From: a virus
Length of the DNA stretch: 64,000 bases
Virus record (IMG/VR): IMGVR_UViG_3300032323_000939
Location: 1-64,000 of that record
Reading direction: 5' to 3' (one strand)
The position numbers were made by a program, and so were the translations under genes. Within the stretch, counting starts at the first letter, position 1, and each line of letters starts with the position of its first letter. The notes under the pieces are model-generated. The model was not told where the DNA came from. It did not search any database and saw only the letters and a program-made list of their open reading frames with translations. Below, piece after piece: positions 1 to 64,000 of the stretch.

Positions 1-1020
1 ACCATTACGGGCAATGCCATCAATTATGTTGTCTAAGTTATCTCCTACATTTACAGAGACAGAGTTGTTAGACATCCATGCCCAGCCTGGGTTTGATGGA
101 TCATACGAATTTCTATCAGGGAATGCTTCTGAGTTCTTTAAGTTTAAGAAGTCTGCATCATCAATGCGACCAATCAGTAACTCAGCAGACCGCCGAACAT
201 TACCAGATACAACACACACCCCAATAAGGTTCCCAATATCAGCGATATCAATGCGAGTAAGTTTTCCCCCAGCACGACCTTTAAAGATGCGCCTAATGTG
301 TTCATGTAGTTTGATGAGTGGCTCTGGGCCTGCTGCGGTTCCACCAAAGATCTTGATTGGCTCACCCGCTTTACGAATTTGTGAGTAGTCGAATTTAGGA
401 GCCTTCGTGTCTGAGCGTAAGTAAGAGTTAATAAGGCTCGATGTTGATTCGACCCAGCCTTCTCTGGTATCTGGAATGACATATGTTTCCCCCTCTTGAG
501 ATTCATAAATAGTGAAGTCTTTATCGGCGCCCTTATCGTCGAAGCCAACTCCAACACCAAGCATACTCGCTTCCATTAGGAAGGCAAAAGGCTTGGCTGG
601 ATCAGTCTTAGTCATTGAGCCAGTAGATACGAAAGCACAGTTTTGAAGTGCTGCAGAGTTACGCTGAACGTTTACAAGTGGCGTACCCATTACCCATAGG
701 CCACGGCCAGGAGGTGTCCACTTTAGGTTCCACAAACGATCAAAGGCTTCCTTGGCTGAGGCTGCTGCCTTGGCATCTGACCAAGGTAGGCGATTAGTTT
801 TAGCATGGTCTTTTTGTAACGAGTACATTCCGTTAATGACTCTCTCGCAGACATCTACCCATGTTTCTTTAGTACCATCTGCCTTAAGTCGTGAATAGGT
901 GCGAAGGAACGTTATCTCTCCTACAGAATTACCTGCGGCATCCTGATAACCAAATGGCGCCTTCTTGTTCCTATATGGCGCAATAAAATCTTCGGTTAAT
1001 TTAAAAGAGAATATGTTCAT
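1..1020 (-). CDS. nrdJ: Class II (adenosylcobalamin-dependent) ribonucleoside-triphosphate reductase, N-terminal part, cut by window edge
   Basis: The reading frame starts at an ATG at 1020 and stays open for 340 codons to the window edge, so only the N-terminal part is present. Residues about 103-109 read PPGRGLW and 121-128 read NSAALQNC, the typical start of the reductase barrel with the cysteine equivalent to the first redox cysteine of Lactobacillus RTPR. Residues 273-280 read GNVRRSAE, a signature of monomeric B12-dependent reductases. The enzyme would reduce ribonucleoside triphosphates to deoxynucleotides in the cytoplasm for phage DNA synthesis, using host cobalamin and needing no oxygen or small subunit. 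It is the last gene seen of the minus-strand replication/metabolism block. The C-terminal redox-active cysteines lie outside, so completeness cannot be judged. Family assignment is strong. Confidence 0.88.
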   Translation of the reverse strand, partial: MNIFSFKLTEDFIAPYRNKKAPFGYQDAAGNSVGEITFLRTYSRLKADGTKETWVDVCERVINGMYSLQKDHAKTNRLPWSDAKAAASAKEAFDRLWNLKWTPPGRGLWVMGTPLVNVQRNSAALQNCAFVSTGSMTKTDPAKPFAFLMEASMLGVGVGFDDKGADKDFTIYESQEGETYVIPDTREGWVESTSSLINSYLRSDTKAPKFDYSQIRKAGEPIKIFGGTAAGPEPLIKLHEHIRRIFKGRAGGKLTRIDIADIGNLIGVCVVSGNVRRSAELLIGRIDDADFLNLKNSEAFPDRNSYDPSNPGWAWMSNNSVSVNVGDNLDNIIDGIARNG

Positions 1021-1193
1021 AACCCCTACCATTTCTAATTGAATGCAAATACCCCTCGATGGGAACGCATATTATGATGGGCCGAAACCTATCACACACT
1101 TATTAACTTGGTTGACTGGTAACTGGGAAGACAAAAGCCTAAACTGGCCTCCACCTTGCTCCACTACCCTCCACTTGCTATTATCAGATAAAA

Positions 1194-2699
1194 CTATTCT
1201 TCAATTGATTGTTGAATAATCTTAGTTATTGATTCTTCTTTAAGAGATTCTGGTAACTCTTTTAATGCCTGTGCACGATCTCCAAAGATGGCTGACAGCA
1301 CTCCGCCAGAACTTTGACGCTCTGCAGTGATGCGAACAAACTCTCTGTTCTCTTCTAACTCTTTTAGATTTCCTACAAGTTTAAATAAACGATCAATCTC
1401 TTGAGATACATTTGGATCAGCATACCCGCCATTCATTTCTTCAGCAAAACGCATAAAAGCCACTCTCTGGCCTTGCATTTCAATAATTGCAGTTAATAAA
1501 GCCTTTAGTTGATCTTTAGTTTTTACCTCTACAGGAAGGTTGAAAGCACAACTATTGTCAGGCTTGAAAGCAGGACAATTCGAGGCAACAAAGCATGTGT
1601 TACATTGGCGAAGTGACGAGTACTGATTATTAAGAACTGGAACATCTTTTAAAACCTCTTTACCTTCATCATCTGTATCTACAATTGTTTTCATCTTAAC
1701 ACCAAAAACTGGGAGGTTTTGAATCTCAGATGGATCTCTTTCTATCACTTCATTGGCAGATTTTTTCCGCACTTCAAGGTCACTGTTATCAGATGCACCA
1801 CCCATCAATTCCATCAAACCAGTTAGTAGTGGTGTATCGCTGTTATCAGATACTTGGGCATTTTTACCGCCTTCAATGATGTGAAGATCAGGTGTTTTCT
1901 TATCCATTGATTCCTCTAGTTTCTTGTATGACCAGACCGCAACCTTAGTCGCTTCCAGGGTACTATCTTGTATAAACTCTAAATAGTCCAACCCAGCCTT
2001 CTCTACAATTGCCTTGTATCGTGGGCGTGCTTGGTCTTTCATCTTCTTTGGATAACGAACTAACTTAGTGCCATTCCATATTATAGTCTCGCCCCTTCGC
2101 ATTGGCGAAAGCCAGGACAATGTGCTGGCGGTGTTAAATACTACCTGTCTCAGGTTGTCAGGTTTAGCGCACCCAAGTGCGTGATAGGTAGTCCCAAACT
2201 GACTGGAGTAACTCCTAGTTACCGCCGCCAAGTTAGTGATGGACTCTAACTCATCGTACGGAATCATCACGTTCTTATGTTTCTCAGACATCTCTTTTAA
2301 TTTTTGTAACCCGTATTCCTGATGCCATACAACCCATAACTTAGGGTCGTTACTAAAGAATGAGCGTTGAGTTTCTACCCACTCAAGACCTAAGATTAAA
2401 GAGTCAAACTCTTGAAAGGCTTCGGCTCTATCAGCATTGTTTACAAGGAACTCTTGATAATCCGCAGCAATGTTAACTAACTCCTCTTTAGATAACCCAG
2501 CCTTATCAGCCTGTGCTGCACCTGATTCTATGTAGACCTTTGTCTCTGGAGTAAAGTGTTCGCTTATAAGCCACAACTTAGTTTTAGGTAGACCTCGTTT
2601 ACGAAGTCCCCAATAGTTGAGTCCCATCGACTCAACCTTCATAGCCTCCAACAGAGTTCGATTAGAGCCTACTTCTGTCCCACTAAATATTAACTTCAC
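1194..2699 (-). CDS. Conserved phage-type protein of unknown function with a four-cysteine cluster
   Basis: This 501-residue protein starts at GTG (2697..2699), which overlaps the TAG stop of the upstream HAD-like gene by one base, so translation is probably coupled. I do not recognise the fold with certainty. The central part has many buried-looking strands and a motif around residue 190 (TASTLSWLSPMRRGE) that loosely recalls TIM-barrel proteins of the tRNA-guanine transglycosylase type found in some phages; this is a weak impression. Near residues 366-388 four cysteines are spaced C-x2-C-x5-C-x8-C, fitting a zinc site or an Fe-S cluster. The C-terminal 120 residues are charged and helical. 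Its place between nucleotide-metabolism genes suggests an enzyme acting on nucleotides or DNA, but function is open. Confidence 0.8.
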   Translation of the reverse strand: MKLIFSGTEVGSNRTLLEAMKVESMGLNYWGLRKRGLPKTKLWLISEHFTPETKVYIESGAAQADKAGLSKEELVNIAADYQEFLVNNADRAEAFQEFDSLILGLEWVETQRSFFSNDPKLWVVWHQEYGLQKLKEMSEKHKNVMIPYDELESITNLAAVTRSYSSQFGTTYHALGCAKPDNLRQVVFNTASTLSWLSPMRRGETIIWNGTKLVRYPKKMKDQARPRYKAIVEKAGLDYLEFIQDSTLEATKVAVWSYKKLEESMDKKTPDLHIIEGGKNAQVSDNSDTPLLTGLMELMGGASDNSDLEVRKKSANEVIERDPSEIQNLPVFGVKMKTIVDTDDEGKEVLKDVPVLNNQYSSLRQCNTCFVASNCPAFKPDNSCAFNLPVEVKTKDQLKALLTAIIEMQGQRVAFMRFAEEMNGGYADPNVSQEIDRLFKLVGNLKELEENREFVRITAERQSSGGVLSAIFGDRAQALKELPESLKEESITKIIQQSIEE

Positions 2700-3187
2700 T
2701 AATCTTGCCAGAACTCTAAATCTTTAGGCGCTGATGCATCTTTAGACTTGGCTACATTTACTCTGTTTATTGATTCTTCAATTTGATCCCAAGTACGTCG
2801 TTTTTTAGGGGCATCAGGTCTATGGTCTATAGCAAGGTATCCTGGATTCATAAACATAACGGCTGGAATACCTTGTTCTTCAAATACCCATGCACACATG
2901 GCGGGATCAGCATCTACATACATCTCAATTGGAGCACGACTACGGCTCATAACAAACTGACGTTTCTTTAGGTCTTCACCTTCGAGGTAGTACGCACGAT
3001 CAATCAAGTCATCGTAATTAATAATTCCATGGGAGTTTAACCAGTGTTCGGCATCTTCAGTCTTACGACTTGTCATTAAAGCAACTCTGTTGTTTATATT
3101 TAACGCATAGTAAAGCATTACTCCTGCACGGATTGGTTCTCCTGTATCCGAACTAAGTACGCCGTCTAAATTCAACAATATGTTCAA
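2699..3187 (-). CDS. HAD-superfamily-like protein with Asn in place of the nucleophilic Asp
   Basis: The 162-residue protein begins MNILLNLDGVL. HAD phosphatases carry hhhDxDG at this spot; here the first aspartate is Asn6 while the second, Asp8, is kept. Later HAD-like elements follow: a TSRK segment near residue 40 (motif II Thr/Ser plus Arg/Lys) and DADP near residue 93 (acidic motif). The size fits small phage HAD proteins related to 5'-nucleotidases or polynucleotide 3'-phosphatases. The missing nucleophile implies either loss of phosphatase activity or a binding or structural role. It lies 3 bases downstream of the nucleotidyltransferase gene and overlaps the next gene by one base, so the three are co-transcribed. 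Confidence 0.75.
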   Translation of the reverse strand: MNILLNLDGVLSSDTGEPIRAGVMLYYALNINNRVALMTSRKTEDAEHWLNSHGIINYDDLIDRAYYLEGEDLKKRQFVMSRSRAPIEMYVDADPAMCAWVFEEQGIPAVMFMNPGYLAIDHRPDAPKKRRTWDQIEESINRVNVAKSKDASAPKDLEFWQD

Positions 3188-3190
3188 GTA

Positions 3191-4129
3191 TTATCCTTTT
3201 GCTCGGTATGTTGCCGCTCTACGAATTAGGGTCTGAGTATCTGGCAGTTCAATGCCATATGTCTCTTCAGCCTCTTGTGCTTTGTACGCTGACCAGTACT
3301 CAGACAGTTGTTTTAGGGCAGGAACTGTTCCATACTTTTTACCAGCCTGCCATCTATAGTTGTTAAAATCAAAGTAACCTTTTCCATCTGGTCTAAACGC
3401 ATAGCGTCGAGACTGATGAATATCTTGGAATAACATAGTTCCCTGCATAAGAGCCTGTTGTAATTTAAACTCTGCATTTCTACGAGACGCATCATTTTGT
3501 GAACCCTGTAGATCGGTCAAGGCTTGAGAGTATCTGCTAACTATTTCAGATGCTTTTGTTTTATCTTTTAATGCTAGTGATTCCCACTCCTTGTTCTCTG
3601 GAGCAGCCTCTTTTAACGGGAATACAGTCCACTCATTATGTGTTAAATCATAGGCTGCATAAGGATTTATAGTTTGAATGTCCGTTGCTCCAGGATTTAC
3701 ATAAAAGGTAACTTCAAAACCATTCCAGTTCTCTGTCTCTGGCTGTAAATTGTTTCTAAAATCCTCATTTAACATCTTGCTAATCTCTAGATCGCTAAGA
3801 CCCATGTACTCTGGGTGTGCTTTACGAAACTTAATATAATTTACGCCAATTAACACATCTAGATCTGCTGGCTCACGATTAGCAGACCACTGATATGAGA
3901 CTGCTGATCCAGCAATCCATACTCTAGTCCATGTATCTGGATGACGGTAACCAGCGTTAAGGAATGACATTAATTTTTCTAGTATGCCATTTCGTACCCA
4001 ACTCTTCATAGTTGTATTAATAAAGAGATCTGGGTCTAACTCTTGCTCAGGGGCAGAAAAATAGGATGTAGGAGAACCCTGTAGTTGTACGGGACCTACA
4101 AATCTATCTAAGCCATCTGGACGGTTCAT
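3191..4129 (-). CDS. Nucleotidyltransferase-fold protein (Pol beta-like)
   Basis: The 312-residue protein has at residues 74-75 a GS pair followed after about 13 residues by D89-x-D91 (sequence GSAVSYQWS ... ADLDVLIGV), the Gly-Ser plus two-Asp metal site of the nucleotidyltransferase superfamily. A third acidic strand may be VTFYVNP near residue 150. Proteins of this fold move NMP groups onto RNA, protein or small molecules; the substrate cannot be told. The C-terminal half is helical, rich in Tyr and Gln. It starts at ATG 4129, follows the 93-residue gene by 12 bases and is separated by 3 bases from the HAD-like gene. A nucleotidyltransferase next to a HAD-like protein suggests nucleic-acid end or nucleotide modification, by inference only. 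Confidence 0.72.
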   Translation of the reverse strand: MNRPDGLDRFVGPVQLQGSPTSYFSAPEQELDPDLFINTTMKSWVRNGILEKLMSFLNAGYRHPDTWTRVWIAGSAVSYQWSANREPADLDVLIGVNYIKFRKAHPEYMGLSDLEISKMLNEDFRNNLQPETENWNGFEVTFYVNPGATDIQTINPYAAYDLTHNEWTVFPLKEAAPENKEWESLALKDKTKASEIVSRYSQALTDLQGSQNDASRRNAEFKLQQALMQGTMLFQDIHQSRRYAFRPDGKGYFDFNNYRWQAGKKYGTVPALKQLSEYWSAYKAQEAEETYGIELPDTQTLIRRAATYRAKG

Positions 4130-4141
4130 AGTCCTAGTCTA

Positions 4142-4423
4142 TTAGACTGAAGGAGTTTCTATGCCCCTATCACTTAAAGCATCTAGTATTTTTGCTTTAA
4201 GTTCTGCTGAATTGTCCTTTGGTTGAATACTTGCAAGTACTGTTCTAGCCACTCTATCAGCGAGTAGTTGGCTCTCGATATCAGAGACTAACTCCTTGCT
4301 AGTTTGATAGATGTCAAAAGTACCTGCTTTGCGACGAACTGTTTCATCTGGTTCAGCAATCTGAGTTTTAATCAACCCATTTGTGTCAACCATTACTGTG
4401 TAGGCATAATCAATTTCAGACAT
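4142..4423 (-). CDS. Small protein of unknown function (93 aa)
   Basis: The frame starts with ATG at 4423, overlapping the TAA stop of the upstream 182-residue gene by one base (TAATG), which supports the start and coupled translation. The N-terminus has a short beta pattern (YAYTVMVDTNGLIKT) and the rest is helical and charged. No motif is recognised. It is very likely real because it fills the operon without a gap. Confidence 0.7.
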   Translation of the reverse strand: MSEIDYAYTVMVDTNGLIKTQIAEPDETVRRKAGTFDIYQTSKELVSDIESQLLADRVARTVLASIQPKDNSAELKAKILDALSDRGIETPSV

Positions 4424-4971
4424 TATTCCATTCCTATCAATTTACGTTTACGTTGAGATACCCCAACTGCAACTGGACAAAAATCACACAGGTAGGTCTT
4501 TGGACCTGCCTCATCTTGGTAACGAGCCATACCTTCGGCTTTACGTTCCTTAACTGTTTTTGGTATAAGGAGTTTAGACTTATCATGCCAATCAGAACAT
4601 CCATCTACTGGTTTGTTGTGGCGTTGATAGCACTCCATTGCACCTTCCATAAAGGTGGAACGTGAATCATAGAAACTCTCATCAATTTCTGCAAGGCCAG
4701 CGGAGCCTCCGCTTTTAATTTGACGAATAATTTCTTTTTTTGATTCTGTCTTTGCCCACGCTCTTAATGGCAAAACAAATAACTTACCTTTGTGCGGTTC
4801 TCCAGAAGGAAATACGTGGCTCTCACACGCAACGGCTAGTAGCATATCTAATTCGGGATCTCCATCATATGGAGGTAACTCTTCTAATGTTCCGCAGACA
4901 AGGCAGTGCAATAAACGAAACATTGGTTCATTGTCTTGTTTCTTTTCACCAAGAATAGGGATATTACTCAT
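4423..4971 (-). CDS. Unknown protein with two cysteine pairs, possible zinc-binding
   Basis: This 182-residue protein carries HCLVCG near residues 22-27 and YLCDFCPV near residues 158-165. The two C-x2-C pairs could form a split zinc site. The middle is rich in charged residues and includes a ME-x-YQRHN segment. No known family is recognised. The gene begins the cluster of nucleotidyltransferase, HAD-like and reductase genes and is followed by a one-base overlap. Confidence 0.72.
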   Translation of the reverse strand: MSNIPILGEKKQDNEPMFRLLHCLVCGTLEELPPYDGDPELDMLLAVACESHVFPSGEPHKGKLFVLPLRAWAKTESKKEIIRQIKSGGSAGLAEIDESFYDSRSTFMEGAMECYQRHNKPVDGCSDWHDKSKLLIPKTVKERKAEGMARYQDEAGPKTYLCDFCPVAVGVSQRKRKLIGME

Positions 4972-5007
4972 TGTGCTCCTTATATTAGTCCATGTAGCCT
5001 AGCGCAT

Positions 5008-5181
5008 TTAAGCGGCTATGGCTATTTTACGGTGTTGTTGATCGTGTCCTAGGCGGACTGTACTCTTTAGAGAGTAACCACAGCAAGATTTACCCTTTTT
5101 TACATTTGATCTTGGATTTTTTTTATTTGACTTACCACATTTACGAGCATCATTTCGCCCACCACTGCTTTTTTTAGCCAA
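5008..5181 (-). CDS. Small basic protein with cysteines (uncertain start)
   Basis: The frame is open between 5008 and 5223, but its upstream part overlaps the end of the 114-residue gene. The proposed start is the TTG at 5179..5181, which overlaps the upstream TAA by a few bases; an ATG at 5223 or 5217 is the alternative with a longer overlap. The 57-residue product is lysine- and arginine-rich and has one single cysteine (RKCG) and a CCGY pair. It fills what would otherwise be a 200-base gap. No family is recognised and no clear ribosome site precedes the TTG. Confidence 0.35.
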   Translation of the reverse strand: MAKKSSGGRNDARKCGKSNKKNPRSNVKKGKSCCGYSLKSTVRLGHDQQHRKIAIAA

Positions 5182-5518
5182 GAGGAATACCGTAATCGGG
5201 ATTCTTTGCGTTGTCATGACCACTTTGGAAGTGGTTATTTAAAGCACGCTTTACAACGCCTTGATGACGAGAGGTTGTTTGAGAATATTTAGATGTTGAT
5301 TGTTGCCATCCAGCATCACCATGCCATGCAATTGGAGTGCCATAAGAACGGACTGTGTACGTAGGATTTGATTTACGATACTCACGAGTCTCATCATCTG
5401 ACATATAGCCAGGGCCAGTAACACCTTCTACACCAGATAAGGCTGATGCTTGAAACGGTATCTTGCTTGAAATAAAATCTGGTGCTTTTGCTAGATTAGT
5501 TTTTGCTACCTTAGCCAT
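5174..5518 (-). CDS. Small phage protein of unknown function, SRHQ-containing family
   Basis: The 114-residue protein starts at ATG 5518, overlapping the stop of the preceding gene by one base. The second half has an aromatic pattern (AWHGDAGWQ followed by YSQTTSRHQ) that I associate with short conserved proteins of actinobacteriophages; a link to the DUF8033 type is possible but unproven. The C-terminus, ending near GIPLG, overlaps the next small frame. It belongs to the run of small genes between 5.0 and 9.7 kb. Confidence 0.7.
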   Translation of the reverse strand: MAKVAKTNLAKAPDFISSKIPFQASALSGVEGVTGPGYMSDDETREYRKSNPTYTVRSYGTPIAWHGDAGWQQSTSKYSQTTSRHQGVVKRALNNHFQSGHDNAKNPDYGIPLG

Positions 5519-5793
5519 TAGTAATCAGACTCCTTAATCCAAGAATGCAAGTGATGTGCTTCTACAATTGCTGATGCTGGTGCGGACTTTTGTCCACGAT
5601 ACAAAACACCAGTTGGTAATTTAATTTTAGAATCGTGCTTACCACGATTTACAGCGTTAATGGCACGCTTTGATGGGCCAAGCATAGATGCAGGAACTGG
5701 TGGATAATGATTACTTTGTAGGTGTGCAAGTAATCCCATGTCCTTGTTCTTACCCTTCATTGAAGAGTATTCTTCAGCATGCATGTTGCCCAT
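5518..5793 (-). CDS. Small protein of unknown function (91 aa)
   Basis: It starts at ATG 5793 and ends one base into the next start (TAATG). The protein is rich in His, Ser and Lys and includes a PTGVLYRGQKS segment and a C-terminal HHLHSWIKESDY. It has no membrane segment and no cysteine. Function unknown; I regard it as a real gene because of tight packing and consistent orientation. Confidence 0.68.
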   Translation of the reverse strand: MGNMHAEEYSSMKGKNKDMGLLAHLQSNHYPPVPASMLGPSKRAINAVNRGKHDSKIKLPTGVLYRGQKSAPASAIVEAHHLHSWIKESDY

Positions 5794-5802
5794 AATTAAT
5801 CC

Positions 5803-6102
5803 TTAATCTCTAAAAGATTGACGTTGAGTTTTTTGCATTCCTTGCAACATTCTACCTGCTCTACCTTTACCCTCTACACTGGCTCTTGCACTTCTTGTTG
5901 CTTGTGGATCAGTTTCTCTATATTGACCACTTGCAAGTGCTCCTGCAGATAAACCTGTAGTAACTCTATGAGTTCCACTTTGTTCAATCATTGCTTTTGA
6001 TTCTGCAGCAGATTTTGCTCCCATAGGAGTTACAGAACCAGACCAACCACCGTCTTTAGCCTCTACAGTGTGTGTAAATTGTTGTGGTTGTAAATTAGGC
6101 AT
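5803..6102 (-). CDS. Small protein of unknown function (99 aa)
   Basis: The 99-residue product has an N-terminal beta-like part (FTHTVEAKDGGWSGSV) and a basic, Gly/Arg-rich C-terminus (GKGRAGRMLQGMQ). It begins at ATG 6102, two bases after the upstream stop. Nothing identifies a function. Confidence 0.65.
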   Translation of the reverse strand: MPNLQPQQFTHTVEAKDGGWSGSVTPMGAKSAAESKAMIEQSGTHRVTTGLSAGALASGQYRETDPQATRSARASVEGKGRAGRMLQGMQKTQRQSFRD

Positions 6103-6104
6103 CT

Positions 6105-6305
6105 TTACTTACCTGGGTTTACCTTTGCTGGGTATTCAGATGTCATAAAGCCATAACCATAAAATGGATGTAATGATTGACGGTTTGCTTCAGTCCCTGT
6201 TGACTCAGTACCTACTTCAGTATCAGGACGAGCCTTGCGATACTTACCATCTGTTGATCCCTCTTCAAGGGACTTGTTCATTGAACGTGATGAATTAACG
6301 GCCAT
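6105..6305 (-). CDS. Small protein of unknown function (66 aa)
   Basis: The start ATG at 6305 shares one base with the upstream stop. The short protein is polar, with Ser/Thr/Gly-rich sequence and a C-terminal HPFYGYGFMTSEYPA stretch. It is kept as a gene because of the unbroken operon spacing; no family is recognised. Confidence 0.6.
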   Translation of the reverse strand: MAVNSSRSMNKSLEEGSTDGKYRKARPDTEVGTESTGTEANRQSLHPFYGYGFMTSEYPAKVNPGK

Positions 6306-6502
6306 TACTTTTTCTTCTTTCTGTTTGCCTCAATTACGGTGTCTACCGCTTGAGCAGATTGAGCGTACTGCTCTTTGCGTGATGCTGGAAACTCTCCTGT
6401 TCGAGAAGAGATAAAAGCACCCGTATCCCGAACTAAATTATGAACCCTCTGACGTTCTTTAGCACTCTGAATGCGAGTTTTTCTACGGTCATTAAACATC
6501 AT
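6305..6502 (-). CDS. Small basic protein of unknown function (65 aa)
   Basis: The frame could start at 6556, but that would overlap the upstream zinc-ribbon gene by 58 bases. An internal ATG at 6500..6502 forms an ATGA overlap with the upstream stop, the usual arrangement here, and is chosen. The product begins MMFNDRRKTR, is strongly basic and is probably helical. Function unknown. Confidence 0.62.
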   Translation of the reverse strand: MMFNDRRKTRIQSAKERQRVHNLVRDTGAFISSRTGEFPASRKEQYAQSAQAVDTVIEANRKKKK

Positions 6503-6699
6503 GCCATTTTGTCCTTTATTCGTTTTTGGTTCTTTTGAGTCAAACAAGAGAGACATTGTCCTCTGTTAGCCATAAATTCAATAGGATTCATAACCATTCC
6601 ACAGGTAGGACATGGCGCTGACCCATTGTAGCGAGTTGCATTTTCTACAATTTGTTTTGCCTGTAATTCCATAGTGTACATGCCGTCGCCATCATCCAT
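6499..6699 (-). CDS. Small zinc-ribbon protein (66 aa)
   Basis: Two cysteine pairs, CPTCG at about residues 30-34 and CLSC at about 49-52, form a classical four-cysteine zinc ribbon of about 20 residues. The N-terminus is acidic and the C-terminus lysine-rich. Such small ribbons usually bind nucleic acid or act as subunits of larger complexes. It overlaps its upstream neighbour by one base and its downstream neighbour by an ATGA. Confidence 0.72.
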   Translation of the reverse strand: MDDGDGMYTMELQAKQIVENATRYNGSAPCPTCGMVMNPIEFMANRGQCLSCLTQKNQKRIKDKMA

Positions 6700-6896
6700 T
6701 AGTAAGCCCCTTTATCTGCACAGCCCTTGCATATTCTTCCAACACCTGCATAATCTTGTGCGCCTTTAGATCCGCATCCTTCACACTTCCATTTTGGATT
6801 GTCGCCCTTAGCAACTTGTGCTTTACTCACTAAACTCATATATGAACTTGGGACACGTTTTGGATCGTTACCACGATCAGGAACCATAGTTGGCAT
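6699..6896 (-). CDS. Small zinc-ribbon protein (65 aa)
   Basis: CEGCGSKG at about residues 38-45 and CKGC at about 56-59 give a second four-cysteine ribbon directly upstream of the first. Spacing differs from its neighbour, so the two are probably only loosely related. The start ATG at 6896 overlaps the previous stop by one base. Confidence 0.72.
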   Translation of the reverse strand: MPTMVPDRGNDPKRVPSSYMSLVSKAQVAKGDNPKWKCEGCGSKGAQDYAGVGRICKGCADKGAY

Positions 6897-7258
6897 TAGT
6901 TGCTCCCTAGTGCGTTTCGTTCGGCTGCTTGATAACCAGCAACACCGCCAGAGAACCAGGATACTCTTGGTTCGGCATACTTTCTATCAATACTAACAAT
7001 GTCATCAATTCCAGGTTGAGAGCGATCTCCATACCCATATCGTTCTGGAAATAGTTGAATCTGTGGCAATGGTGGTCGAACCATCTCTTGGATATCTTTT
7101 CCAGGAATATTCATAATCATTAACGCCTGTTGTGTTAGTCGTTCCATGTTAGACGCAAAAGGACCGTGATAGGAATATCTCTTTGCTACTTGATCTGGCT
7201 TTACTGGAGCACGCCAAGGTTTGGTGTGATCATATACACCATCAAATTTTTGACTCAT
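6896..7258 (-). CDS. Protein of unknown function (120 aa)
   Basis: The gene starts at ATG 7258, four bases inside the end of the glycosylase-like gene (ATGA overlap). The protein is rich in Pro, Tyr and Gly with a short helix near residues 40-60 and no cysteines. No motif is recognised. Confidence 0.68.
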   Translation of the reverse strand: MSQKFDGVYDHTKPWRAPVKPDQVAKRYSYHGPFASNMERLTQQALMIMNIPGKDIQEMVRPPLPQIQLFPERYGYGDRSQPGIDDIVSIDRKYAEPRVSWFSGGVAGYQAAERNALGSN

Positions 7259-7917
7259 CCTATTGCCCCTCTATGTGCGACCCATGATGTTGCTTGTACT
7301 TTATTAGGTACATCAACACCCAATTCTCCAGCAGCATGCTGATATGCGTGAACAAAATGCTTATAACGACCCATTGAACTTAGTCCTAGATCTTGAGACA
7401 TAACTCCTGTCTGACGTGGTTCTTCGGCTTTCTTTCCCTTGCCTTGACCAATAAATGGTCTACCCATTGCAATGTCGTATGCGTGACGATCAATAGTTAC
7501 TGGAGATGGGTTGCTTGGATCATGGATATTTTTAAAGAAGTTAGTTACTTTATGACCACCCAGTACTTTTTCTGGTTCTTCACCTTCGTGAATGCGACGA
7601 GCCTTCTCAACATTTGCTGGAAGCAGAGCGCTTTTTACTGTGCCAGTTTTTGTTAATTCTTTTGCTTCTCTTACGTTACGGTCCCAGTCACTTAAAGGAG
7701 AGAGTGCCGCAATAATTCCTGCACCACGGACTACATTTCCTCCACCAAGTTTAGTTGCTTCTTCATGGGCTTTTTCATACCACTCATGTCCGCCTTTTAT
7801 AAAATCTGGAGAGGCTTCACGGTACTTACCAATAATGTTCTCTACATGTCCTTTAAATTGTGCTTGGGCAATATTTGCGTCCCAGCGACCATGTGGATCT
7901 ACACCAAATTTTGCCAT
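7255..7917 (-). CDS. Helix-hairpin-helix DNA-glycosylase-like phage protein (DUF7178-like)
   Basis: This 220-residue protein has the order GAGIIAALSPLSDWDRN (about residues 65-81), GGHKVTNFFKNI (about 119-130) and VTIDRHAYDIA (about 139-149), ending with a VQATSWVAHR motif. The arrangement helix - GhK..NF - vtIDrH resembles the helix-hairpin-helix base-excision glycosylase fold, where a conserved Asp follows the hairpin; actinophage proteins of this kind are filed as domains of unknown function. A role in DNA base repair or modification is an inference. It starts at ATG 7917 one base after the upstream stop. Confidence 0.62.
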   Translation of the reverse strand: MAKFGVDPHGRWDANIAQAQFKGHVENIIGKYREASPDFIKGGHEWYEKAHEEATKLGGGNVVRGAGIIAALSPLSDWDRNVREAKELTKTGTVKSALLPANVEKARRIHEGEEPEKVLGGHKVTNFFKNIHDPSNPSPVTIDRHAYDIAMGRPFIGQGKGKKAEEPRQTGVMSQDLGLSSMGRYKHFVHAYQHAAGELGVDVPNKVQATSWVAHRGAIG

Positions 7918-7918
7918 G

Positions 7919-8452
7919 TTATGCCCACGCTGGTCTCAAGTAAGCAAGCATTGCTTGTCTACGGGCATTAACTTCTCCTGGTTGATTAGCCATTGTATTG
8001 GCTTTACCATCATTCACTAGATGTGGAGCAGGTGTAAGTTGAGTCTGAGGAGCATTTCTAGGGAACATGTAAGTTACTGCACCATTGTTGTTAACGAGCA
8101 CTGATTTCATCTGACGTTCAATACCCATCATTGGATGCACTTGTTCTGGCCAGTAGTACATTGATGGCTCAATGCGCTCACCTTTGTGAACACCACGTTG
8201 ATAAGCCTTTTGATTTACACGGTTCTTAATTGAGTCTAATAAACGATCATCTCGACGTGATCGTATTGTTCCTAAGTAACCGTCTGGGTATTCTGCTGAA
8301 GGAATTCGTCCAACACCAATACGTAAAGAATCAAGTGTGTCACGGGCAATTGGAGTTCCTGCACCGCTTTGATTGTTGTAACCGTTTAAACCTCCGCCAC
8401 CAAGTGACTGCCAGTTTTGAGAGGCTGAAAAGTTGTTATAGCCACCAGCCAT
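7919..8452 (-). CDS. Protein of unknown function (177 aa)
   Basis: The start ATG at 8452 overlaps the preceding stop. The N-terminus is Gly/Asn-rich and likely disordered (SLGGGGLNGYNNQSG), followed by an Arg-rich part with TIRSRRDDRLLDSI and an aromatic segment (SMYYWPEQ). The C-terminus ends RRQAMLAYLRPAWA. It may be a structural or virion-associated protein, but nothing is diagnostic. Confidence 0.66.
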   Translation of the reverse strand: MAGGYNNFSASQNWQSLGGGGLNGYNNQSGAGTPIARDTLDSLRIGVGRIPSAEYPDGYLGTIRSRRDDRLLDSIKNRVNQKAYQRGVHKGERIEPSMYYWPEQVHPMMGIERQMKSVLVNNNGAVTYMFPRNAPQTQLTPAPHLVNDGKANTMANQPGEVNARRQAMLAYLRPAWA

Positions 8453-9027
8453 TACACACCTCTATTTCTACGGTTCTTAGCAATTGTAGAATAAACTTCA
8501 TTTATTGAAATATCTTTACCTTTAGATTTTGCGCCACGACTAATGTGTGATTGCTCTGCAAACTCCATAGCCTTTGGCTTTGGTTCCATACGCTCATACT
8601 CAGCGGTTCTATGTGCACTCTCTTGAAACTCTGGGTTAGATTCAACTCCAGGAAGTTTACGATTAAAGTAAACATTTCCACCACTCATGCGACGGGCATC
8701 AGTTCCACCTAAGTCATAACCAGCAATTTGTTCTTGTGCTACTCCAGCCTTACGTGCTGCTGGAAGGGTTGCATGTTTTTCACTTATGTCTGAAAATATT
8801 TTATCTCCAGATTTCCATGCACCTTGATAAACATCGCCCGTTGCTTTACCAGCATATTGTTGTTTAAAACTCTTTGCTTCTTCAGCAGAGTACGGGGCTT
8901 TTGTAATTCTTTCAGCACCAGGAATTGAAACCATAACTCCAGGACCTTTTGGTGCCTCACCAGTTTTAAAACTACGACTGGCTCCACCTTGATTTGTTAA
9001 ATCTGCGAACTGCTCATTACTCAGCAT
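8452..9027 (-). CDS. Protein of unknown function (191 aa)
   Basis: The open frame reaches 9081, but the ATG at 9025..9027 is preceded by AGGAAGAA, a good ribosome site, and reduces overlap with the upstream gene to 11 bases, so it is chosen. The protein is polar and Lys/Glu-rich with no cysteines or membrane segments. Function unknown. Confidence 0.66.
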   Translation of the reverse strand: MLSNEQFADLTNQGGASRSFKTGEAPKGPGVMVSIPGAERITKAPYSAEEAKSFKQQYAGKATGDVYQGAWKSGDKIFSDISEKHATLPAARKAGVAQEQIAGYDLGGTDARRMSGGNVYFNRKLPGVESNPEFQESAHRTAEYERMEPKPKAMEFAEQSHISRGAKSKGKDISINEVYSTIAKNRRNRGV

Positions 9028-9250
9028 TTCTTCCTGCACCTTTATCAGATTTTGGAAGTTGAGAACCTTGAGAGTCGTCATCCCACTTAAATGTAGTTCC
9101 AGCAGTTTTTTTAGAATACGCTAAAGGAGTAGAACCTTTTCTAGGTGTACGCCAAGCAGTCTGCTGTGCAAACGAACCTGTGGTGGACGAACCCAACGAC
9201 ATCGGTGTTGGTGTATCGTCTCCACTAAATTGGGATGACGATAAGGGCAT
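9017..9250 (-). CDS. Small Ser/Thr-rich protein (77 aa)
   Basis: The ATG at 9248..9250 lies two bases after the upstream TAA and gives a compact gene; the upstream extension of the frame would overlap its neighbour by 74 bases and is rejected. The sequence (MPLSSSQFSGDDTPTPMS) is rich in Ser, Thr and Gly and probably disordered. No family is recognised. Confidence 0.6.
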   Translation of the reverse strand: MPLSSSQFSGDDTPTPMSLGSSTTGSFAQQTAWRTPRKGSTPLAYSKKTAGTTFKWDDDSQGSQLPKSDKGAGRNAE

Positions 9251-9251
9251 C

Positions 9252-9668
9252 TTAGTAGTTGCCTTCCATTCCGTATGTAAAGTTAGGCGCTTGACGACCA
9301 ACAACAGATGGAATAACTCTTGCATTCATCATTGTTGCTGATGCTTCGCTATTAATTGGAGCAGGCATCTTTGCAGTGATGCGATGCTGTGCACCTTTGC
9401 GCTCAACAAATTTACGGTTTGCTTTGTTATTAATAGTTCCATCTGCTGATTGTGTGTTCTTCTTTGGCATTAATTTGCCGACTAAAGAAGTTCCACTTGC
9501 GTTATTAAACTTGTACGCATCATTGCCCATATATGCACGGGACCCAGACGCAACAATTTGTTCTGGTGATAATTCTTTGTTCATGTTTTTACCTGCTGAC
9601 TCTAGATGGGAAGAAGGCGCACCCATGCGACGACGCATTGCGTGACCTACTGATGACCAAGTTGCCAT
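9252..9668 (-). CDS. Protein of unknown function (138 aa)
   Basis: It starts at ATG 9668, opening the run of small genes that extends to 5.0 kb. The product is basic at both ends (MRRRMG near residue 12; KANRKFVERKG near residue 80) and has no cysteine. Function unknown. Confidence 0.65.
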   Translation of the reverse strand: MATWSSVGHAMRRRMGAPSSHLESAGKNMNKELSPEQIVASGSRAYMGNDAYKFNNASGTSLVGKLMPKKNTQSADGTINNKANRKFVERKGAQHRITAKMPAPINSEASATMMNARVIPSVVGRQAPNFTYGMEGNY

Positions 9669-9705
9669 AATTACTCCTTACAGTATGTCTAAGGATAGAA
9701 CTGTT

Positions 9706-9999
9706 TTAACTGGCTGTAATGGCAAAGACGATGGCGCTAATTTCTCCATCACGAGATTCAATAGTGGTAAATCCTGGTTTACAGGTTAAATCTAAACCTC
9801 TGGGGGCTACATAGCCACGAGAAATGGCAATTGCTTTAACTGCTTGGTTTACTGCTCCAGCACCTACGGCACGTAACTTAACTTCGTGTTTTTCATAGAT
9901 TGCGTGGGCGATTGCTGATGCAACGCTCTGTGGATTCGATGATGCGCTGACTCGTAAAAACGGTTCTTCAGCAGGAATTACTACGGGTTCTGTATTCAA
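9706..9999 (-). CDS. SpoVS-like protein
   Basis: The 97-residue protein closely follows the Stage V sporulation protein S pattern: LRVSASSNPQSVASAIA (about residues 15-31), a Lys/Arg-Ala-Val-Gly-Ala-Gly-Ala-Val-Asn-Gln-Ala-Val core (about 42-54) and IAISRGYVAPRGLDL. SpoVS proteins are small dimers with an Alba-like fold thought to bind nucleic acid; homologues occur in many actinophages. The start is TTG, backed by AAAGGA eight bases upstream. It may coat DNA or RNA or affect host regulation during infection. Confidence 0.9.
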   Translation of the reverse strand: MNTEPVVIPAEEPFLRVSASSNPQSVASAIAHAIYEKHEVKLRAVGAGAVNQAVKAIAISRGYVAPRGLDLTCKPGFTTIESRDGEISAIVFAITAS

Positions 10000-10051
10000 T
10001 TGTTAGTCCTTTGGTTCGAGTTAGTGTGCCATCCTGGAATACAGAGTAAGG

Positions 10052-10642
10052 CTAAAGTCGTTGTTGGTCTCGATATTTGGGATCTTTTATTTGTTCAACA
10101 ATTGTCTTTTCTATTGCACTTATGTGGTTACCAGAGGCTAACCTTGCTAAAGCATAAGAATCAGCGGCATTGTCATCATTAAACTCAATACCCCACCGTT
10201 TGTAGATTTGTAAGAGCATCTCTTGTTTTTTAGCATTACCCTTACCTGCTGCATATTTTTTAAGAGTCATTGGTGGAATTTTTAATGGGTAACGTCTTTG
10301 ATCACCTTCATCAAAAAAATCGTAAATAGCCAATCTAACTGTTGCAGATAACTCACCCAGTACTAGAGCAGCATGGCTGGCTAGTACGGTGCCTTCCATA
10401 GCAATGTCTAATATGTTTGCCTCTAATTCATCCTCAATGTATGAGAGGTGATCTACTAGCCATTGTCGTATGTCTGCTAAACGTTCTATGCCAAAATAAG
10501 GAGATTTATAAACCCACGTTAAGTGAGTAGATGGTGTCTTTGTATCTAACACAGTTAAAGCAAATCCAGTTAATGATTGATCAATGCCAACAGTAACTTC
10601 TTTACTTTTTGGAAGCCCGCCATCAATTAGTTTGGTAGGCAT
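10052..10642 (-). CDS. RuvC-like Holliday junction resolvase
   Basis: The 196-residue protein has the RuvC/RNase H-fold acidic residues in order: GIDQSLTG with Asp21, AMEGT with Glu83, and NDDNAADSYALA with Asp157/Asp161. Length matches RuvC (about 170-190). It would cut four-way junctions left by recombination or replication so DNA can be packaged. It lies directly after the dNMP kinase gene with no gap. Confidence 0.85.
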   Translation of the reverse strand: MPTKLIDGGLPKSKEVTVGIDQSLTGFALTVLDTKTPSTHLTWVYKSPYFGIERLADIRQWLVDHLSYIEDELEANILDIAMEGTVLASHAALVLGELSATVRLAIYDFFDEGDQRRYPLKIPPMTLKKYAAGKGNAKKQEMLLQIYKRWGIEFNDDNAADSYALARLASGNHISAIEKTIVEQIKDPKYRDQQRL

Positions 10643-11173
10643 TTATTTCAATAATAACTCTATAGTTTTTTCTAAGTCATTCTTACCAGAGTCATTTACA
10701 ATTGTATGATTAAATACGTAAGTATCCATAGCGGTCTCAGAAATATGAGAATTTATTGGAGCAACTCCTGGTCTTGCTACTCGCCAAATCTGTGCTTTGT
10801 CATACATCTTTATTGCATCCGCTTCATTTGGAAATCTAACATCAGTTATTACTATCTTTTCTAAACTACTACCTATTCCTTTTAACGCTTGATTAACCCA
10901 AAAACTGTTTCCATATCTTTCACGACCAACTTCACTTCCGTATACCTGAAGTAATCTTCTTAACTCTGGATTTTTTACCTTAGCGTTATCCCAGCCATAA
11001 GAGTCAACTAATCCTTGTACTCTAAATCCTTCTCTAACAATTGGGTTTAAAACATATATAGAGTCTCTGATTGCATCTGCAAACGCAATTCGTCTATATC
11101 CATGATTATCAATCAATACTTTTGCAACAGTGTCTTTGCCAGTTCCTGCATAACCTGATAATCCAATAATCAT
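10643..11173 (-). CDS. Deoxynucleoside monophosphate kinase
   Basis: GYAGTGKDT at residues 7-15 is a P-loop, and the later ITDVRFPNEADAI segment with the C-terminal helix fits phage dNMP kinases of the T4 gp1 type. The 176-residue enzyme transfers phosphate from ATP to dNMPs, feeding the dNTP pool with the class II reductase at the left edge. The ATG overlaps the subtilase stop as ATGA. Confidence 0.85.
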   Translation of the reverse strand: MIIGLSGYAGTGKDTVAKVLIDNHGYRRIAFADAIRDSIYVLNPIVREGFRVQGLVDSYGWDNAKVKNPELRRLLQVYGSEVGRERYGNSFWVNQALKGIGSSLEKIVITDVRFPNEADAIKMYDKAQIWRVARPGVAPINSHISETAMDTYVFNHTIVNDSGKNDLEKTIELLLK

Positions 11174-12033
11174 GATATCTTAATAAACCTTCCAGTTGTC
11201 CAAGAGTTGTGCGTAAGTATACTGGTGCTTATTAGATAAGCAAATGTTTCATCAAATGTTTCTTTTTTGTTTAAAATCCACCAACTAGCAAGTGCTGCAG
11301 TTGCGTTGGATGTTCCAATAGTTATTGATTTAGAACCATCTAAATTTAAGGTTGTATATCTTGGGTCTAAATAAAAGTCTGTTAATTCACCTGTTCCATT
11401 ACTGTAACTTGCAATTGCTGGTGTTCCGTCAGCATAGGTTAACTCAGTTGCACCAACAGAGACCGTATCTGGTAAGCAAGACGGATTCCAGACATGTTTT
11501 TTACTTCCACCATTTCCAACGGCTGCTAATACAGGTATGTTTTCTTCTTTTAACTTTGCAATTGCTTCTTTCATTGATTTTGGAACAGTACATCTCTTGT
11601 TTATACTTCCTTGAGATAAACTTACAGCGACAATATTAAATTTTTTATAATTTTTAATTACCCATTTTAAGGCAGCATTTATGTCGTCTTGATAATAATT
11701 GCTTGGAACTCCTTTATTGCTCATTCCAACAATTCTTATAGGTATAATTTTTGCAGATGGGTTTACCTGAGTAATTACTGAAATCATTTGAGTTCCATGA
11801 TCCATGTACTTGCTTTTAGTTGTAGGTAAATTTGCTGCGCCAACACCTTCCATAATTTTTTTGCCATTTGGACAGGTAAATGATGAGACTATACAGACCT
11901 CATAAATAATGCTGTCTTTAAACAATGACGTGTTTGTACCACTGTCTATAACGGCTATAGATTGAGGGTTTGTAGCGTGTACTGGTACTGCTTGACTAAA
12001 AAGCAGTACCAATACAAGTAACGCTTTTTTAAT
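11170..12033 (-). CDS. Secreted subtilisin-like serine protease (S8), probable ATT start
   Basis: The catalytic triad is visible in order: VIDSGTN (Asp30), MDHGTQM (His79), AAVGNGG (oxyanion Asn174) and IGTSNATAA (Ser242), numbered from an ATT start at 12031..12033. That start overlaps the previous TAA by one base and yields MKKALLVLVLLFSQAVPVHA, a textbook signal peptide. The first standard start codon is a TTG at 12012, which would leave only 13 residues without a positive charge before the cleavage site. The mature protease has no long propeptide. It sits directly after another exported protein, so the pair probably acts outside the cytoplasm. Target unknown: cell-surface proteins, a superinfecting phage or virion maturation are possible. 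Confidence 0.88.
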   Translation of the reverse strand: MKKALLVLVLLFSQAVPVHATNPQSIAVIDSGTNTSLFKDSIIYEVCIVSSFTCPNGKKIMEGVGAANLPTTKSKYMDHGTQMISVITQVNPSAKIIPIRIVGMSNKGVPSNYYQDDINAALKWVIKNYKKFNIVAVSLSQGSINKRCTVPKSMKEAIAKLKEENIPVLAAVGNGGSKKHVWNPSCLPDTVSVGATELTYADGTPAIASYSNGTGELTDFYLDPRYTTLNLDGSKSITIGTSNATAALASWWILNKKETFDETFAYLISTSILTHNSWTTGRFIKIS

Positions 12034-12673
12034 TCTTTACCCAATCCTTAAGTAAAGCAATTAAGTTGTTTAAATTGGCTCGTAATAAACTTAATTCTTC
12101 AGTAAGAGACGCTCTGAGTTGTTCTACAGTTTGTGATGTAGGGTAAGTTTTAGTTTCAAAATATGTACCCTGTTGTGCAAATATTGTTGCAACAGTATTT
12201 GTGTCTACTTTAGGTTTAAATTCCATTTTATTATTTTTAAAAGTATTTGGTCCAAAAGTAAGGACTTCTGAATAAACAATTGTTTTTAGTGTTGTTGTTT
12301 CTACAACTTCAGTTGTTACTGTTGGGTTTAAATTTAAAAAGAACTCTTGTGCTTGTGAGTCATACTTAACAGTCATATCAGGTTGACCTGGTTTAGGTTG
12401 TGGATTGTAATACCCACCTTGATTTTCACCTGTTACAGAATTAGCGGGAACTTGTAAAATCAATCTTTGTCCAGCAAGAGGATTGTCGTTAGGCATAACA
12501 CCACTCCAAGTTCCGTTAGCACCACACACTGATGCAGCACAAACAAGAATATTTGTTACTACACCGTTATCATCAACAACAGCATAGGTTGCGTCACCTT
12601 CTGCGTGTGCAGGAATTGCAAATAAACTACTAAAAATAGTAGTTATTAATAATACTTTAATTAAGTTTTTCAT
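12029..12673 (-). CDS. Exported protein of unknown function, partner of the subtilase
   Basis: Residues 1-24 form a clear Sec signal peptide (lysines, hydrophobic core, AHA cleavage motif before Glu25). The mature part begins with a short domain (TYAVVDDNGVVTNILVC) whose pattern resembles the start of the small tail protein at 49582..49929. Two cysteines at about residues 45 and 50 could form a disulfide. The last 50 residues are a leucine-heptad helix. It directly precedes the secreted protease, so it may be its substrate, inhibitor or chaperone; this is inference from position. Confidence 0.75.
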   Translation of the reverse strand: MKNLIKVLLITTIFSSLFAIPAHAEGDATYAVVDDNGVVTNILVCAASVCGANGTWSGVMPNDNPLAGQRLILQVPANSVTGENQGGYYNPQPKPGQPDMTVKYDSQAQEFFLNLNPTVTTEVVETTTLKTIVYSEVLTFGPNTFKNNKMEFKPKVDTNTVATIFAQQGTYFETKTYPTSQTVEQLRASLTEELSLLRANLNNLIALLKDWVKN

Positions 12674-13137
12674 GTTATGAATGTATCCCTCCGTCCCATT
12701 CGGGACTCGTTTGTTCGTCTTGTTATTTCCCTAGATACTAGGGTGATATCTCGTTCTTGATTATCAACCATCATCTCTAAGATCTTGCGATAAGCATAAC
12801 GCTCCTCATGCACATCTCCTAATTGGAGAATTTCTGGGTCAACTGAGATCTGAGCCTTAACAAGCGTGACTCGTGACCCTTTCTCTACTGAGCCCATCTT
12901 TGTGATTAACATCCTACTCTCAGCAATTTCTAGGGCTCGTTGAGCCTCACGCTCTTTTAATTGAGCCTGAACTAACTGAGACGCAAAATAATCTGCCCAA
13001 CCAGTGAGAATAGTGAACATCTCCGCTAATTGCTCACTGCTTAATTCTGTAATGTCTGGTGGAAGAATTACTTGGTCATACTTGGGCTTGGGTAAGTCTA
13101 AGCCCTTCTTCATTAAAACATCTATCTCATTCATCAT
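12670..13137 (-). CDS. Helical protein of unknown function in the recombination operon
   Basis: The 155-residue protein is almost wholly helical: an N-terminal PPDITELSSEQLAEMFTILTG segment and a long charged coiled-coil (residues about 50-155). It overlaps the Cas4-like gene by an ATGA and lies close to RecA and resolvase genes. A recombination-mediator or nuclease-accessory role would fit the position but no motif proves it. Confidence 0.72.
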   Translation of the reverse strand: MMNEIDVLMKKGLDLPKPKYDQVILPPDITELSSEQLAEMFTILTGWADYFASQLVQAQLKEREAQRALEIAESRMLITKMGSVEKGSRVTLVKAQISVDPEILQLGDVHEERYAYRKILEMMVDNQERDITLVSREITRRTNESRMGRRDTFIT

Positions 13138-13979
13138 TCTCCGATCAAGTCACACTGCTTGCAGCCACTTGGGTCAACATTACATTTTGGCATAACGCCG
13201 TCATCTACTGCTTTGTTTATTTTTTCTGCTGCATAAAACACACGACTTACAGTGTCGTAATCTGCTTTTACAATAAATTCTTTGTAATCTTGGTTAGCCT
13301 TTAATTCGTATAAAAACACAATCTCATTTGGAGCGTCATCTCCAAACATGCGCTTTGCTAATTCTAGATACATTTGACCTTGTAATAGATGACCACGGAA
13401 TGGGCGACGTATATTCTTCCAGGCCTTTGTAACATCTCCGTTAGCATCATAAAGAAGATCTGGTGCTTCAAATCTTAGTGTTCCTTCGCCAATAGACTTA
13501 ATCTCAATCAAAAAATCTTTTCCTAAATCTTTAACCCAACCATCAGTGTGTCCAGCAATTCTTAGAGAAGGATCTACCAGTGCTACTTCAGCGTACTTCA
13601 TTAGTGTTCCTGAACAATGCTGACATTCTCTTGGAGATAACCCAGAGGTTATACCACTACAAGAGACGCACTTAAAATCTCCCCAAAGGTTACCCATTTC
13701 ATAAATGCGATTTTGCCATTTTTCATGGATAAAGTGACCCTCATCAAATATGTTTTGTAATCTTAAGTTTGGCTTATCTTTTTTCTTTGTGCCACCCGTA
13801 AGCAAGTAATATGAGTACCGATAACAAAAATCAGACTTTATCATTTCGGATGGGTGTAAGACAGTGGTGCTTCTATTCTCATCTGGTCTACGCAATAGGT
13901 GTCGTTCAATAGGTCCTATAAGTCTTGTTTCAACCTTTTTAGTGTCTAAAAACTTTTTTAACTCTGTTGTTTGAACCAT
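13134..13979 (-). CDS. Cas4-like PD-(D/E)XK exonuclease with Fe-S cysteines and an inserted zinc finger
   Basis: Nuclease residues appear as His82, GHTDGW (Asp146) and LIEIKS (Glu159, Lys161). Four cysteines in the Cas4/AddB arrangement, Cys52 near the N-terminus and Cys266, Cys273, Cys276 at the C-terminus, predict a 4Fe-4S cluster. Between them, C104-x2-C107 and C119-x2-C122 form an extra zinc finger. The 281-residue enzyme would resect DNA ends, making 3' tails for RecA (14856..15905). There is no CRISPR array here, so a recombination role is the natural reading. Confidence 0.82.
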   Translation of the reverse strand: MVQTTELKKFLDTKKVETRLIGPIERHLLRRPDENRSTTVLHPSEMIKSDFCYRYSYYLLTGGTKKKDKPNLRLQNIFDEGHFIHEKWQNRIYEMGNLWGDFKCVSCSGITSGLSPRECQHCSGTLMKYAEVALVDPSLRIAGHTDGWVKDLGKDFLIEIKSIGEGTLRFEAPDLLYDANGDVTKAWKNIRRPFRGHLLQGQMYLELAKRMFGDDAPNEIVFLYELKANQDYKEFIVKADYDTVSRVFYAAEKINKAVDDGVMPKCNVDPSGCKQCDLIGE

Positions 13980-13983
13980 TGTA

Positions 13984-14304
13984 TTAATCCTTATCCTTGT
14001 TAAATATAAAGTCTTTTAATGTCATCTTCTTTTTATATCTTTTTTGCCACTTTCTAATTAACGCATTACGTTCTCTGTGGCTTAAGCCTCCCCAGATTCC
14101 GTGTGGCTCATCCCTTTTAACGGCGTCCCATAAACATTCGGTGCGTACAGGACAATGGTTCTTTCCTGTTTCACCAAGACAAAATGACTTTGCCTTAGTT
14201 GCAATTGCTTTGTACTGCTCTTTGTCACGAGGAGGGTAGAAGATATCGGTATCTTGTCCTGAACATCTTGCTTTGTATCTCCAGGAGTACTCTGGTTCAT
14301 CCAT
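13984..14304 (-). CDS. WhiB-family transcription factor
   Basis: Four cysteines at residues 14, 42, 51 and 57 (RCSG, FCLG, HCPV, ECLW) would hold a 4Fe-4S cluster, and GIWGGLSHRER at residues 69-79 is the WhiB hallmark followed by a basic C-terminal tail that contacts DNA. WhiB proteins partner with the host main sigma factor and exist only in Actinobacteria and their phages, so this gene indicates the host group. Phage WhiB proteins can repress host genes or block superinfection. It lies between two nuclease genes in the operon. Confidence 0.93.
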   Translation of the reverse strand: MDEPEYSWRYKARCSGQDTDIFYPPRDKEQYKAIATKAKSFCLGETGKNHCPVRTECLWDAVKRDEPHGIWGGLSHRERNALIRKWQKRYKKKMTLKDFIFNKDKD

Positions 14305-14307
14305 TTG

Positions 14308-14625
14308 TTAGGCATCCTTTAGTTTCTCTCGCATTTCTAAGAAGTCATCCTCAATAAGTAGAACATAGTTCTTATTGTTAAGGCTGACACCTAGAACTGG
14401 CATTCGGCTCTCAAGTATTGCCTCTCTTACTATCTTTTCTAAAACATCGGCTTTTAATGAAAAAGATTTTTTTCCTGTCCACTTATGTTCGATCAGTAGG
14501 TCATCTGATCTTACATCGCCTTTTCTTGACCAAAGAGCCCCAGATGCTGCGTTACGAGAACCGCCAATTTTATTAGCAAGTCTTTTCTCGTGCTTCTGGG
14601 ACTCTTTCTGTCCTTTAGTCTTCAA
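14308..14625 (-). CDS. Hjc-like Holliday junction resolvase / PD-(D/E)XK endonuclease
   Basis: The 105-residue protein has a basic N-terminus (HEKRLANKIGGSRNAASGA) followed by GDVRSDDLLIEHKWT at residues 36-50, giving the acidic pair, Glu46 and Lys48 of the PD-(D/E)XK active site. Size and order match small archaeal-type resolvases found in phages. It probably acts with the RuvC-like protein on branched DNA or in packaging. The start is TTG, overlapping the upstream gene by 11 bases. Confidence 0.75.
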   Translation of the reverse strand: MKTKGQKESQKHEKRLANKIGGSRNAASGALWSRKGDVRSDDLLIEHKWTGKKSFSLKADVLEKIVREAILESRMPVLGVSLNNKNYVLLIEDDFLEMREKLKDA

Positions 14626-14866
14626 GTTCTATTTTGCCTTCTTCGTAGCCTTTTAGCAAACGAGGAACAAGATAGAACAATGTCTCACGCCAAAAACATT
14701 CTGAACAACCACAAAACGATTCTCCTGAAAGTGTCTCTGTTTCTGGAACATCTTCATCATTCCCATCCCATAACGCTTCTAAAAGCATATCTGTGTAGGA
14801 CTCAACGCCTTTCTCTAAGTCATGCGCCCATGCTTGATCGTTAACAACAAACTCTTTATTTTTCAT
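14615..14866 (-). CDS. Small Cys-containing protein of unknown function (83 aa)
   Basis: The acidic 83-residue protein has a compact CGCSEC motif near residues 52-57 followed by an amphipathic helix (FWRETLFYLVPRLLKGYEE). Three cysteines in C-x-C-x2-C could bind a metal. It overlaps RecA upstream and the resolvase downstream by 11 bases each, so expression is tightly linked to recombination genes. Function unknown. Confidence 0.7.
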   Translation of the reverse strand: MKNKEFVVNDQAWAHDLEKGVESYTDMLLEALWDGNDEDVPETETLSGESFCGCSECFWRETLFYLVPRLLKGYEEGKIELED

Positions 14867-15905
14867 TGTCTTCTCCTGTCATGGGATTATCTGGAGTTTC
14901 AAAAACTAACTTTTGTAACTCTTCTTTTAAATTAATCTCTTCACGAATACTATCAATAACCGATTCTATCCCTTGCCATTTGCGATCACCAAAGTAGAAC
15001 CAACCACCCTTACGAGTAACAATGTCTTTTACTACCGCTAGTGACGCCACTTCTTTAGCAAAATCATAATCACCACGAGTACAGACTCCGCCATCAGCAA
15101 AGTAAAAATCAAAGTAAGCAACACGTTGTGGTGGAGCGGTTTTGTTTTTCAATGTTCTAACCTTGATGCGTTGTCCAATACGTACCTTATTTGTACCAGA
15201 GCCAACCTCAATCCACTCATCACGACGAATCTCACAACGAGTAAAGAAGGCATAGTTCTTACCTTCGCCACCAGGAGTTGTACGTGGGTCTCCATGCATA
15301 ACGCCAATCTTCATACGATACTGGTTAATAATTAAACCAAGAACTGGTCTCTCATCCTCAACTAGGCTGCGTTTCATTGCTGTACCTACTACACGGAAGA
15401 ACTTGTTTGTAAGTAAGGCACCCCTACCAACAGTCATTTCACTCATGTCTTTCTCCATTTCTGGAGCAGGAGAGAGTGCTGGTAATGAATCAATAACAAT
15501 TGCATCTACGGATTTTGATTCGGCAAATTCAATTACAGACTGATAAGCCTCCTCCATAACGGATGTTTCAATAACAATAACTCTACTTGTATCTACTCCA
15601 CACATTTCTGCATACTCTGGAACCCACTGCTCAGCAGCAACCCACACAGTTGTATGATTAGGATTTATTGCTTGATTAGCCGCAATTGTCTTTAATGCAA
15701 CAGCAGTCTTACCGTGAGATGGTTCTCCAATTAATTCGTTCCATTGGTTTCCTGGGAATCCTCCTCCAAGGACGTAATCCAACGTAGTACTACCAGAGGT
15801 AATACGAGGAATAAGGTCGCCCCTAATATCAGAAGCAAGGACGACCACATTATTGCCGAATTTCTTGTTGAGTTGTGCAACGATTTTTTTCGCTTCATCA
15901 TTCAT
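14856..15905 (-). CDS. recA: RecA-like recombinase
   Basis: The ATG at 15903..15905 forms TAATG with the upstream stop and is preferred over the longer frame to 15941. Walker A is GEPSHGKT near residues 59-66, and the RecA signatures AIVIDSLPAL, NQYRMKIGVMHGDP and TTPGG follow in the right order; the last two are close to cellular RecA motifs. At 350 residues it has the normal RecA core plus a C-terminal domain. It forms filaments on ssDNA for strand exchange and probably works with the Cas4-like nuclease, the ssDNA-binding protein and the two resolvases. Confidence 0.92.
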   Translation of the reverse strand: MNDEAKKIVAQLNKKFGNNVVVLASDIRGDLIPRITSGSTTLDYVLGGGFPGNQWNELIGEPSHGKTAVALKTIAANQAINPNHTTVWVAAEQWVPEYAEMCGVDTSRVIVIETSVMEEAYQSVIEFAESKSVDAIVIDSLPALSPAPEMEKDMSEMTVGRGALLTNKFFRVVGTAMKRSLVEDERPVLGLIINQYRMKIGVMHGDPRTTPGGEGKNYAFFTRCEIRRDEWIEVGSGTNKVRIGQRIKVRTLKNKTAPPQRVAYFDFYFADGGVCTRGDYDFAKEVASLAVVKDIVTRKGGWFYFGDRKWQGIESVIDSIREEINLKEELQKLVFETPDNPMTGEDNEK

Positions 15906-16279
15906 TAATCTACCCTTCCAATTATTCCTTGAGGATTCCAATTATTTTGTGAGTCATTTCCTATAGAACTCTTTACTGTTCCTTCAACTTTAGCGCCAGT
16001 TAATGAACCAAATTTACTGCCAGACTGTTGAATTGGGTAACCACAGTCGTAACATCTAAGGCTTATATTTTGAGCAGGTGCCATGTAATTTCCTGAACCA
16101 CAATCAGGACAGTTCTGTGTTTGTTTAGCACTCTGTGCTTTTGTTGTTGGCTCTTGCGGTTGTGGCGGTATGTAAGTAGTCATTGGTTGTTGAGAAGCGG
16201 GCATTGGAGCATTTGGTTGTCGTTGTGTTGAGGGTTGCTGTGTCCCTAGTTGTTTTGACCACCAGTCTGAATTGCTCAT
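15905..16279 (-). CDS. Zinc-ribbon protein with a disordered Pro/Gln-rich linker
   Basis: The ATG at 16277..16279 makes TAATG with the polymerase stop, so it is chosen over an upstream start. The protein begins SNSDWWSKQLG, continues with a long Pro/Gln/Thr-rich disordered segment and then a four-cysteine ribbon: NCPDCGSG and RCYDCGYP (about residues 56-83). It lies between PolA and RecA, so a DNA-bound accessory factor is possible. Not assigned to a known family. Confidence 0.72.
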   Translation of the reverse strand: MSNSDWWSKQLGTQQPSTQRQPNAPMPASQQPMTTYIPPQPQEPTTKAQSAKQTQNCPDCGSGNYMAPAQNISLRCYDCGYPIQQSGSKFGSLTGAKVEGTVKSSIGNDSQNNWNPQGIIGRVD

Positions 16280-18279
16280 TATTTTGCTTCTCCCCACTTG
16301 TTAACTATTTTTACATCTGCAATAAGCGGAACAGTTATTTCTGGAAAAGAAATACCTTCCATAGACTCACGAATTGCTTCGGCAGTCTCTTCTGCAAGAT
16401 CTTCACGGGCAACTGTAACCAACTCATCATGCACAGTCAAAACAACATTTACATCTGGTTCATCAACGAAACACGAATGGGCCCTAATCATTGCTAATTT
16501 CATTAAATCTGCTGCAGATCCTTGAATAACGGTGTTAAACGCTTGTCTTTCGGCTCTAGCCTTTAATCCAGTTTCTTTACTTCTTAACTCTGGTATGTAT
16601 CTTCTGCGCCCCAATAAAGTTGATACGTAAGGCACTGGGGTTTGGGCTACTGCCTGTCGGAGAACTCTTCCTCTATATTTTTGAATATCGGAAAACTTTT
16701 TTGTAAAGTCATCTAATAGTTTTTTAGCGTCAGTCACAGTACAACCTATGCTTTGTGCAATTTTTTCAGGGCCAACACCGTATGCAATAGAGAGAACAAG
16801 AACCTTTCCTGCTTTACGGTCTAGCCCCATAGTATTTCCAATAGTGGTGTATATATCTCCACCCTCTAAGTAGTTAGTGACCATAATTGGATCGCCTGAA
16901 AGCGACGCAATAATACGTGGTTCAATTTGTGAGTAATCAGCCACCACTAACTTGTAACCTGGTGGAGCAATAAACAGATTACGGATAAGTTTTCCGTACT
17001 CTCCGCTACTGGGAATGTTTTGAAGGTTTGGATCACTGCTTGAAAATCTACCTGTTTCTGCACCGTGGGCTTTGAAATTTGTGTGAACTTTTCCGTTTAT
17101 CATTAGGCTTTTTTTAGCAACAATTTTTTCTTTACCCATAGTGGTACGTGTTATGTCTCCACCAAGATATGGCATTACGTAGGTTGTCATTAACTTATTT
17201 AAGTCTTGATAATCTAAAATTGCATCTACTAACTCATCTTTTTTACGGTAAAACTCTAAAGCATCTGAAGAAACAGAGTAATGTCTAATATCTAAGTTTG
17301 CTGGACTAGTTGCAGCAACCTCTTGACCTTTTGCAGTTAATGCAATCCTAATACGAAGATTTGGTTTAATACCTCTACCCTCTGGTTTTGGAGAAAACAA
17401 TAATTCTTGTTTTTCTTTTACTGAATTCATAGAAAATGGTTTACCAGTTAACTTCCATGCCCTGGCTTTGGTAGCATCTAAATCTTTTTCAATACGTTTT
17501 TTTAAAGACTTAAGTTCTTCTACATCTATGTTTGCACCTGTTAACTCCATGTCACAAAGAGCAGCAACTACATCCATCTCTAATGCCCATACTCTTTTTA
17601 AACTACCTTGAAGTTTTGGCTCAAGTTCTTTATATAGATTCCAAGTTACCTCAGCATCAAAACCAGAGTAATGGGCAACGTCGCTAAATGAATGGATCTC
17701 AACCATTGCTCCGATGCCCTTTTCAACCTTTACCTTTAGTTCTCTTTCAGCACATGCTGCTAGTCCTAAATTGTTTCGATTACGGTTATCTATAACAAAT
17801 GATGCCATTAATGTATCGAAGAAAGGCTTGGTTGGTACTACGCCACGGTAATATTTTGCAATAGATTTTAAATCAAACTTTACGTTATGACCAATCTTTA
17901 GTTTGTCACTAAAAAATAACGGTTTTAATGCTTGAAATACCTCTCCAGGAAGTAATTGCTCTGGTGCTTTGTCAAACACTGGTGTCCACTTTGCTTCATT
18001 CTTAGAGTAATCCGCATCTTTTAACTCTTTACCAGCAGCCACTTTTCTTTGACCACTAAGAAGCAACTCTTTTTCCCAGTGTAAGAACTCACCATTAGGA
18101 TGTCCCATAGGGATAACGTCTGTGCGACCGTCTGTTGCTAAAGAAATCCACAACACATCGTTAACTACAGGTTGTATTCTGTTTTCTCCAACAGACTCTA
18201 TATCAAAAGCAAAGGCATCTACTTTTAAATAAAAGTTAACTAAATCTTTTAATTGTTCTTTTGTTGTAATTATATTCAT
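16279..18279 (-). CDS. polA: Family A DNA polymerase with 3'-5' exonuclease domain
   Basis: Exonuclease residues appear as FDIES (Asp26, Glu28), GHNVKFD near residue 150 and YSGFDAEVTW near residue 205. Polymerase motif A is DYSQIEPRI (about 446), motif B RKAGKVLVLSIAYG (about 486) and motif C TVHDELV (about 614). There is no 5'-3' exonuclease domain. In motif B the residue equivalent to E. coli Phe762 is Leu; viral PolA with Leu here has been linked with slower, more accurate synthesis. This is the replicative polymerase, working with the helicase, primase and ssDNA-binding genes nearby. The 69-base leader contains a hairpin (18303..18332). Confidence 0.95.
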   Translation of the reverse strand: MNIITTKEQLKDLVNFYLKVDAFAFDIESVGENRIQPVVNDVLWISLATDGRTDVIPMGHPNGEFLHWEKELLLSGQRKVAAGKELKDADYSKNEAKWTPVFDKAPEQLLPGEVFQALKPLFFSDKLKIGHNVKFDLKSIAKYYRGVVPTKPFFDTLMASFVIDNRNRNNLGLAACAERELKVKVEKGIGAMVEIHSFSDVAHYSGFDAEVTWNLYKELEPKLQGSLKRVWALEMDVVAALCDMELTGANIDVEELKSLKKRIEKDLDATKARAWKLTGKPFSMNSVKEKQELLFSPKPEGRGIKPNLRIRIALTAKGQEVAATSPANLDIRHYSVSSDALEFYRKKDELVDAILDYQDLNKLMTTYVMPYLGGDITRTTMGKEKIVAKKSLMINGKVHTNFKAHGAETGRFSSSDPNLQNIPSSGEYGKLIRNLFIAPPGYKLVVADYSQIEPRIIASLSGDPIMVTNYLEGGDIYTTIGNTMGLDRKAGKVLVLSIAYGVGPEKIAQSIGCTVTDAKKLLDDFTKKFSDIQKYRGRVLRQAVAQTPVPYVSTLLGRRRYIPELRSKETGLKARAERQAFNTVIQGSAADLMKLAMIRAHSCFVDEPDVNVVLTVHDELVTVAREDLAEETAEAIRESMEGISFPEITVPLIADVKIVNKWGEAK

Positions 18280-18302
18280 AATCCCTCTTTTTGTTATTGA
18301 AA

Positions 18303-18332
18303 GAGAGCCTGAACTAAAAAGCGCAGACTCTC
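18303..18332 (-). other. Intercistronic RNA hairpin between ssDNA-binding protein and polymerase genes
   Basis: In the minus-strand transcript GAGAGTCTG pairs with CAGGCTCTC, nine base pairs including one G-U, around a 12-base loop. It lies just after the stop of the ssDNA-binding gene and before the polymerase. No proper T-run follows, so it is more likely an mRNA 3'-end stabiliser or weak attenuator than a full terminator. Confidence 0.6.
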
Positions 18333-18348
18333 TCTCAGCGGAAGCGTA

Positions 18349-18996
18349 TTAGGCTACAGAACGAGCAACTTCTAGCATTTCGGAGCGAGGGGTCTCTCGA
18401 ATTACTTCTGCTGTGAACGGTACAGCGGTTGCTACAAGTTCTTGAACAGCATCACTGTTCAACTTCCATTCCTCAGCAAGGTCACGACCACGTACGAAGT
18501 TTAGTGTGTACTGCGTAGTTGGTCCCATACCTAGTCGAGAAATTTCCCAGAACTCTTTTGATAGAGGTCCTTTGCGCTCATCTTCATGAGCCTTTTTAAT
18601 TTGACGTGCCAATGATGGTGGCGCTGTCAAAATTTGTACTCCTTGTGTATCCCCACTTAACACAAGAACATTAAATGAAAACTTGCCACGAGGCTTATCG
18701 CCTAGTACGTCGCAAAGTGGGCATGCATCACCGATACATACAAAAGATTTTTTACCCTTTGGGCGTTCAATCCAGTGTTGTTCATATGAAGCAAACGGTG
18801 CATCCTCTAAGAACTTAACAAGTTGTGGTTCTTCAGAGAAACGGAAGTCAGTTGGAAACTCTGATGTCTCCGACTTCACTAATGTATCAAATGCATCCCA
18901 GCCCTCTTGCACGGTTGTGCCGACTTTTGGTGAAGCATTTTCGCTGTCCTCATCTAAAAATGAGTCAGCACTGATTGTTGGTTTTGCTATAGGCAT
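18349..18996 (-). CDS. Probable single-stranded DNA-binding protein
   Basis: The 215-residue protein has an acidic N-terminus, then a beta-rich core with three cysteines (VCIGDACPLCDVLG, residues 86-99) and strands such as KFSFNVLVLSG, resembling the zinc-containing OB-fold of gp32-type phage proteins. The pattern and the position, immediately upstream of PolA in the replication operon, support an ssDNA-binding role. The C-terminus lacks the very acidic tail typical of bacterial SSB. The start is ATG 18996. Confidence 0.68.
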   Translation of the reverse strand: MPIAKPTISADSFLDEDSENASPKVGTTVQEGWDAFDTLVKSETSEFPTDFRFSEEPQLVKFLEDAPFASYEQHWIERPKGKKSFVCIGDACPLCDVLGDKPRGKFSFNVLVLSGDTQGVQILTAPPSLARQIKKAHEDERKGPLSKEFWEISRLGMGPTTQYTLNFVRGRDLAEEWKLNSDAVQELVATAVPFTAEVIRETPRSEMLEVARSVA

Positions 18997-19058
18997 TTAC
19001 TTCTTCTTTCGGTAATGAGGCACGGAATAATCTTTGTATCTCTGTACAAAGTTAATTA

Positions 19059-19535
19059 CTACTGGCTCTCGATGGATGTGATTTCCTTCCAGCGCTTTAA
19101 TAAAGCATCCGTCAGGTCTTCGTGTTGGTTCCACTCTACACGAGCAGTTCCAAGTAAGCCACGCTTGTTGAACTCTTCAACAGCAGACTCAATGAGACTT
19201 CGGGTATATACCCGATTTCCTCCAGTCTTTTGACCTTTTAAAGTCTTAGACCGAAGTCGATACGGGGCACGAGGAATGTACCCTTTTCTCTCCCATAAAC
19301 GAATAGTTACAATTGTCTTTTCCAACGCCTGTGCTAATGCACCGATTGTAAAGACCTCTGTCTCTTTTCCTCCTAGGGTTTTAATGGTGGGACTTCCATC
19401 CCAGCCATTACTCTCACCGCTTTTACGGCGAGAAACTTTTGGATCTGGATCTCTACGTTTTTTCTTTGAACCAGGAATGTATTCAAGATCAGCAAATGCT
19501 GCCTCAATCTCATCATCCCCACGTAATCCAGCCAT
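19059..19535 (-). CDS. MerR-like helix-turn-helix DNA-binding protein
   Basis: Residues about 58-88 read FTIGALAQALEKTIVTIRLW followed by ERKGYIPRAPYRL, the helix-turn-helix and first wing of MerR-type regulators. There are no metal-sensing cysteines. The N-terminal 50 residues are basic and probably flexible. It could control the replication operon or act as a replication-origin or excision factor; recombination directionality factors also use this fold. It starts at ATG 19535. Confidence 0.8.
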   Translation of the reverse strand: MAGLRGDDEIEAAFADLEYIPGSKKKRRDPDPKVSRRKSGESNGWDGSPTIKTLGGKETEVFTIGALAQALEKTIVTIRLWERKGYIPRAPYRLRSKTLKGQKTGGNRVYTRSLIESAVEEFNKRGLLGTARVEWNQHEDLTDALLKRWKEITSIESQ

Positions 19536-19540
19536 AGTTC

Positions 19541-19981
19541 CTACTTCTTATTTAAGATTAATGCCCACACTACCTTTTGTGGATACATTCTATCTATTTC
19601 TTCTTCGGTCAGTTTACCCTCATACAAAGCAGCCATTAAAGCATCTTCATCAACTACACGGATTGTTTTATACAACTCTTCTTCTAATCCCTTTTCAACA
19701 ATAACTTCATCTGCTGCTAACTCATCTATCTTACGAGTAACACGACGTTGCTTCTGTATGGTTCGAACTCCCTCAATCTCATCAGGTAGTTCAACAAAAA
19801 CATTTCCGTTTCCATCTACTTCACCAGCAGAGTCGACATGTTCAAATATCTTTTCTTTTAGACTTTTTAATTGTGAATCAAAATAGTCAACTTGTTTTTT
19901 AACAAAGATGTATTGTCTAGCAGATGCTTCGAAACTATTGTCATCTACTATTCGTGATTCTTCTGATTTTATTCTTGGCAT
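19541..19981 (-). CDS. Helical protein of unknown function (146 aa)
   Basis: A strong ribosome site, GGGAGG, sits six bases before the ATG at 19979..19981, so this start is chosen over the TTG at 19996. Residues 20-50 form a charged helix and the middle a short beta part (NGNVFVELPDEIEGV). The C-terminus ends MYPQKVVWALILNKK. Similar proteins often accompany SNF2-type helicases in phages, but no function is shown. Confidence 0.68.
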   Translation of the reverse strand: MPRIKSEESRIVDDNSFEASARQYIFVKKQVDYFDSQLKSLKEKIFEHVDSAGEVDGNGNVFVELPDEIEGVRTIQKQRRVTRKIDELAADEVIVEKGLEEELYKTIRVVDEDALMAALYEGKLTEEEIDRMYPQKVVWALILNKK

Positions 19982-19992
19982 ATTTTCCTCCC

Positions 19993-21564
19993 TCAAGGTC
20001 TTGCTCTTTGTAGGAACCCTATCAAAGATCCAACGGTCAGGTCAATTCCTCCTTTGGAGTTGATACCTTCGCCATCTAAAACCGCTTCTGCTACTGCATT
20101 TTTTTGCTGTAACATCTCATGCTGGCGTTCTTCAAGAGAGTGCTCTGTAAGAATATCTTGAATTGTGATGCTGGGCCAACGACTAGATGCTCTCTTAATT
20201 CTACCATTTCTTTGAACAGCCAACCCTGCGCTCCAGGGTAGGTCATAGTTTACTAAGAGGTTAGCGTTTGGTAAGTCTACGCCATACCCACCTGCATCAG
20301 ACGAAATGAATACACGACAATCTGGATCAGTTAAAAACTTTTCTTTACTGGCTTCTTTTTCTTTTGAGTTCATATAACCAGTGTATAAAGTTCCTCCAAC
20401 CTCATCCTTTATTAAATTTAACATTCCTACATAAGAAGTAAAGATAACAACCTTTGCATCTGGGTCTGTGTCTAAATGATCATTTACATAACTCTTTAAA
20501 GCGTTTAGTTTTTTAGATCCCTTTACTCCTTCAAATAAACCACGATACTGTAAAGAACTGCAGTAGGCGCTACCTTCTCCCTCTCCTTTATCAAATTTAA
20601 TTGCGCTATCTAATAACAAAGAGGGATGATTACACAACATACGAAGTGCAGTAATCTTACTCATGATAGAACCACGAAGGGCATCTGCTGGGCCACCCTG
20701 CTTGCTATCGTGACCATAGTGAGCCAACAAAGAAAATCCAGATCCAAGAAGTTGTTGTGCCTCCATTAGTTCCTGTGCTAGTTCATCTGCAATAGTGTTA
20801 TATAGGGCCGATGTTTCTGGGCCTAAGTTAATTAATATAGGGTCTCTGTAAATAGTGTCTGGCAAGTAAGGTGCTACATCTGGGTCGGTTTGAACTTTTC
20901 TAACTGATGCTTGTTTCATCTTTTCATGGAAGATAGGTAGGTTTCGATACCTTTGTACGCCGCCAAAATGATTTCTAACAATAAATGTTTGATCAAACAA
21001 ATCAAAACGACCCAATAACTTAGGGTCAACAAATTGCATAATGCTGTACAACTCTTCTGGTCTACCATTTTCAATCGGGGTTCCAGTTAAAGCAAATCGA
21101 ATAGGTACATTAGCGGACAACTTCTTAACAGCCTTAGATCGTTTAGACCTAAACCCCTTTATAGCAGTTGCTTCATCACAAACGATGGCTCCCCACTCAA
21201 TTGCTTCTATCAAGTCCCAGTCGTTTACTACGGCTTCATAGTTACAAATTACGTACTTATTGTACTGTCCTAACCCTGATTCATTTCCCCACCTAGTAGT
21301 ACGAGTAGATTTAGACCCATCAACTACTACTGTGCTGGCATCAGAAAACTTTTTAATTTCTTTTTCCCATTGATACTTTAAACTAGATAATGCAATAATT
21401 AAAATTGGTTTTGTTAATTCTTTATTTTCTCTTAATTTTTCTAAAGCAGCAATTGTCATACAAGTCTTTCCTAAACCCATCTCGTAAGCAACTAACATCT
21501 GTTTACGATCAACCATCTTATCTACAGCCTCTGGTTGGTATGGCTTTAACTCTCCTTTAAACAT
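19993..21564 (-). CDS. SNF2-family ATPase/helicase
   Basis: Helicase superfamily 2 motifs follow in order: Walker A YEMGLGKT (27-34), DEAT box (130-133), LTGTPIENG (159-167), VIFTSYVG (about 375), and motif VI QRNGRIKR (about 460). The 523-residue length equals a minimal SNF2 motor without accessory domains. Phage SNF2 proteins are thought to move along dsDNA and aid recombination, replication or counter-defence. It overlaps the small zinc-ribbon gene upstream by eight bases. Confidence 0.92.
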   Translation of the reverse strand: MFKGELKPYQPEAVDKMVDRKQMLVAYEMGLGKTCMTIAALEKLRENKELTKPILIIALSSLKYQWEKEIKKFSDASTVVVDGSKSTRTTRWGNESGLGQYNKYVICNYEAVVNDWDLIEAIEWGAIVCDEATAIKGFRSKRSKAVKKLSANVPIRFALTGTPIENGRPEELYSIMQFVDPKLLGRFDLFDQTFIVRNHFGGVQRYRNLPIFHEKMKQASVRKVQTDPDVAPYLPDTIYRDPILINLGPETSALYNTIADELAQELMEAQQLLGSGFSLLAHYGHDSKQGGPADALRGSIMSKITALRMLCNHPSLLLDSAIKFDKGEGEGSAYCSSLQYRGLFEGVKGSKKLNALKSYVNDHLDTDPDAKVVIFTSYVGMLNLIKDEVGGTLYTGYMNSKEKEASKEKFLTDPDCRVFISSDAGGYGVDLPNANLLVNYDLPWSAGLAVQRNGRIKRASSRWPSITIQDILTEHSLEERQHEMLQQKNAVAEAVLDGEGINSKGGIDLTVGSLIGFLQRARP

Positions 21565-21730
21565 TGTCTATTGGCGTTGGTGCTGTTGCCAATGCTCCAC
21601 ATAAAGCACATTCCATATCTAACATGTACAAAGATATTTCGCCTTCTTCAAACATAGCCTTTACTTTCCACAAGGTAGACCCACATACACAAACTTCTAA
21701 TGGTCTCTCACTATCACGAAGGTCTATCAC
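21557..21730 (-). CDS. Short zinc-ribbon protein (57 aa)
   Basis: Read directly from the DNA: GTG at 21728..21730 overlaps the primase stop as GTGA, and the frame ends at TAA 21557..21559 just inside the helicase start. The product contains VCVCGS and CALCGA, two cysteine pairs about 28 residues apart, giving a zinc ribbon with a beta hairpin between (STLWKVKAMFEEGEISLYML). It exactly fills the gap between primase and SNF2 genes, which strengthens the call. Function unknown. Confidence 0.72.
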   Translation of the reverse strand: MIDLRDSERPLEVCVCGSTLWKVKAMFEEGEISLYMLDMECALCGALATAPTPIDNV

Positions 21731-22656
21731 AGGTAGGCTGCTTTGCCATAGATCATGTCTTTTGAATTACTAATACCAAAATTAATTTGCTCTTCTGTCA
21801 TGTCTCCGACATCTTTCATGTCAATACCTTGGTAATTAAAGTAAGATAATTCCATTCCATACTTTTTAGAAAATCCAAGAATCTGTTCGTTTGCAGATTG
21901 GCCAGCCTTATCATTATCAAATGCTGCTAATAATTTTGGTGCACGCCTCATTAACTTTGCTTGATCTTCACTTATAATTGCACCAAATGTTGATATGGCA
22001 TTATGCCCTAACCCAGTAAGACGAACCGCATCTAAAGGTGACTCGACTACAATTAAGGTATTAACTGAATCCATAATTTGAATACCAAATACTGTCTTTG
22101 ATTTTTTTACTCCTGCTGGTTGGTTCTTAAAGAACCGACCACGGGCGCCTTTCTCTTGCCAACCCCACAAAGTAAAATCATCTGGATCACGAATAGGTAA
22201 GATCCATGCGTTGTTTGTCTTATCCCACAGTACCCCGTGAGCAGTAACTGACTCTGTCTTTAAAAATCTTTTCTTTAATTCAATCTCTGGTGGGTCTGTG
22301 TATACAGCAAGGCGTGCTTCTGACATACCTATTGGCTCTTCTGCCTGTATGTACTGTGGTAGTTCTTGTAACCGTTTCATTAGAGAGTCAATCGGTGTTC
22401 CTGATTTTCCCTTTATAAATTCTTTAGCGCCATTTAAATTTACGCCAAGCATGTCTTTTACAAGAGTAAATATGTTTCCTTTATAGCCGCAAGAAAAACA
22501 AATGTGTGCACCAGTCTCAGTGTTTATCCACCAAGATGGATGGTTGTCTTCTTTTCCAGTTCTCTCTTTATGCATTGGACATAGTCCATTTACTTCTGCG
22601 CCTCTTTGAGCGTATAAAGAAAGGTCTAAAGATAAAAGGATTTTTTCAATATCCAT
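21727..22656 (-). CDS. DnaG-type primase (CHC2 zinc finger plus TOPRIM)
   Basis: The CHC2 zinc ligands are Cys26, His29, Cys53 and Cys56 (LCPMHK and CFSCGYKG). The TOPRIM domain is visible as VVESPLDAVRL (about 203-213) and AFDNDKAGQ (about 246-254). At 309 residues it is a short primase lacking the helicase-binding C-terminal domain. It synthesises RNA primers for PolA and is coupled by TAATG with the helicase gene upstream. Confidence 0.92.
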   Translation of the reverse strand: MDIEKILLSLDLSLYAQRGAEVNGLCPMHKERTGKEDNHPSWWINTETGAHICFSCGYKGNIFTLVKDMLGVNLNGAKEFIKGKSGTPIDSLMKRLQELPQYIQAEEPIGMSEARLAVYTDPPEIELKKRFLKTESVTAHGVLWDKTNNAWILPIRDPDDFTLWGWQEKGARGRFFKNQPAGVKKSKTVFGIQIMDSVNTLIVVESPLDAVRLTGLGHNAISTFGAIISEDQAKLMRRAPKLLAAFDNDKAGQSANEQILGFSKKYGMELSYFNYQGIDMKDVGDMTEEQINFGISNSKDMIYGKAAYL

Positions 22657-23906
22657 TACATTCTGCCCCAGTCAGAACAGAACTTGCACTTCATCATCTC
22701 TTCTTCATCGTGGAAACAACCAGTTTCCCAACGCCAAGTTAAAGCCGCTTCAGTTGGACCACAGTTACGGCTGGCTACTACCTTCAATAACCTAATGTCC
22801 TCATCTTCTTCTACTGGCTCTAAGCCAAGTATTACATCTGAGTCTTGGAAGAAAGAAGAAGAGTAACCAATTGAATCAGCAGTAACTTTACCAGCACGCA
22901 TTTTCCAAAGCAGAGTCTGTGTAGTAATTATAATTGGCTTATCAATCTTTTGCGCTAATCGTTTTAGGGCACGAGTTACATTTGTTATTGCTTGTGGCGT
23001 GTTCATCTCGCCTGTAACTTCATCCAGCATCAAGTAAACACCGTCTACAAATACTATGTCTGGCTTGGTTTGTTCAATCTTTGCTGATAGGGCAGAAACA
23101 GTAATTCCGTTTACGGCATCAATTAAATGAAAAGAATGTTCTTTTTCCATCTCATTTAACACATCTACATATCTGGCCTCTTCTGCAGGAAGCAACTTAC
23201 CTCTTCTTAATCTTCCGTGAGATATGTGAGAGCGCATAGAGTCATGGCGTTGTTGTTGCTCATGGTTGTTCATTTCAAATGATTGGAACATTGGAGTCTT
23301 ACCAAGTCTGTGTACGTTGATAGCCATCTGTAAAGCAATTTGTGACTTACCAGTTTTTGGTGGAGCAATAATTGTTATTAACTGACCTCCTTGAAGACCA
23401 GCAGTTGCTTCATCAATCTTTTTAAAGCCAGTTGGAATTCCTAAAAACTCTTGGTTTTGAAGTGCTTGATACTCTTTGTATCGCTCTTCGGTATTCTTAG
23501 TTAAGTCAACCTCATGAGTTCCTAGTACACCCTGCTCATTAACTTTAGAAATCGTTGCTTCCATAGCAATGAGGGCTGCATCATGATTGTTATCTTGTAG
23601 TTGCTCAATAGCAACTTCAAGACCCTGTCTAGTGAGGAGTCTGCGACGGAAATCAACCATCGTATCAAGTAAATAATCAATGCTGTCTTGAACATCTAAT
23701 ATCTTAAAGTTTGGATAATGATCTTTAACTGTTACAGCAGTAGGGACTTCGCTGTACTCTCCATAATGCTTTCTAATAAAGAACCAGACTTTTTTATTGT
23801 CATCATCAAGAAACCAAGAATCGTTTACACCACGATGTAAGGCAGGGACTATGTCCCTATCACGTATTACCTTACTGACTAATCTGTGTTCGTTGTCCGC
23901 CGCCAT
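22656..23906 (-). CDS. DnaB-like replicative helicase
   Basis: The 416-residue protein has a small helical N-terminal domain (1-110) and a RecA-type motor with Walker A APPKTGKSQ (181-189), DIVFVDGVYLM as Walker B (about 280-290) and later arginine-containing segment (VVASRNCGP). It resembles DnaB/SF4 helicases. The last residues hold CKFC, a possible metal site not typical of DnaB. It unwinds the fork with primase and the DnaC-like loader at 24640..25362. Confidence 0.9.
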   Translation of the reverse strand: MAADNEHRLVSKVIRDRDIVPALHRGVNDSWFLDDDNKKVWFFIRKHYGEYSEVPTAVTVKDHYPNFKILDVQDSIDYLLDTMVDFRRRLLTRQGLEVAIEQLQDNNHDAALIAMEATISKVNEQGVLGTHEVDLTKNTEERYKEYQALQNQEFLGIPTGFKKIDEATAGLQGGQLITIIAPPKTGKSQIALQMAINVHRLGKTPMFQSFEMNNHEQQQRHDSMRSHISHGRLRRGKLLPAEEARYVDVLNEMEKEHSFHLIDAVNGITVSALSAKIEQTKPDIVFVDGVYLMLDEVTGEMNTPQAITNVTRALKRLAQKIDKPIIITTQTLLWKMRAGKVTADSIGYSSSFFQDSDVILGLEPVEEDEDIRLLKVVASRNCGPTEAALTWRWETGCFHDEEEMMKCKFCSDWGRM

Positions 23907-23918
23907 TTGTAGCCCCTC

Positions 23919-24335
23919 TTACAAGTTATCTAACTCTATCCCTGCTGATCCATATCTAGCCACTCTACCAGGTATGTCAATTATTCCCTTAAGGTTAGCA
24001 CGGTATGGAAGTGCTCCGACTAACTCCTCTACGTTCTCGTATAACTGCCAGTAGTTAAATGGATTAACTACACGACGCTCTAACTTCTCAAAGGCCTTAT
24101 CAAGTAACTCTTCGGTCCAACCTTGGTCTTCAAAGCCAGCCAACTCTAATGCTATCCCGTAGTTACTTGATAGCAACCAAAGTTTATTAGCGCTTTGTAA
24201 ATTAACATTACCAATTTTTTGTTGAACTTTTTTTGATAGCAGTCTTCTAGACTCCTCCTCGACTAATTCTATTACTACATCTGTTAAACAGATTACTTGC
24301 GGGGAGGAGACGTTAGATATGTCTCCATTTTTCAT
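23919..24335 (-). CDS. Helical protein of unknown function in the helicase-loader cluster
   Basis: The 138-residue protein is all-helical by pattern, with LLSSNYGIALELAGF and an NPFNYWQLYENVEELVGAL segment. It lies between helicase and SWIM/DnaC-like genes, overlapping the latter by ATGA. Its size and position suggest a helicase or primase accessory protein. No homologous motif is recognised. Confidence 0.7.
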   Translation of the reverse strand: MKNGDISNVSSPQVICLTDVVIELVEEESRRLLSKKVQQKIGNVNLQSANKLWLLSSNYGIALELAGFEDQGWTEELLDKAFEKLERRVVNPFNYWQLYENVEELVGALPYRANLKGIIDIPGRVARYGSAGIELDNL

Positions 24336-24643
24336 AGGACTTCTATCTTAGCGTGCTTTACTACAAACTCTCTAAACTTCTTTGGATCATTACTGGCTTG
24401 AACCGCCAACTCTTCAGGTACCTCATTTGGAACCAATATTGAGTAATGACCTTTATTTAATTTCATTTTGTTATCAACAAACTTTACATGCTTACAACTG
24501 GCGGTTTTTTTCCATACTGGACAATTGCAACGTGTCTTCTTTGTATCGGTGTCTACTTCCACCTCAAATATTCCAGCAGCCTGAGCAGAGATAAACATCT
24601 GAACAGTCCTCCAAGGACTCCTCATAATTCTGCCGCCTTTCAT
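24332..24643 (-). CDS. SWIM zinc-finger protein
   Basis: Residues about 38-54 read RCNCPVWKKTASCKHVKF, the C-x-C-x(n)-C-x-H signature of SWIM domains, which bind DNA or proteins and occur with SNF2 ATPases and transposases. An N-terminal strand (MFISAQAAGIFEVEVD) precedes it as in typical SWIM folds. The ATG at 24643 overlaps the DnaC-like stop (ATGA); an internal ATG six codons later is possible. A standalone SWIM near a phage SNF2 protein suggests the two may cooperate. Confidence 0.8.
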   Translation of the reverse strand: MKGGRIMRSPWRTVQMFISAQAAGIFEVEVDTDTKKTRCNCPVWKKTASCKHVKFVDNKMKLNKGHYSILVPNEVPEELAVQASNDPKKFREFVVKHAKIEVL

Positions 24644-25362
24644 TGGGCTGCTCTCATGTCTGAACCAATAATAGGAACTCGTATAAAGGCTTCATGTGCA
24701 AAACTTGCCATGGCTTCCTTGTATTCGGCTTCCCAATTCTCTAACCTAACATTCGTCGTAACGATTGTTGGAAGAGCCTTGTCGTATCTAAGTCGAAGTA
24801 TCTCATCGAATGAGGTGTCATCGTACTTTGAACCGTATTCTTTTCCTAAATCGTCAATTACTAGGATTCTCACATTTAACCAGTCAAACTTAGACCTTCC
24901 ATGGAATCCATCAATCTCGGATATAGATTGTTTCTTATCATCCATATCTGAATCAAAGGTCGCTTTCTTTCTAGATAAGAACTCTGGATAAGTCATGTAA
25001 TAGACGGGTCGTGCACCAAGGCCAAAATCAGAAGCACTCATACCCAGTACCTTTGCAGCATCTGCATCGTTATCTGGGAGATTACGAACAAACTCCATAG
25101 CAGCAACTACTGCGTGTGTTGTCTTACCAATTCCTGGTCCACCATCAAATAGTAAGCCAACACCGTTAACACCGATGTTACCAATCTGCTTAATGACTCT
25201 TCCCTCAACGGAGTCGTTTATCCATGTAGAGACCTCTACTGGAAAATCTCCAGATCTCTTTTCTATATCAGATGGCTCTAACCCCAAGAACCTGCGGGGT
25301 ATGTTTGAATTACGAAGTAACCAGTGCTTCTTTAGAGAAGATAGTTGATTAATGTCATACAC
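24640..25362 (-). CDS. DnaC-like helicase loader ATPase
   Basis: This AAA+ protein has Walker A DGGPGIGKTT (73-82), Walker B ILVIDDLGKE (about 157-166) and sensor I TIVTTNV (about 190-196), matching DnaC/IstB-like loaders in order and size (240 residues). It loads the DnaB-like helicase at the origin. The start is GTG at 25360..25362, preceded by GGGGA. Confidence 0.9.
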   Translation of the reverse strand: MYDINQLSSLKKHWLLRNSNIPRRFLGLEPSDIEKRSGDFPVEVSTWINDSVEGRVIKQIGNIGVNGVGLLFDGGPGIGKTTHAVVAAMEFVRNLPDNDADAAKVLGMSASDFGLGARPVYYMTYPEFLSRKKATFDSDMDDKKQSISEIDGFHGRSKFDWLNVRILVIDDLGKEYGSKYDDTSFDEILRLRYDKALPTIVTTNVRLENWEAEYKEAMASFAHEAFIRVPIIGSDMRAAQ

Positions 25363-25374
25363 TTTTTCCCCACC

Positions 25375-26046
25375 TCATTTGTAGCCTTTTCTAGTCCAAA
25401 AGTTGTCTCTGTAGATGTTCTTACCTAAAGAGTCTAACATAATGTTATGTTCATTTTGCAAATCCTCATTAAACGTCTCTAACTTGACTTCCCAGTTCTC
25501 TCTTTTAAAAGGAAATATTTGATACATAGGTGTTCCTGCTGGGATCACTCCTTCAAAATCTTTTTTAAAATAAAAAGGGATATTACCAATCTGGGTATAC
25601 TGAAATTTATCTGCATCTACAATCCCAGAAATAGTGGTAAAAGGTAAATCTAACCTATTGTGCGGATGAGTAATCAAAACGCTGTAACCTTTAGGTAAAA
25701 CTGGTACCCAATAACTTCTCCAAATAAACTCTTCTTTTAGATAGGAATCTGAAACACTTAGACTAGATATAGTTCGTTTGTTAATCATCTCTAACTCTGA
25801 GTTATTTTCAATTATTAACCTATCTAAATCTTTTTTTACAATAATGTTAGACCAAGTTTGTTGGGTATAGCCAGAAGATAACGTGTCTAAGAATGGCATG
25901 CAAAACTTTAAATTATTAGAGTTAATAACTAAATCTTTTGATTTAGGCAGTTCTCTATACCAATCAGGAATTGAAAACTTAGAAGGAGTCGGTGCTGGGC
26001 ATTGTCTTTTTAAATCCTCGACTCCTTCTCTAAAAACTATTTTCAT
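25375..26046 (-). CDS. Paralogue 1 of a dUTPase-like (beta-clip-like) phage protein family
   Basis: The 223-residue protein shares with the genes at 26671..27384 and 48811..49491 the order: PSKFSIPDWYRE near the N-terminus, FCMPFLDTLSSGY, PKGYSVLITHPHNRLDLPF, TISGIVDADKFQ and FEGVIPAGTPMYQIFPFKRE. The last two resemble the dUTPase/dCTP deaminase pattern GxIDxD...I..G..IaQ. Catalytic residues of dUTPase cannot be confirmed. The family might bind nucleotides or be a structural beta-clip. It lies beside replication genes. Confidence 0.72.
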   Translation of the reverse strand: MKIVFREGVEDLKRQCPAPTPSKFSIPDWYRELPKSKDLVINSNNLKFCMPFLDTLSSGYTQQTWSNIIVKKDLDRLIIENNSELEMINKRTISSLSVSDSYLKEEFIWRSYWVPVLPKGYSVLITHPHNRLDLPFTTISGIVDADKFQYTQIGNIPFYFKKDFEGVIPAGTPMYQIFPFKRENWEVKLETFNEDLQNEHNIMLDSLGKNIYRDNFWTRKGYK

Positions 26047-26050
26047 TTAC

Positions 26051-26197
26051 TTAGATGTCGTCTTCCTCAAACTCAAACTCGTATACTCCACCATACTTCA
26101 TACCTATGTGAAGAAACCAACTACTAATTAAAAGCATTGTGTCGCCAAAAAATCTAAGCAATTTATTATTGGTTGGATAAACTAATCTGCTACTCAT
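26051..26197 (-). CDS. Short hydrophobic-core protein (48 aa)
   Basis: Read from the DNA: ATG at 26195..26197 lies inside the end of the zinc-ribbon frame (eight-base overlap), and TAA at 26051..26053 is followed four bases later by the next start. The product has a hydrophobic stretch (MLLISSWFLHIGM) and an acidic tail (EFEFEEDD). It may be a small membrane-associated peptide. Support is only from tight packing. Confidence 0.5.
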   Translation of the reverse strand: MSSRLVYPTNNKLLRFFGDTMLLISSWFLHIGMKYGGVYEFEFEEDDI

Positions 26198-26339
26198 GTG
26201 GCCCTCTATCTACTATTACTTTCTCCCAATCAGTATTGCACTGATTGCACTTTAAGTCCAATGACATGCTCTCTCTTTCGATAGCGACGCCTTGGCTCTT
26301 ATTCTTACAAGATGGACAGAAGAAACTAAACTCGAGCAT
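26190..26339 (-). CDS. Short zinc-ribbon protein (49 aa)
   Basis: Read from the DNA: ATG 26339 to TAG 26190. The product has FCPSCKNKS (cysteines 8 and 11) and KCNQCNTDW (cysteines 32 and 35), a compact zinc ribbon with the aromatic residue expected after the second knuckle. It fills the gap after the 93-residue gene and overlaps the next short gene. It resembles small transcription-factor-type ribbons; role unknown. Confidence 0.68.
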   Translation of the reverse strand: MLEFSFFCPSCKNKSQGVAIERESMSLDLKCNQCNTDWEKVIVDRGPHE

Positions 26340-26341
26340 AT

Positions 26342-26623
26342 TTACGCTTTGAAGTTTAACTCTCCGCTAAATGAGAGTGGCTTACCTTTTAGGTCTTTTG
26401 CATCTGTAGCCACCATCTTTACGCTCTTGCGTGGAGTTAACTTCTGAACCATCTCCTTGACCCAACGTTTTCCTGCTGATGCGTTAGCCCAAGCAGAATC
26501 AATCATTACATCTACTGCTTCAATACCTTCTTCTTGAACAGTTACAGTTGCCATCCATGCGCCACCTTTAACGTTGTTCTTTGTTAGATCTGCTTTAAAG
26601 ATCTTACTTATTTTTTTAGCCAT
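26342..26623 (-). CDS. Small basic protein of unknown function (93 aa)
   Basis: The frame extends to 26695, but the ATG at 26621..26623 has a GGAG ribosome site about nine bases upstream and avoids overlap with the preceding gene. The product begins MAKKISKIFKADL, shows alternating strands (WMATVTVQEE, AVDVMIDSAW) and a basic helix (KRWVKEMVQKLTPRK). It could be a small alpha/beta nucleic-acid-binding protein. Not recognised. Confidence 0.68.
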   Translation of the reverse strand: MAKKISKIFKADLTKNNVKGGAWMATVTVQEEGIEAVDVMIDSAWANASAGKRWVKEMVQKLTPRKSVKMVATDAKDLKGKPLSFSGELNFKA

Positions 26624-26670
26624 TTTATTTCTCCGATCTTTTGTTGGTTGATTTTTACTGGTAACTAACT

Positions 26671-27384
26671 TTATTGGTAACTTTTCTTTTCCCAAAAGTT
26701 CTTTTTATAAGACCCAATAAATGTCTTCAAAAAAGAATGATATCTTTTATAGTGCTCATCTGGGTTATGTTTAGTAACTTTTGAAGTCCATTTTTCTCTC
26801 TTTATAAAGTTTAATTGACATACAGGAGTTCCTGCTTCAATTACTCCTTCAAAATTTTTCTTTAATAAAAAAGGAAACTTTACTGAAATAAAAAAAGAAT
26901 CACAATCAACTATACCTGTAAGTGTGGTAAATGGTAAATCAAAACGATTTGCAGGATGAGAAAACATCACGCTATAACCTTTAGGAGTACTAATCTGCCA
27001 TTCGTTGTTCCATTTCAAAACTGCGTTATCGTACTCCTCAGTAATTGGAAGTCCATCAAATTGTTCAAAGGAATGGTGTGTCACTAGCGTACTTCCTGTT
27101 CTCCACCTAACAAATGGGCTTCCGTCTTCTGCTCGATCTACATGCAGGTCTTCATTTAAGTAAGCCATGTAACCAGAAGTCAATGCGTCTAAAAATGGTA
27201 CGCATTTTTTCATGGAAACATTTGGCATACCATACTCAAGTGGAAATTTAAGTTTTTTATCGTTATTTGTATACTGCTTTATTGCCACATACCATTTTGG
27301 AATAAATTTTGTAGATGACTTAGGAAACCCATCGGATAAGTAAGCCTCGTTATTGTCTGGAGTAAATACCACCTGTTTACTCAT
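26671..27384 (-). CDS. Paralogue 2 of the dUTPase-like phage protein family
   Basis: The 237-residue protein carries the same motifs as its neighbour at 25375..26046: KCVPFLDALTSGYMAY, TPKGYSVMFSHPANRFDLPF, TLTGIVDCDSFF and FEGVIEAGTPVCQLNFIKRE. The two copies are separated only by three short genes, suggesting local duplication followed by divergence. The ATG at 27384 directly follows the upstream stop. Confidence 0.74.
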   Translation of the reverse strand: MSKQVVFTPDNNEAYLSDGFPKSSTKFIPKWYVAIKQYTNNDKKLKFPLEYGMPNVSMKKCVPFLDALTSGYMAYLNEDLHVDRAEDGSPFVRWRTGSTLVTHHSFEQFDGLPITEEYDNAVLKWNNEWQISTPKGYSVMFSHPANRFDLPFTTLTGIVDCDSFFISVKFPFLLKKNFEGVIEAGTPVCQLNFIKREKWTSKVTKHNPDEHYKRYHSFLKTFIGSYKKNFWEKKSYQ

Positions 27385-28365
27385 TTATTTTCCAATCATC
27401 AATTTCTTTTCATATCGCTCTAGTTGTGCACGTCCAGACATTGAGTTCTGGAATACACGGCCATCACTTGCAGTGAGTGTCCCCATCTTAACCACAGTCT
27501 CTGCTGGGGCGCTAATTTTACCTAAGCCTAAGTTTTCACGGGCCTGGTTTATCCTTTTTCCAAAGGAGGCTAGGAACATCTTGTAGAGGAACGGGGCTTC
27601 GTCACCGACATCTTTGAAGTTACGTTCATCTGCCATAAACAGACGGAGTAACTCTAACTCAATTAGGGCGTTGGTCTGGTATTGGGTTCTGAACTTTGCG
27701 AGTGCTCCACTGAGTTGCTTGACGCTAACTGTTCCAGGGAGTAAGGGATACTTCCTGCCGACACGATAAGAAAACTCTGCAGCGACATCCATTGGGGTCC
27801 ACTCATGCTCTGGTCGCTTTCCCCTAGTCCGAGGATCGGATTTTCTGATCTTGGGCTGTGGCGCATCCTTCGGCTCAACCAATCCAAAACCTGCCAAGTT
27901 GTCTCCATCATCTTCCCATTTTCTCATAGGCACCTTTATTTCTTTAGTGAAACTTTTAGTTTCAATATCTTTTAATTTATTACTATCTTTACTATTAGGT
28001 ACTAATGGCTTATTAGTAATACTGCTACGTGACCTATAGTCATGTGAGGTGCGGACATTTGAGGCCCGCTGCTCTTGGGCTTCTAAAGTCCCAGAAGTCA
28101 CTTGTGGGCTTGTAATGTCCAGCAAGTCCTTGCCACGAAATCCGTTGGCTCTCTTTGTCTTAGTTCTCTTTATGAACCCAGCCTGCTCAAGGGCTAGGAG
28201 GCCTCTACGGACCGTCTTCTCATTGACTCCGCCTGTCTCTATACCAAGTGACTCTGCTGAAGCCTGCAGATGGCCTTCAGAGCCCGATAAGTGGCAGATG
28301 GTGGCAAGTAGTCGGAACTGGTAATCAGTGAGGTTGGCTGAATAAGCCTCTAGCGGGATTCTCAA
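27385..28365 (-). CDS. Winged-helix replication-initiator-like protein
   Basis: The N-terminal 75 residues form a winged helix-turn-helix (LTDYQFRLLATICHL ... EKTVRRGLLALEQAGFI), the arrangement seen in phage replication initiators of the DnaD/O-protein kind. A disordered, charged linker (about 90-190) leads to a helical C-terminal domain (about 195-275). It is the first gene of the replication cluster and probably marks or opens the origin for the DnaC-like loader and DnaB-like helicase. The start is TTG, overlapping the upstream stop as TTGA. Confidence 0.78.
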   Translation of the reverse strand: MRIPLEAYSANLTDYQFRLLATICHLSGSEGHLQASAESLGIETGGVNEKTVRRGLLALEQAGFIKRTKTKRANGFRGKDLLDITSPQVTSGTLEAQEQRASNVRTSHDYRSRSSITNKPLVPNSKDSNKLKDIETKSFTKEIKVPMRKWEDDGDNLAGFGLVEPKDAPQPKIRKSDPRTRGKRPEHEWTPMDVAAEFSYRVGRKYPLLPGTVSVKQLSGALAKFRTQYQTNALIELELLRLFMADERNFKDVGDEAPFLYKMFLASFGKRINQARENLGLGKISAPAETVVKMGTLTASDGRVFQNSMSGRAQLERYEKKLMIGK

Positions 28366-28943
28366 AGGCCATCTTCCTCAAACGGTGATATGTCCTTACT
28401 AGATTCATCCTGCTTAATTCGCTCAGTAATTTCTTCCTGAAGCACGTCCAATACCTGTGACGTTACGTAGTTAGCAAACGCCTCAATAAAACTGTGCATG
28501 TGGTCAAACATCTCATCCCGTATGTCATCGGTCGTATCTTCACGGTAATCCACCTCTATGACATCTAGTCCATCCGATATGTTCCAAGTCTCTAATCCAA
28601 AATCTTCCAGGGCGTGAAGAGCAATGTGAGCCTCAGTGCTCTCATCCCATACAAGAGCAAGTATGTCATTGGGGGTAATGTGTCTCATAATTTCTTTATT
28701 GGGATCAATACAGAAAGTTATATCGTCTGCCTTTACTACTTCTTCAATGGCTCCGTCTTCAGAAAAAAATAACTGAAAAGAAGATTCCTTTTCTAGAATT
28801 GCTTTGAGGGCGCTCTTTACAAACTTGCTGTTACTTATAACTGGTAACAACACTTCTGCATCTGGATACTTTTCTATTAATTCTAGAAGACCATCATAGA
28901 CATCTATGTTTTCTTGAAAACTTAAAACAGCAATCTGAGTCAC
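28362..28943 (-). CDS. Acidic alpha/beta protein of unknown function
   Basis: The 193-residue protein shows a Rossmann-like alternation (QIAVLSF, AEVLLPVIS, ITFCIDP, ILALVWD) and a long acidic helical C-terminus. The pattern would fit nucleotide-binding SLOG-type folds, but no diagnostic glycine motif is present. It starts at GTG 28943 after AAGGAG. Function unknown. Confidence 0.68.
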   Translation of the reverse strand: MTQIAVLSFQENIDVYDGLLELIEKYPDAEVLLPVISNSKFVKSALKAILEKESSFQLFFSEDGAIEEVVKADDITFCIDPNKEIMRHITPNDILALVWDESTEAHIALHALEDFGLETWNISDGLDVIEVDYREDTTDDIRDEMFDHMHSFIEAFANYVTSQVLDVLQEEITERIKQDESSKDISPFEEDGL

Positions 28944-28951
28944 TATGCTCC

Positions 28952-29236
28952 TTATATTAGTCTTGGAAGTCTCGGCGCCTGTACAACCTGTGGCTTATTT
29001 AACCACATCCCAATTACAAGTGAGACAAATGTTGCGGCAGGAACTAGTACAAAGAAATCATAACTTAGTTCTAATTGAACAATCATTCCGCCAAAACTAA
29101 GTGGAAGTGCTAAGTATTTGTTTAGAGTTGGTTTAGTTAAAAACTCTGAAATAAATAAATCTAAGAATTCAATTACGTAGGTAACTGCAAGTCCTGTGAG
29201 TAGTACGGATATTAGTAGGTCAGTCATGGACCGCAT
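28952..29236 (-). CDS. Small membrane protein (possible holin-like)
   Basis: The 94-residue protein has two or three hydrophobic segments: residues about 5-30 (TDLLISVLLTGLAVTYVIEF), about 42-60 and about 62-83 (FFVLVPAATFVSLVIG). An alternative start is the ATG three codons downstream. Between the tail and replication modules such proteins are often holins, but no lysin gene is adjacent, so the role is open. Confidence 0.68.
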   Translation of the reverse strand: MRSMTDLLISVLLTGLAVTYVIEFLDLFISEFLTKPTLNKYLALPLSFGGMIVQLELSYDFFVLVPAATFVSLVIGMWLNKPQVVQAPRLPRLI

Positions 29237-29237
29237 A

Positions 29238-31178
29238 CTACACGGTTAAGTTGGTGTACTCCACTCCCTCATAACTACGGAGCCTCCAGAAGGCATTCAT
29301 AGGCATCCAATCAATTAAGGTTTTTGCCAATCTATCGACCTTTTGTGGCTTATTAGGGTATAGGTGACTGTACGAGTTATCTTCAGTTCCTTCCCATACA
29401 GCACCAAACTCTACAGGTAGGGAGCCGTCAAAGTAATCTGATGCAATAGGGCTCTTCTCAAACTGTATGCAGTCTAAGTAAAAGTCTCCAGCGCCACCAG
29501 AAAACACTATCTCATAAGTAGCCACTGTAGACAAGGTGGCATCCACTAAGTCAGTCGCAGTAAATCGAGACCAGTTACTTATGGTTCCTAATGGATAGAC
29601 ATCTTCATCTTCAACAATGTCGCCTTCGCTATCTCTTCCAATAAAAGTTACTGTTAAATTACTAGTTGTCTTTGCTAATCCAGATGCCGTATAAAAAGTT
29701 CCTACTGTAATTGGCATTCGATTAGAGGTTAATGTCCAAGAACCTGTCGCTGTTATTAAGCCACTTCTTGAACCAGAGAACGCTAAATTAGATACGTCGA
29801 CATTTCGGGCAATTGTTGCAGATCCACTTAGTGTCCAATTGTCTGTTGCATTAACTTCAAAAGATGGATTTTTAATTAAATTTGTTTTTGTTGGATTTAA
29901 AAATATGTCTACAGAACGAGCCTCATCATAAGCAACTGTGTCTCCTTCTTGCATACAGACCTGATCTATGTAGTATGTTCCAGCAGCACTGTAGGCAACA
30001 GTTATGACTGCGTAAGAAGAGTCCTCGTCAGATGTAGCAGTTACACTAGATGATTTCCAAGTGTTGTTAGCGGCTACAGCAGTTGCAGATGTTGCAGTAG
30101 ATGTCGCTGCTCCATCTTTATCGTAGAACCTTACTGAGAGAGTGATGTTTCCAGCACTTGCTGGTGACTTTAATTTACAAGACACTATGTACTCAGTGTC
30201 TGGCGCTACTGGGACACCCTTAGTAATCGGGTTGTCTAATCCAAGAGTCATACTTCCAGATCCTGAAGCAACAACTTTTCCAGTTCTTACTGTATCTATT
30301 TGATTTGTTGCAGAGTCTGGCACCTGCTCAGTTGAAGAGGTAAGTACACCACTTGTTGCAACCCAGTTACCTATTCCTCCATAGAAGGTAGAGTCTTGAA
30401 CTGATAGGAGTAAGTTATCTGACACAGTTATTGTTGGTTCAAAACCAGTAAGTGATTCTACATATGTTTCAATTCCTAGTTTCGTACCTTTACGTGAATA
30501 CATATACAAGGCTTCACGAATTAATCTTTTTCTATTTTTAGTTGGAAGAGATGGCTCTTGAATTAACCCAAAGTTAGATGCCTCTATAGGAAGTAGTTGA
30601 AGAGGGGTCTCTAAGCCAGTATGACGAGGTCGCAACAGATCTAAGAAGGTCAATGACTCCTCAAATGTAAACATTAACCCATCTATAAATTTATATAGAT
30701 CAGAGTTGGTATTTACTGCTCCTAGGGGGGTTTGCTCAGCACTCGTAAATACCCGTGGTAACGTATTCATAAATTTAAGTTGAGCATTATGGTCAGATGG
30801 AATAGTTACATTTATTGATCCAGCAACCCTCCACACATTCTGATCTGTAAATAAAAAGAAGCGGTAATAAGTTTGACGTCCAGAAACAAATGGGACATCA
30901 TTTGGGTTGTCTTCTCCATCAATAAAGTAAGATCTAGAAACAGTTCCTTCTGTAGCGTACTCATCAAAAATTATTACGCCATCTTCTGCTGTCTCAGGAT
31001 AACCCGCTTGATTCCTTACAAGTCTTACTCTAGAAAATTCTCCTCTTGGTGTTTGCCAAGACACTTTAACTTTTGTAAAAGTAAGTACCAATGCAGACAT
31101 TGGTTCAACTGAAAAGGCAAGTTTTGCAAATGCACCATACTTAGATGCACCATAGTAATTTACGCCATATCTAGCCAC
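29238..31178 (-). CDS. Tail/baseplate protein with gpI-like N-terminal part and carbohydrate-binding beta-sandwiches
   Basis: The 646-residue protein has an N-terminal fibronectin-like part (VKVSWQTPRGEFSRVRLVRN), then a P2 gpI-type baseplate segment (LPRVFTSAEQTPLGAVNT, FTFEESLTFLDLLRPRH, YMYSRKGTKLGIETYVESLTG, about 140-240). Two jelly-roll modules of the CBM4/9 type follow, about 255-415 and 425-585 (NLIKNPSFEVNATDNWTLSG). It thus joins the baseplate to sugar-binding domains and may recognise host surface glycans. Start GTG 31178 with AAGGAG upstream. Confidence 0.8.
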   Translation of the reverse strand: MARYGVNYYGASKYGAFAKLAFSVEPMSALVLTFTKVKVSWQTPRGEFSRVRLVRNQAGYPETAEDGVIIFDEYATEGTVSRSYFIDGEDNPNDVPFVSGRQTYYRFFLFTDQNVWRVAGSINVTIPSDHNAQLKFMNTLPRVFTSAEQTPLGAVNTNSDLYKFIDGLMFTFEESLTFLDLLRPRHTGLETPLQLLPIEASNFGLIQEPSLPTKNRKRLIREALYMYSRKGTKLGIETYVESLTGFEPTITVSDNLLLSVQDSTFYGGIGNWVATSGVLTSSTEQVPDSATNQIDTVRTGKVVASGSGSMTLGLDNPITKGVPVAPDTEYIVSCKLKSPASAGNITLSVRFYDKDGAATSTATSATAVAANNTWKSSSVTATSDEDSSYAVITVAYSAAGTYYIDQVCMQEGDTVAYDEARSVDIFLNPTKTNLIKNPSFEVNATDNWTLSGSATIARNVDVSNLAFSGSRSGLITATGSWTLTSNRMPITVGTFYTASGLAKTTSNLTVTFIGRDSEGDIVEDEDVYPLGTISNWSRFTATDLVDATLSTVATYEIVFSGGAGDFYLDCIQFEKSPIASDYFDGSLPVEFGAVWEGTEDNSYSHLYPNKPQKVDRLAKTLIDWMPMNAFWRLRSYEGVEYTNLTV

Positions 31179-31192
31179 AGATTAATTGCTCC

Positions 31193-31579
31193 TTATGCCG
31201 TTAGGTCGCCAGATAGTAACCATTCGTTTGCTGCAATCTTTATTAGACGTGCCTCTGAATACTGACCATTAGTAATGGTATTACCAGACTTTGAACGCAG
31301 AGTTACACCTACAGCCCCAGAAACGGTAACCGCTCCAGTTCCTTTTTGAACAATTAAAATGGTTTGACCTATTACAAAATTGTAAGTTGACTCTGCAGGA
31401 ATAACTAGGCTCATTGCAGAACTACTGTTCATAACTAATGCTTTACCAGCATCAGTTGACAAGATGGTGTAAGGAGTTGTAGTTACATTTCCCACAGTTC
31501 TTTGAAACGGGTCAGCAACCGCAACTGCTAAATCTACCCATTCTGAGCCAGTGTAAACTTGTGCTGACTTGTAGGTCAT
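31193..31579 (-). CDS. Small beta-rich tail protein
   Basis: The ATG at 31577..31579 makes ATGA with the upstream stop and has GGGAGG upstream, so it is preferred over the start at 31639. The 128-residue product has the YTILSTDAGKALVMNSSSAM motif common in phage tail-fibre and tail-tip domains, followed by strands around a VTVSGAVGVTL repeat. It probably decorates or completes the fibre attached to the baseplate. Confidence 0.7.
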   Translation of the reverse strand: MTYKSAQVYTGSEWVDLAVAVADPFQRTVGNVTTTPYTILSTDAGKALVMNSSSAMSLVIPAESTYNFVIGQTILIVQKGTGAVTVSGAVGVTLRSKSGNTITNGQYSEARLIKIAANEWLLSGDLTA

Positions 31580-32229
31580 ACTGCGCCTCCCATAAGAATT
31601 AATATTGGGTCTACCTCTGGAACGTAAGGACTTACCCAAGCAGTATCATAATCACTGCTAGAACTCTTTGCTAGTAATTGACCAGATTCTCCACCTGATG
31701 GAAGACCTGATGAAGTTGTTAGTTGTGCGACATTTGATGTTGAATCAACCCAGATAGTTCCTGCTGGAACAGACGATGGTTGAGATGATGCGTAAACAAT
31801 TGGAACTAATTTCTTATCACTTGTGTAGATTTCGCCAGCAGCATCTACCTTGGATATTACAGTTCCTGCTGAAGTTTGAAATTCAACTAGGTTTGCTGTT
31901 TGACTAGATGCGCCCTTTACAATTAATCCCTTTATTGCGGCGCCAGAGGCCACAATACTTGAGCCACCACTGCGTGACACATAGTCATCATAGACATCTT
32001 TAATGCCATACTCCATATTTGCAAGACGATCTTTTAAGGTGTTCCAGTTTGTAGTGACTACATCAAAAACACCAACCCAACCAGAGCCAGTCTTGATAAA
32101 TGTTCCTAGGTTTGCCTGTAAGGAGTTAACCTCTTCTTGAAGGCTATTTACGTGTTCGGCAAGTACAGTGTCAGTAAAGTCGACCTTTGTAGTAAAGGAC
32201 TTTACCGATGCGGGATATGATGCTGTCAC
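31576..32229 (-). CDS. Trimeric tail fibre-like protein with coiled coil
   Basis: The 217-residue protein has an N-terminal heptad region (VLAEHVNSLQEEVNSLQANLG, about 21-41 in part) and a beta-rich domain with SNVAQLTTSSGLPSGG. Its start is GTG at 32229 after AGGAAG. The coiled coil and the neighbouring baseplate genes indicate a short trimeric fibre or fibre connector. Confidence 0.7.
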   Translation of the reverse strand: MTASYPASVKSFTTKVDFTDTVLAEHVNSLQEEVNSLQANLGTFIKTGSGWVGVFDVVTTNWNTLKDRLANMEYGIKDVYDDYVSRSGGSSIVASGAAIKGLIVKGASSQTANLVEFQTSAGTVISKVDAAGEIYTSDKKLVPIVYASSQPSSVPAGTIWVDSTSNVAQLTTSSGLPSGGESGQLLAKSSSSDYDTAWVSPYVPEVDPILILMGGAV

Positions 32230-32294
32230 TTAACTTCCTCTCAGACCTATCGGTCTATTTTCTCTTGTTTGCCCCTTATTTACTTCCTGAACTC

Positions 32295-32996
32295 CTATGC
32301 GATCTGATTAACCGTCAAAATAATAGATGGGATTCCTGGTCTAGTTGGGCTAGTTTGAGCGCCCTCTGCGTAAAGTCTCATGTCTGTATCTGCGGAGGAC
32401 CAGTTTATTTGAAAATAATCTTTAGCCTTTGCCTTAACGAACCAGTTCCAAGCAGCAACCATTTTCATATTGTTTTTATCAAGTTCAATTCTAGTATTTG
32501 AATTTGGAACATTTGTTCCATTTTTAGAGATCCAAACATCAGCATTGTCATTTCCAGAGTCGGTCTTATCAAATTGAGCAGAAAATTGAATGTTATAGGT
32601 TCCAGAAAATTCAAGAGTTATTCTTGAAGAACTAACTATAGAGACACCCTGGGTTATATCAGTGTTGTTAAATGTCATTATATTTCTAGAGGTAGCACCA
32701 GCGTTAGTCTGTATCTGTGTGCTGTAAAAAGAACCATGAGAAAACATTCCTTGAGGAGTGCCACCAAATTCCCCAATCCATACTGGATAATCTGGGTCCC
32801 CACCAATATAAAATACGTAGACTCCAGAACCTACTTTTGGCGGTCTTTTTGTAGAGAGTACAGGCCAAATCCAATCAGTTGTTTCTGTATCAGTAATTTG
32901 ATTTATAGAAACTTTAATTCTACGTAAATTTTGTGGGTCTTTTATGTTTTTTACAACAGCCCTATAAATTCCGTAATAACGTTTTACGGGGTCCAT
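32295..32996 (-). CDS. Baseplate spike protein with gp5/gpV-like OB-fold and C-terminal jelly-roll
   Basis: Residues 1-90 (YYGIYRAVVKNIKDPQNLRR, VGSGVYVFYIGGDPDYPVWIG) match the OB-fold of gp5/gpV baseplate spike proteins. From about 95 a C1q/TNF-like jelly-roll begins (ITLEFSGTYNIQFSAQFDKT, NADVWISKNGTNV), unusual on a spike and suggestive of binding. The gene overlaps the J-like wedge by one base. Confidence 0.78.
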   Translation of the reverse strand: MDPVKRYYGIYRAVVKNIKDPQNLRRIKVSINQITDTETTDWIWPVLSTKRPPKVGSGVYVFYIGGDPDYPVWIGEFGGTPQGMFSHGSFYSTQIQTNAGATSRNIMTFNNTDITQGVSIVSSSRITLEFSGTYNIQFSAQFDKTDSGNDNADVWISKNGTNVPNSNTRIELDKNNMKMVAAWNWFVKAKAKDYFQINWSSADTDMRLYAEGAQTSPTRPGIPSIILTVNQIA

Positions 32997-34552
32997 TACG
33001 CCTCACTAAGGTTTATGTTCTCTTCTTTAATGCGGAAAATTTCTCCAGCACTTCCAGTTAGAGTTGTAAGCCCACTGTCACCCTCTTCATGCAAGGCAGT
33101 AACATTAACGGTTTTTACTCCTGGTGCCTGTTGAAGAACAAACTCAATATCTACTGGATAGATTGTGTCTTGAAATTGCATTCCGTTATATCCAAATCCA
33201 GTAAGCAATGCTATTTTTAAGTTTTCCTCAACTTCAGCAACTGTGTACTGATCTAATTTTACGTATGAAAAAGTAATTACAACATCTACATAGGTAGGTG
33301 GTTGAATGGTAACTGTTGTTCCAATTAAAACCTTATCAGACAGTGTTTCCTCTACTTCTTCTTTTATTCTTTCATATTCAGCGGTAGGGTCTCCATTATC
33401 ATCTAACCCAGGAGCCAGGTCGGTATCTAACGCAGTCCTACTTGGGGCAATATAGACAGTAACTGATGTCCAGACAGCCGCTGTCGCATTTGCTTTCCCT
33501 ACCCCACTTGCTGATAGAGATAGATCTGAAAAATCTTTTAATGTTACCGCTCTATTTCCAGAGCGCAAAGAGGCAGGAGCAGCAATTCTAATTTGTTGAT
33601 CGCTCTCTGGATCAGATCCTCCAACACCAGTTGTAGCATTTGTAACTGTTACAGAACCTTGTAATGCTGTAAGTTGTGCCTCTGATAGCCCGTCAACATA
33701 GGTAATAGTATCTATGACACTTGCTACAATATTTCCAACAGTTCCTCCACCAATAATATATTTTGCTCTTATCTCTGAGAATGAAGTTGGAATAACTCCA
33801 GATACTCCATCACCAAAATTTATTGTGACGACGTTGTTTTCATCAACAAAGACCGTGTACACAAGATCAGTTGAACTGTAATCAATTAGATGCTGTACCT
33901 CAGTCCACTTAGAGTATATGTCGCCATCTTGAATGTAGATCTCAATTGATCCGTCTACCACTGGGGTTTCCCCTAATTCAAAAGACATATTAGGAGAACC
34001 ATTAGATGTGCCAATTAACTCTCCGTATGCATTTGTTCCCTCAGCAATTAGTGTCACTGATTGTCCATGAGAAGCACTGACCGTGTCTTCTCCAGGAACC
34101 TCATCTACAGCAGCAGGAATAGTTGCTTCTACGTTAGTTGTAAAGTAAAGGGTTTCAACAGTGTCGGCAGTCCTGACATCTCCAGCCACAACACTGCCTG
34201 CAGGTATTGTTACGGTTGCGTCAGATGCGTTAAAGAAAGTTACATCAACTGTTGCTTGTCTATAGCCAGCAGGAACATATCCATATGTCTGGGCAATATT
34301 TAAAAGGCTGTCTCTTTGCGTAGCGGTTTCAATAAACGCTTCATTTGCTGTTCTATCAATATAGAAAGAAACCATGTCTCCTAGATATGCAAACGCTTCA
34401 ACTAGAGCAACACCAAAGTCTGCTGGATCTGCTGCTGTCCAGTTTGGTACTCTCTCTTGGATACGAGTAATTAAGACCTCACGTAAAGAGTAATAATCTC
34501 TTCCTGTGTAATCAATAGAGATAGGGATATTTGATACAGGCGTTACTGTCAT
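32996..34552 (-). CDS. Baseplate wedge protein, J-like (gp6-like)
   Basis: The 518-residue protein starts with IDYTGRDYYSLREVLITRI and contains FGVALVEAFAYLGDMVSFYID near residue 50, the signature of phage baseplate J-like proteins. A beta-rich centre includes VVTINFGDGVSGVIP, and the C-terminus a typical two-strand domain (VDVVITFSYVKLDQ). It builds the ring of the baseplate with the gp25-like protein, which it overlaps by ATGA. Confidence 0.92.
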   Translation of the reverse strand: MTVTPVSNIPISIDYTGRDYYSLREVLITRIQERVPNWTAADPADFGVALVEAFAYLGDMVSFYIDRTANEAFIETATQRDSLLNIAQTYGYVPAGYRQATVDVTFFNASDATVTIPAGSVVAGDVRTADTVETLYFTTNVEATIPAAVDEVPGEDTVSASHGQSVTLIAEGTNAYGELIGTSNGSPNMSFELGETPVVDGSIEIYIQDGDIYSKWTEVQHLIDYSSTDLVYTVFVDENNVVTINFGDGVSGVIPTSFSEIRAKYIIGGGTVGNIVASVIDTITYVDGLSEAQLTALQGSVTVTNATTGVGGSDPESDQQIRIAAPASLRSGNRAVTLKDFSDLSLSASGVGKANATAAVWTSVTVYIAPSRTALDTDLAPGLDDNGDPTAEYERIKEEVEETLSDKVLIGTTVTIQPPTYVDVVITFSYVKLDQYTVAEVEENLKIALLTGFGYNGMQFQDTIYPVDIEFVLQQAPGVKTVNVTALHEEGDSGLTTLTGSAGEIFRIKEENINLSEA

Positions 34553-34950
34553 AACAACTCCTCATAAATTGGTTTAGCACCGTCAATAAGAACCAAACCA
34601 ACTATGGTGCTAACTACTTCGTTGTTTGGCAATCCGTATACGACCTCTATGTTCAAAACATTAGTGTACTCATCTGACGTTACATTAACTTTTTCTAGAG
34701 TAAGGAGTTGAAGTTGCTCTCCAAATGCCTTGTTAACTTCAGCCCTAATTTCTGCAACCGCAGACTCCTCAGAGTTAAATAGTGAGAATGGAATAATTGT
34801 GCCTAGAGTTGGGCGCATTACTCTCTCTCTTAAAGTTGTGCCTAAAACAGAACGAACTCTGTCAGCCCACAACTTAGATTGCTCTGTAGTAACTCCAACA
34901 GATCCATATGGATCAATAGAGAAAGGTAATGAGATAGAGGCTTCAGCCAT
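34549..34950 (-). CDS. gp25-like baseplate wedge protein
   Basis: The 133-residue protein belongs to the gp25/W family: LWADRVRSVLGTTLRERVMR and LGTIIPFSLFN (about 26-56), then VNVTSDEYTNVLNIEVVYGL. Family members share a lysozyme-like name but are structural wedge proteins linking tail tube, sheath and J-like protein. Length is typical. Confidence 0.9.
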   Translation of the reverse strand: MAEASISLPFSIDPYGSVGVTTEQSKLWADRVRSVLGTTLRERVMRPTLGTIIPFSLFNSEESAVAEIRAEVNKAFGEQLQLLTLEKVNVTSDEYTNVLNIEVVYGLPNNEVVSTIVGLVLIDGAKPIYEELL

Positions 34951-36206
34951 TATTTACCCTTCCATGTTCTTGGTGTTACTTTATACCCAACAATATTTTG
35001 ACTAACAATAGTTGTAGGAGCACTTAGTTTAGTCGAGGTTGGCTTCCTTTTGTTGGCGGTAACTAACTCTTTCTTTACATTCCTAACAGGAATTGAGCCA
35101 GCGGTTGAGGGCCTGTACGCACTCGGCTTATTTTTTCCAACGCCATCTGTTGCACAGGTAAATTCCACCTGATATCTACCATCAATATGGAGGAAGTGTT
35201 CAACTTGCTTTATAATCCAAAAGCCATCACTTGTATCTCCAGTGCCTCTAACCTCAATAGTTCTCCAAGGAGCAATTCTTGGGTCTCCTTGTCCAATTCC
35301 CTTTGCTGGTATAGATAGCCTTGCCATCTGTGCTCTCGCTTCAGATAGATACTTAGACATATCCTTACTTGCAATAACTGTAGATGTTTCAATACTAGAA
35401 AATAATGGTGCCTTTGTATTTTCTCTGAAGTTCTTTCCCACCGTATTAGGAGAAGAACTAGATTTATAGACTTTTCCAGAGATTGGGTCTACACCTCCAA
35501 CAGTATTACCTGTTCTAGAGTAGTCATTGGTCTCAATATAGTCTCCAATTTTAGGCTCAAACATATCTAGGGTTGGTGCATTGTAGACGCTCATAGGACT
35601 CTGTAGTGGGTTCTTAAAAGACATTACTGGGATAGTTGTCATAAATAAATTTACCATTTCATCTATTGGATGAAAGTGAAGTTCAGTTCCTATTACTTGA
35701 ACACCGTATCCGATGCGATTGGCTAACTCATTTAACTTTTCCCAATATGAATGACCAGCCAATGATTGTTGAGTAAACCGTATTGGACTAGGTGTTACGA
35801 ACGGCTTTAGTTTTACTCTTTTAGCAATGTCTAATGCAATATCAGATGCGGTTTTATTTATCCAGATCTTAGAGGTTCTTTCTTTTAAGGGATATGAAGC
35901 ACCAATAACCGTAACCTTGATTCCCCGCTCAATCTTTTGAACTGTTGGATAAGAAACATCAACAGCATACCCATAAAACTTCTCAGACATTTTGTCATTA
36001 CTCCAAAGAATTTCTACAGGAACTCCTGTTTTCAAACCTCTAATGATGGCTGAACTAATTCTTGAATAGTATAATTCAACTATATCGTGTTTCCCTATTT
36101 CTTGATTTATAGTAATACTACGGACAGGTAGGTTTACTCCAGGAAAATCTGGATAAGTTACTTTAAAAGAACTTCCAAATCTATTTTGACGTAAAGGATC
36201 ACGCAT
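34950..36206 (-). CDS. Baseplate hub protein (gpD/gp27-like)
   Basis: The 418-residue protein has the late-control D/VgrG-type first half: strands around VELYYSRISSAIIRGLKTG and VKVTVIGASYPLKER, then the DIALDIAKRVKLKPFV helix and HSYWEKLNELANRIGYGV. It forms the hub below the tube on which the spike sits. C-terminal residues from about 360 are Lys/Thr-rich and flexible. It overlaps the LysM gene by eight bases. Confidence 0.82.
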   Translation of the reverse strand: MRDPLRQNRFGSSFKVTYPDFPGVNLPVRSITINQEIGKHDIVELYYSRISSAIIRGLKTGVPVEILWSNDKMSEKFYGYAVDVSYPTVQKIERGIKVTVIGASYPLKERTSKIWINKTASDIALDIAKRVKLKPFVTPSPIRFTQQSLAGHSYWEKLNELANRIGYGVQVIGTELHFHPIDEMVNLFMTTIPVMSFKNPLQSPMSVYNAPTLDMFEPKIGDYIETNDYSRTGNTVGGVDPISGKVYKSSSSPNTVGKNFRENTKAPLFSSIETSTVIASKDMSKYLSEARAQMARLSIPAKGIGQGDPRIAPWRTIEVRGTGDTSDGFWIIKQVEHFLHIDGRYQVEFTCATDGVGKNKPSAYRPSTAGSIPVRNVKKELVTANKRKPTSTKLSAPTTIVSQNIVGYKVTPRTWKGK

Positions 36207-36474
36207 CTGGAATTCTTAACTGTGTGCCAGCAGGAATACTGGTTGGATCTAGTATCTCTGGATTAATGTCTAATATTTCCCACCACATCGACGGATCACC
36301 CAGGTATCTTGATGCTAGGTTATCTAGCCGATCTGTTTCTGTAAATTCATATATAAAGAAAGACTGGACATAAGTTGGTTGCTCTCTAAATACGGATAAG
36401 TCATACTGTCTTTTACGAGCATTCCACGCCTTAAAGATACGGCCATCTGCATAACGACTGTCTAAAAATATCAT
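36199..36474 (-). CDS. LysM-domain tail protein
   Basis: Residues about 42-90 form a LysM domain: FTETDRLDNLASRYLGDPSM, then WWEILDINPEIL and IPAGTQLRIP. In contractile tails small LysM proteins (gpX or gp53-like) sit at the hub/tube junction, and their position here between the CIS-tube-like and hub genes is standard. Confidence 0.9.
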   Translation of the reverse strand: MIFLDSRYADGRIFKAWNARKRQYDLSVFREQPTYVQSFFIYEFTETDRLDNLASRYLGDPSMWWEILDINPEILDPTSIPAGTQLRIPDA

Positions 36475-36481
36475 TGTCTAG

Positions 36482-37837
36482 TTACTCCTCTGTCGCTGAA
36501 TCGTAGAATCGGTGGCACGTTATATCCACAGAAGAAATAATTGGAACCATTCTGTCGTTGAATATTAAGTGCTTAACTTCTAAAGAACCAATTCTTACTA
36601 AGTATCTAAGGCCATCTCCTAAATGAAGTTCTATAGGCAATCCGTTTAACCAACCCTTATCTGCTGTCCTACCATTTAATCCAGAATCATATGTAGAGTT
36701 TAATCCCATAAGTGTTTTGAACAGGTACTCCATGTCGTACATGGTTCCTCTTCTATAGATTTCCTGTAAGTCACTAGTAGCAACAGTAAACGGATATGGG
36801 TCTTTAACTCCCGCTATTAACCCATTTGAGTTTAAGTAAGACATATCATTTGTTCTATTTAAAAGCACAGTAAAAGAGATAGTGCTGTTTAATAAACCTA
36901 AACTTACTGGAGTAGATTTGTCTAGTCCGCTTTGCACAACTTCCCAGTTAACACCAGTTGCAATACCCCAAGTCATACCAACTTCTTTAGGGTTGTATAA
37001 AAATTTAAAGCCGTATAACTGGTCATCGTAATCTGCTTGTCTTCCAGTAGTAGATCCGTACAAACTTGTTAAAAATGCTCTACTCATTTGAATAGTGCCT
37101 TTTGCGCCAGTAACTCCCTTCCAAGCATTTTCTGCTCTCTCGTAATTACCTGGATCAGAAATTGTTCTTAAAGTATTTTGTTGTTGTGGGCTTGCATTAA
37201 CTACAGATGTACCATCTGCATTGGTTACTGTAATGCCAGGAGTTAGATACGAAGTTCTAGTCATTGGAGCGTTGTACTTATATACAACTGGTGCAGGCGC
37301 AGCGTTCTTTACTACAGGTGAACCAGACGGCTTCTTTGTTGTTTTTTTAGTGGTTTTAGTTTCTTTACTAACCTTTACTTGATCTTTAGCATCTTTTGTA
37401 GCGCCCTCAATAATTGTTTTTTGAATTGATAGTCTTGTATTGTAAGCATTTGTGTATGCGGTAGTTAATGAGTTTACTTGAGCCTGTAATGGAGATACGT
37501 TTAATCCAAAATAAGCATTGATAGCGTTCTGTTCACCTACAGTAATGGTGGTGCCTCCAGGAGATCCTGGTTGTATAGCAGCAACCTTTAAATTATCAAG
37601 TTCTGTTTTTGCTGTTGCTAAAAGTTTTTCTGCAGAAAGTTTCTGTGCTTTAAAAGAGTTCTCAACTTGTACAATATACTGAAGTCGTTGCTGAGTTTTT
37701 GCTCGTGCCGCTGCGGCAGCCTTTACTTCTTTTTCTTTTGCTCTTGCATTTGCTTGAGCCTCAAGTTGAGCCGCATAGGCTGCGCCAATGTTTGCTGGTC
37801 TAGAAAATGCATTAGGATTTCCGTGTTCGCCAGCCAT
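36482..37837 (-). CDS. Tail hub/tube-initiator protein (CIS-tube-like) with N-terminal helical extension
   Basis: Residues 1-160 are an Ala/Lys/Gln-rich helical coiled-coil region and 160-200 a basic Thr/Lys linker. From about 265 the FLYNPKEVGMTW segment starts a domain like the contractile-injection-system tube-associated proteins (Afp7/gp48-54-like), continuing with ISFTVLLNRTNDMSYL and VDITCHRFYDS. It probably connects hub and tube. The long N-terminal extension is unusual. Assigned by position and motif. Confidence 0.7.
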   Translation of the reverse strand: MAGEHGNPNAFSRPANIGAAYAAQLEAQANARAKEKEVKAAAAARAKTQQRLQYIVQVENSFKAQKLSAEKLLATAKTELDNLKVAAIQPGSPGGTTITVGEQNAINAYFGLNVSPLQAQVNSLTTAYTNAYNTRLSIQKTIIEGATKDAKDQVKVSKETKTTKKTTKKPSGSPVVKNAAPAPVVYKYNAPMTRTSYLTPGITVTNADGTSVVNASPQQQNTLRTISDPGNYERAENAWKGVTGAKGTIQMSRAFLTSLYGSTTGRQADYDDQLYGFKFLYNPKEVGMTWGIATGVNWEVVQSGLDKSTPVSLGLLNSTISFTVLLNRTNDMSYLNSNGLIAGVKDPYPFTVATSDLQEIYRRGTMYDMEYLFKTLMGLNSTYDSGLNGRTADKGWLNGLPIELHLGDGLRYLVRIGSLEVKHLIFNDRMVPIISSVDITCHRFYDSATEE

Positions 37838-39915
37838 TATTTACTCCCAACTGTATTAAGTGCTCTATCTTTTAACAGGATGTCTCTTACTCTCTTTGCA
37901 AAGGCAATTGCTTCTGCATCAGATGCCTTATCAATTGTTAAAGTAATGTTCACTGTTTGTCCGCTACCCATTGGTGCATTACTACCAGTGTTATTAGCAC
38001 TATAACCTGGGATAGTTGTTCCCCAAGGAGAAGCGTTTACTGCGCCAAGGACTGCGGCAGTACTTGTTCCTTGTTTTAATGCTGCAAGGATATTACTGTA
38101 TCTTCCATTTTGCAGCGTTTGAACAGTTGCAGATAATCCAGCATCATAACTTGCGTATTTTTGTACGCCAACAGAGTTCATACTTCCAGTTGAACCGCTT
38201 GTCCTTAACGTAGTGTTTAATGGATTAAACATCGCACTGTTTATACCAAGACCAGTTGACTTACCGCCACCGCCACCTTCAAACTTCATCCAAGTAGTCA
38301 TAGCAGCAATATTGCTATCGGTTATTGGCGCATTAATTCTAGATAATAAATCAGTTGCAAATTGTGTCTCTGTTGCATTTCCACTTATTACTGGTGCATT
38401 CTTTGTTGAGGTCATTGATTGAACTGCTTTTGTTCCAAGATAACCTAGACCTGTAAGAACTCCACCAGCAATTGCACCTGGTACAGCACCAACACCACCA
38501 GCAAATGAACCAGCAATACCACCAGCAGCAGCGCCAATACCAACACTACTTAAGAATCCCTGACCACTAGCAGCACCTACAACGCCTCCAACAATAGGTA
38601 CGGCTCTTCCAAGAGCCATTGCACCACCTCTAACAGCAACACCTCCCGCTGTTTGTGCAGCAGTCTGTGCAACTGTTGTAGCAGCCACTTGTCCAGCACC
38701 TCTAGCCGCCATTGCGATCCCTGCTTTAGCCAACGCTGCACGAGCACCAGCAGCAACGGCAATTGTGCCTGCTGCTCCAGCAATACCGCCAAGCACTCCG
38801 CTTACACCAGCGCCAGGACCTGAACTTGAGAATGCTTGTAACGCACCTTTTAATTCAAAAAATTTATCAGGCAATCCCTCTAATGATTTATTTAATTTTG
38901 TTATTAAATCTGCTGCGCCACCAAGACCACGCAGTTGTGCCTCTGTTCCACGTTCCATTAAAGATGTTGCCGAAGTATTCATCTGGTAAATACCCATACT
39001 TGGGTTATCAGCACCAGACATGTTTGCTAAATCAAAGCCCTGTCCTTGACTAAAGGCGGTGAATGCCCTAACCATTAATTCTTTTTGATTTGTATCAAAT
39101 CCTAGGTTTGTAAGTTCAGCACCAGCAAAGCCCTCTCGAACTGAGACCGCAATATCTCTCGCAGTTAATCCTTGTTGATTTCTAAATAAACGTCTGTAAA
39201 GTTGTCTAGCAATATCTTCAGTACTTCTAATTTCTCCAGTCTTTGTATTGATTGTACTTATACCTAATTGATAAAGATTCCCACCCATTGCTCCAGTGTG
39301 TAATCCACCAATTGCTGCAGCCGCAGTTGCATTAGGCATATTAAATCCACGAGCAGCGCCACCAACTTCTCCCATAGCCTGAGTGAATGACGCTGTTCCA
39401 GGAAGTATGTTGTAACCCTGAGCAAGCATTGCAGCGGCTGCTGCATCTTCTCCCATGCCAGTAATGCCACCCCTAAGAGCACCAAATGTTGCTGCTGCTA
39501 AGCCAGCACGAGTCATTCCTGGTGCACGAGTGGCTGCTCCATAGAAACCAGAAGCACGAGATACAGTCATTCCTAAATCTGGAAGTGCGGCATAAGCACC
39601 GCCTGCAAGACCTAAGCCAAGTTGAATACCACCAATAGTCGCTGCGCCAGTTTTAGAGTATGCCCAAGGCATAGCATTTTGAGCACCACCAGTAGTTGAG
39701 GAGAAGGTGGCATTACTTGTTCCCAAGTTCATGCCAGGGCTTTGTCCCATGTTCATACCTAGGACCTGTTTTACACTGCCAAGAGTTGTACCAGCAAGGC
39801 CAGTTACTTTTTTTAAACCTTCGACAAGTTTATCTACTTGAGAGTTTAAACCCTTTAAACCTTTTTCAACATTGGAAATAGAACTAACGGGATCGTTATT
39901 GCCAATACTAACCAT
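37837..39915 (-). CDS. Tape measure protein with C-terminal lysozyme-like region
   Basis: The ATG at 39913..39915 has GGAG six bases upstream and is preferred over 39930. The 692-residue protein has an N-terminal helical region, a long Ala/Gly-rich hydrophobic stretch (about 370-510) typical of tape measures that enter the membrane, and a domain about 525-635 with MKFEGGGGGKSTGLGINSAM, FNPLNTT, and KYASYDAGLSATVQTLQNG. The last resembles muramidase-like domains that cut peptidoglycan during DNA entry. Tape measures often carry such domains; the enzyme activity is unproven. Confidence 0.85.
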   Translation of the reverse strand: MVSIGNNDPVSSISNVEKGLKGLNSQVDKLVEGLKKVTGLAGTTLGSVKQVLGMNMGQSPGMNLGTSNATFSSTTGGAQNAMPWAYSKTGAATIGGIQLGLGLAGGAYAALPDLGMTVSRASGFYGAATRAPGMTRAGLAAATFGALRGGITGMGEDAAAAAMLAQGYNILPGTASFTQAMGEVGGAARGFNMPNATAAAAIGGLHTGAMGGNLYQLGISTINTKTGEIRSTEDIARQLYRRLFRNQQGLTARDIAVSVREGFAGAELTNLGFDTNQKELMVRAFTAFSQGQGFDLANMSGADNPSMGIYQMNTSATSLMERGTEAQLRGLGGAADLITKLNKSLEGLPDKFFELKGALQAFSSSGPGAGVSGVLGGIAGAAGTIAVAAGARAALAKAGIAMAARGAGQVAATTVAQTAAQTAGGVAVRGGAMALGRAVPIVGGVVGAASGQGFLSSVGIGAAAGGIAGSFAGGVGAVPGAIAGGVLTGLGYLGTKAVQSMTSTKNAPVISGNATETQFATDLLSRINAPITDSNIAAMTTWMKFEGGGGGKSTGLGINSAMFNPLNTTLRTSGSTGSMNSVGVQKYASYDAGLSATVQTLQNGRYSNILAALKQGTSTAAVLGAVNASPWGTTIPGYSANNTGSNAPMGSGQTVNITLTIDKASDAEAIAFAKRVRDILLKDRALNTVGSK

Positions 39916-40051
39916 CAGTACTCCTTCCATATCTATTCTTGGCTATCTCTAACCAGTTATTTCTTTCTCTTTTAGACAAAATCTTTATGTCTTCTAGAGT
40001 CCAACCTTCGTACAAGTGCGTTAATGCTGCCCACTCAGAGAATAGGCGCAT
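39908..40051 (-). CDS. Short ORF between tail chaperone and tape measure (47 aa)
   Basis: Read from the DNA: ATG 40051 to TAG 39908, overlapping the tape-measure start by eight bases. The product (LFSEWAALTHLYEGWTLEDI then KILSKRERNNWLEIAKNRYG) is a helical small protein. Position matches the second tail-assembly chaperone of many phages, which is often made by frameshift from the gene before. The frame stays open upstream past the chaperone stop, in +1 relation, so a fusion is conceivable; no clear slippery site is seen. Confidence 0.65.
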   Translation of the reverse strand: MRLFSEWAALTHLYEGWTLEDIKILSKRERNNWLEIAKNRYGRSTDG

Positions 40052-40064
40052 GTAGTGCGTTACG

Positions 40065-40874
40065 CTAGAACCGAAATAATGATCCTAAATTAATAGGAAC
40101 CAGTACCTCACTTTCACAATTTGGACATGTAACAGTGACGTCGTCAAATTGTGGACCTGGCGCTCTGTGGTTTATTTCATCGATAATTGCTCTGCGATCT
40201 GAAACACTAAGTGTTTGAACCTGTGCCTTGCTAAACACTGGAGACTCGCCAATTCTAACAACGGTATTTTCTAAAATAATTGTGCTTAATTCGGCAGATG
40301 TCTTTTCCATATTATTAATCATTTCTTTTTGAACAACTCCATTTGGCAGTTTTACAACGTACTCAACAGACTTGCCCTTTACAGTAAAGACACGATCATT
40401 AACTGGATCAGTTAATACCTTAAACTTTATATCTGTATCAATATCTACCTGAACAATCTTTTGATCAGAGCAGCCATTACAGTAAGCAGGTACTTCAACC
40501 TTTTGACCAAATGTATTCTTTAAAATCCCAAGTAAAATTGCATCTCTATCACCAATTAATAACTGGTCTAGTAGGCGTTCATCCGCTTGTTCATCTCCAA
40601 CCTTGACCGTTCCACGGTTAAGAATTGTCATGATTGCTTTTCCTAAATTTGTTGCTTTTGATATTGCCTCTTCATCTCTACCGTTAAGTTCACGAACTTC
40701 AACAGTTTTGATAACCTCCCCAGCGGCGTTTATATAGCCACCAGGAAGGTTTACAGTTGTGTCCGAAGGAAGGACAATATCTGGAGCAAGTTCCTTTGGC
40801 TCTTCTTTTAGAGCCTTTGTTAAGAGTTCGTTTGCCAATGCGGGATTAGCCGCTGCATTAATTGTGTTCGACAT
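40065..40874 (-). CDS. Tail assembly chaperone / T4-type baseplate hub assembly protein with zinc cysteines
   Basis: The 269-residue protein begins with a disordered part and continues with VNLPGGYINAAGEVIKTVEV and RELNGRDEEAISK, the pattern of the T4-like baseplate/tail assembly chaperones (gp26/gp51 type). It has YCNGC near residue 132 and TCPNC near 251, two pairs that could form one zinc site. It lies directly upstream of the tape measure, as expected for the chaperone that coats it. The C-terminus ends LGSLFRF. Confidence 0.78.
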   Translation of the reverse strand: MSNTINAAANPALANELLTKALKEEPKELAPDIVLPSDTTVNLPGGYINAAGEVIKTVEVRELNGRDEEAISKATNLGKAIMTILNRGTVKVGDEQADERLLDQLLIGDRDAILLGILKNTFGQKVEVPAYCNGCSDQKIVQVDIDTDIKFKVLTDPVNDRVFTVKGKSVEYVVKLPNGVVQKEMINNMEKTSAELSTIILENTVVRIGESPVFSKAQVQTLSVSDRRAIIDEINHRAPGPQFDDVTVTCPNCESEVLVPINLGSLFRF

Positions 40875-40891
40875 TATTTTCCTTTGTTAGA

Positions 40892-41521
40892 TTATGCTGG
40901 GAATGCTGCTGCTGAAGTAGTTAAGTTTGTTGCCCAGTTAACATCAAAGCCCTCATGGACTAGTGTCATTTGTTCAACAAACAGAGCGTTGTCTCCAGCA
41001 TTTAGATCAGAGTATGCCACAGAAGTTGGCCAGCAGTTATACACGTTAAAGCGCATCGCTACGTGGTCTGTGTCTGCTGGAGTATTACTGTCTGGAGTAG
41101 AACCTGGAATTGGGTGAGACAAAACTGCAATCTCTAGTTCGCAACGGAAATTCTCACCACGAGCACGGGTTGAACCTCCACCTTGAACTGTTGCAAACAA
41201 GTTTCTCATCCACTCCCAGTTTTGATTTGTTCCAAGAATTACACCACGTTGCAGTGTGATAGGAGCAAATGTAGTTTGTCCTGGAATCTGGTGAACGGTT
41301 GTGTTGTATCCACCTTCACGGTAAGGAATAGAGTCTGTTGTAACAGCCATTCCTGATATAGATGTAAAGCCTAGAGTTGCAGTTCCCAAGTTCTTTGTTG
41401 CAGTACTTGTAGCCGCAGCACCAGTTGCTGTACTTGTTAATGGTTTAAACGTAACTAAAAATCTAAAGTTACGTAATGGATCGGTAATTAATGATGACCG
41501 ATTGTTAATGATTGTAGGCAT
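40892..41521 (-). CDS. Tail tube protein
   Basis: The 209-residue protein has the gp19-like pattern: DPLRNFRFLVTFKPL at the start, FTSISGMAVTTDSIPYREGG and ITLQRGVILG in the middle, and the C-terminal VEQMTLVHEGFDVNW. It forms the inner tube that the sheath drives through the envelope. It starts at ATG 41521 with GAAGGAG upstream and follows the sheath. Confidence 0.92.
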   Translation of the reverse strand: MPTIINNRSSLITDPLRNFRFLVTFKPLTSTATGAAATSTATKNLGTATLGFTSISGMAVTTDSIPYREGGYNTTVHQIPGQTTFAPITLQRGVILGTNQNWEWMRNLFATVQGGGSTRARGENFRCELEIAVLSHPIPGSTPDSNTPADTDHVAMRFNVYNCWPTSVAYSDLNAGDNALFVEQMTLVHEGFDVNWATNLTTSAAAFPA

Positions 41522-41541
41522 TTATTTATTTCTCCTTCGGA

Positions 41542-43044
41542 TTAGTTCAAAGTCTTTTGACTTAGATCGATGACAATGAACTCTGCTGGGTATTGAAGAG
41601 CAACACCAACCTCTATGTGTACTTCTCCATTTGCAATTTGTTGTGCGTTATTGTTTTCATTATCGCACTTTACAAAGTAAGCCTGTGAAGCAGTTGCTCC
41701 ACGAAGACCGCCTTGATTACGGTATTCATTTAAGAATGAACCAAGACTTGTACGAATCTGTGCCCATAGACGCTCATCGTTATTTTCAAAGATTGCGAAT
41801 TCAGTAAGATTCTGTAGTTGCTTACGGATGTAGATTAATGAACGACGCATGTTTACATACTTGTTAGCAGTTCCATCTTGCTTCAAAGTACGAGCACCCA
41901 TCACTGAAAGACCAGCACCAGGAATCTGGCGAATTGGGTTTACTGGTGATGTGCTTGCGTTCATTGTGTCTAACTCAGTAGATGTGAATGACTTCTCAAC
42001 TGCAACAACTCCTAGTAATGAGGTTGTAATACCAGCAGGGGCTTTGAATACGCCTCTGTTAGCATCAGTTGTTAAGTACAAGCCAGTTACTGCACCTGCT
42101 GGGCCAATCTTACGAAGAGCGCCAGTTCCACGGCCAATTGGATCAGCAATGAAAACAGGTGGGTAGTAGACAGCGGCATGACTTGAGTCAGTTAAACTTC
42201 CCGCAAATGAAACAGCGTTAGCCACTGTTAAATCTGGATCAGTGTCAATAACTACAAATCCTTCATTGCTTTCAGCCCAAGATGTAGCAGCGTCAAATAC
42301 TGAAACTGTTCCAGAGGCTAGTGCGTTTGCTGCTGGTATAAACAGAACTAGTGCACGGTTTAAAGAGGATAGTCTTTCAAATACAGAAGAAGCAGTTCCC
42401 TTGTAAGCAGTGTAGTCAGTAGATGCTGTTGCAGTTCCATTAGATCCACCAGTTAGTGGATAGGTTGCTGAAACAATTGTTCCTGAAGTAGACGCACTGA
42501 TAGAGATGTTTGGTGAAACTAAGTTAATAACAGTCTCAGCAAAATCACTTGATGTTGGATCGTTAAATACAACATTCTCATAACGCTCCAGAAGAACGTC
42601 ATCAGTAATATCATTAGCAACACCTGACTCTTTGTAAAGAGTGAGTGTGTATGTGCTTGCAACACTACCTGCAGACACAACAACACGAAGGGTGTTGCCA
42701 TCTGTTCCTGCATTCTTTGAGGTTACAGTTGCAACTACTGCGCTTCCAGAAGTTAATAGATCTACTGAAGCAGCATCTGCATCACTTGCTAGTAGGCGTT
42801 GAACATATAGTTCACGTCCGCCATTAGCAAAGAAAGAGCCAACTTGGAAGGTGGCTGGATAGGAAGCGTTGTAGCCTCCAAAATTCTTAGTAAATTCATA
42901 CCAAGATGTAACAAGCGTTACTGATTCTGGGCCTTGTGCAAAAGGTGCAACAACTGCGCCAGCAGCATTTGCAGTAACTCCTGTTGGGAGTACTGCGGGT
43001 AGAAGGCGTTCACTGATGTAAACACCTGGACGGCTGTAAGCCAT
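41542..43044 (-). CDS. Tail sheath protein
   Basis: The 500-residue protein starts AYSRPGVYISERLLP, the normal opening of contractile sheath proteins, and ends with the conserved domain GLRGATASQAYFVKCDNENN and EVGVALQYPAEFIVIDL. Central beta domains (about 100-350) vary between phages. It shows that the virion is a myovirus. A good site, AGGAG, precedes ATG 43044. Confidence 0.95.
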   Translation of the reverse strand: MAYSRPGVYISERLLPAVLPTGVTANAAGAVVAPFAQGPESVTLVTSWYEFTKNFGGYNASYPATFQVGSFFANGGRELYVQRLLASDADAASVDLLTSGSAVVATVTSKNAGTDGNTLRVVVSAGSVASTYTLTLYKESGVANDITDDVLLERYENVVFNDPTSSDFAETVINLVSPNISISASTSGTIVSATYPLTGGSNGTATASTDYTAYKGTASSVFERLSSLNRALVLFIPAANALASGTVSVFDAATSWAESNEGFVVIDTDPDLTVANAVSFAGSLTDSSHAAVYYPPVFIADPIGRGTGALRKIGPAGAVTGLYLTTDANRGVFKAPAGITTSLLGVVAVEKSFTSTELDTMNASTSPVNPIRQIPGAGLSVMGARTLKQDGTANKYVNMRRSLIYIRKQLQNLTEFAIFENNDERLWAQIRTSLGSFLNEYRNQGGLRGATASQAYFVKCDNENNNAQQIANGEVHIEVGVALQYPAEFIVIDLSQKTLN

Positions 43045-43075
43045 GATTTCTCCTAACTAGATTGGTATGGGTTCC

Positions 43076-43735
43076 TTATTGTTCTACGATGAATGATTCG
43101 ATAGCGGTAAAATCTGAACGACCAATTACTTGGCTTCCAGTTGTACCAGTGACGTTAATTTGTAGCGCTTTGTATACTTGGTTGTAGGTTTCTGGTGCAA
43201 TCTCACTTGAGACACGCACCGTTATTGCGTTTACGAATAAACGCTTTCCTTGCTCCGTGATATCTCTCTTAGAAATATCAAGGACATCTAGACGCCGAGT
43301 TGTACCGTACACGGTATTCGGACCTGTTTCTAATACAGCAAATCGTAATGGAATTTTTGTGTAAAGAAGTTGTGACAGCAATTGACGATCATGCCTTGGT
43401 TGACGAGCATAGGTTGTAATTTGATAATCGATGTTTACTGGAATTGGCCAGTTAATATCCCAGTTTTCTGTTTCTGAATTATACCCACTAGTTGGATCTT
43501 GAAGATATGCAGGCTTTACTCTTCCACGCATAGCACGAGGAATATCCTCAGAGATATCGATCATATCAATTGTTATGTATGGGTATGACTGATTACGAAT
43601 TTCTTGATCAGGTTGACCAAACCATACGCCAACTGATCTGTTGGATACGTTATCAGTTACTGACTTTTGATCAGTCACATACATGTTTTTTAATAGATTT
43701 CTAAGTGCTTCATCTTCATCTAATAGGAATGACAT
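43076..43735 (-). CDS. Probable tail terminator / sheath-terminator protein
   Basis: The 219-residue protein lies directly upstream of the sheath and has VWFGQPDQEIRNQSYPYITI and beta strands YQITTYARQPRHDRQLLSQLL, a pattern seen in tail terminator-type proteins (gp15/gpU-like). Assignment rests on position and overall strand pattern. It overlaps the next gene by one base. Confidence 0.6.
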   Translation of the reverse strand: MSFLLDEDEALRNLLKNMYVTDQKSVTDNVSNRSVGVWFGQPDQEIRNQSYPYITIDMIDISEDIPRAMRGRVKPAYLQDPTSGYNSETENWDINWPIPVNIDYQITTYARQPRHDRQLLSQLLYTKIPLRFAVLETGPNTVYGTTRRLDVLDISKRDITEQGKRLFVNAITVRVSSEIAPETYNQVYKALQINVTGTTGSQVIGRSDFTAIESFIVEQ

Positions 43736-44052
43736 TATCGGTTACCTAAATGTTTGGATGTTCGGCCAATTAAAAACTTTTCAGTTTCTTGTTGACGATT
43801 TTTAAACCGTCTAATGGCAGCGGTAGGTTGGGTGCTTGGAGTTCCGTACTCAAGGTCCATAGCCTCAGCACGATGACTCTTGTGCACGTTAACTGAGAAG
43901 GAGCCCTTGTTATGAGTCACATTTAATCCTCTTACAATATGAGATGGCCATCCAGAAGCCTGTGCTTCAGAACGAAGGTGGGCAGACATCATCCGTGTTG
44001 TTTCAACACTGGCTTTGTTTAGAGACTCTTTAAAGTTGTTTAGGTAGTTCAC
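43735..44052 (-). CDS. HK97 gp10-like neck / tail completion protein
   Basis: The 105-residue protein has a helical start (VETTRMMSAHLRSEA), a short beta part with FSVNVHKSHRAEAMDLEYGT and the STQPTAAIRRF motif, which follows HK97 gp10 families (E-GT....P-ff). It would complete the head-tail joint. It overlaps its upstream neighbour by ATGA. Confidence 0.68.
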   Translation of the reverse strand: MNYLNNFKESLNKASVETTRMMSAHLRSEAQASGWPSHIVRGLNVTHNKGSFSVNVHKSHRAEAMDLEYGTPSTQPTAAIRRFKNRQQETEKFLIGRTSKHLGNR

Positions 44053-44243
44053 TTCTTTTTCTTCGCCTTCGACACAACCCTTGCTGCACCTAACGCATAG
44101 GCGGCAGTAGTACCAAGTATTAAGGCTGCGACGGCAGGACGCTTTTCTTTAGGGCGGAAACCAAACACACCCTTTATAAACTCTTCACGTTCATTCTGGT
44201 TGTTCATTTCAGCAACTTGCTGATACCAAGGCTTATAAGCCAT
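44049..44243 (-). CDS. Small protein with one membrane helix (64 aa)
   Basis: It starts at ATG 44243 after an AAGGGG site. The N-terminal half is charged and residues about 38-56 (AVAALILGTTAAYALGAARV) form a predicted membrane helix followed by a lysine tail. This is the first gene after the terminator at 44323..44346, so a promoter should lie in 44244..44322, where a small inverted repeat (CACCGCAGCGGTG) is present but no convincing -35/-10 pair. Confidence 0.62.
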   Translation of the reverse strand: MAYKPWYQQVAEMNNQNEREEFIKGVFGFRPKEKRPAVAALILGTTAAYALGAARVVSKAKKKK

Positions 44244-44322
44244 AATAAATAACCCCTTTTTCGCAACCTGTGGGACAGTAGTCAGGCACCGCAGCGGTGT
44301 TCTGATACAGCAATGATAAATG

Positions 44323-44346
44323 AAAAAGCCCCCTAGTTGGGGGCTT
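44323..44346 (-). terminator. Rho-independent terminator at the end of the small-gene operon
   Basis: On the minus strand AAGCCCCC pairs with GGGGGCTT, eight base pairs around the loop AACTA, followed by a run of T. It lies nine bases after the 82-residue gene. It separates the small basic-protein operon from the tail genes. Confidence 0.9.
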
Positions 44347-44354
44347 AGTCATTA

Positions 44355-44603
44355 CTACTTTTTAAACTTCTTTTCTCTTTTGTCTTCAGCCTTCTCGCCC
44401 TTCTTACCTTCTTTGGCTTCGTGCTTCTTAGACATAGATTTAATCTTTTTTACGTTAGCAACATCCATCTTGCGGTCATCCTCTTGGGACTTAGGCTTGC
44501 GATGCTTCTTATCCATCTTTTCAAACTTAGCCTTTTCCTCTTTGTCAAGACCTTTAGTGGTCTTGGCATCCTGCTTCTTGTCGGAGGCCTTGGTGTACTT
44601 CAT
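44355..44603 (-). CDS. Highly charged lysine-rich protein (82 aa), last gene of the small operon
   Basis: About 40 percent of residues are Lys, with many Asp and Glu and no aromatic core, so the protein is probably disordered. The start ATG at 44603 overlaps the upstream TAA. It may bind nucleic acids or act as a packaged virion protein. No family is recognised. Confidence 0.68.
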   Translation of the reverse strand: MKYTKASDKKQDAKTTKGLDKEEKAKFEKMDKKHRKPKSQEDDRKMDVANVKKIKSMSKKHEAKEGKKGEKAEDKREKKFKK

Positions 44604-44740
44604 TACATGCCCTTCTTACGAGGAAGCATGTTTTTGGTTTTACCCTTTTTTAAGGCTTTAAAATCAGCGCCAGTAATTTTATTTGTTGGCTTTGCAGCAC
44701 TAGCAATCTTCATCTGCTTAGGTGTAAGGTCTTTCTTCAT
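44603..44740 (-). CDS. Small basic protein (45 aa)
   Basis: Read from the DNA: ATG 44740 to TAA 44603, TAATG at both ends. The product (MKKDLTPKQMKIASAAKPTN, then KITGADFKALKKGK) has the ITGADFKAL-K motif I associate with short proteins in other phage genomes. Its frame is open, start and stop are coupled to neighbours, and there is no other gene in this stretch. Confidence 0.72.
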   Translation of the reverse strand: MKKDLTPKQMKIASAAKPTNKITGADFKALKKGKTKNMLPRKKGM

Positions 44741-44805
44741 TATTTACCTTTCTGGCAAGTAGGGCACTTGCACTTGCAGTTCTTCATAGTGCATTTAAGG
44801 GCCAT
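44740..44805 (-). CDS. Cysteine-rich micropeptide (21 aa)
   Basis: Read from the DNA: ATG 44805 to TAA 44740. Five of 21 residues are Cys (positions 5, 10, 12, 14 and 17, core KNCKCKCPTCQK) and six are Lys. Both ends share bases with neighbouring starts and stops (TAATG), which supports translation. It could bind metal or nucleic acid. Very small, so existence as a peptide is not certain. Confidence 0.5.
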   Translation of the reverse strand: MALKCTMKNCKCKCPTCQKGK

Positions 44806-44921
44806 TATTTTTTGTCCTTTTTCTTATCTGTCTTCTTTTTAGCATACTTTTTGTTAGCAGCGGCTAGAGTCTTTTCTCCGTGTTTATCTTTTGGCTTCAT
44901 ACAGCCACAGGTAGCGCACAT
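44805..44921 (-). CDS. MCATCGC-type small protein, copy A (38 aa)
   Basis: Read from the DNA: ATG 44921 to TAA 44805. The N-terminus is MCATCGCMKPKDKHG, three cysteines in seven residues, and the rest is Ala/Lys-rich ending KKKTDKKKDKK. The next gene upstream starts with the same MCATCGC heptad, so the two are duplicates. The N-terminal knot looks like a metal-binding or Fe-S-like site. Confidence 0.7.
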   Translation of the reverse strand: MCATCGCMKPKDKHGEKTLAAANKKYAKKKTDKKKDKK

Positions 44922-45010
44922 TATTTACCCTTTGGCTTTGGTTTGGCTTTTGGACCCTTACCGAATCCTGGTTGACCTTTTTTCTTACCGCATCCACATG
45001 TTGCACACAT
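44921..45010 (-). CDS. MCATCGC-type small protein, copy B (29 aa)
   Basis: Read from the DNA: ATG 45010 to TAA 44921. The product begins MCATCGCGKKKGQPGFGKGP and ends in Lys/Pro repeats. It shares its first seven residues with copy A but has a Gly/Pro/Lys tail. The stop overlaps the next start. Confidence 0.66.
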   Translation of the reverse strand: MCATCGCGKKKGQPGFGKGPKAKPKPKGK

Positions 45011-45019
45011 TGGCTTTTC

Positions 45020-45256
45020 CTATCTATGTCTTGCCGTTTTTTTGGCAATTGATTTGGGTTGTTTTACAAACTGCTTTCCCTTGCTATTGCCTTCTGCTTT
45101 AGCACGGTTGGTCGCAGCCTTTTCTGAAGGAGTAAGAGTATCCCACGCTTTGTCTGGTAGGTAACGCTTTTTACCTTTAGATTCTTTGCCATCTGAAGTG
45201 CGCCATTTTTCATTGCCCCACTTCTTTAGGGATTGTTGTGATTTAGCAAGAGCCAT
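45020..45256 (-). CDS. DUF5872-like small basic protein (78 aa)
   Basis: Residues 15-70 contain KWRTSDGKESKGKKRYLPDK and AWDTLTPSEKAATNRAKAEG followed by KGKQFVKQP, the pattern of DUF5872-type proteins found in phages, large viruses and bacteria. It is basic and probably nucleic-acid- or virion-associated. Function unknown. Confidence 0.78.
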   Translation of the reverse strand: MALAKSQQSLKKWGNEKWRTSDGKESKGKKRYLPDKAWDTLTPSEKAATNRAKAEGNSKGKQFVKQPKSIAKKTARHR

Positions 45257-45453
45257 TACTTGTACCCTCCGCCTGCTTTCTTATATTCAGAAGCAAGAAG
45301 TTGAGCCTTACGAGCAGACCACTCTCCTGGATCTCCGCCTTTAGTTCCAGCCTTTATCTTCTTAAATAAACTCTTACGCATTCCAGGCTTGGTGTAATTA
45401 CCAGCCTCATTTACTTTTGACTTTGGTTTTGCTGCTGCTTTTTTTGCTGCCAC
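45256..45453 (-). CDS. Small basic protein, KPGMR...WSARKAQLLA family (66 aa)
   Basis: GTG at 45451..45453 follows GAAAGGAG and gives MAAKKAAAKPKSK, so it is preferred to 45501. The C-terminal KPGMRKSLFKKIKAGTKGGD followed by WSARKAQLLASEYKKAGGGY is a pattern I recognise from small proteins in many phages and bacteria. Its first 47 bases overlap the preceding gene in another frame. Confidence 0.74.
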   Translation of the reverse strand: MAAKKAAAKPKSKVNEAGNYTKPGMRKSLFKKIKAGTKGGDPGEWSARKAQLLASEYKKAGGGYK

Positions 45454-45547
45454 TTTTTGCTCCTTTCGATGCTGGTACACAGTTAGGCACTCTCTTGCCA
45501 TTCTTTATCTTAAAACCTTTTTGAACGTAACCTTCCCAACATGCCAT
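45407..45547 (-). CDS. MACWEGY small protein (46 aa)
   Basis: Read from the DNA: ATG 45547 to TGA 45407. The product MACWEGYVQKGFKIKNGKRV followed by PNCVPASKG matches the CW-x-GY...G-K-K-G-VPNCVP pattern common in cyanophage and other phage small proteins. The conserved pair of cysteines (3 and 23) may form a disulfide or bind metal. It overlaps the next gene by 47 bases; the start makes TAATG. Confidence 0.75.
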   Translation of the reverse strand: MACWEGYVQKGFKIKNGKRVPNCVPASKGAKSGSKKSSSKTKVKSK

Positions 45548-45777
45548 TACTTTTCCTTACCTTTATGGGGGTTGTTCTTGTGCCAATCCTTAACTGCTTT
45601 AACGCCCTGCTTAACTGTTTTAGATCCACCCTTTTTAGTTAGGTTTATCTTATCCCACTTACCTTGATCACCAGCGTGATCCACAATTACATCGCCTCTT
45701 TTATTCTTTTTAACAGTGTGCTTAGTGCCACCAGCCTTTAAAGTTTTTGGCTTCTCATCTTTCTTTTTGTTAACCAT
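45547..45777 (-). CDS. Small lysine-rich protein (76 aa)
   Basis: The product is Lys/Gly-rich with a central beta motif (KRGDVIVDHAGDQGKWDKIN) and a helix VKQGVKAVKDWHKNN. Start and stop each overlap neighbours. No function is assigned. Confidence 0.68.
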   Translation of the reverse strand: MVNKKKDEKPKTLKAGGTKHTVKKNKRGDVIVDHAGDQGKWDKINLTKKGGSKTVKQGVKAVKDWHKNNPHKGKEK

Positions 45778-45959
45778 CAGGCTACCGACTTCTTATGTTT
45801 GTAACGCATTGGGGCCTTTGGTCTTCTAATTACGCCACCTTTTTTTCGCTTTGGTTTAGCGCCACCAGACTCATATCTACTTTCAGCAATGTTTGTTTCA
45901 ACATTCTTCTGAGGCTGTTTACCAGCCCTTGCACCAATTCCTGAACGACGTTTCTTCAT
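45777..45959 (-). CDS. Small Arg/Lys-rich protein (60 aa)
   Basis: The product starts MKKRRSGIGARAGKQPQ and ends MRYKHKKSVA, with an overall strongly positive charge; probably disordered. It is TAATG-coupled to both neighbours. Confidence 0.64.
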   Translation of the reverse strand: MKKRRSGIGARAGKQPQKNVETNIAESRYESGGAKPKRKKGGVIRRPKAPMRYKHKKSVA

Positions 45960-46135
45960 TACTTACTCTTCTTTTTCTTAGACATTCCCGCTTCGCTCAT
46001 TGCAATAGCAATTGCTTGTTTCTTTGATTTAACTACTGGGCCTTTTTTAGAGCCGCTATGAAGTTTTCCTTCTTTGTACTCTTTCATAACCTTCTCTACC
46101 TTACCCTTTTTAACAGCACTTGCTTTCTTAGCCAT
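45959..46135 (-). CDS. DUF6496-like small basic protein (58 aa)
   Basis: Read from the DNA: ATG 46135 to TAA 45959. The sequence KVMKEYKEGKLHSGSKKGP followed by VVKSKKQAIAIAMSEAG closely follows the DUF6496 pattern (VM-EFK-G-L-SGS-KGP-VK-RKQAIAIALSEA) found in many bacteria and phages. Function is unknown. The start overlaps the stop of the acidic peptide. Confidence 0.85.
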   Translation of the reverse strand: MAKKASAVKKGKVEKVMKEYKEGKLHSGSKKGPVVKSKKQAIAIAMSEAGMSKKKKSK

Positions 46136-46254
46136 TATTCCTCTTCCTCTTCGAACTCTTCATCAAAGGCATGATCATCATACTCTTTGTCATAGAATAG
46201 TATCTCATCTTCTTCAAAGAGATCTGGATCTAATTCAGACTCAAAATCTTCCAC
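46135..46254 (-). CDS. Very acidic short protein (39 aa)
   Basis: Read from the DNA: GTG 46252..46254 to TAA 46135. About half of the residues are Asp or Glu, and the sequence ends FDEEFEEEEE. It starts a few bases after the fibre gene stop and opens the operon of strongly basic proteins, so a chaperone-like or charge-balancing role is conceivable. The GTG start lacks an obvious ribosome site. Confidence 0.55.
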   Translation of the reverse strand: MEDFESELDPDLFEEDEILFYDKEYDDHAFDEEFEEEEE

Positions 46255-46260
46255 AATTTA

Positions 46261-47463
46261 TTACACTGGAAACACTAGACTAGAAAGCCAAGCAGAGGTT
46301 GAGTCAGGGGTAACATTCCCATTAGTGTAAACAGTGATGTGCGTTAACTCAGAGGTGCCAAATTTTTGAGCAGGAATTACAACATCTACAGTTGGTCTAT
46401 ACTCAACTGGCAAATTAAACGCTGTAGAATTAGCAGTTCCACCAGATACATTTCCTCGTAAATAAACTACTCCATCTATTTTTTTATATGCTGGTGAGTT
46501 ACCTCCTGTATAACTATTGCTAAAAGAAGAAATTGAAATCCAACCAGAATCTGTAGTTGCACCAGAAGGACCCTGTGTGCCTTGAGTGCCCTGTGCACCA
46601 GTTCCACTAGCACCTTGTATACCGACTGTGCCTTGAATACCCTGTACTCCCTGAACGCCTTGTGCACCTTGTGCTACTGCGGAACCACTAAGTCCTTGAG
46701 CACCATTAAATCCTTGGACTCCTTGAGAGCCATCTCTACCCTGAACTCCTTGAGCGCCTAATGTTCCTTGAGTTCCTTGTAATCCTTGTACACCAATGTT
46801 TCCTCTTGTACCTTGAACTCCTTGTGCAGCAAATGCACCGTCTAATCCTTGAGTTCCTAGGGCACCTTGCACACCTTGAGTACCACGAGTTCCTTGTGTA
46901 CCTTGAATTCCATCATTACCAACGGTGCCCTGAATACCTTGTGCACCTTGTGCACCAACAGTTCCAGTTCTACCTTGAACACCCTGCGTCCCTTGGGAAC
47001 CAGTTGCACCTTGAGCGCCAGTTAATCCCTGTGCACCACGGGTGCCTTGCACACCTTGAGTTCCTGTAGCACCTTGTGTACCAGTATCGCCCTTAGTTCC
47101 TTGTACGCCTTGAGCGCCAGTAGATCCCTGCGTACCAAGTGCTCCTTGAGATCCAAGTGTGCCCTGTGCGCCAACAGTTCCTTGCGTGCCCTGTGAACCA
47201 GTCGCACCAGTAGATCCCTGTGTTCCTAACAATCCCTGTGTACCTTGTGATCCTGCAGTACCTGCAGTGCCTTGTGTACCTGCCCCAGTTGCACCACGAG
47301 AACCTTGTACACCAGTTCTACCTTGCACACCTTGCGGTCCTTGAATGCCTTGAAGAGTTGCGTCTGTTTCAATTCCTTGAACTCTTGTATTTAAATTATC
47401 TAATGCAGCATTTAAAGTAACATCCCAATTATTTGCACCTCTAACTGGCTTAACAAATGTCAT
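46261..47463 (-). CDS. Collagen-like tail fibre protein 1 (400 aa)
   Basis: Residues 1-38 are an attachment part (GANNWDVTLNAALDNLN). Residues about 39-302 are GXY triplets, mostly G-T-Q, G-V-Q or G-A-Q, with only two prolines at the ends. Residues 303-400 form a beta-rich tip (WISISSFSNSYTGGNSPAYK, DGVVYLRGNVSGG). Collagen-like triple helices in phage fibres give long rigid rods. The tip probably recognises the host. The repeats are also repetitive in the DNA, favouring slippage and length variation. Confidence 0.88.
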   Translation of the reverse strand: MTFVKPVRGANNWDVTLNAALDNLNTRVQGIETDATLQGIQGPQGVQGRTGVQGSRGATGAGTQGTAGTAGSQGTQGLLGTQGSTGATGSQGTQGTVGAQGTLGSQGALGTQGSTGAQGVQGTKGDTGTQGATGTQGVQGTRGAQGLTGAQGATGSQGTQGVQGRTGTVGAQGAQGIQGTVGNDGIQGTQGTRGTQGVQGALGTQGLDGAFAAQGVQGTRGNIGVQGLQGTQGTLGAQGVQGRDGSQGVQGFNGAQGLSGSAVAQGAQGVQGVQGIQGTVGIQGASGTGAQGTQGTQGPSGATTDSGWISISSFSNSYTGGNSPAYKKIDGVVYLRGNVSGGTANSTAFNLPVEYRPTVDVVIPAQKFGTSELTHITVYTNGNVTPDSTSAWLSSLVFPV

Positions 47464-47475
47464 TAGATACCTTTC

Positions 47476-48069
47476 CTAAACTCCATAAGTTTCACTACCA
47501 AATTCGCCCTCACCAAATCCATCATTAACTGTAAGTGGAGAGTACTCACCGTTAAACTGTGGATCATTAACCAATTCTTCTGGGTTAACTTGATTACAGT
47601 CAATAGTTACTACCGCATAATTCTCAGCGTAATGACCACGAGGAAGGACACGAGTAGGAACAAAGACTATATCTTGATAAACAATTCTATCTTTTATATG
47701 GTCATTTGGATTGGTAAGCATGCTAGGCACTAACCTGTTTAAATCCGCAACGCTAATAACTAAACGCAAGGTATCGACGGTGTAGAAACCTCGTTCGTTC
47801 ATGACGTTGGTACCACGAATAACCTGAGCCAGAATTACAGGCATCTTAAATGAATCGTTCCATCGGCGGCCCTTGCCATCTGTCTGATTTGATACATCGT
47901 AAATTGGGTCTACGTAGTTGTCGTAATCAGCGACTAATGCGGCATCGTCCCAAACCCACCAGTCAACCTCAGTACCAACGGGATCACGAAGTTCGTCAAC
48001 GATGCCTTCATCAATTGACTTGTTCTCAAAGGGGATCTTAAATCTTCCCTGAACTTTAGTTCCACGCAT
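47476..48069 (-). CDS. Probable neck/head-tail connector protein (197 aa)
   Basis: The protein is rich in Asp/Asn and strands, with EVDWWVWDDAALVADYDNY, VRGTNVMNER-like and IVFVPTRVLPRGHYAENYAV segments. No known family is recognised, but the size and pattern are typical of phage neck or head-completion proteins. It is placed in the tail/fibre region after the glycosyltransferase gene. Assignment is tentative. Confidence 0.45.
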   Translation of the reverse strand: MRGTKVQGRFKIPFENKSIDEGIVDELRDPVGTEVDWWVWDDAALVADYDNYVDPIYDVSNQTDGKGRRWNDSFKMPVILAQVIRGTNVMNERGFYTVDTLRLVISVADLNRLVPSMLTNPNDHIKDRIVYQDIVFVPTRVLPRGHYAENYAVVTIDCNQVNPEELVNDPQFNGEYSPLTVNDGFGEGEFGSETYGV

Positions 48070-48113
48070 AGAGGGTATTGTCCCTTATGAAGGCTAGGAA
48101 TAAAGGATAAAAA

Positions 48114-48809
48114 TTAAGCCTTGCTATTCCAGTATAGGTTGTAGTAATCGGCGTTTAATTGGAACCTTTTTATGTGGGTTGCAATCGCTCCAGTATGGGC
48201 ATGCAAAGGAATTCCTACTTTTTTTAACTTTCTAAAAAAGGACACATCTTCACTTATAAACTCGTCCCCTACACCTACTTGTTCAGCAAACAACGATTCA
48301 TTCGGGTACTTATTTTTTAGTTTTTCAATAATTGATTTATGCATTAATACCAGTCCCATTCCAGCAGAATCGCATCTAATAACTTGGTTTTGTGGTAGTG
48401 GGTGAATAAACTCTACTTGAAAAGTATTTTCTTCAACATCGTTAAAAACAACTGGGTAAGGAACCATTAACGATCCATCTAATTCTTTTGATACAAAATA
48501 AACACCAGTTATAACTGGATGCGTATCTTTGTCTGCAACATCCCAAAGTTTTTGTAGTACATCAATTGTTACACAGATATCCGAGTCTACCCACAGTAAC
48601 CAATCACTCTTTAAAGTATTTGACCAATAATCAAAAAGAACTTGACGTTGCCTTCCTATTTGGTTTCCTTCAACACGAACTGAAGATGAAATATGTATTC
48701 CATTTTTAGGACCAGAAACTAGAGCACCTACAATTCCATCTGTAAATCTACCATCAGTTGTCCCATTATCGCACCAACCAATAGAGACTTTTTCATTGTT
48801 TTCTATCAT
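48114..48809 (-). CDS. GT-A glycosyltransferase
   Basis: The ATG at 48807..48809 follows the upstream stop by one base and is preferred over 48857. The 231-residue enzyme has SVRVEGNQIGRQRQVL and the DxD-type motif LLWVDSDICV near residue 77-86, followed by DSAGMGLVLMHKSIIEKL and GDEFISEDVSFFRKL, the acceptor region of inverting GT-A enzymes (ANP1/WaaE-like pattern). It may glycosylate virion fibres or host surface sugars. The other sugar genes lie at 51.8-54.6 kb. Confidence 0.8.
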   Translation of the reverse strand: MIENNEKVSIGWCDNGTTDGRFTDGIVGALVSGPKNGIHISSSVRVEGNQIGRQRQVLFDYWSNTLKSDWLLWVDSDICVTIDVLQKLWDVADKDTHPVITGVYFVSKELDGSLMVPYPVVFNDVEENTFQVEFIHPLPQNQVIRCDSAGMGLVLMHKSIIEKLKNKYPNESLFAEQVGVGDEFISEDVSFFRKLKKVGIPLHAHTGAIATHIKRFQLNADYYNLYWNSKA

Positions 48810-48810
48810 T

Positions 48811-49491
48811 TTAGTTGAACTCCTTACGAGTCCAAAACATTGTTTTATATTTATCAAAAAATTTTGTAACTAATATACTAGTTACTTTATTCTGTTCTTT
48901 TATTTCTTTTTCAAATCCTAGTTTTATTTGCCATTTGTCTCTTTTAAAAGGTATAACTTGTGCTATTGGAGTTCCTTTTGGAATGAGTCCTTCAAAGTTA
49001 GGATCATTAACAATAAAAGGAAAATTAACTGGAGCAGTATAAGTATCCGTATCTACAATTCCTGGAAGAATAGTAAATACTGCTTCTCTGTGCATTGGTT
49101 GGGTAAATAAAGTTGAATATCCTTTAGGAGTTTTAACAGCCCAAGGGTTCATCCATTTAGGATAAGCGTGTTGATTACGTGCTGGATGGTTAGGCGCTTG
49201 TTCAATTGGGTGGAAACTTATAAGCCCCAAAGAAGACCATTCAAAAAATTGAATACTTTCTTTAAGACTTACGTATACATCAGCAGGTGAAGTAATGATA
49301 TACCCAGCAGTTATAGCATCAAATACTGGTATACAACGTTTTATTGTAGCATCAGTAGCGCCTGCACCAGTTGGTTTTTTAATGTTGCCAATATAAGATT
49401 TAGTGTCTTTGTACCAATCTGGTGTAAATTTGGAAGCAGGTTGTGGCTGTTCTATGTCCACACCAGATGTGTTAGTAAATGTGATCTCCAT
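48811..49491 (-). CDS. Paralogue 3 of the dUTPase-like phage protein family
   Basis: The 226-residue protein matches the two copies near 26 kb in motif order: PASKFTPDWYKDTKSY, RCIPVFDAITAGY, TPKGYSTLFTQPMHREAVF, LPGIVDTDTYTAP and FEGLIPKGTPIAQVIPFKRD. The last resembles the dUTPase/dCTP deaminase loop G-x-x-IAQ. This copy is 22 kb away in the fibre region and is preceded by its own promoter (49526..49553), so it is expressed separately. Confidence 0.76.
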   Translation of the reverse strand: MEITFTNTSGVDIEQPQPASKFTPDWYKDTKSYIGNIKKPTGAGATDATIKRCIPVFDAITAGYIITSPADVYVSLKESIQFFEWSSLGLISFHPIEQAPNHPARNQHAYPKWMNPWAVKTPKGYSTLFTQPMHREAVFTILPGIVDTDTYTAPVNFPFIVNDPNFEGLIPKGTPIAQVIPFKRDKWQIKLGFEKEIKEQNKVTSILVTKFFDKYKTMFWTRKEFN

Positions 49492-49525
49492 GTTACGCCT
49501 CGTTACTAATTGATGATTGTTGTAT

Positions 49526-49553
49526 CTTATAACATCAAAAAGAATTTTGGCAA
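49526..49553 (-). promoter_or_regulatory. Sigma-70-type promoter upstream of the third dUTPase-like gene
   Basis: On the minus strand a -35 TTGCCA (49548..49553) and -10 TATAAG (49526..49531) are 16 bases apart, each one or two mismatches from consensus. It lies in a gap of 90 bases with no gene, about 35 bases before the ATG at 49491. Good candidate. Confidence 0.6.
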
Positions 49554-49581
49554 ACTTTTATATGCGTTACTTTTAAATTGG

Positions 49582-49929
49582 TTATTCTATTTCTTTCCAA
49601 TTTACGTCTTCTTCTGACCAATCATATCTTTTTCCATCAGTAGGGTAACTAATAGGTGGCACCCAATTACATGTTGTTTCATCTAATACTGATGATGGAT
49701 AAGGTTTTGGTCCAATAAACGCATCTCTTTCTTCATCGTACGTAAAACCAATTCCAGCATAATTTTTACGAAACCCATTAGTTGCGGCATTGTAGGATGT
49801 TTTTACCCACCTGCCACCAAGATTATTGACTAACCAGGAGTAACCCTCATCACCAGCAGGGTCATTGTTATCCCCAACAAGAACTCGGATAACTTTGTTA
49901 TCAGCGTCTAATTCAGCCCAATGTGACAT
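49582..49929 (-). CDS. Small conserved tail-associated protein
   Basis: The 115-residue protein has the pattern HWAELDADNKVIRVLVGDN, GGRWVKTSYNAATNGFRKNY, AGIGFTYDEERDAFIGPKP and CNWVPPISYPTDGKRYDW. This family is common in cyanophages and other environmental myoviruses, near fibre genes. Function unknown, probably structural. It starts at ATG 49929. Confidence 0.85.
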   Translation of the reverse strand: MSHWAELDADNKVIRVLVGDNNDPAGDEGYSWLVNNLGGRWVKTSYNAATNGFRKNYAGIGFTYDEERDAFIGPKPYPSSVLDETTCNWVPPISYPTDGKRYDWSEEDVNWKEIE

Positions 49930-49950
49930 TTTATCTCTTTTCTCTCTGTG

Positions 49951-50667
49951 TTATTCAAACCAAGTAACAAAACATACGCCAGACCCACCAGCACCACCAT
50001 TACCACCACTACCATCACTAGAGCCACCACCGCCGCCTCCGCCACCAACGTTTACAGATCCTGACGCAGCATTTTCACCCTCTCCACCATCTCCCCCACC
50101 AGCGGCACCAGGAGTTAATCTTCTTCCAACGCTATTGGTTCCGTACCAACCCCCTACACCACCACCGCCACCAAACCCAAAACCTCCAGGTTGACCAGGA
50201 GTTGGATCAAAAGAATAACTAAGGTTACCAGTTTGCGCAGTTGAGTCTGATACTCCACCTCTTCCAGAACCTTCAGGAACAGAAAGAGTTCCACCTTGGA
50301 TTGTCCCACCTTCTGAAGTTAGCAAGTTACCAAAACTAGAAGCACCACCTGAATTTGGTGCAGATCCGCCACCTCTAACACCACCAGTACCACCAGCACC
50401 AATTGTCACAGTTACATTTCCAGATGCAATTTCAAAACTTCTATTTTTAACTGCTCCACCAGAACCGCCAGAAGCGCCTTGCGATTGACTAAAGTTTGCT
50501 TGTCTACCACCAGCACCGCCACCTACTAATAATACTTCAACACTTCCACCGTAATTAGATACAGTTGGTACAGCGAATGTTCCACTGGCATTAAAGACCT
50601 GCTGTTTTTTTGAACGCACTCCACCACCACCACCTGCTGATGGAATTGGAAATACTGAAAGTCCCAT
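49951..50667 (-). CDS. Glycine-rich tail adhesin-like protein 1
   Basis: The 238-residue protein has a beta N-terminus (SKKQQVFNASGTFAVPTVSN) then a long Gly-rich domain (about 55-225) with stretches such as GGGGVGGWYG and GGGGGGGGSSDGSGG, ending GSGVCFVTWFE. Such domains form polyglycine-II type bundles in T2 gp38-type adhesins. Together with its neighbour it is a likely host-receptor protein. Confidence 0.8.
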   Translation of the reverse strand: MGLSVFPIPSAGGGGGVRSKKQQVFNASGTFAVPTVSNYGGSVEVLLVGGGAGGRQANFSQSQGASGGSGGAVKNRSFEIASGNVTVTIGAGGTGGVRGGGSAPNSGGASSFGNLLTSEGGTIQGGTLSVPEGSGRGGVSDSTAQTGNLSYSFDPTPGQPGGFGFGGGGGVGGWYGTNSVGRRLTPGAAGGGDGGEGENAASGSVNVGGGGGGGGSSDGSGGNGGAGGSGVCFVTWFE

Positions 50668-50685
50668 AATGTGTTTTATCCTTTT

Positions 50686-51396
50686 CTATTCAAACCAAGT
50701 AACAAGACATACGCCAGACCCACCAGCACCACCAGAGCCACCGCTAGAGTTGTCTGAACTTCCGCCGCCGCCACCACCGCCAGCATTCACAGATCCTGAC
50801 GCAGCAGTACCAGGTCCTTCACCACCATCTCCACCACCAGCGCCGCCAACAGATCTTCTTCTACCAAGGTTTGTATGAGCACCAGCACCGCCGCCGCCAG
50901 AGAAACCAAAAGTTCCAGGTTGACCAGGAATTTCAGTCCATGAAACTTCAGTATTTCCATTGCTGCCAAAACTTGTTTGTATTCCACCTCTTCCAGAACC
51001 TTCAGGATTAGAAATAGTTCCACCTGAGATTGCTCCACCTTCTGAAGTTAGCAAGTTACCAAAACTAGAAGCACCACCTGCACTTGGTGCGGCTCCAAAG
51101 TTTGCAACACCACCATTACCACCAGCACCTACTGTTACAGTTACAGATGCGCCAGATGTTACTGCAAGAACTCTACGCTTTACTGCTCCGCCAGAACCAC
51201 CTGCTCCAGATGCGCCAGGATGATTTGCTTGTCTACCACCAGCGCCGCCACCTACTAATAGTACTTCAACATTGCCACCGTAATTAGATACGGTTGGCGC
51301 AGTAAAAGTTCCAGTAGAATTAAATGTCTGTTGTCTCTGCTTAGTTATTGCAGCGCCACCACCGCTAGATGGAGTTGGAAATACTGATATTCCCAT
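50686..51396 (-). CDS. Glycine-rich tail adhesin-like protein 2
   Basis: This is a 236-residue paralogue of the previous gene: same start (SVFPTPSSGGG), same EVLLVGGGAGGRQAN motif, same FGNLLTSEGG, same C-terminus GSGVCLVTWFE. Middle loops differ, for example GQPGTFGFSGGGGAGAHTN. Tandem duplication gives material for recombination between adhesins. It overlaps the following small tail gene at 51396. Confidence 0.8.
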   Translation of the reverse strand: MGISVFPTPSSGGGAAITKQRQQTFNSTGTFTAPTVSNYGGNVEVLLVGGGAGGRQANHPGASGAGGSGGAVKRRVLAVTSGASVTVTVGAGGNGGVANFGAAPSAGGASSFGNLLTSEGGAISGGTISNPEGSGRGGIQTSFGSNGNTEVSWTEIPGQPGTFGFSGGGGAGAHTNLGRRRSVGGAGGGDGGEGPGTAASGSVNAGGGGGGGSSDNSSGGSGGAGGSGVCLVTWFE

Positions 51397-51710
51397 TAAA
51401 CTATCTCCACTCCTGAAATGTGAAAATTCACTGTTGTTGCCGAGGCAGACCCTGTAATTGTTTTAGGAGTTGCATTTGCTGGGATAACTTGTTTTAAATC
51501 AAAGTAAGCAGTTGAGTTTGCAGCAAGTGATGAGCCAGACTGAATTGCAACACTGTCAATATTTATTGTAAAAGTTGCAGCAGAAGTTGCTGTATTTGTT
51601 ACGGCAATATTGGTTACTACAGTTGTTGTAGAAGTGTTGGGAACTGTGTATAGAGTTGTGTTTGAGGTCGCTGCAGCAGTTCTTGCTAGGACCTTTGAGG
51701 TTACAGCCAT
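51396..51710 (-). CDS. Small beta-sandwich tail protein (104 aa)
   Basis: The protein is rich in Thr/Ser/Ala with alternating strands (LYTVPNTSTTTVVTNIAVTN, TFTINIDSVAIQSGSSLAA), a pattern of small phage tail-associated beta domains. It starts at ATG 51710 with a GAAAGGAC site. It is the last minus-strand gene before the plus-strand island. Confidence 0.72.
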   Translation of the reverse strand: MAVTSKVLARTAAATSNTTLYTVPNTSTTTVVTNIAVTNTATSAATFTINIDSVAIQSGSSLAANSTAYFDLKQVIPANATPKTITGSASATTVNFHISGVEIV

Positions 51711-51797
51711 GAGTTACTGTCCTTTCGGGAGGTTATGAGGTATAGATTAAAGGTTAGTTTTAGGCTGTGTGTGCTAAACATATGCTAATGTTTGGGC

Positions 51798-52799
51798 ATG
51801 AATTTGGTACAAAAATCGGTATCTATGGGCGGAAAATTAGCACCCATAATTCTCCCTGGTAATGAGACCTCTGGCATGGGCTTAATGAACCCCTCCGTCT
51901 ACATAGACAAAGATGGCGATATCCTTTTAAATTTGCGCCACGTTAACTACACCTTGTATCACTCAGAGAATGATCAGAAGTTCCCATGTCCATGGGGCCC
52001 ACTCTCTTACCTTCACCCAGAAAAAGATCAGAGATTAGTAACGACTAATTTCTTATGTCTTTTAGATAAAGACTTAAATCTTGTTAAACACACCAAGGTA
52101 GATTACTCAAAGTTTGATGTTAAGCCTCTCTGGGAGTTTGTTGGCGAAGAAGATTGCCGAGTAGTCCAATGGGATGATGAGTACTACCTAATTGGTGTAC
52201 GAAGAGATACAACTCCTAATGGCCAGGGCCGAATGGAGTACAGCAAGGTTGAGATTGATAAAGAGGCTTGGACGGTTAAAGAGGTCTCTAGATTAAGAAT
52301 CCCACCCCCAATAGATCCTAACTCTTACTGTGAAAAGAACTGGATGCCTATTATTGACATGCCGTTTCACTTTGTTAAGTGGGCTATGCCTACAGAGGTT
52401 GTTTGGGCTAATCCAGAAAAGCAAGAGACTAAACAAGTTATTGTAAAAGATACTCCACGCCCAAAGATTGATCAACGAGGTGGCTCTCACGTTGTTAGGT
52501 GGGGTGAGTACTACATAACAGTTACTCATGAGGTAAGACTTTGGAAAAATTATTTAAACCAGAAGGACTCCGTATATCGTCATAGAGTAATCGTTTGGGA
52601 TAAAGAGTTTAATTATTTGGGGTTAAGTAATGAGTTTTCCTTTTTAGATACTCCAATTGAATTCTGCGTAGGTGCGGCAATACAGGGTGAAGACTTGCTA
52701 CTAAGTTTTGGCGTCCAAGACAATGCTGCATTTGTTCTTAGAACTCCTGCGGCAGTTGTTAACGGACTTATATCGGAGGCATTAAAGAATGCAAATTGA
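51798..52799 (+). CDS. Five-bladed propeller glycosidase/phosphorylase-like protein (GH43/GH130-type)
   Basis: The first plus-strand gene. Start ATG 51798 (TTG at 51792 is also possible). The 333-residue protein has repeating beta blades with SGMGLMNPSVYIDKDGDI, EEDCRVVQWDDEYYLIGVRR, YCEKNWMPIIDMP, RGGSHVVRWGEYYITVTHE and FCVGAAIQGEDLLLSFG. The EDCRV, EKNWMP and GGSHVV motifs recall GH130-type propellers. It is probably a glycan-active or glycan-binding protein; the catalytic acid is not certain. Confidence 0.72.
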   Translation: MNLVQKSVSMGGKLAPIILPGNETSGMGLMNPSVYIDKDGDILLNLRHVNYTLYHSENDQKFPCPWGPLSYLHPEKDQRLVTTNFLCLLDKDLNLVKHTKVDYSKFDVKPLWEFVGEEDCRVVQWDDEYYLIGVRRDTTPNGQGRMEYSKVEIDKEAWTVKEVSRLRIPPPIDPNSYCEKNWMPIIDMPFHFVKWAMPTEVVWANPEKQETKQVIVKDTPRPKIDQRGGSHVVRWGEYYITVTHEVRLWKNYLNQKDSVYRHRVIVWDKEFNYLGLSNEFSFLDTPIEFCVGAAIQGEDLLLSFGVQDNAAFVLRTPAAVVNGLISEALKNAN

Positions 52800-53352
52800 A
52801 CAATTAACTATTGAGTTGTCTGCAGATTCGTTTAATGCCGAAAAGAATTTTGCATTAGCACTAGAGTATGAGCGTCTTGGGCAGTTAGCCTCAGCAGCAG
52901 GCTTCTACTTAAGGGCCGCAGAGTTTGGCTATAAAACAAATCCAATTATTGCTTATACCTCCCTCTTAAAGATGGCTTTGTGTTTTGATAAGCAACAGGA
53001 TAGAGGTGGCACAGTAATAACTAATCTACTTGAGGCTATCGCATTCTTACCTGGTAGACCAGAGGCATACTTCCTACTATCTCGCATATATGAAAAGAAC
53101 AAGAAGTGGCATGAGTGCTACACATTTGCAGAGTTAGGTCTTACTGCATCAGCGGCTTCAGTTAACTTTCCATTGCCAGCATCTGTTGATTATCATGGCT
53201 CATACTGCTTAAAGTTTGAGAAGGCTGTGAGTGGCTGGTGGATAGGTCGCAAGGATGAGAGCAAGGCGTTGTTTATTTACCTACTTGATGAATATCGAAT
53301 GGCTCCTGAGTATGTGAGTGGCTGTGTAAATAACTTAAGGCTGTTTGAATGA
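52789..53352 (+). CDS. TPR-like repeat protein
   Basis: The 187-residue protein has helix pairs typical of TPRs: NFALALEYERLGQLASAAGF, YLRAAEFGYKTNPIIAY and AYFLLSRIYEKNKKWHECYT. TPR proteins of this kind often accompany glycosyltransferases in phages, perhaps holding the substrate protein. It overlaps the first island gene by 11 bases and the next by four. Confidence 0.78.
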   Translation: MQIEQLTIELSADSFNAEKNFALALEYERLGQLASAAGFYLRAAEFGYKTNPIIAYTSLLKMALCFDKQQDRGGTVITNLLEAIAFLPGRPEAYFLLSRIYEKNKKWHECYTFAELGLTASAASVNFPLPASVDYHGSYCLKFEKAVSGWWIGRKDESKALFIYLLDEYRMAPEYVSGCVNNLRLFE

Positions 53353-53885
53353 AATTTCCAAACTGGTTTAAAAGCGTAGAAGGATACTTTCGCCACGTAC
53401 CCAATGAGCCACTACGGGCTCTACAAATTGGTACATATACAGGGGATGCTACCGCTTGGCTACTAGCCAATAGAGAAGTAGAGATGCTATACGACGTGGA
53501 CACTTGGCAAGGTAGCGATGAGCAAGCACACGACTCTTTAGACTTTTCCTCAATAGAAAAATACTACGACTTTAGATTTACAGATAATAAAAATATTACA
53601 AAGTGCAAGATGACTAGTGATGAATTCTTTAGTAAGACTACGCATACCTTTAACTTTATCTACATTGATGGAGACCACACAGCATTACAAACCGCTCTTG
53701 ATGGATTAAATGCATTTAAGGTTCTTGAGCCAGGTGGAGTAATGGCCTTTGATGATTACGAATGGTATTACGGTGGTAAGAAGTTCTTAGAACCTAAACG
53801 TGGTGTTGACGCATTCCTGTCAGTGTGTGAAGGTGAATACAAGATTATTGAAACTGGTTATCAGGTGTGGATTAAGAAGTGCTAG
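53349..53885 (+). CDS. Class I SAM-dependent methyltransferase
   Basis: The 178-residue protein has LRALQIGTYTGDATAWLL as the SAM-binding loop (about residues 18-35), EMLYDVDTWQG as the second strand, FIYIDGDHTALQTALDGL (about 98-115) and VLEPGGVMAFDDYEW (about 123-137), the Methyltransf_24-type pattern. With the flanking sugar genes it is likely to methylate a sugar rather than DNA. It shares a few bases with both neighbours. Confidence 0.85.
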   Translation: MKFPNWFKSVEGYFRHVPNEPLRALQIGTYTGDATAWLLANREVEMLYDVDTWQGSDEQAHDSLDFSSIEKYYDFRFTDNKNITKCKMTSDEFFSKTTHTFNFIYIDGDHTALQTALDGLNAFKVLEPGGVMAFDDYEWYYGGKKFLEPKRGVDAFLSVCEGEYKIIETGYQVWIKKC

Positions 53886-54610
53886 ATAAGTGTACCTTTG
53901 AAGTATTTCATACCGATACGGGTAACTCACTTCGTAATCAATCTTACAATAATATCCTAGAGACAATGGCTGAGGTACCTAGACTTGGATCTCCTACCTA
54001 TTACTTAAACACAAAAGAAAAAGCAGAACAATACCTATCTCAAGAAGATGCAGTAAAAATAAACGTAGTTGAAGATTATGCCCAACCAGGGGAGACCTTC
54101 CCTCCTAGTTCTGGAGTAGTTGGAGTATGGGCTAGTAACTATGAGGCGTATAAAGCCTTCTTAGAGACTGATAAAGAGTACCTAATTATTTTTGAAGACG
54201 ATGTAGTACTTAGCAAGAATTTCTTGACGGTATTAGAAACTTATGTAAAGGAATTGCCATATGACTGGGATTTCTTTTCTTTCTTTGTTCCTGATGATTC
54301 TTTATTTGCATACACTCAAGAACATAATATTGGGCAATTATTTGTGTGTAGGTCATATCAGCAGTGGTCATGCGCTGGCTATATAGTCAGTAGGCAGGGT
54401 GCTGAGAATGTCTTACGTAAGGTAAGGAACCAAGGAGCCAGTGCCCCAATAGATTGGTTTATATTTAATTTTAGAATGAAGAAAGAGGATAACCAGCCAG
54501 TATTTGAGACCTACACTTTAAAGCCGCATGTGTATAAGCCAATTAAGTTTTTATTAGGCGCAGCACAGTACAGTCAAATACATAATGGCAGTACAGAAGT
54601 TATTGTTTAG
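53879..54610 (+). CDS. GT25-type glycosyltransferase
   Basis: The 243-residue protein shows GT25 motifs: [34 protein letters not shown] (the DxD-like EDD) and the [15 protein letters not shown] loop. GT25 enzymes include LPS beta-galactosyltransferases and collagen hydroxylysine galactosyltransferases. Its start (TTG or CTA-region after the methyltransferase) is at 53879, and its end overlaps the convergent collagen-like gene by four bases. Confidence 0.82.
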
Positions 54611-55893
54611 TAAATACCCATAACTATTTCTTCTGCAGTTACTGTACCTGTTGGAGCAGTTCCTGCTGTTCCTTGAGCACCCAAAGTTCCTTGTGTACCT
54701 TGCGAACCAATAGTTCCTTGAGTTCCAACACCAAGTGTTCCTTGCGTACCCTGTGCACCTGTAGCGCCTTGAGAACCTAATGCACCCTGAGAACCAACAG
54801 TTCCTTGAGCACCTGTGTTACCTAATGTTCCCTGTACTCCTTGGGTTCCTTGAGTACCCTGAACTCCTTGAGCGCCTAGTGTTCCTTGAACTCCTTGAGA
54901 TCCAACAGTTCCTTGTGAACCTTGTGCACCAGTTAATCCTTGAAGGCCTGTTGTAAAGAGAATTAATTCAATAGCATTATTGTTAGCAAATGAGTTATTT
55001 CCAGCGCCACCATCACCTGTTCTTGTTACTGGAATCTTTACATAACTATTTGTTACAACAGTTACAGCGCCAGTTACTTCATAAGTAATGTAGATATTTG
55101 AATCGGCTTTTTCTTGGATAATGATGTTGTCGTACTGCTTAACAAGTCCTAGATAGACGTCAATATCAACAGCACTGTCATTGATGTGGTCTACGTAGAG
55201 GAAGGTTGCAGATGTCTGCGTTGTGTTATTCCAACGAAGTTTTCCTGCACCTGGACGAGCATCTGCTGTTGTTGTATCAGCCTTGTAGTTAAAGTTAGAG
55301 GTAGAACCACCATTTAAACCAGCAGTACCTTGAACACCCTGTGCACCGTCTACGCCCTGTGTACCTTGAACGCCTTGAACTCCTTGTGTTCCTTGTATAC
55401 CTTGAACGCCTTGAGTACCATCAGTTCCTTGTGTGCCCTGAGTTCCCTGAGTTCCCTGAGTACCCTGAGTACCTTGAGTTCCTTGAATAGAAAGACTCTG
55501 TACACCTTGGGTTCCTTGGATGCCTTGAGTTCCTTGTGTACCTTGGGTGCCCTGTACTCCTTGTGCACCGTCTACACCTTGAGTGCCCTGTGTACCTTGG
55601 GTTCCTTGAGAACCAGTTTCTCCCTGTACACCTTGTAAACCCTGTACTCCTTGAACGCCCTGTAATCCTTGAACACCCTGCAAACCTTGAACGCCTTGAA
55701 CTCCTTGAACTCCTTGAACTCCCTGAATACCCTGTAATCCACCATAGGCTAAACCAGCCCAGTCAGATGTTCCGTTACCAACTTTAAATTTACCAGTGTC
55801 TGTCTCTGTTCCTACTTCACCAGCAGCAAGCGTTGGATTATTAGCAGTCCATTGAGCCGCAGTACCACGACGTAGTTTGATTGTTACTGACAT
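54607..55893 (-). CDS. Collagen-like tail fibre protein 2 (428 aa)
   Basis: Residues 1-51 ([40 protein letters not shown]) are the attachment domain common on phage fibres. Collagen blocks cover about 52-196 and 317-411, almost all G-x-Q triplets without proline, with one break (VQSLSIQG). Between them a beta module at 197-315 ([19 protein letters not shown]) resembles the modules of fibre 3. The end is a short SEEIV-like tail. It faces the GT25 gene, its possible modifier. Confidence 0.88.
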
Positions 55894-56174
55894 TAAATTA
55901 CTCCTCCACCATCATAGGAACTTGTATACGTATCACTGCCGCCTGCTTCGTCTCCTCCATCGGCTACACCTGTTACAGTGTCAGAACCACCAACTTCATC
56001 TCCACCCTCAACTATATCTGCAGAAACGTTTGTTGTAATTTCAAGCCACTGCACTCCGTCAAATACATACACATTACGTGCATCTGTATTGTAGTAGATG
56101 TCACCTACATACCTGCCAGTAGGCTCTGTGCCTACGGCAAGTACGTTGATAGGTACGAGGGCTCTTTTACTCAT
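55893..56174 (-). CDS. Small fibre-attachment protein (93 aa)
   Basis: The start ([20 protein letters not shown] and [11 protein letters not shown]) is a domain often found at fibre N-termini, followed by an acidic Gly/Ser repeat (GGDEVGGSD twice). It lies between two collagen-like genes, so it probably joins the fibre complex. Confidence 0.74.
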
Positions 56175-56179
56175 AGTAG

Positions 56180-59098
56180 TTAGGCTTTAACTACTACTCT
56201 ATAGGTCTCACCTGATGCAGGAGCAACTGCGAATCCAATTGCAACTCGGTTAACAGTTGATTTTGTAACATCGGTTACTACCTCTTGAGCAGTTGCGATA
56301 TCCCAGACAGTTACAAGAATATCTGTGGTGTTTAAGTTGTGATCGATATTAAAGGATGTTGCAGAGTATGGACTTACTGGAGTAATGGTCTCTGCGTAAG
56401 ATCCAAGTTGACCAGAGATACCTTGAGCACCCTCTGTTCCTTGGGCGCCAGTAGTTCCTTGAGTACCTTCCGTACCTTGGGCTCCAGTTGTACCTTGTAC
56501 ACCAGTAGCACCATCTAGGTTGATAGACCAAACAGCGTATGTTCCAGAACCTCTAACGTCATTGACGTTTACAACGAGTGTGTTAGTTCCTGATGTGTAA
56601 CTGACTACAGTTGCAGACATGTTGTTGTTTACATCGTAAGCAACTACTACATCTTGACCTACTGAGTATGAAAGATTTGGATCAGCCAGTACAAAACTTA
56701 CGTTGTTTGCTACTGCAATTGAACGTGATGTTGTAGAGGTTGTCTTGTAGCGATCAGATAGTCCTTCTGTACCTTGAGCACCCTCTGTACCTTGGACGCC
56801 TTGAGTACCGTTTGTACCCTGAGTTCCTTGTGATCCTTCAGTTCCTTGTGATCCTTCAGTTCCTTGTGATCCTTCAGTTCCTTGGGCACCGACAGTACCT
56901 TGAGTACCTTCAGTTCCTTGAGAACCTAAAGTACCTTGTACGCCTTGTGCAGCAAGTAATGTCCAGAATGTTCCTTCTGAAGGAGTATCTCCAACATTTC
57001 CACCATTAGCATTTTTGCGGTACCAAGTCTGTCCTTGGTAAGTTGCTACATCGCCAACTGCATATGGTAGTCCTGGGTTATAAGCGCCAGTAAAGTTCCA
57101 AAGTGCCGCTGTACCTTGAGTACCTTGCGTTCCTTCAGTACCCTGAGATCCAACTGTTCCCTGGGCTCCTTCAGTACCTTGCGCTCCTTCAGAACCTTGT
57201 ACGCCCTGCGTACCTTGGGTTCCTTGAACTCCCTGTGTACCTTCAACACCCTGTACTCCTTGAGTACCCTGTGTGCCTTGGGCTCCAAGTGTTCCCTGTG
57301 TACCTTGAGAACCAACGGTACCTTGTACACCCTGTGCACCAGTTGTACCTTGAGCACCAGTATCACCCTTGTCACCGACTCGTGCAAAAGTTAAGTAGGT
57401 GTTGTCATTGTTATCAAGTGCTAGTGGTCCCGATACGTATGCAACTGGAACTGTAAAGTAAGCACCAGCATTTTCATTATGAGTTCCAATAATCTGGAAG
57501 AATGCATAGTTAAGAGGATCAGTAATATCTGTTACTTTAATTGTTCCCTTGATGCCTGATGTTGAGTCATCAATAGTTTGAAGGAATGATGTAATGTTAA
57601 CTGCATTTGCATCGATATTATCAATGTAAAGTTCAGTTACAGATGAAAATGTTGTAGAGTCAAACTTGTAGTTACCTGCAGTTGGATCTGTATCTGCGGT
57701 ATTAGTTAGGTAATTGTACTCAAATGTTTCTCCACCAAATGTACCTGTAGCACCTTGTGTACCTTCAGTACCCTGGGTACCTTCTGCACCCTGAGTTCCT
57801 TGAGTACCTTGGGCTCCTTCAGATCCTTGTAGACCTTGAGTACCTTGGGTTCCTTGAGTACCTTGAGCACCGAGAGTTCCTTGTACGCCCTGTGTTCCCT
57901 GTGTACCTTGGACTCCTTGAGTTCCTTCGGTTCCTTGTGTTCCTTGAGCGCCTTCGGTTCCCTGGGCACCTTCAGTTCCTTGTGTACCATCAGTACCTTG
58001 CGTACCTTCTGTACCTTGAGATCCTACTGTGCCTTGAGTACCTTGTGCTCCTTCTACGCCTTGTACACCCTGTGTTCCCTGAGTTCCCTGTGCGCCAAGA
58101 GTTCCTTGTGTTCCCTGTGAACCAACGGTTCCCTGTACGCCCTGGGCTCCTTCAGTACCTTGTGTACCTTGAGCACCAACATCACCTGTACGTGCAAATG
58201 TAAAGAGTAAATCATCTCCATCAGTAAATGTTCCATTACCAGAAACATAAGCAACTTCTACATCAAACCAATTTGGTGCTGTGTCTGTAACACCAGCAAT
58301 TGTGTAAAGTGCAAAAGTAGCGGTATCAAATTTCTTAGATACCTTTACGTGACCCTTGATAGTAGAAGTTGAATCATCAATTGTCTGTAAGAAGTTAGAG
58401 ACGTCATAGTTACCATCAGCAGGATTATCATCTAATGCAATGCGTGTAACTAGAGTTAAATTGGCATTATTTAGACGAGCATTGTTGTCGCCTGGATCTG
58501 CCATTGTAGTAGTGTCATCATAAATATACGCAACTGTGATACCACCAAAGTTACCTTCAGCACCCTGAACACCTTGCGATCCTTCAAGACCTTGAGCACC
58601 AATTGTGCCTTGTGTGCCTTGCGCTCCTTCTGCTCCTTGAGTTCCTTGAGTTCCTTCGGAACCTTGTACGCCTTGCGCTCCTTCAGAACCCTGTACTCCT
58701 TGAGTACCTTCGGTTCCCTGCGTTCCTTCGGTTCCCTGTGTACCGTTAGATCCATCAAGACCCTGAGCACCATCAAGTCCTTGTGCTCCAGCAGTTCCCT
58801 GAGTTCCTTGAGAACCAAGTGTGCCTTGAGTGCCTTGTGAACCTACAGTTCCTTGTACTCCTTGTACTCCTTGTGCACCAGTAGTACCTTGGGTACCCTG
58901 TGCTCCAGTAGTTCCTTGTGCACCAGTGCTGCTATTAATCCATGCAGAGCCGTTCCAAGTGCGTAGAAAACCTAGTACTGTGTCAAAATAGATTTGGCCA
59001 ACAACAGGAGATCCTGGGGCCTCGGCTAAATTTTGTATTCTTGCATTTAGTAATTCTAATTTAGTTAAATCAATCGGGGTTAAAAACTTACGTGCCAT
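56180..59098 (-). CDS. Collagen-like tail fibre protein 3, modular (972 aa)
   Basis: Residues 1-58 form an attachment domain ([20 protein letters not shown]). Four or more GXQ/GXE collagen blocks alternate with beta modules: two related modules with [18 protein letters not shown] and [18 protein letters not shown], a ChtBD3/CBM5-like module ([18 protein letters not shown]), and a module with [18 protein letters not shown]. The end ([20 protein letters not shown]) is a standard fibre tip. Prolines are nearly absent from the repeats. It is the largest fibre, with clear ribosome site AAGGAG before ATG 59098. Confidence 0.9.
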
Positions 59099-59111
59099 TT
59101 ACGTTATCTCC

Positions 59112-59429
59112 TTAAGATAAGTATGCTTTGCCTGAAAAGGCTTGAGAGAACGAGACCGTAAGTGAGTTCAAATTAGTGTACGTTATTTCACCCTCGTAGA
59201 TTGTACCAGCAGAGTCTACAACTGTGACGTTAGGCTTAAAGCCTAAATTATGAGTTATTACCCAGGAGTTACTGACTGCTCCTTGGGTGTGCTCGTAGGC
59301 TAGAACCTGTGGCACAAATGTGGTTCCATCTGTTGTTCCAAAATTTTGCGTACCTGATGGGGTAGTAATAAGAATTACATCATTTACTACAACTGGAACA
59401 GTTGTCCCTGGTCTTACATACTGGCTCAT
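59112..59429 (-). CDS. Small tail fibre-like protein with tip domain (105 aa)
   Basis: The second half (SWVITHNLGFKPNVTVVDSA, LTVSFSQAFSGKAYLS) is the short beta tip domain found at fibre C-termini, also seen at the end of the 972-residue fibre. The N-terminus starts QYVRPGTTVPVVVNDVIL. It may be a separate fibre subunit or part of a tip set. Confidence 0.78.
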   Translation of the reverse strand: MSQYVRPGTTVPVVVNDVILITTPSGTQNFGTTDGTTFVPQVLAYEHTQGAVSNSWVITHNLGFKPNVTVVDSAGTIYEGEITYTNLNSLTVSFSQAFSGKAYLS

Positions 59430-60487
59430 TGGGTTACCTCGCTTGTCGTAAAAATACCTCCAGAAACGTATGTCTTTGTAACTCCATCTGGGCTCGTCAT
59501 TTGTACATCGTAGTAGGACGTTCCAGGAAGTAAACGTGTCTGTTCTTCAGTTAAAGATAATTTTAAGGTACGAAGCCCATCTCCGTCTGCAGAACCTACA
59601 TTTGGTTTTGTAATTGTAAACTCGGTCAGTAGTTGTGCTGCTCCTGGAAGTACACGTATCTGGGCTACTGCCTCGTAATTCGTAATTTCAATATCAAGAA
59701 GAATACTCCACTCAAAGTCATCTCCCTCGTATACATAGAGGTCTTGAACGATGGTAGTTACTGGTGGATCAGTATCCCCATAAGTTGGGATAGGAATGCG
59801 GATTCTATTAGCAACAGTCCTATCATCAATCTCTTTAGGTCTAAAGATTGGTACATAACGATTTGTTGTCTTTGAAATTCTGCGGAAACTAAATACATCA
59901 ATTTTGTATAGACCAATACCAAGTTGAGAACACAACTCTTTGTATTGTTGTTTTCTACTTTCAATCATTTGCATTAGTTGTTGGTAACGCTCAGAGCGTG
60001 GGATAGTCACACCATCTGGAGCAAAGACGTTAATATCAAAAGCAGCATCATTCGCTAGAGTGTATAAAGCCAATGTTGATGCGTACAAAATAACTGGGTA
60101 CTCTTCAAGCGTTGGAAGGTTTTGAATAGAGACGTCTCTACCATAGGCATCTGTGTGATATGCGGAATGTTGTAAAAAGGCCGTGCTTATATACTGTTGT
60201 GTCTCAGTAGTTGTAAAGTATCTAAAGTAGTTACCAGCAACAATTATTGAGTCACCTTCGTCTGGAACCGTATCAAATACAAGATATCCAGTTTGTTCCT
60301 CTACCTCTACATCTGAAGAGACATCATTATTATTTTGATTAATTACTAAGTTTGCACCATCTAGGGGGGAGTATGGAACTAAGAATCTATTTGTAGTTCC
60401 ATCTGCTGTAAATTGATACACAAAGGATTTTGGAATATCACCAAGTTCAGACCGTAATCGATCTGCTAGAGTTGCAATTGTAGCCAC
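59426..60487 (-). CDS. Probable head-tail adaptor / neck protein (353 aa)
   Basis: GTG at 60485..60487 follows GGAGG at four bases. The protein has an N-terminal helical domain (ATLADRLRSELGDI), a mixed part with SGERYQQL-like RSERYQQLMQMIESRKQQYK and a beta C-terminal domain (YEGDDFEWSILLDIEITN) with immunoglobulin-like strands. Its position after head genes suggests a neck or connector protein. No exact family is recognised. Confidence 0.58.
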   Translation of the reverse strand: MATIATLADRLRSELGDIPKSFVYQFTADGTTNRFLVPYSPLDGANLVINQNNNDVSSDVEVEEQTGYLVFDTVPDEGDSIIVAGNYFRYFTTTETQQYISTAFLQHSAYHTDAYGRDVSIQNLPTLEEYPVILYASTLALYTLANDAAFDINVFAPDGVTIPRSERYQQLMQMIESRKQQYKELCSQLGIGLYKIDVFSFRRISKTTNRYVPIFRPKEIDDRTVANRIRIPIPTYGDTDPPVTTIVQDLYVYEGDDFEWSILLDIEITNYEAVAQIRVLPGAAQLLTEFTITKPNVGSADGDGLRTLKLSLTEEQTRLLPGTSYYDVQMTSPDGVTKTYVSGGIFTTSEVTQ

Positions 60488-60545
60488 AAAACCTCCGTAA
60501 AAGTACGGTGATAATCATCTCGTGTTATCACAATTTAATCAGCGC

Positions 60546-60605
60546 AAAATAAAAAGGTCCAACCCCCAACTGGGAGGAGGGCGGGAACCAGTTGAGGATC
60601 GGACT
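60546..60605 (-). terminator. Hairpin terminator after the head gene operon
   Basis: On the minus strand GTCC and CAACTGG pair with CCAGTTG and GGAC in an imperfect hairpin, followed by TTTTTATTTT. It lies about 15 bases after the stop of the 123-residue gene. It separates the capsid genes from the neck and fibre genes. Confidence 0.62.
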
Positions 60606-60620
60606 ATTTGCGACGGCTGT

Positions 60621-60992
60621 TTAGTTTGGCCGCCAAATGTATCCAAGTTGCTCTAGATAACTGGCAAGACCTGATGGAACACGGTACTTAACACCTTGTT
60701 TAAATGTGTAAGTATTTCCGACCCCGTAAGTCATCTCTTCGATATCGGTAATTGTTCTAATGATTACGTAGTCATTAGCAGTAGAAACTCCGATGTTTTC
60801 AATTTCATCTAGGACTAGAGGAGCATCTGGCTTCTTAGGATCAAAAACATCCTTTTCCAAACTCTCTGCCTCAACCTGATTAGCAATAGAAATTTCTTCT
60901 TTACGCTTTTTTAATGCTTCTGCATTCTTCTTTGATGCTTGTTCCGCTGCACGCCCTGTTGCGTCTAACGGACTTGTCTGTGAATTTGCCAC
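60621..60992 (-). CDS. Small head-associated protein (123 aa)
   Basis: The product has an Ala/Lys/Glu-rich helical N-terminus (residues 10-45) and a beta domain (NDYVIIRTITDIEEMTYGV, FKQGVKYRVPSGLASYLEQL) ending GYIWRPN. It directly follows the capsid gene, so it is probably a head completion or decoration protein. The start is GTG with AGGAG. Confidence 0.68.
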   Translation of the reverse strand: MANSQTSPLDATGRAAEQASKKNAEALKKRKEEISIANQVEAESLEKDVFDPKKPDAPLVLDEIENIGVSTANDYVIIRTITDIEEMTYGVGNTYTFKQGVKYRVPSGLASYLEQLGYIWRPN

Positions 60993-61028
60993 GGTGTTTA
61001 TTCTCCTAAGTTAGTTTGTTGTTGATGG

Positions 61029-61059
61029 CTGTGGGCCAAAGAAGGAGTATGACCCACAG
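61029..61059 (-). other. RNA hairpin after the major capsid gene
   Basis: On the minus strand CTGTGGGTC pairs with GGCCCACAG, nine pairs with one G-U, with a 13-base loop and no following T-run. It is located 20 bases after the capsid stop. It is probably a stabilising 3' structure of the capsid message, much like the hairpin at 18303..18332. Confidence 0.62.
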
Positions 61060-61078
61060 ACATCGGGTAATGATTGTC

Positions 61079-62206
61079 TTAGTTTGTGTAAACCTTGACG
61101 ATTGCTTGGTCTGTAATTACACCAAGACCCCAGATTGCGTACCATGCAAGAGCATGCTCACGACCGAAGTCAAGAACACCACCATCACGTAGTTCAACTG
61201 GTAGAGAGATTGCGTGACCAAAAGCGTTGTCACCAATCATGATAGATTCGTAAACTTCAGCACCGTTACCAGTTGCTGATGTTAAGTAACCTGCTTCTGC
61301 TGTGAAGTTAGCAGACTCTGGGTTACCACCGCTTCCTGGGGCTGTGTTAGCCTTAACAGGAGCATTCCAATAATCAGTTGGTACACCAACAGATGTTGAA
61401 GTTGTGTAAGAAGCGTTAATTGCTAACTTCTTAACCTGAGTTGTTTCGATGAATACTACGTCGTATAGACGACCGATTTCACCTAGCATGAAGTTACCTG
61501 GAGCAGCGTACTTCGTAACTTCGATGAACTCTGGGTTCGAACGAATATCACGAGATTGCTTTGGATGTACGAATTGTACGTATGTCTCACCTAAGCGAGG
61601 AATGTTCTTTCCTGCAAGAGTAAGAGCAGCATCCTTTACAGCACCAGTTGATAACTTGAAGTTACCATCTAGATCTGAAATTTGTGTTGCTTTTGTACCT
61701 TCGTTGTACCAGTCGTTAACACCTTGTACTGATGAACGGTCATAACCGAACACTGCAGAAGTTGCTGCAGACAGTGTGTTACGTGCTTGTAGATCTAGGT
61801 ATTGCGCCATGTGGCGACCTAGAAGACGTGACGCAGATGCCATAACGTCATCAAATGATGCGTTAAGTAATAGTTCAGAAACTGCTACTGCGTAGCCGTG
61901 CTCTGCAACTGTAATTGCAATCTGCTCTGCTGTTAATGCAGAAGTTGTCATACGAACACCCTCTGTAAGAGGTGTTGGATCGACAGCGAAGTTCTTGTAG
62001 CGTAGGAAGTTAACACGGAGACCAGGTGCTACACCTAGTTCTGTCTTCTTAACTGCAAATTGTTCGAATCGAAGAATTGGCATTGCCTGGAACAAAATTT
62101 CTTTTGACCAGATTGTTTGAATCGCTTGATTCAGGCTTGAGTTCGAGCCTGAGTAAGCGGTTGGGGCGGAAGCGAGTTGCCCTGTACCTGTAATTGCACT
62201 TGCCAT
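61079..62206 (-). CDS. Major capsid protein (HK97 fold, N4 gp56-like)
   Basis: The 375-residue protein shows the N4 gp56-like pattern: IQTIWSKEILFQAMPILRFEQ, LRYKNFAVDPTPLTEGV, EHGYAVAVSELLLNASFDDV, FVHPKQSRDIRSNPEFIEV and MLGEIGRLYDVVFIETTQV. It builds the icosahedral head. It follows the scaffold gene by 35 bases and starts at ATG 62206. Confidence 0.93.
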   Translation of the reverse strand: MASAITGTGQLASAPTAYSGSNSSLNQAIQTIWSKEILFQAMPILRFEQFAVKKTELGVAPGLRVNFLRYKNFAVDPTPLTEGVRMTTSALTAEQIAITVAEHGYAVAVSELLLNASFDDVMASASRLLGRHMAQYLDLQARNTLSAATSAVFGYDRSSVQGVNDWYNEGTKATQISDLDGNFKLSTGAVKDAALTLAGKNIPRLGETYVQFVHPKQSRDIRSNPEFIEVTKYAAPGNFMLGEIGRLYDVVFIETTQVKKLAINASYTTSTSVGVPTDYWNAPVKANTAPGSGGNPESANFTAEAGYLTSATGNGAEVYESIMIGDNAFGHAISLPVELRDGGVLDFGREHALAWYAIWGLGVITDQAIVKVYTN

Positions 62207-62240
62207 TTAGGTCAAGTCCTTTCTTAGTAGTTGTTTGGGA

Positions 62241-63008
62241 TTAACCGAACAGTCCCTGACCACGATTGCTTGCTGCAGTGCCAAGTAACTTGGCTCTTTG
62301 TTTCGCATAGTCCGCCAATGACATTTCCCTGATTGAATCAGGCGTGTACGATTTTTGTTCCGAGTCATTATCGAGGGGTCCTGCGGCAGGATTAGTAATT
62401 CTAGTTCCTGCCATTTGTTGTCTTGCGCTTTGCATCGCTTGTTGAGCGGATGACAAAATTCGAGCAGATTTTTCTTTTAACATTGCGATGCTCTGCTCAA
62501 CCTCATCAGCATTGTTTCCATCAACTAGATCAAGAAGTTCAGGAACAATATTTTCCCGTTCTTGCTCAATACGTTGTTGACGATAATTCATAACTTCTTG
62601 GAACTTACGTTCTTGATCTAGGAGCGCAAAAGCACGTTCTCTTTCAAGACGTTCAGTATCTAATAGAGCCTGAAATTCTTGCTCCTTCTTTAGGAGGAGT
62701 TCTTTAGCAGAAAGTTCAGATTCTTCTTGTTCTTTCTGCAGTGCTGTTTTACGGGCTTCTTCTTCAGCAATACGTTTTTCACGTTCTGCTTCTTTAGTTG
62801 CTTGATCTTCACGAGCCTTCTTCAAAGATGCAAGTTCTTCTTTCATCTTTTCCATCTGTGGGTACAATTTTGCTTTCTCTTGTTCACGAGCCTTAGCAAT
62901 ATCGTCTGCGCTATACACAGAATTTACCTCACTTGTGTTTTCTACTGCTGGAATTGCCGCCAGAATTTCTGGAGACAATAGGTCAGCATTCTCTACGGTA
63001 TTTTCCAT
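62241..63008 (-). CDS. Capsid scaffold protein
   Basis: The ATG at 63006..63008 follows AGGTGA, so it is preferred over GTG 63017. The 255-residue protein is a long charged coiled coil (about 45-175, Glu/Lys/Gln-rich) with a C-terminal part TPDSIREMSLADYAKQRAKL, the usual scaffold shape. It directs capsid assembly and is removed later. No protease motif is seen. Confidence 0.88.
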   Translation of the reverse strand: MENTVENADLLSPEILAAIPAVENTSEVNSVYSADDIAKAREQEKAKLYPQMEKMKEELASLKKAREDQATKEAEREKRIAEEEARKTALQKEQEESELSAKELLLKKEQEFQALLDTERLERERAFALLDQERKFQEVMNYRQQRIEQERENIVPELLDLVDGNNADEVEQSIAMLKEKSARILSSAQQAMQSARQQMAGTRITNPAAGPLDNDSEQKSYTPDSIREMSLADYAKQRAKLLGTAASNRGQGLFG

Positions 63009-63138
63009 AGTAATCACCTATTTTTCTTGGGTCGTTGTCCGTATGCCTTTCGGCGTATCACTGGGTTTAGTACAAGACAATTTCATTACAAAATGTGTGA
63101 AATGTCTCGCTATATCTGATTTTTTTATCAGAATTCTT

Positions 63139-64000
63139 TTATCCCTTGTCTACTGTTCTCCTTTGTGGAATCTTTGTTCCATAGGCATCAGTGACAAGTT
63201 TATTTCGGATCTCTGACTCTGCAGATTTTTCAATACCCATTAACTCTTGGTTTTCTGGAGTTGCTGCATTTTCAGGGGTCTCAGGACCAGACATTCCATC
63301 TCCTAAGATATCCCCATCACCCATTGGTTGAGGTTGCATTGGGATAGCACTGCTTCCATCAGGACCAGGCATCATTCCAGTCATATCCATAATTTGTTTT
63401 TGAATTTGAATTTTAACAAGTTGTAGAGCACCATCAGCCTCAGCATCAGCCATAAGTTCTTGACGAATCTCTTGTAGTTTCTCTTCTGGAAACTCTTCTC
63501 CAAGTTGACGTAATGCGCCTTCTTTAGACTCTAATCCCATTCCAAGTTTAGTTTGAATTTCATTTAATACAATTAACTTATCTAATGGGAGAGGTTGTGG
63601 GAACTGTGCGTAGTTTATGTAGGTAATTGGATCATTAGGATCTAGTTGAGTTACTTGGCCATCTTTGATTGGACCATCTTCTTCTGGGTTGTATAAGAAC
63701 GATTCAGGTTCTTTAATAGCAAGAGTCTTTATAACTAACTCATTAATCTTTTCTAAACCTTTTCCATACTGTGCAACTTTTTGTGAATAACGATTCATCA
63801 ATGGCTGGTATTGAATGGACAGCGCCACACCAGATGTGTTTGAAATTGGTTGAACTTGTCCCAGTGCGGTTTCTGGAATGTTCATGATCTCATGCATTGA
63901 GCGCTTTAATAGTTCTAGGTACTTCAAGGCTCCGTCAATACCTTGTGCACCGCCTTCTAAGTTGAAGACTTGAGCATCTTTTGGAAGACCGCCCCAAACC
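63139..64000 (-). CDS. Portal protein, C-terminal part, cut by window edge
   Basis: The frame is open to the right edge, so only the C-terminal part is seen (about 287 residues). It has PKDAQVFNLEGGAQGIDGAL and SMHEIMNIPETALGQVQPIS, then SGVALSIQYQPLMNRYSQKV, the portal clip/stem region. The last 100 residues are Met/Pro/Gln-rich and disordered. The portal forms the ring for DNA entry. It precedes scaffold and capsid as in most phages. Confidence 0.85.
   Translation of the reverse strand, partial: VWGGLPKDAQVFNLEGGAQGIDGALKYLELLKRSMHEIMNIPETALGQVQPISNTSGVALSIQYQPLMNRYSQKVAQYGKGLEKINELVIKTLAIKEPESFLYNPEEDGPIKDGQVTQLDPNDPITYINYAQFPQPLPLDKLIVLNEIQTKLGMGLESKEGALRQLGEEFPEEKLQEIRQELMADAEADGALQLVKIQIQKQIMDMTGMMPGPDGSSAIPMQPQPMGDGDILGDGMSGPETPENAATPENQELMGIEKSAESEIRNKLVTDAYGTKIPQRRTVDKG

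Follow-up and report, generated by a model that had tools for sequence, protein, structure and literature searches.

A candidate ATT start codon overlapping the upstream stop codon, with a conserved RNA hairpin behind it, in a phage gene for a putatively secreted subtilase

Introduction

How does a phage gene for a secreted protease begin when neither ATG, GTG nor TTG is found where its signal peptide should start? This question is raised by a subtilase gene on the minus strand of a 64,000-nt window (the whole stretch of DNA analyzed here, which is part of a 95.5-kb virus record). The initial annotation proposed a start at an ATT codon that overlaps the TAA stop codon of the preceding gene. 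Very few bacterial genes are known to begin with ATT. The rare starts on record include ATT in Escherichia coli infC (IF3), ATC in Streptomyces infC, and GTC in Streptomyces sigR (PMC5472188), and initiation at ATT reached about 0.3% of that at ATG in de novo tests in E. coli (PMC10666635), which counts against the use of this codon here. Translational coupling by overlapping stop and start codons is established for ATGA, TGATG, and -8 overlaps (PMC10666635; reviewed in PMC12548453). Overlaps of -5 nt are possible only with ATT and are more than 1000 times rarer than those of -4 nt (PMC10666635); they have so far been regarded as virtually nonexistent or as mistakes of annotation. In the Sindbis subgenomic mRNA, a downstream hairpin (DLP) is located in the coding region about 24 nt after the start, where it marks the codon to be used and tolerates non-AUG codons (PMC5327398). 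The ATT start, the coupled overlap, and the downstream hairpin are all known kinds of element, and the locus described here is a variant of them.

Gene order and properties of the subtilase

The minus-strand gene order was RecA-like, small genes, WhiB, Cas4-like exonuclease, g155, 'up', subtilase, dNMP kinase, and RuvC-like gene, in agreement with the earlier placement of the subtilase and 'up' among replication and recombination genes. The g155 gene (12670..13137, minus strand) encodes 155 aa without a known family and anchors an accessory slot. It is followed by 'up' (12029..12673, minus strand), which overlaps the preceding gene as ATGA and encodes an exported protein of 214 aa, also without a known family, with the C-terminus ..LLKDWVKN*. 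Its N-terminus, MKNLIKVLLITTIFSSLFAIPAHA|EG, was judged by eye to be a Sec signal peptide (12673-12602, minus strand), as initially annotated. The subtilase gene (peptidase S8; 11170..12033, minus strand) encodes 287 aa counted from the ATT, and its stop overlaps the ATG of the dNMP kinase gene (10643..11173, minus strand) as ATGA.

The subtilase assignment was borne out by Pfam (Peptidase_S8, E 3e-10), with the PF00082 profile scoring 40.2 bits against a curated cut-off of 21.8. The catalytic Asp (D30, 11944..11946), His (H79, in DHGT; 11797..11799), and Ser (S242, in GTSNA, a GTS-A motif; 11308..11310), together with the oxyanion Asn (N174, 11512..11514), all on the minus strand, were invariant in 76 of 76 distinct sequences. 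The AF2 model (pLDDT 90.4, pTM 0.91) showed a subtilisin fold, and Foldseek related it to 2gko (E 4e-11) and to BPN' (TM about 0.7). Its closest known counterparts within family S8 were mycosin-like proteins (NCBIfam hits) and, by fold, S41 protease, subtilisin BPN', and PatA/PagA. The phage subtilase resembles these known enzymes in its catalytic D/H/S, oxyanion N, and fold, but shares only about 20% identity with them, lacks an I9 propeptide, and is encoded in a phage replication operon. The I9 propeptide is usual for secreted subtilisins, though not for all S8 peptidases; here, Pfam returned no match to it, and the signal peptide runs directly into the first catalytic strand. An identity as type VII mycosin (TIGR03921) was rejected, as the score of 36.5 bits fell far below the equivalog cut-off of 278.75. 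The enzyme likely acts outside the cytoplasmic membrane and possibly, as was suggested earlier, against the host surface or competing phages.

Start codon of the subtilase gene

The subtilase frame on the minus strand reads TAA (12039-12037), AGA, ATT (12033-12031), AAA, AAA, GCG, TTA, CTT, GTA, TTG (12012-12010), GTA, CTG. The in-frame TAA is located two codons before the ATT, and no earlier start is therefore possible. The 'up' frame (12673-12029) terminates with AAT TAA, and the ATT (12031..12033) and the TAA (12029..12031) have one T in common, resulting in an ATTAA junction with an overlap of -5 nt. This geometry requires a start codon ending in the T of the stop, which excludes ATG and equally GTG and TTG. 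Read from the ATT, the peptide (M)KKALLVLVLLFSQAVPVHA|TNPQ is a standard Sec signal peptide as judged by eye (positions 11974..12033, minus strand, with (M/I)KKALLVLVLLFSQAVPVHA cleaved after VHA). The first standard start codon of the frame is the TTG at 12010..12012, and the peptide read from it, MVLLFSQAVPVHA, contains no basic residue; the earlier remark that this form would lack the positively charged end was thus correct.

A scan with g155 yielded 80 related loci, most of which contain the subtilase, and these revealed three classes of start. Subtilase genes of class (i), which lacks 'up', have an ATG start that in most cases forms an ATGA overlap with the g155 stop. The Met of these relatives aligns with the ATT of the window in the same frame, and K or R is present at residues 2-4 in all 57 of them; an ATG at this position in a different frame had been named as possible evidence against the ATT, and this check came out the opposite way. 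In class (ii), 'up' ends in W-L/I/V-I/L-D or -E, and an 8-nt overlap (TTGAYTAA or TTGAATAA) contains the TTG start of the subtilase, which is located one codon before the ATT position in close relatives. Class (iii), in which the C-terminus of 'up' is W-V-K-N, no longer contains the TTG and is left with the ATT alone. Counted with the window, this class amounts to 11 contigs (the window, L002, L034, L049/L351, L050, and the L020 group), and no ATG, GTG, or TTG able to supply a signal peptide was found in it. The 94% identical relative L002 retains the ATT and contains CTG in place of the TTG at 12012, which is also CTG in L034 and L050 and is not conserved. Furthermore, L002, L034, and the L020 group contain no in-frame ATG, GTG, or TTG before the catalytic Asp. 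An unrelated exported gene precedes the subtilase in L047, where the junction is also ATTAA, but an in-frame ATG is located inside the upstream gene. A survey of phage loci, both related and random and totaling about 2.5 Mb, turned up no gene other than the subtilase that combines a -5 ATT overlap with a lack of in-frame standard starts both upstream and within its first 7 codons. A degenerate junction pattern was too loose for use in IMG/VR, and a narrower one mainly returned known members and unrelated contigs.

Selection on the protein body was evident in pairs from the three ATT clades, with dN/dS values of 0.29, 0.16, and 0.04 (Fisher p 0.003, 7e-11, and 1e-4, respectively), close to the range of the ATG and TTG pairs (0.02-0.28). 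This purifying selection, together with the invariant catalytic residues, indicates that the subtilase is very probably translated and useful despite having no standard start. The conservation of the ATT itself was dropped as proof of its use: since 'up' ends with Asn-stop and AAT accounts for 54% of Asn codons here, the invariance of the ATT alone says little. Likewise, the 'up' homologues of L123 and L124 end in KN-TAA in front of tRNA genes, with no subtilase, so that the letters AATTAA are partly a property of the 'up' protein. Strong evidence for the putative ATT start comes instead from the absence of other starts combined with the selection on the protein. An explanation by a Shine-Dalgarno site was abandoned because the SD-like AAGGA is not conserved, and sequencing error was rejected as the source of the ATT because independent contigs agree. 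As far as sequence can tell, the initial observation is right and stronger than first claimed, since the ATT is the sole start that yields a full signal peptide and it recurs in further lineages. Gene callers restricted to ATG, GTG, and TTG lose or truncate such secreted phage proteins; the mechanical list of open reading frames begins the L002 subtilase beyond its catalytic Asp.

In a tree built on the catalytic domain, with the start region left out, all subtilases behind an exported gene except that of L059 formed one clade (SH-aLRT 96). ATT occurred in three clades within it ({window, L002}, {L020, L034}, and {L049, L050}), which were interleaved with TTG. L048 (TTG) and L020 (ATT) form a near-isogenic pair in which 'up' is nearly the same over its 5' part and the subtilases agree at about 93%. 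Identity falls to about one half in the 3' end of 'up', with about 93-98% retained in both flanks; this 3' end was swapped, and with it TTG was exchanged for ATT. In the pairs L049/L050 and L020/L034, the subtilase bodies are very similar and the signal-peptide codons and hairpin arms are clearly different, which suggests recombination at this segment.

A conserved hairpin after the start codon

While the ATT start of the initial annotation stands, a covarying hairpin in the same region was missed. The signal-peptide codons are predicted to fold into an RNA hairpin of -21.3 kcal/mol (11979..12015, minus strand; 5' arm 12015-12001, loop 12000-11994, 3' arm 11993-11979) that begins at +19 from the A of the ATT. 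The stem is 14-22 bp long in the non-ATG genes, and in each of the 18 coupled genes that belong to the clade, the 5' end of the hairpin is located 8-16 nt past the upstream stop. In the ATT class, it starts at +16 to +19 from the ATT, 10-13 nt past the stop. Start regions were compared with 200 synonymous-codon shuffles that preserve the protein, and the median z was -5.8 in the six ATT genes (0/200 shuffles in 6 of 6), -4.9 in the twelve TTG genes, and -0.12 in the 57 ATG genes. Repeating the comparison on an enlarged set of loci with a fixed folding segment yielded medians of -5.2 for the non-ATG genes and -0.3 for the others. The three genes scoring below -3 among those assigned automatically to the 'ATG' bin (L030, L046, and L294) are coupled to 'up' and have their in-frame ATG within the upstream gene. 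The hairpin was the sole folding outlier along 'up' and the subtilase, and the subtilase start region had the lowest z among 73 genes of the window. The second lowest (-4.3) belonged to a sheath-like gene at 41545-43047 (minus strand).

The 18-bp stem was 93.5% paired across 17 distinct aligned sequences, compared with 23-48% in slid registers. Two-sided changes were seen in seven stem pairs (21 cells against a shuffled mean of 6.5, with 0/500 as high, such shuffles being lenient because the rows are related). The stem sequences vary by lineage (GUACUGGUACUGCUU, UGUAUUGGCGUUAC, CUGGUACUACUUG, and CUUGGGUUGGUACUGCUU), and the opposite arm changes to match, sometimes through amino-acid changes. 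The many retained G-U pairs point to the coding-strand RNA as the folding molecule. The junction gave nothing near the gathering scores in an Rfam search, no terminator-like site was found at the hairpin, and promoter-like sites were at chance level. Weaker evidence supports a second predicted hairpin (12029..12064, minus strand, in the window, with counterparts in L034 and L050), which would pair the AAUUAA of the start and stop with upstream coding sequence.

The hairpin tracks the coupled, non-ATG lineage and is well supported as an element of these sequences, and a role in initiation is proposed for it. L059 has a TTG start without a hairpin, and thus the hairpin is not required for every non-ATG start. 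Apart from L059, the hairpin and the non-ATG start are confined to one clade, which makes the two inseparable, and their link is confounded by phylogeny. The idea that the hairpin belongs to an 'up' module was dropped, because downstream TTG genes in phages with 'up' only are mostly without it.

Alternative explanations and proposed mechanism

If translation began at the internal TTG (12012; CTG in relatives), the product would have a short signal peptide or would be a leaderless intracellular protease. TTG is a standard start and is present at this position in the window, L049, and L351; however, its replacement by CTG extends to the 94% identical L002, the KK n-region would be removed although K/R is kept in all ATG relatives, and the codon lies within the hairpin stem, where pairing explains the U/C toggling at this Leu codon. 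A start at this TTG therefore appears highly unlikely. The loss of every standard start in L002, L034, and the L020 group might also indicate a decaying, untranslated gene whose start disappeared when the upstream gene was swapped, which is scarcely credible given a dN/dS of 0.04-0.29 and an intact triad in all ATT pairs, together with uninterrupted frames of about 280 codons in independent contigs. A fusion of the subtilase to 'up' by frameshifting, with the hairpin as stimulator, would account for a stable hairpin after a junction where the frames overlap at the stop, but appears very improbable. It needs a shift of +1 (or -2), for which the re-pairing of tRNA-Asn from AAU to AUU would be poor, and the 'up' frame contains no -1 slippery heptamer; -1 frameshifting at AAAAAAG was rejected because it leads to the wrong frame for both genes. 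Usual -1 frameshift spacers are shorter than the 10-13 nt between stop and hairpin in the ATT class. Moreover, the protease of such a fusion would be expected on the cytoplasmic side of the second hydrophobic segment, and the sister phages use a TTG start.

Coupled re-initiation at the ATT in a secreted, catalytically complete accessory subtilase, with a downstream hairpin, is the explanation that we consider probable. Ribosomes finishing 'up' at the UAA would move one nucleotide and re-initiate at the AUU, as they would at the TTG inside the 8-nt overlap TTGAYTAA of the sister phages. The base of the hairpin, about 16-19 nt from the first base of the ATT, would meet the leading edge of a ribosome with the ATT in the P site, and the hairpin ahead may hold a post-termination or initiating ribosome on the weak start. 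Bacterial toeprints place the front of a ribosome with this codon in the P site at approximately the position of the hairpin. A different account competes solely with this hairpin step: the hairpin could be a site of mRNA processing, stability, or protein binding, or an elongation brake in the signal peptide, and the ATT would be used by plain coupled re-initiation. A stem of 14-22 bp could suit a double-strand RNase, and both L059 and most of the 'up'-only phages have TTG starts without a hairpin. The fixed place of the hairpin just past the overlapping stop and start and its absence from all directly g155-coupled ATG relatives argue the other way, although phylogeny alone could explain both. 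This account deserves serious consideration, at somewhat less than an even chance.

Returning to the hairpin-assisted start, the locus resembles infC and sigR in having a protein-coding gene with a start other than ATG, GTG, or TTG, and the ATC and GTC cases come from an actinobacterium. Those are experimentally proven host regulatory genes with IF3 control, whereas the present gene, known from its sequence, encodes a secreted phage protease and overlaps the preceding stop at its start. The tight operon and the overlapping stop and start resemble those of termination-reinitiation pairs, since neighboring junctions are ATGA and the sister phages show the -8 overlap TTGAYTAA; what differs is the -5 ATTAA overlap, which is conserved here across lineages. 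A conserved stable hairpin at a fixed short distance after the start, within the coding region, is also a feature of the alphavirus DLP, with a function that would be similar here. On the other hand, the DLP acts in 40S initiation in a eukaryotic virus and has no homology with the phage hairpin. By analogy, the locus could tentatively represent a prokaryotic counterpart of start selection by a downstream hairpin, in which the hairpin captures post-termination ribosomes on a non-AUG codon and the interchangeable 3' end of 'up' supplies the start; we regard this as possible rather than probable. If it holds, such capture would make the -5 ATTAA overlap workable. The locus opens the questions of how post-termination ribosomes choose a weak start and whether downstream structure helps them, for which it offers many natural sequences of one gene that starts with ATG, TTG, or ATT according to its upstream neighbor.

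Accessory genes and putative host

The 'up' product is a variable exported protein with beta strands and C-terminal helices (AF2 pLDDT 90.9). A fold search found no PDB match and one uncharacterised phage protein in BFVD, and phage GenBank records contained no relative of 'up' and only matches of 25-31% to the subtilase. The initial annotation treated the two exported genes as a pair; their co-occurrence in g155-anchored loci did not depart from independence (18 with both, 5 with 'up' only, 29 with the subtilase only, and 7 with neither; Fisher p = 1). This chance-level co-occurrence indicates separable accessory genes in one slot and no obligate pair. Homologues of 'up' in L123, L124, L125, and L126, which end in or near WIKN/WIKK-stop, are located beside tRNA arrays without a subtilase.

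The slot, which is bounded by g155 and the RuvC-like gene, seems to be a hotspot of genes for secreted accessory proteins, and it also accepts other exported genes in L009, L047, L069, and L070. Interchangeable exported proteins were observed in this slot in L009, L010, L012, L013, L015, L047, L069, and L070; its contents include the subtilase, several 'up' alleles, a T/S/P-repeat protein (L047), and a P/T/S-rich protein (L069 and L070). In the 'up'-only loci L010, L012, L013, and L015, the TTGACTAA end of 'up' provides a TTG start for the following 98-aa gene, and thus the 3' end of the upstream gene holds the start codon of the next gene.

The nearest non-phage relatives of the subtilase (41-50%) are chromosomal-looking genes in actinobacterial and Nanopelagicaceae MAG contigs, which have ATG starts and signal peptides and are without phage neighbors. 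The phage also encodes WhiB and a Cas4-like exonuclease closest to Streptomyces phages. Taken together, these affinities suggest that the host is probably an acI-type lake actinobacterium and that the subtilase is perhaps host-derived. WhiB is mentioned in publications on acI phages, isolated as well as metagenomic, and their main text, when searched, yielded no protease.

Elsewhere in the window, three related proteins of 223-237 aa without an assigned function (25375-26046, 26671-27384, and 48811-49491), one of which is located far from the other two, have a pattern around KFxPxWY and FEGxIxxGTPxxQ in common. Long collagen-like GTQG/GVQG repeat proteins are encoded in the structural region (46261-47463, 54607-55893, and 56180-59098).

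Follow-up and report, generated by a model that had tools for sequence, protein, structure and literature searches.

A conserved, translation-coupled operon of twelve small genes in the structural region of a freshwater tailed phage, with modules that recur in virion proteins of other phages

The stretch of DNA analysed here (the window) comprises bases 1–64000 of a 95.5 kb viral record and belongs to a contractile-tailed freshwater phage. Between positions 46254 and 44355, a minus-strand segment of ~1.9 kb holds twelve consecutive short frames encoding 21 to 82 residues each, followed by an intrinsic terminator:

46135..46254, minus strand: g01, 39 aa, acidic, GTG start, first gene of the operon
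45959..46135, minus strand: g02, 58 aa, DUF6496 (PF20106)
45777..45959, minus strand: g03, 60 aa, basic, without family; homologues at 47 loci
45547..45777, minus strand: g04, 76 aa, basic, without curated family
45407..45547, minus strand: g05, 46 aa, CWEGY-motif protein
45256..45453, minus strand: g06, 65 aa, putative N-terminal half of a DUF5872-like domain (phrog_17747), GTG start within g05
45020..45256, minus strand: g07, 78 aa, putative C-terminal half of the DUF5872-like domain (phrog_14910)
44921..45010, minus strand: g08, 29 aa, MCATCGCGKKK..., Cys/Lys-rich; homologues at 26 loci
44805..44921, minus strand: g09, 38 aa, MCATCGCMKPKDKHG..., Cys/Lys-rich; homologues at 50 loci
44740..44805, minus strand: g10, 21 aa, five cysteines; homologues at 27 loci
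44603..44740, minus strand: g11, 45 aa, basic; homologues at 59 loci
44355..44603, minus strand: g12, 82 aa, 35% Lys, last gene; homologues at 48 loci
44326..44346, minus strand: intrinsic terminator (z -5.0) that closes the operon

The operon is flanked by a collagen-like fibre gene (46261-47463) on one side and by the genes preceding the tail sheath on the other. The genes for the tail sheath (41542-43044; phrog_23, E 1.5e-47), the major head protein (61079-62206; E 2.7e-62), the tail fibres (54607-59098) and the large terminase, the latter in L087, are all on the same (minus) strand as the operon. The terminator at 44346-44326 reads AAGCCCCC-AACTA-GGGGGCTT-TTTCATTT; its stem varies in sequence among relatives with pairing retained, which bears out an earlier note on this DNA that had described a strong terminator. 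The same note had pointed to extreme compositions, and indeed one very acidic product comes first (g01, pI 4.1, net charge -21), followed by eleven basic ones with pI values of 9.4–11.6. Genome contigs searched with g07 yielded three matches, two of which are actinobacterial MAGs, and the nearest relatives of the tail sheath are found in Streptomyces phages; an actinobacterial host, as suggested by the MAG matches and the sheath similarity, is only a guess. One-base overlaps between genes are also present elsewhere within this phage.

Being small and of low complexity, the twelve frames could be open by chance alone, given that the region is lysine-rich (A-rich). However, homologues of all twelve are present in related viral contigs, and in gap-free pairs of 75–97% identity the in-frame dN/dS amounts to 0.06–0.21 across the twelve genes as compared to 0.9–6.1 when these pairs are read in either alternative frame, with third codon positions holding 59–75% of the changes. 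For g01, the ratio is 0.13 in frame versus 4.3 and 2.6 in the other frames, and similarly low in-frame values are obtained for g02 (0.07), g03 (0.10), g05 (0.21), g06 (0.06), g08 (0.08), g09 (0.09), g10 (0.08), g11 (0.09) and g12 (0.06). Pairing with the anti-SD of -4 kcal/mol or stronger is found at 10 of the 12 starts (mean -5.2), as compared to 25% of 79 other start triplets. Because conservation in frame versus out of frame goes beyond chance, SD sites are present and gene order is conserved, all twelve short frames are genes, including those below 60 codons that had been flagged as real and easily missed. Chance frames are ruled out by the frame controls on dN/dS and retain practically no probability.

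Most neighbouring genes were said to share one base between stop and start. This is the case at nine of the eleven junctions (eight TAATG, one TGATG), the other two being an overlap of 47 bases (g05/g06) and a gap of 9 bases (g07/g08), and in related contigs at 300 of 426 neighbouring pairs. The pentamers TAATG and TGATG occur 11 times in the region as compared to a mean of 4.1 and a maximum of 13 in shuffled sequences; by itself, their frequency is weak evidence and does not decide the matter. The terminal Lys, Gly and Glu codons of one gene often constitute the SD of the next, e.g. GAAGAGGAAGAGGAATAATG between g01 and g02. Conserved order in related phages, which the earlier note had named as the check on its frames, is seen in dozens of contigs, where the homologues are arranged as g01-g02-g03-g04-[g05-g06-g07]-g08-g09-g10-g11-g12-terminator-g13. 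In the operons of relatives some genes or blocks are absent or substituted, the substitutes being more tiny basic genes, namely DUF6321 (PF19846, E 5.9e-26), which separates g04 from g05 at 10 loci, and a 58-aa 'RPYPN' protein located after g04; in L127, the operon is interrupted by an endonuclease VII-like gene. The window's phage has a separate DUF6321 gene at 69746-69964 of the record, at most 2.5 kb upstream of the terminase gene. As a unit, the twelve genes are conserved within the structural region.

Genes g06 and g07 deserve separate treatment. An upstream ATG at 45501 was rejected as the start of g06 in favour of GTG 45453, since the phrog_17747 match begins only at residue 21 when the longer frame is used, the SD AAAGGAG (-8.2 kcal/mol) precedes the GTG, and relatives start there as well; at the start of g07, SD pairing reaches -10 kcal/mol. 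Each gene matches its own PHROG (g06 phrog_17747, 1.6e-34; g07 phrog_14910, 5.2e-37), and g06 and g07 joined align across their junction with positions 4–103 of the 116-position DUF5872 profile (PF19197), the score of 21.9 bits (E 2.9e-4) lying below the Pfam cut-off of 27.5. Fused homologues match DUF5872 in 45 of 64 cases at E ≤ 0.1 (best E 4.2e-8), and gp97 of Synechococcus phage S-CRES1 is a natural fusion of g06 and g07. When the search alignment is headed by a fused homologue, both halves lie in a single frame at 74 of 80 loci, which is not a natural frequency as the query favours fused forms; the loci retrieved with g07 include 83 split pairs, 68 of which overlap by exactly one base. 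A single polypeptide with both DUF5872 halves is absent from the window: what is one gene in the fused lineage is represented here by two coupled genes with a one-base overlap. As judged from these alignments, g06 and g07 are the two halves of one predicted DUF5872-like domain, and the earlier naming as DUF5872 is appropriate for the two read together and not for either alone. The fused form is predicted to be mainly helical (pLDDT 91.5, pTM 0.61). At least 591 relatives of g07 are present in viral contigs; it is found in isolated pelagiphages, HMO-2011, roseophages and Methylophilales phages, and DUF5872 also occurs in the algal virus CpV-BQ1 (PMC12085832). Cultured phages that carry g06/g07 include MEP401/402, HTVC033P and HMO-2011, but the searches turned up no isolate with the complete operon.

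Regarding the other families, g02 matches DUF6496 (PF20106) with 37.6 bits (E 2.9e-9) at a curated cut-off of 24 and had been named correctly, and the CWEGY type assigned previously corresponds to a recurrent motif, CWxGYxxxGxKxKNGKxVPNCVP in g05, rather than to a Pfam family. Searches of isolated phages returned no match for g02 and g04. The latter has 198 relatives in viral contigs and none in genome contigs, and its predicted model comprises three strands and a helix (pLDDT 81, pTM 0.68); Pur-alpha as a fold relative was discarded (E ~1 or worse). The cysteine patterns MCATCGC and CxxxxCxCxCxxC are conserved among relatives. No solved-structure relatives were found by sequence, and the predicted folds of g04 and of fused g06+g07 resemble no solved structure, nucleic-acid-binding ones included. 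None of the ten operon proteins scanned matched a PHROG annotated as head protein. No paper in the literature searched names DUF6496 or DUF6321, and one names DUF5872.

Several of these modules reappear joined inside larger proteins. Each of phrog_727, phrog_10346 and phrog_28131 combines CWEGY with DUF6321, and in L175 a single protein of ~490 aa carries DUF5872 together with DUF6321. Further fusions link a DUF3721-like to a DUF5872-like module (L212, each slightly under its cut-off) and a DUF5872-like module to one that is shared with phrog_220, annotated 'minor head protein and DNA pilot' (L214); ORFs with this shared module are also located directly before g06 in 31 loci. Phage S-CREM1 has DUF6321 as a gene of its own immediately after ORF178, an arrangement intermediate between fused modules and separate genes. 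Going by sequence similarity, several operon proteins represent, in stand-alone form, modules which other tailed viruses have fused into long virion or prohead-associated proteins. Since the same modules are fused in single proteins, the usual fused-gene reasoning holds that they act in one process. Along with the conserved order and the coupling, this lends good support to the idea, put forward in the earlier note, of one operon whose products act together.

Virion proteins of other phages contain CWEGY and DUF6321. For S-CREM2, 52 of 219 ORFs were detected in CsCl-purified particles (PMC10665884 Table 3), and these include its sole CWEGY carrier, ORF160 (128342-129235; 7 unique peptides), as well as its sole DUF6321 carrier, ORF137 (108049-109521; 4 unique peptides). 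In S-SCSM1, for which mass spectrometry revealed 45 virion proteins (PMC9602691), the only CWEGY match and the only DUF6321 match fall into the same protein, ORF29, which is encoded shortly before the terminase and annotated as 'virion protein', a label that, in view of the paper and the record, presumably reflects mass-spectrometric detection. Three carriers from two phages make up a small sample; if detection were random, all three would be hit with a chance of ~0.009, but the true figure is weaker because the carriers are encoded within or close to the structural region. CsCl preparations may also contain contaminants. All three cyanophage proteins carry CWEGY and/or DUF6321 inside one polypeptide of 300–520 aa, whereas the window has separate tiny genes. 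CWEGY is also present within HSTV-1 gp13, a 'head maturation protease' encoded immediately before the capsid gene, within RcZahn gp18, flanked by capsid protease and major capsid protein, and within HRTV-4 gp37, two genes before the MCP. In addition, a cyanophage protein annotated as cytidyltransferase contains CWEGY, and NMNAT-like enzymes of this kind are recurrent in cyanophage virions (PMC9602691).

We propose, with about an even chance of being correct, that the operon is a late translation-coupled array of small basic internal head proteins, with a role like that of the T4 internal proteins. A late polycistron would give rise, by coupled translation, to tiny proteins in fixed order, one acidic and then eleven basic, the gene-end Lys, Gly and Glu codons providing the next SD and stop and start overlapping. 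The products would enter the prohead, perhaps through the scaffold, would share the head with the packaged genome, together with which they may also be ejected; the acidic g01 might, as a speculation, balance or chaperone its basic partners. Packaging, as suggested in the earlier note, is indirectly supported by the CWEGY and DUF6321 carriers in cyanophage virion proteomes and by CWEGY in proteins encoded just upstream of the MCP; the stand-alone forms would likewise be packaged, and may bind DNA and be ejected. DNA binding, proposed there as well, is suggested for the operon proteins by their charge, and the two predicted folds offer no match among solved nucleic-acid-binding structures. What speaks against a head role is that the carriers detected in virions are long, so that the module need not drive entry into the particle. 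For the families of g01–g04 or g08–g12, no virion evidence was found.

The T4 proteins IPI, IPII and IPIII are small, basic, poorly conserved among relatives and scaffold-interacting; they are packaged in the head at ~360 copies each, are ejected from it and, at low salt, bind to DNA (PMC9026906). The likeness consists in small size and strong basicity, the latter seen in eleven of the twelve operon proteins. In contrast to IPI–III, the window has twelve genes of 21–82 codons in one coupled operon, its modules are common to haloviruses and cyanophages, and its proteins are without match to annotated head proteins in PHROGs or Pfam. We do not assign the operon to the T4 IP family; it is kin in kind to small basic phage proteins.

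A related reading, possible although doubtful, is that of an 'exploded' multi-domain head protein, in which interchangeable modules of the capsid interior would be made as twelve peptides that together form a nucleoprotein filling of the head. The modules would correspond to domains of long prohead or virion proteins in cyanophages, haloviruses and perhaps algal giant viruses, and coupled translation would set the ratios of the peptides. It is rather unlikely, in our estimation, that the proteins act unpackaged in the late infected cell, binding nucleic acid or assembly intermediates, e.g. to compact replicated DNA or as chaperones for the assembly of heads or tails, and are left behind at lysis. 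The late structural location, the high charge and the strong conservation would fit such a role, and the presence of the stand-alone forms in particles is itself deduced; however, carriers of CWEGY and DUF6321 are present in virion proteomes, and CWEGY proteins are encoded just upstream of the MCP.

The earlier note had also considered early host takeover. This found no support: the operon lies inside the head-tail cluster and on its strand, no promoter-like site was found directly upstream, and in several isolated phages the g07 homologue has genes for terminase, portal or lysozyme in its vicinity. It is improbable, in our view, that the operon serves as a store of counter-defence or host-takeover genes, that is, a variable small-gene locus under arms-race selection. 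Single genes are present or absent between relatives, the L127 operon has acquired its endonuclease VII-like insertion, and T4 IPI provides the precedent of a packaged basic protein acting as restriction inhibitor (PMC9026906), but purifying selection is very strong (dN/dS ~0.1), unlike in typical fast-changing anti-defence genes, g07 is common to phages of unrelated hosts, and the genes have a late location and are kept as one array. Even less can be said for the cysteine-rich g08–g10 as metal or thiol carriers with the basic proteins as their partners: the conserved cysteine patterns would suit this function, but no metal-binding family matches g08–g10 and only three of the twelve genes would be accounted for, which makes it very improbable.

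Taken together, the literature searched appears to contain no description of the coupled array of twelve genes, of the DUF5872 split or of a link between these modules and virion proteins, the families themselves having names but no assigned function. Aquatic viruses very commonly carry DUF5872-like and DUF6321 modules: relatives of g07 alone occur in at least 591 viral stretches, and DUF6321 in 476 isolated-phage records. In the literature searched, no functional study of either was found. The operon offers a further example of gene fusion and fission that connect tiny genes with long virion proteins. It further demonstrates that conserved phage genes of 21–46 codons exist, which size cut-offs would miss. 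With the modules now connected among themselves, with virion proteins and with one compact operon, their function becomes directly testable.

A conserved leader lies between the intrinsic terminator of the tiny-gene operon and g13, the gene that follows it.
44244-44320 (-), conserved leader upstream of g13
44049-44243 (-), g13

Comparison of relatives revealed two hairpins in this leader, both with compensatory changes: P1 occurs in the paired variants CACCG/CGGTG, AACCG/CGGTT, CTCCG/CGGAG and TACCG/CGGTA, and P2 as CAGT/ACTG, CTGT/ACAG, GCAG/CTGC and GTAGT/ACTAC. A CCC loop is invariant, and TTGCGA..AAAGGGG is likewise kept, the GGGG of which is likely the SD sequence of g13. A pseudoknot masking the SD sequence is therefore possible. 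The leader core is present in 84 viral stretches, and the peptide encoded downstream of it is g13 in all readable cases (36 of 36). Searching the leader against Rfam returned no match, and we regard it as a candidate new cis-regulatory RNA.

Within the operon, homologues of the first gene, g01 (46135-46254, (-)), as far as shown, keep a short motif near the N terminus, [LI]x[PV][DS]LF, which resembles a short linear motif for binding. In the related viral sequence L127, the operon contains an insertion between g04 and g09, a gene resembling endonuclease VII (PF02945, E 3.3e-19) that is perhaps a mobile element. This single phage has three large genes for collagen-like tail fibres with GxQG repeats, and a glycosyltransferase-like gene sits amid the tail genes.
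46261-47463 (-), tail fibre gene
48114-48857 (-), glycosyltransferase-like gene (phrog_34859, E 4.4e-98)
54607-55893 (-), tail fibre gene
56180-59098 (-), tail fibre gene

In relatives, DUF6321 is one of the genes of the tiny-gene operon, whereas this phage has it elsewhere, as a stand-alone gene outside the window at most 2.5 kb upstream of its terminase. Among cyanophages, S-CREM2 and S-SCSM1 have it as the C-terminal part of a long protein, while in S-CREM1 ORF178 is immediately followed by DUF6321 as a gene of its own, close to the terminase.
Record 69737-70024 (L087, the stretch beyond the window, 5737-6024) (-), stand-alone DUF6321 gene
L261 1709-3255, S-CREM1 ORF178-ORF179

The separate and joined states of DUF6321 among cyanophages are a case of gene fission or fusion.
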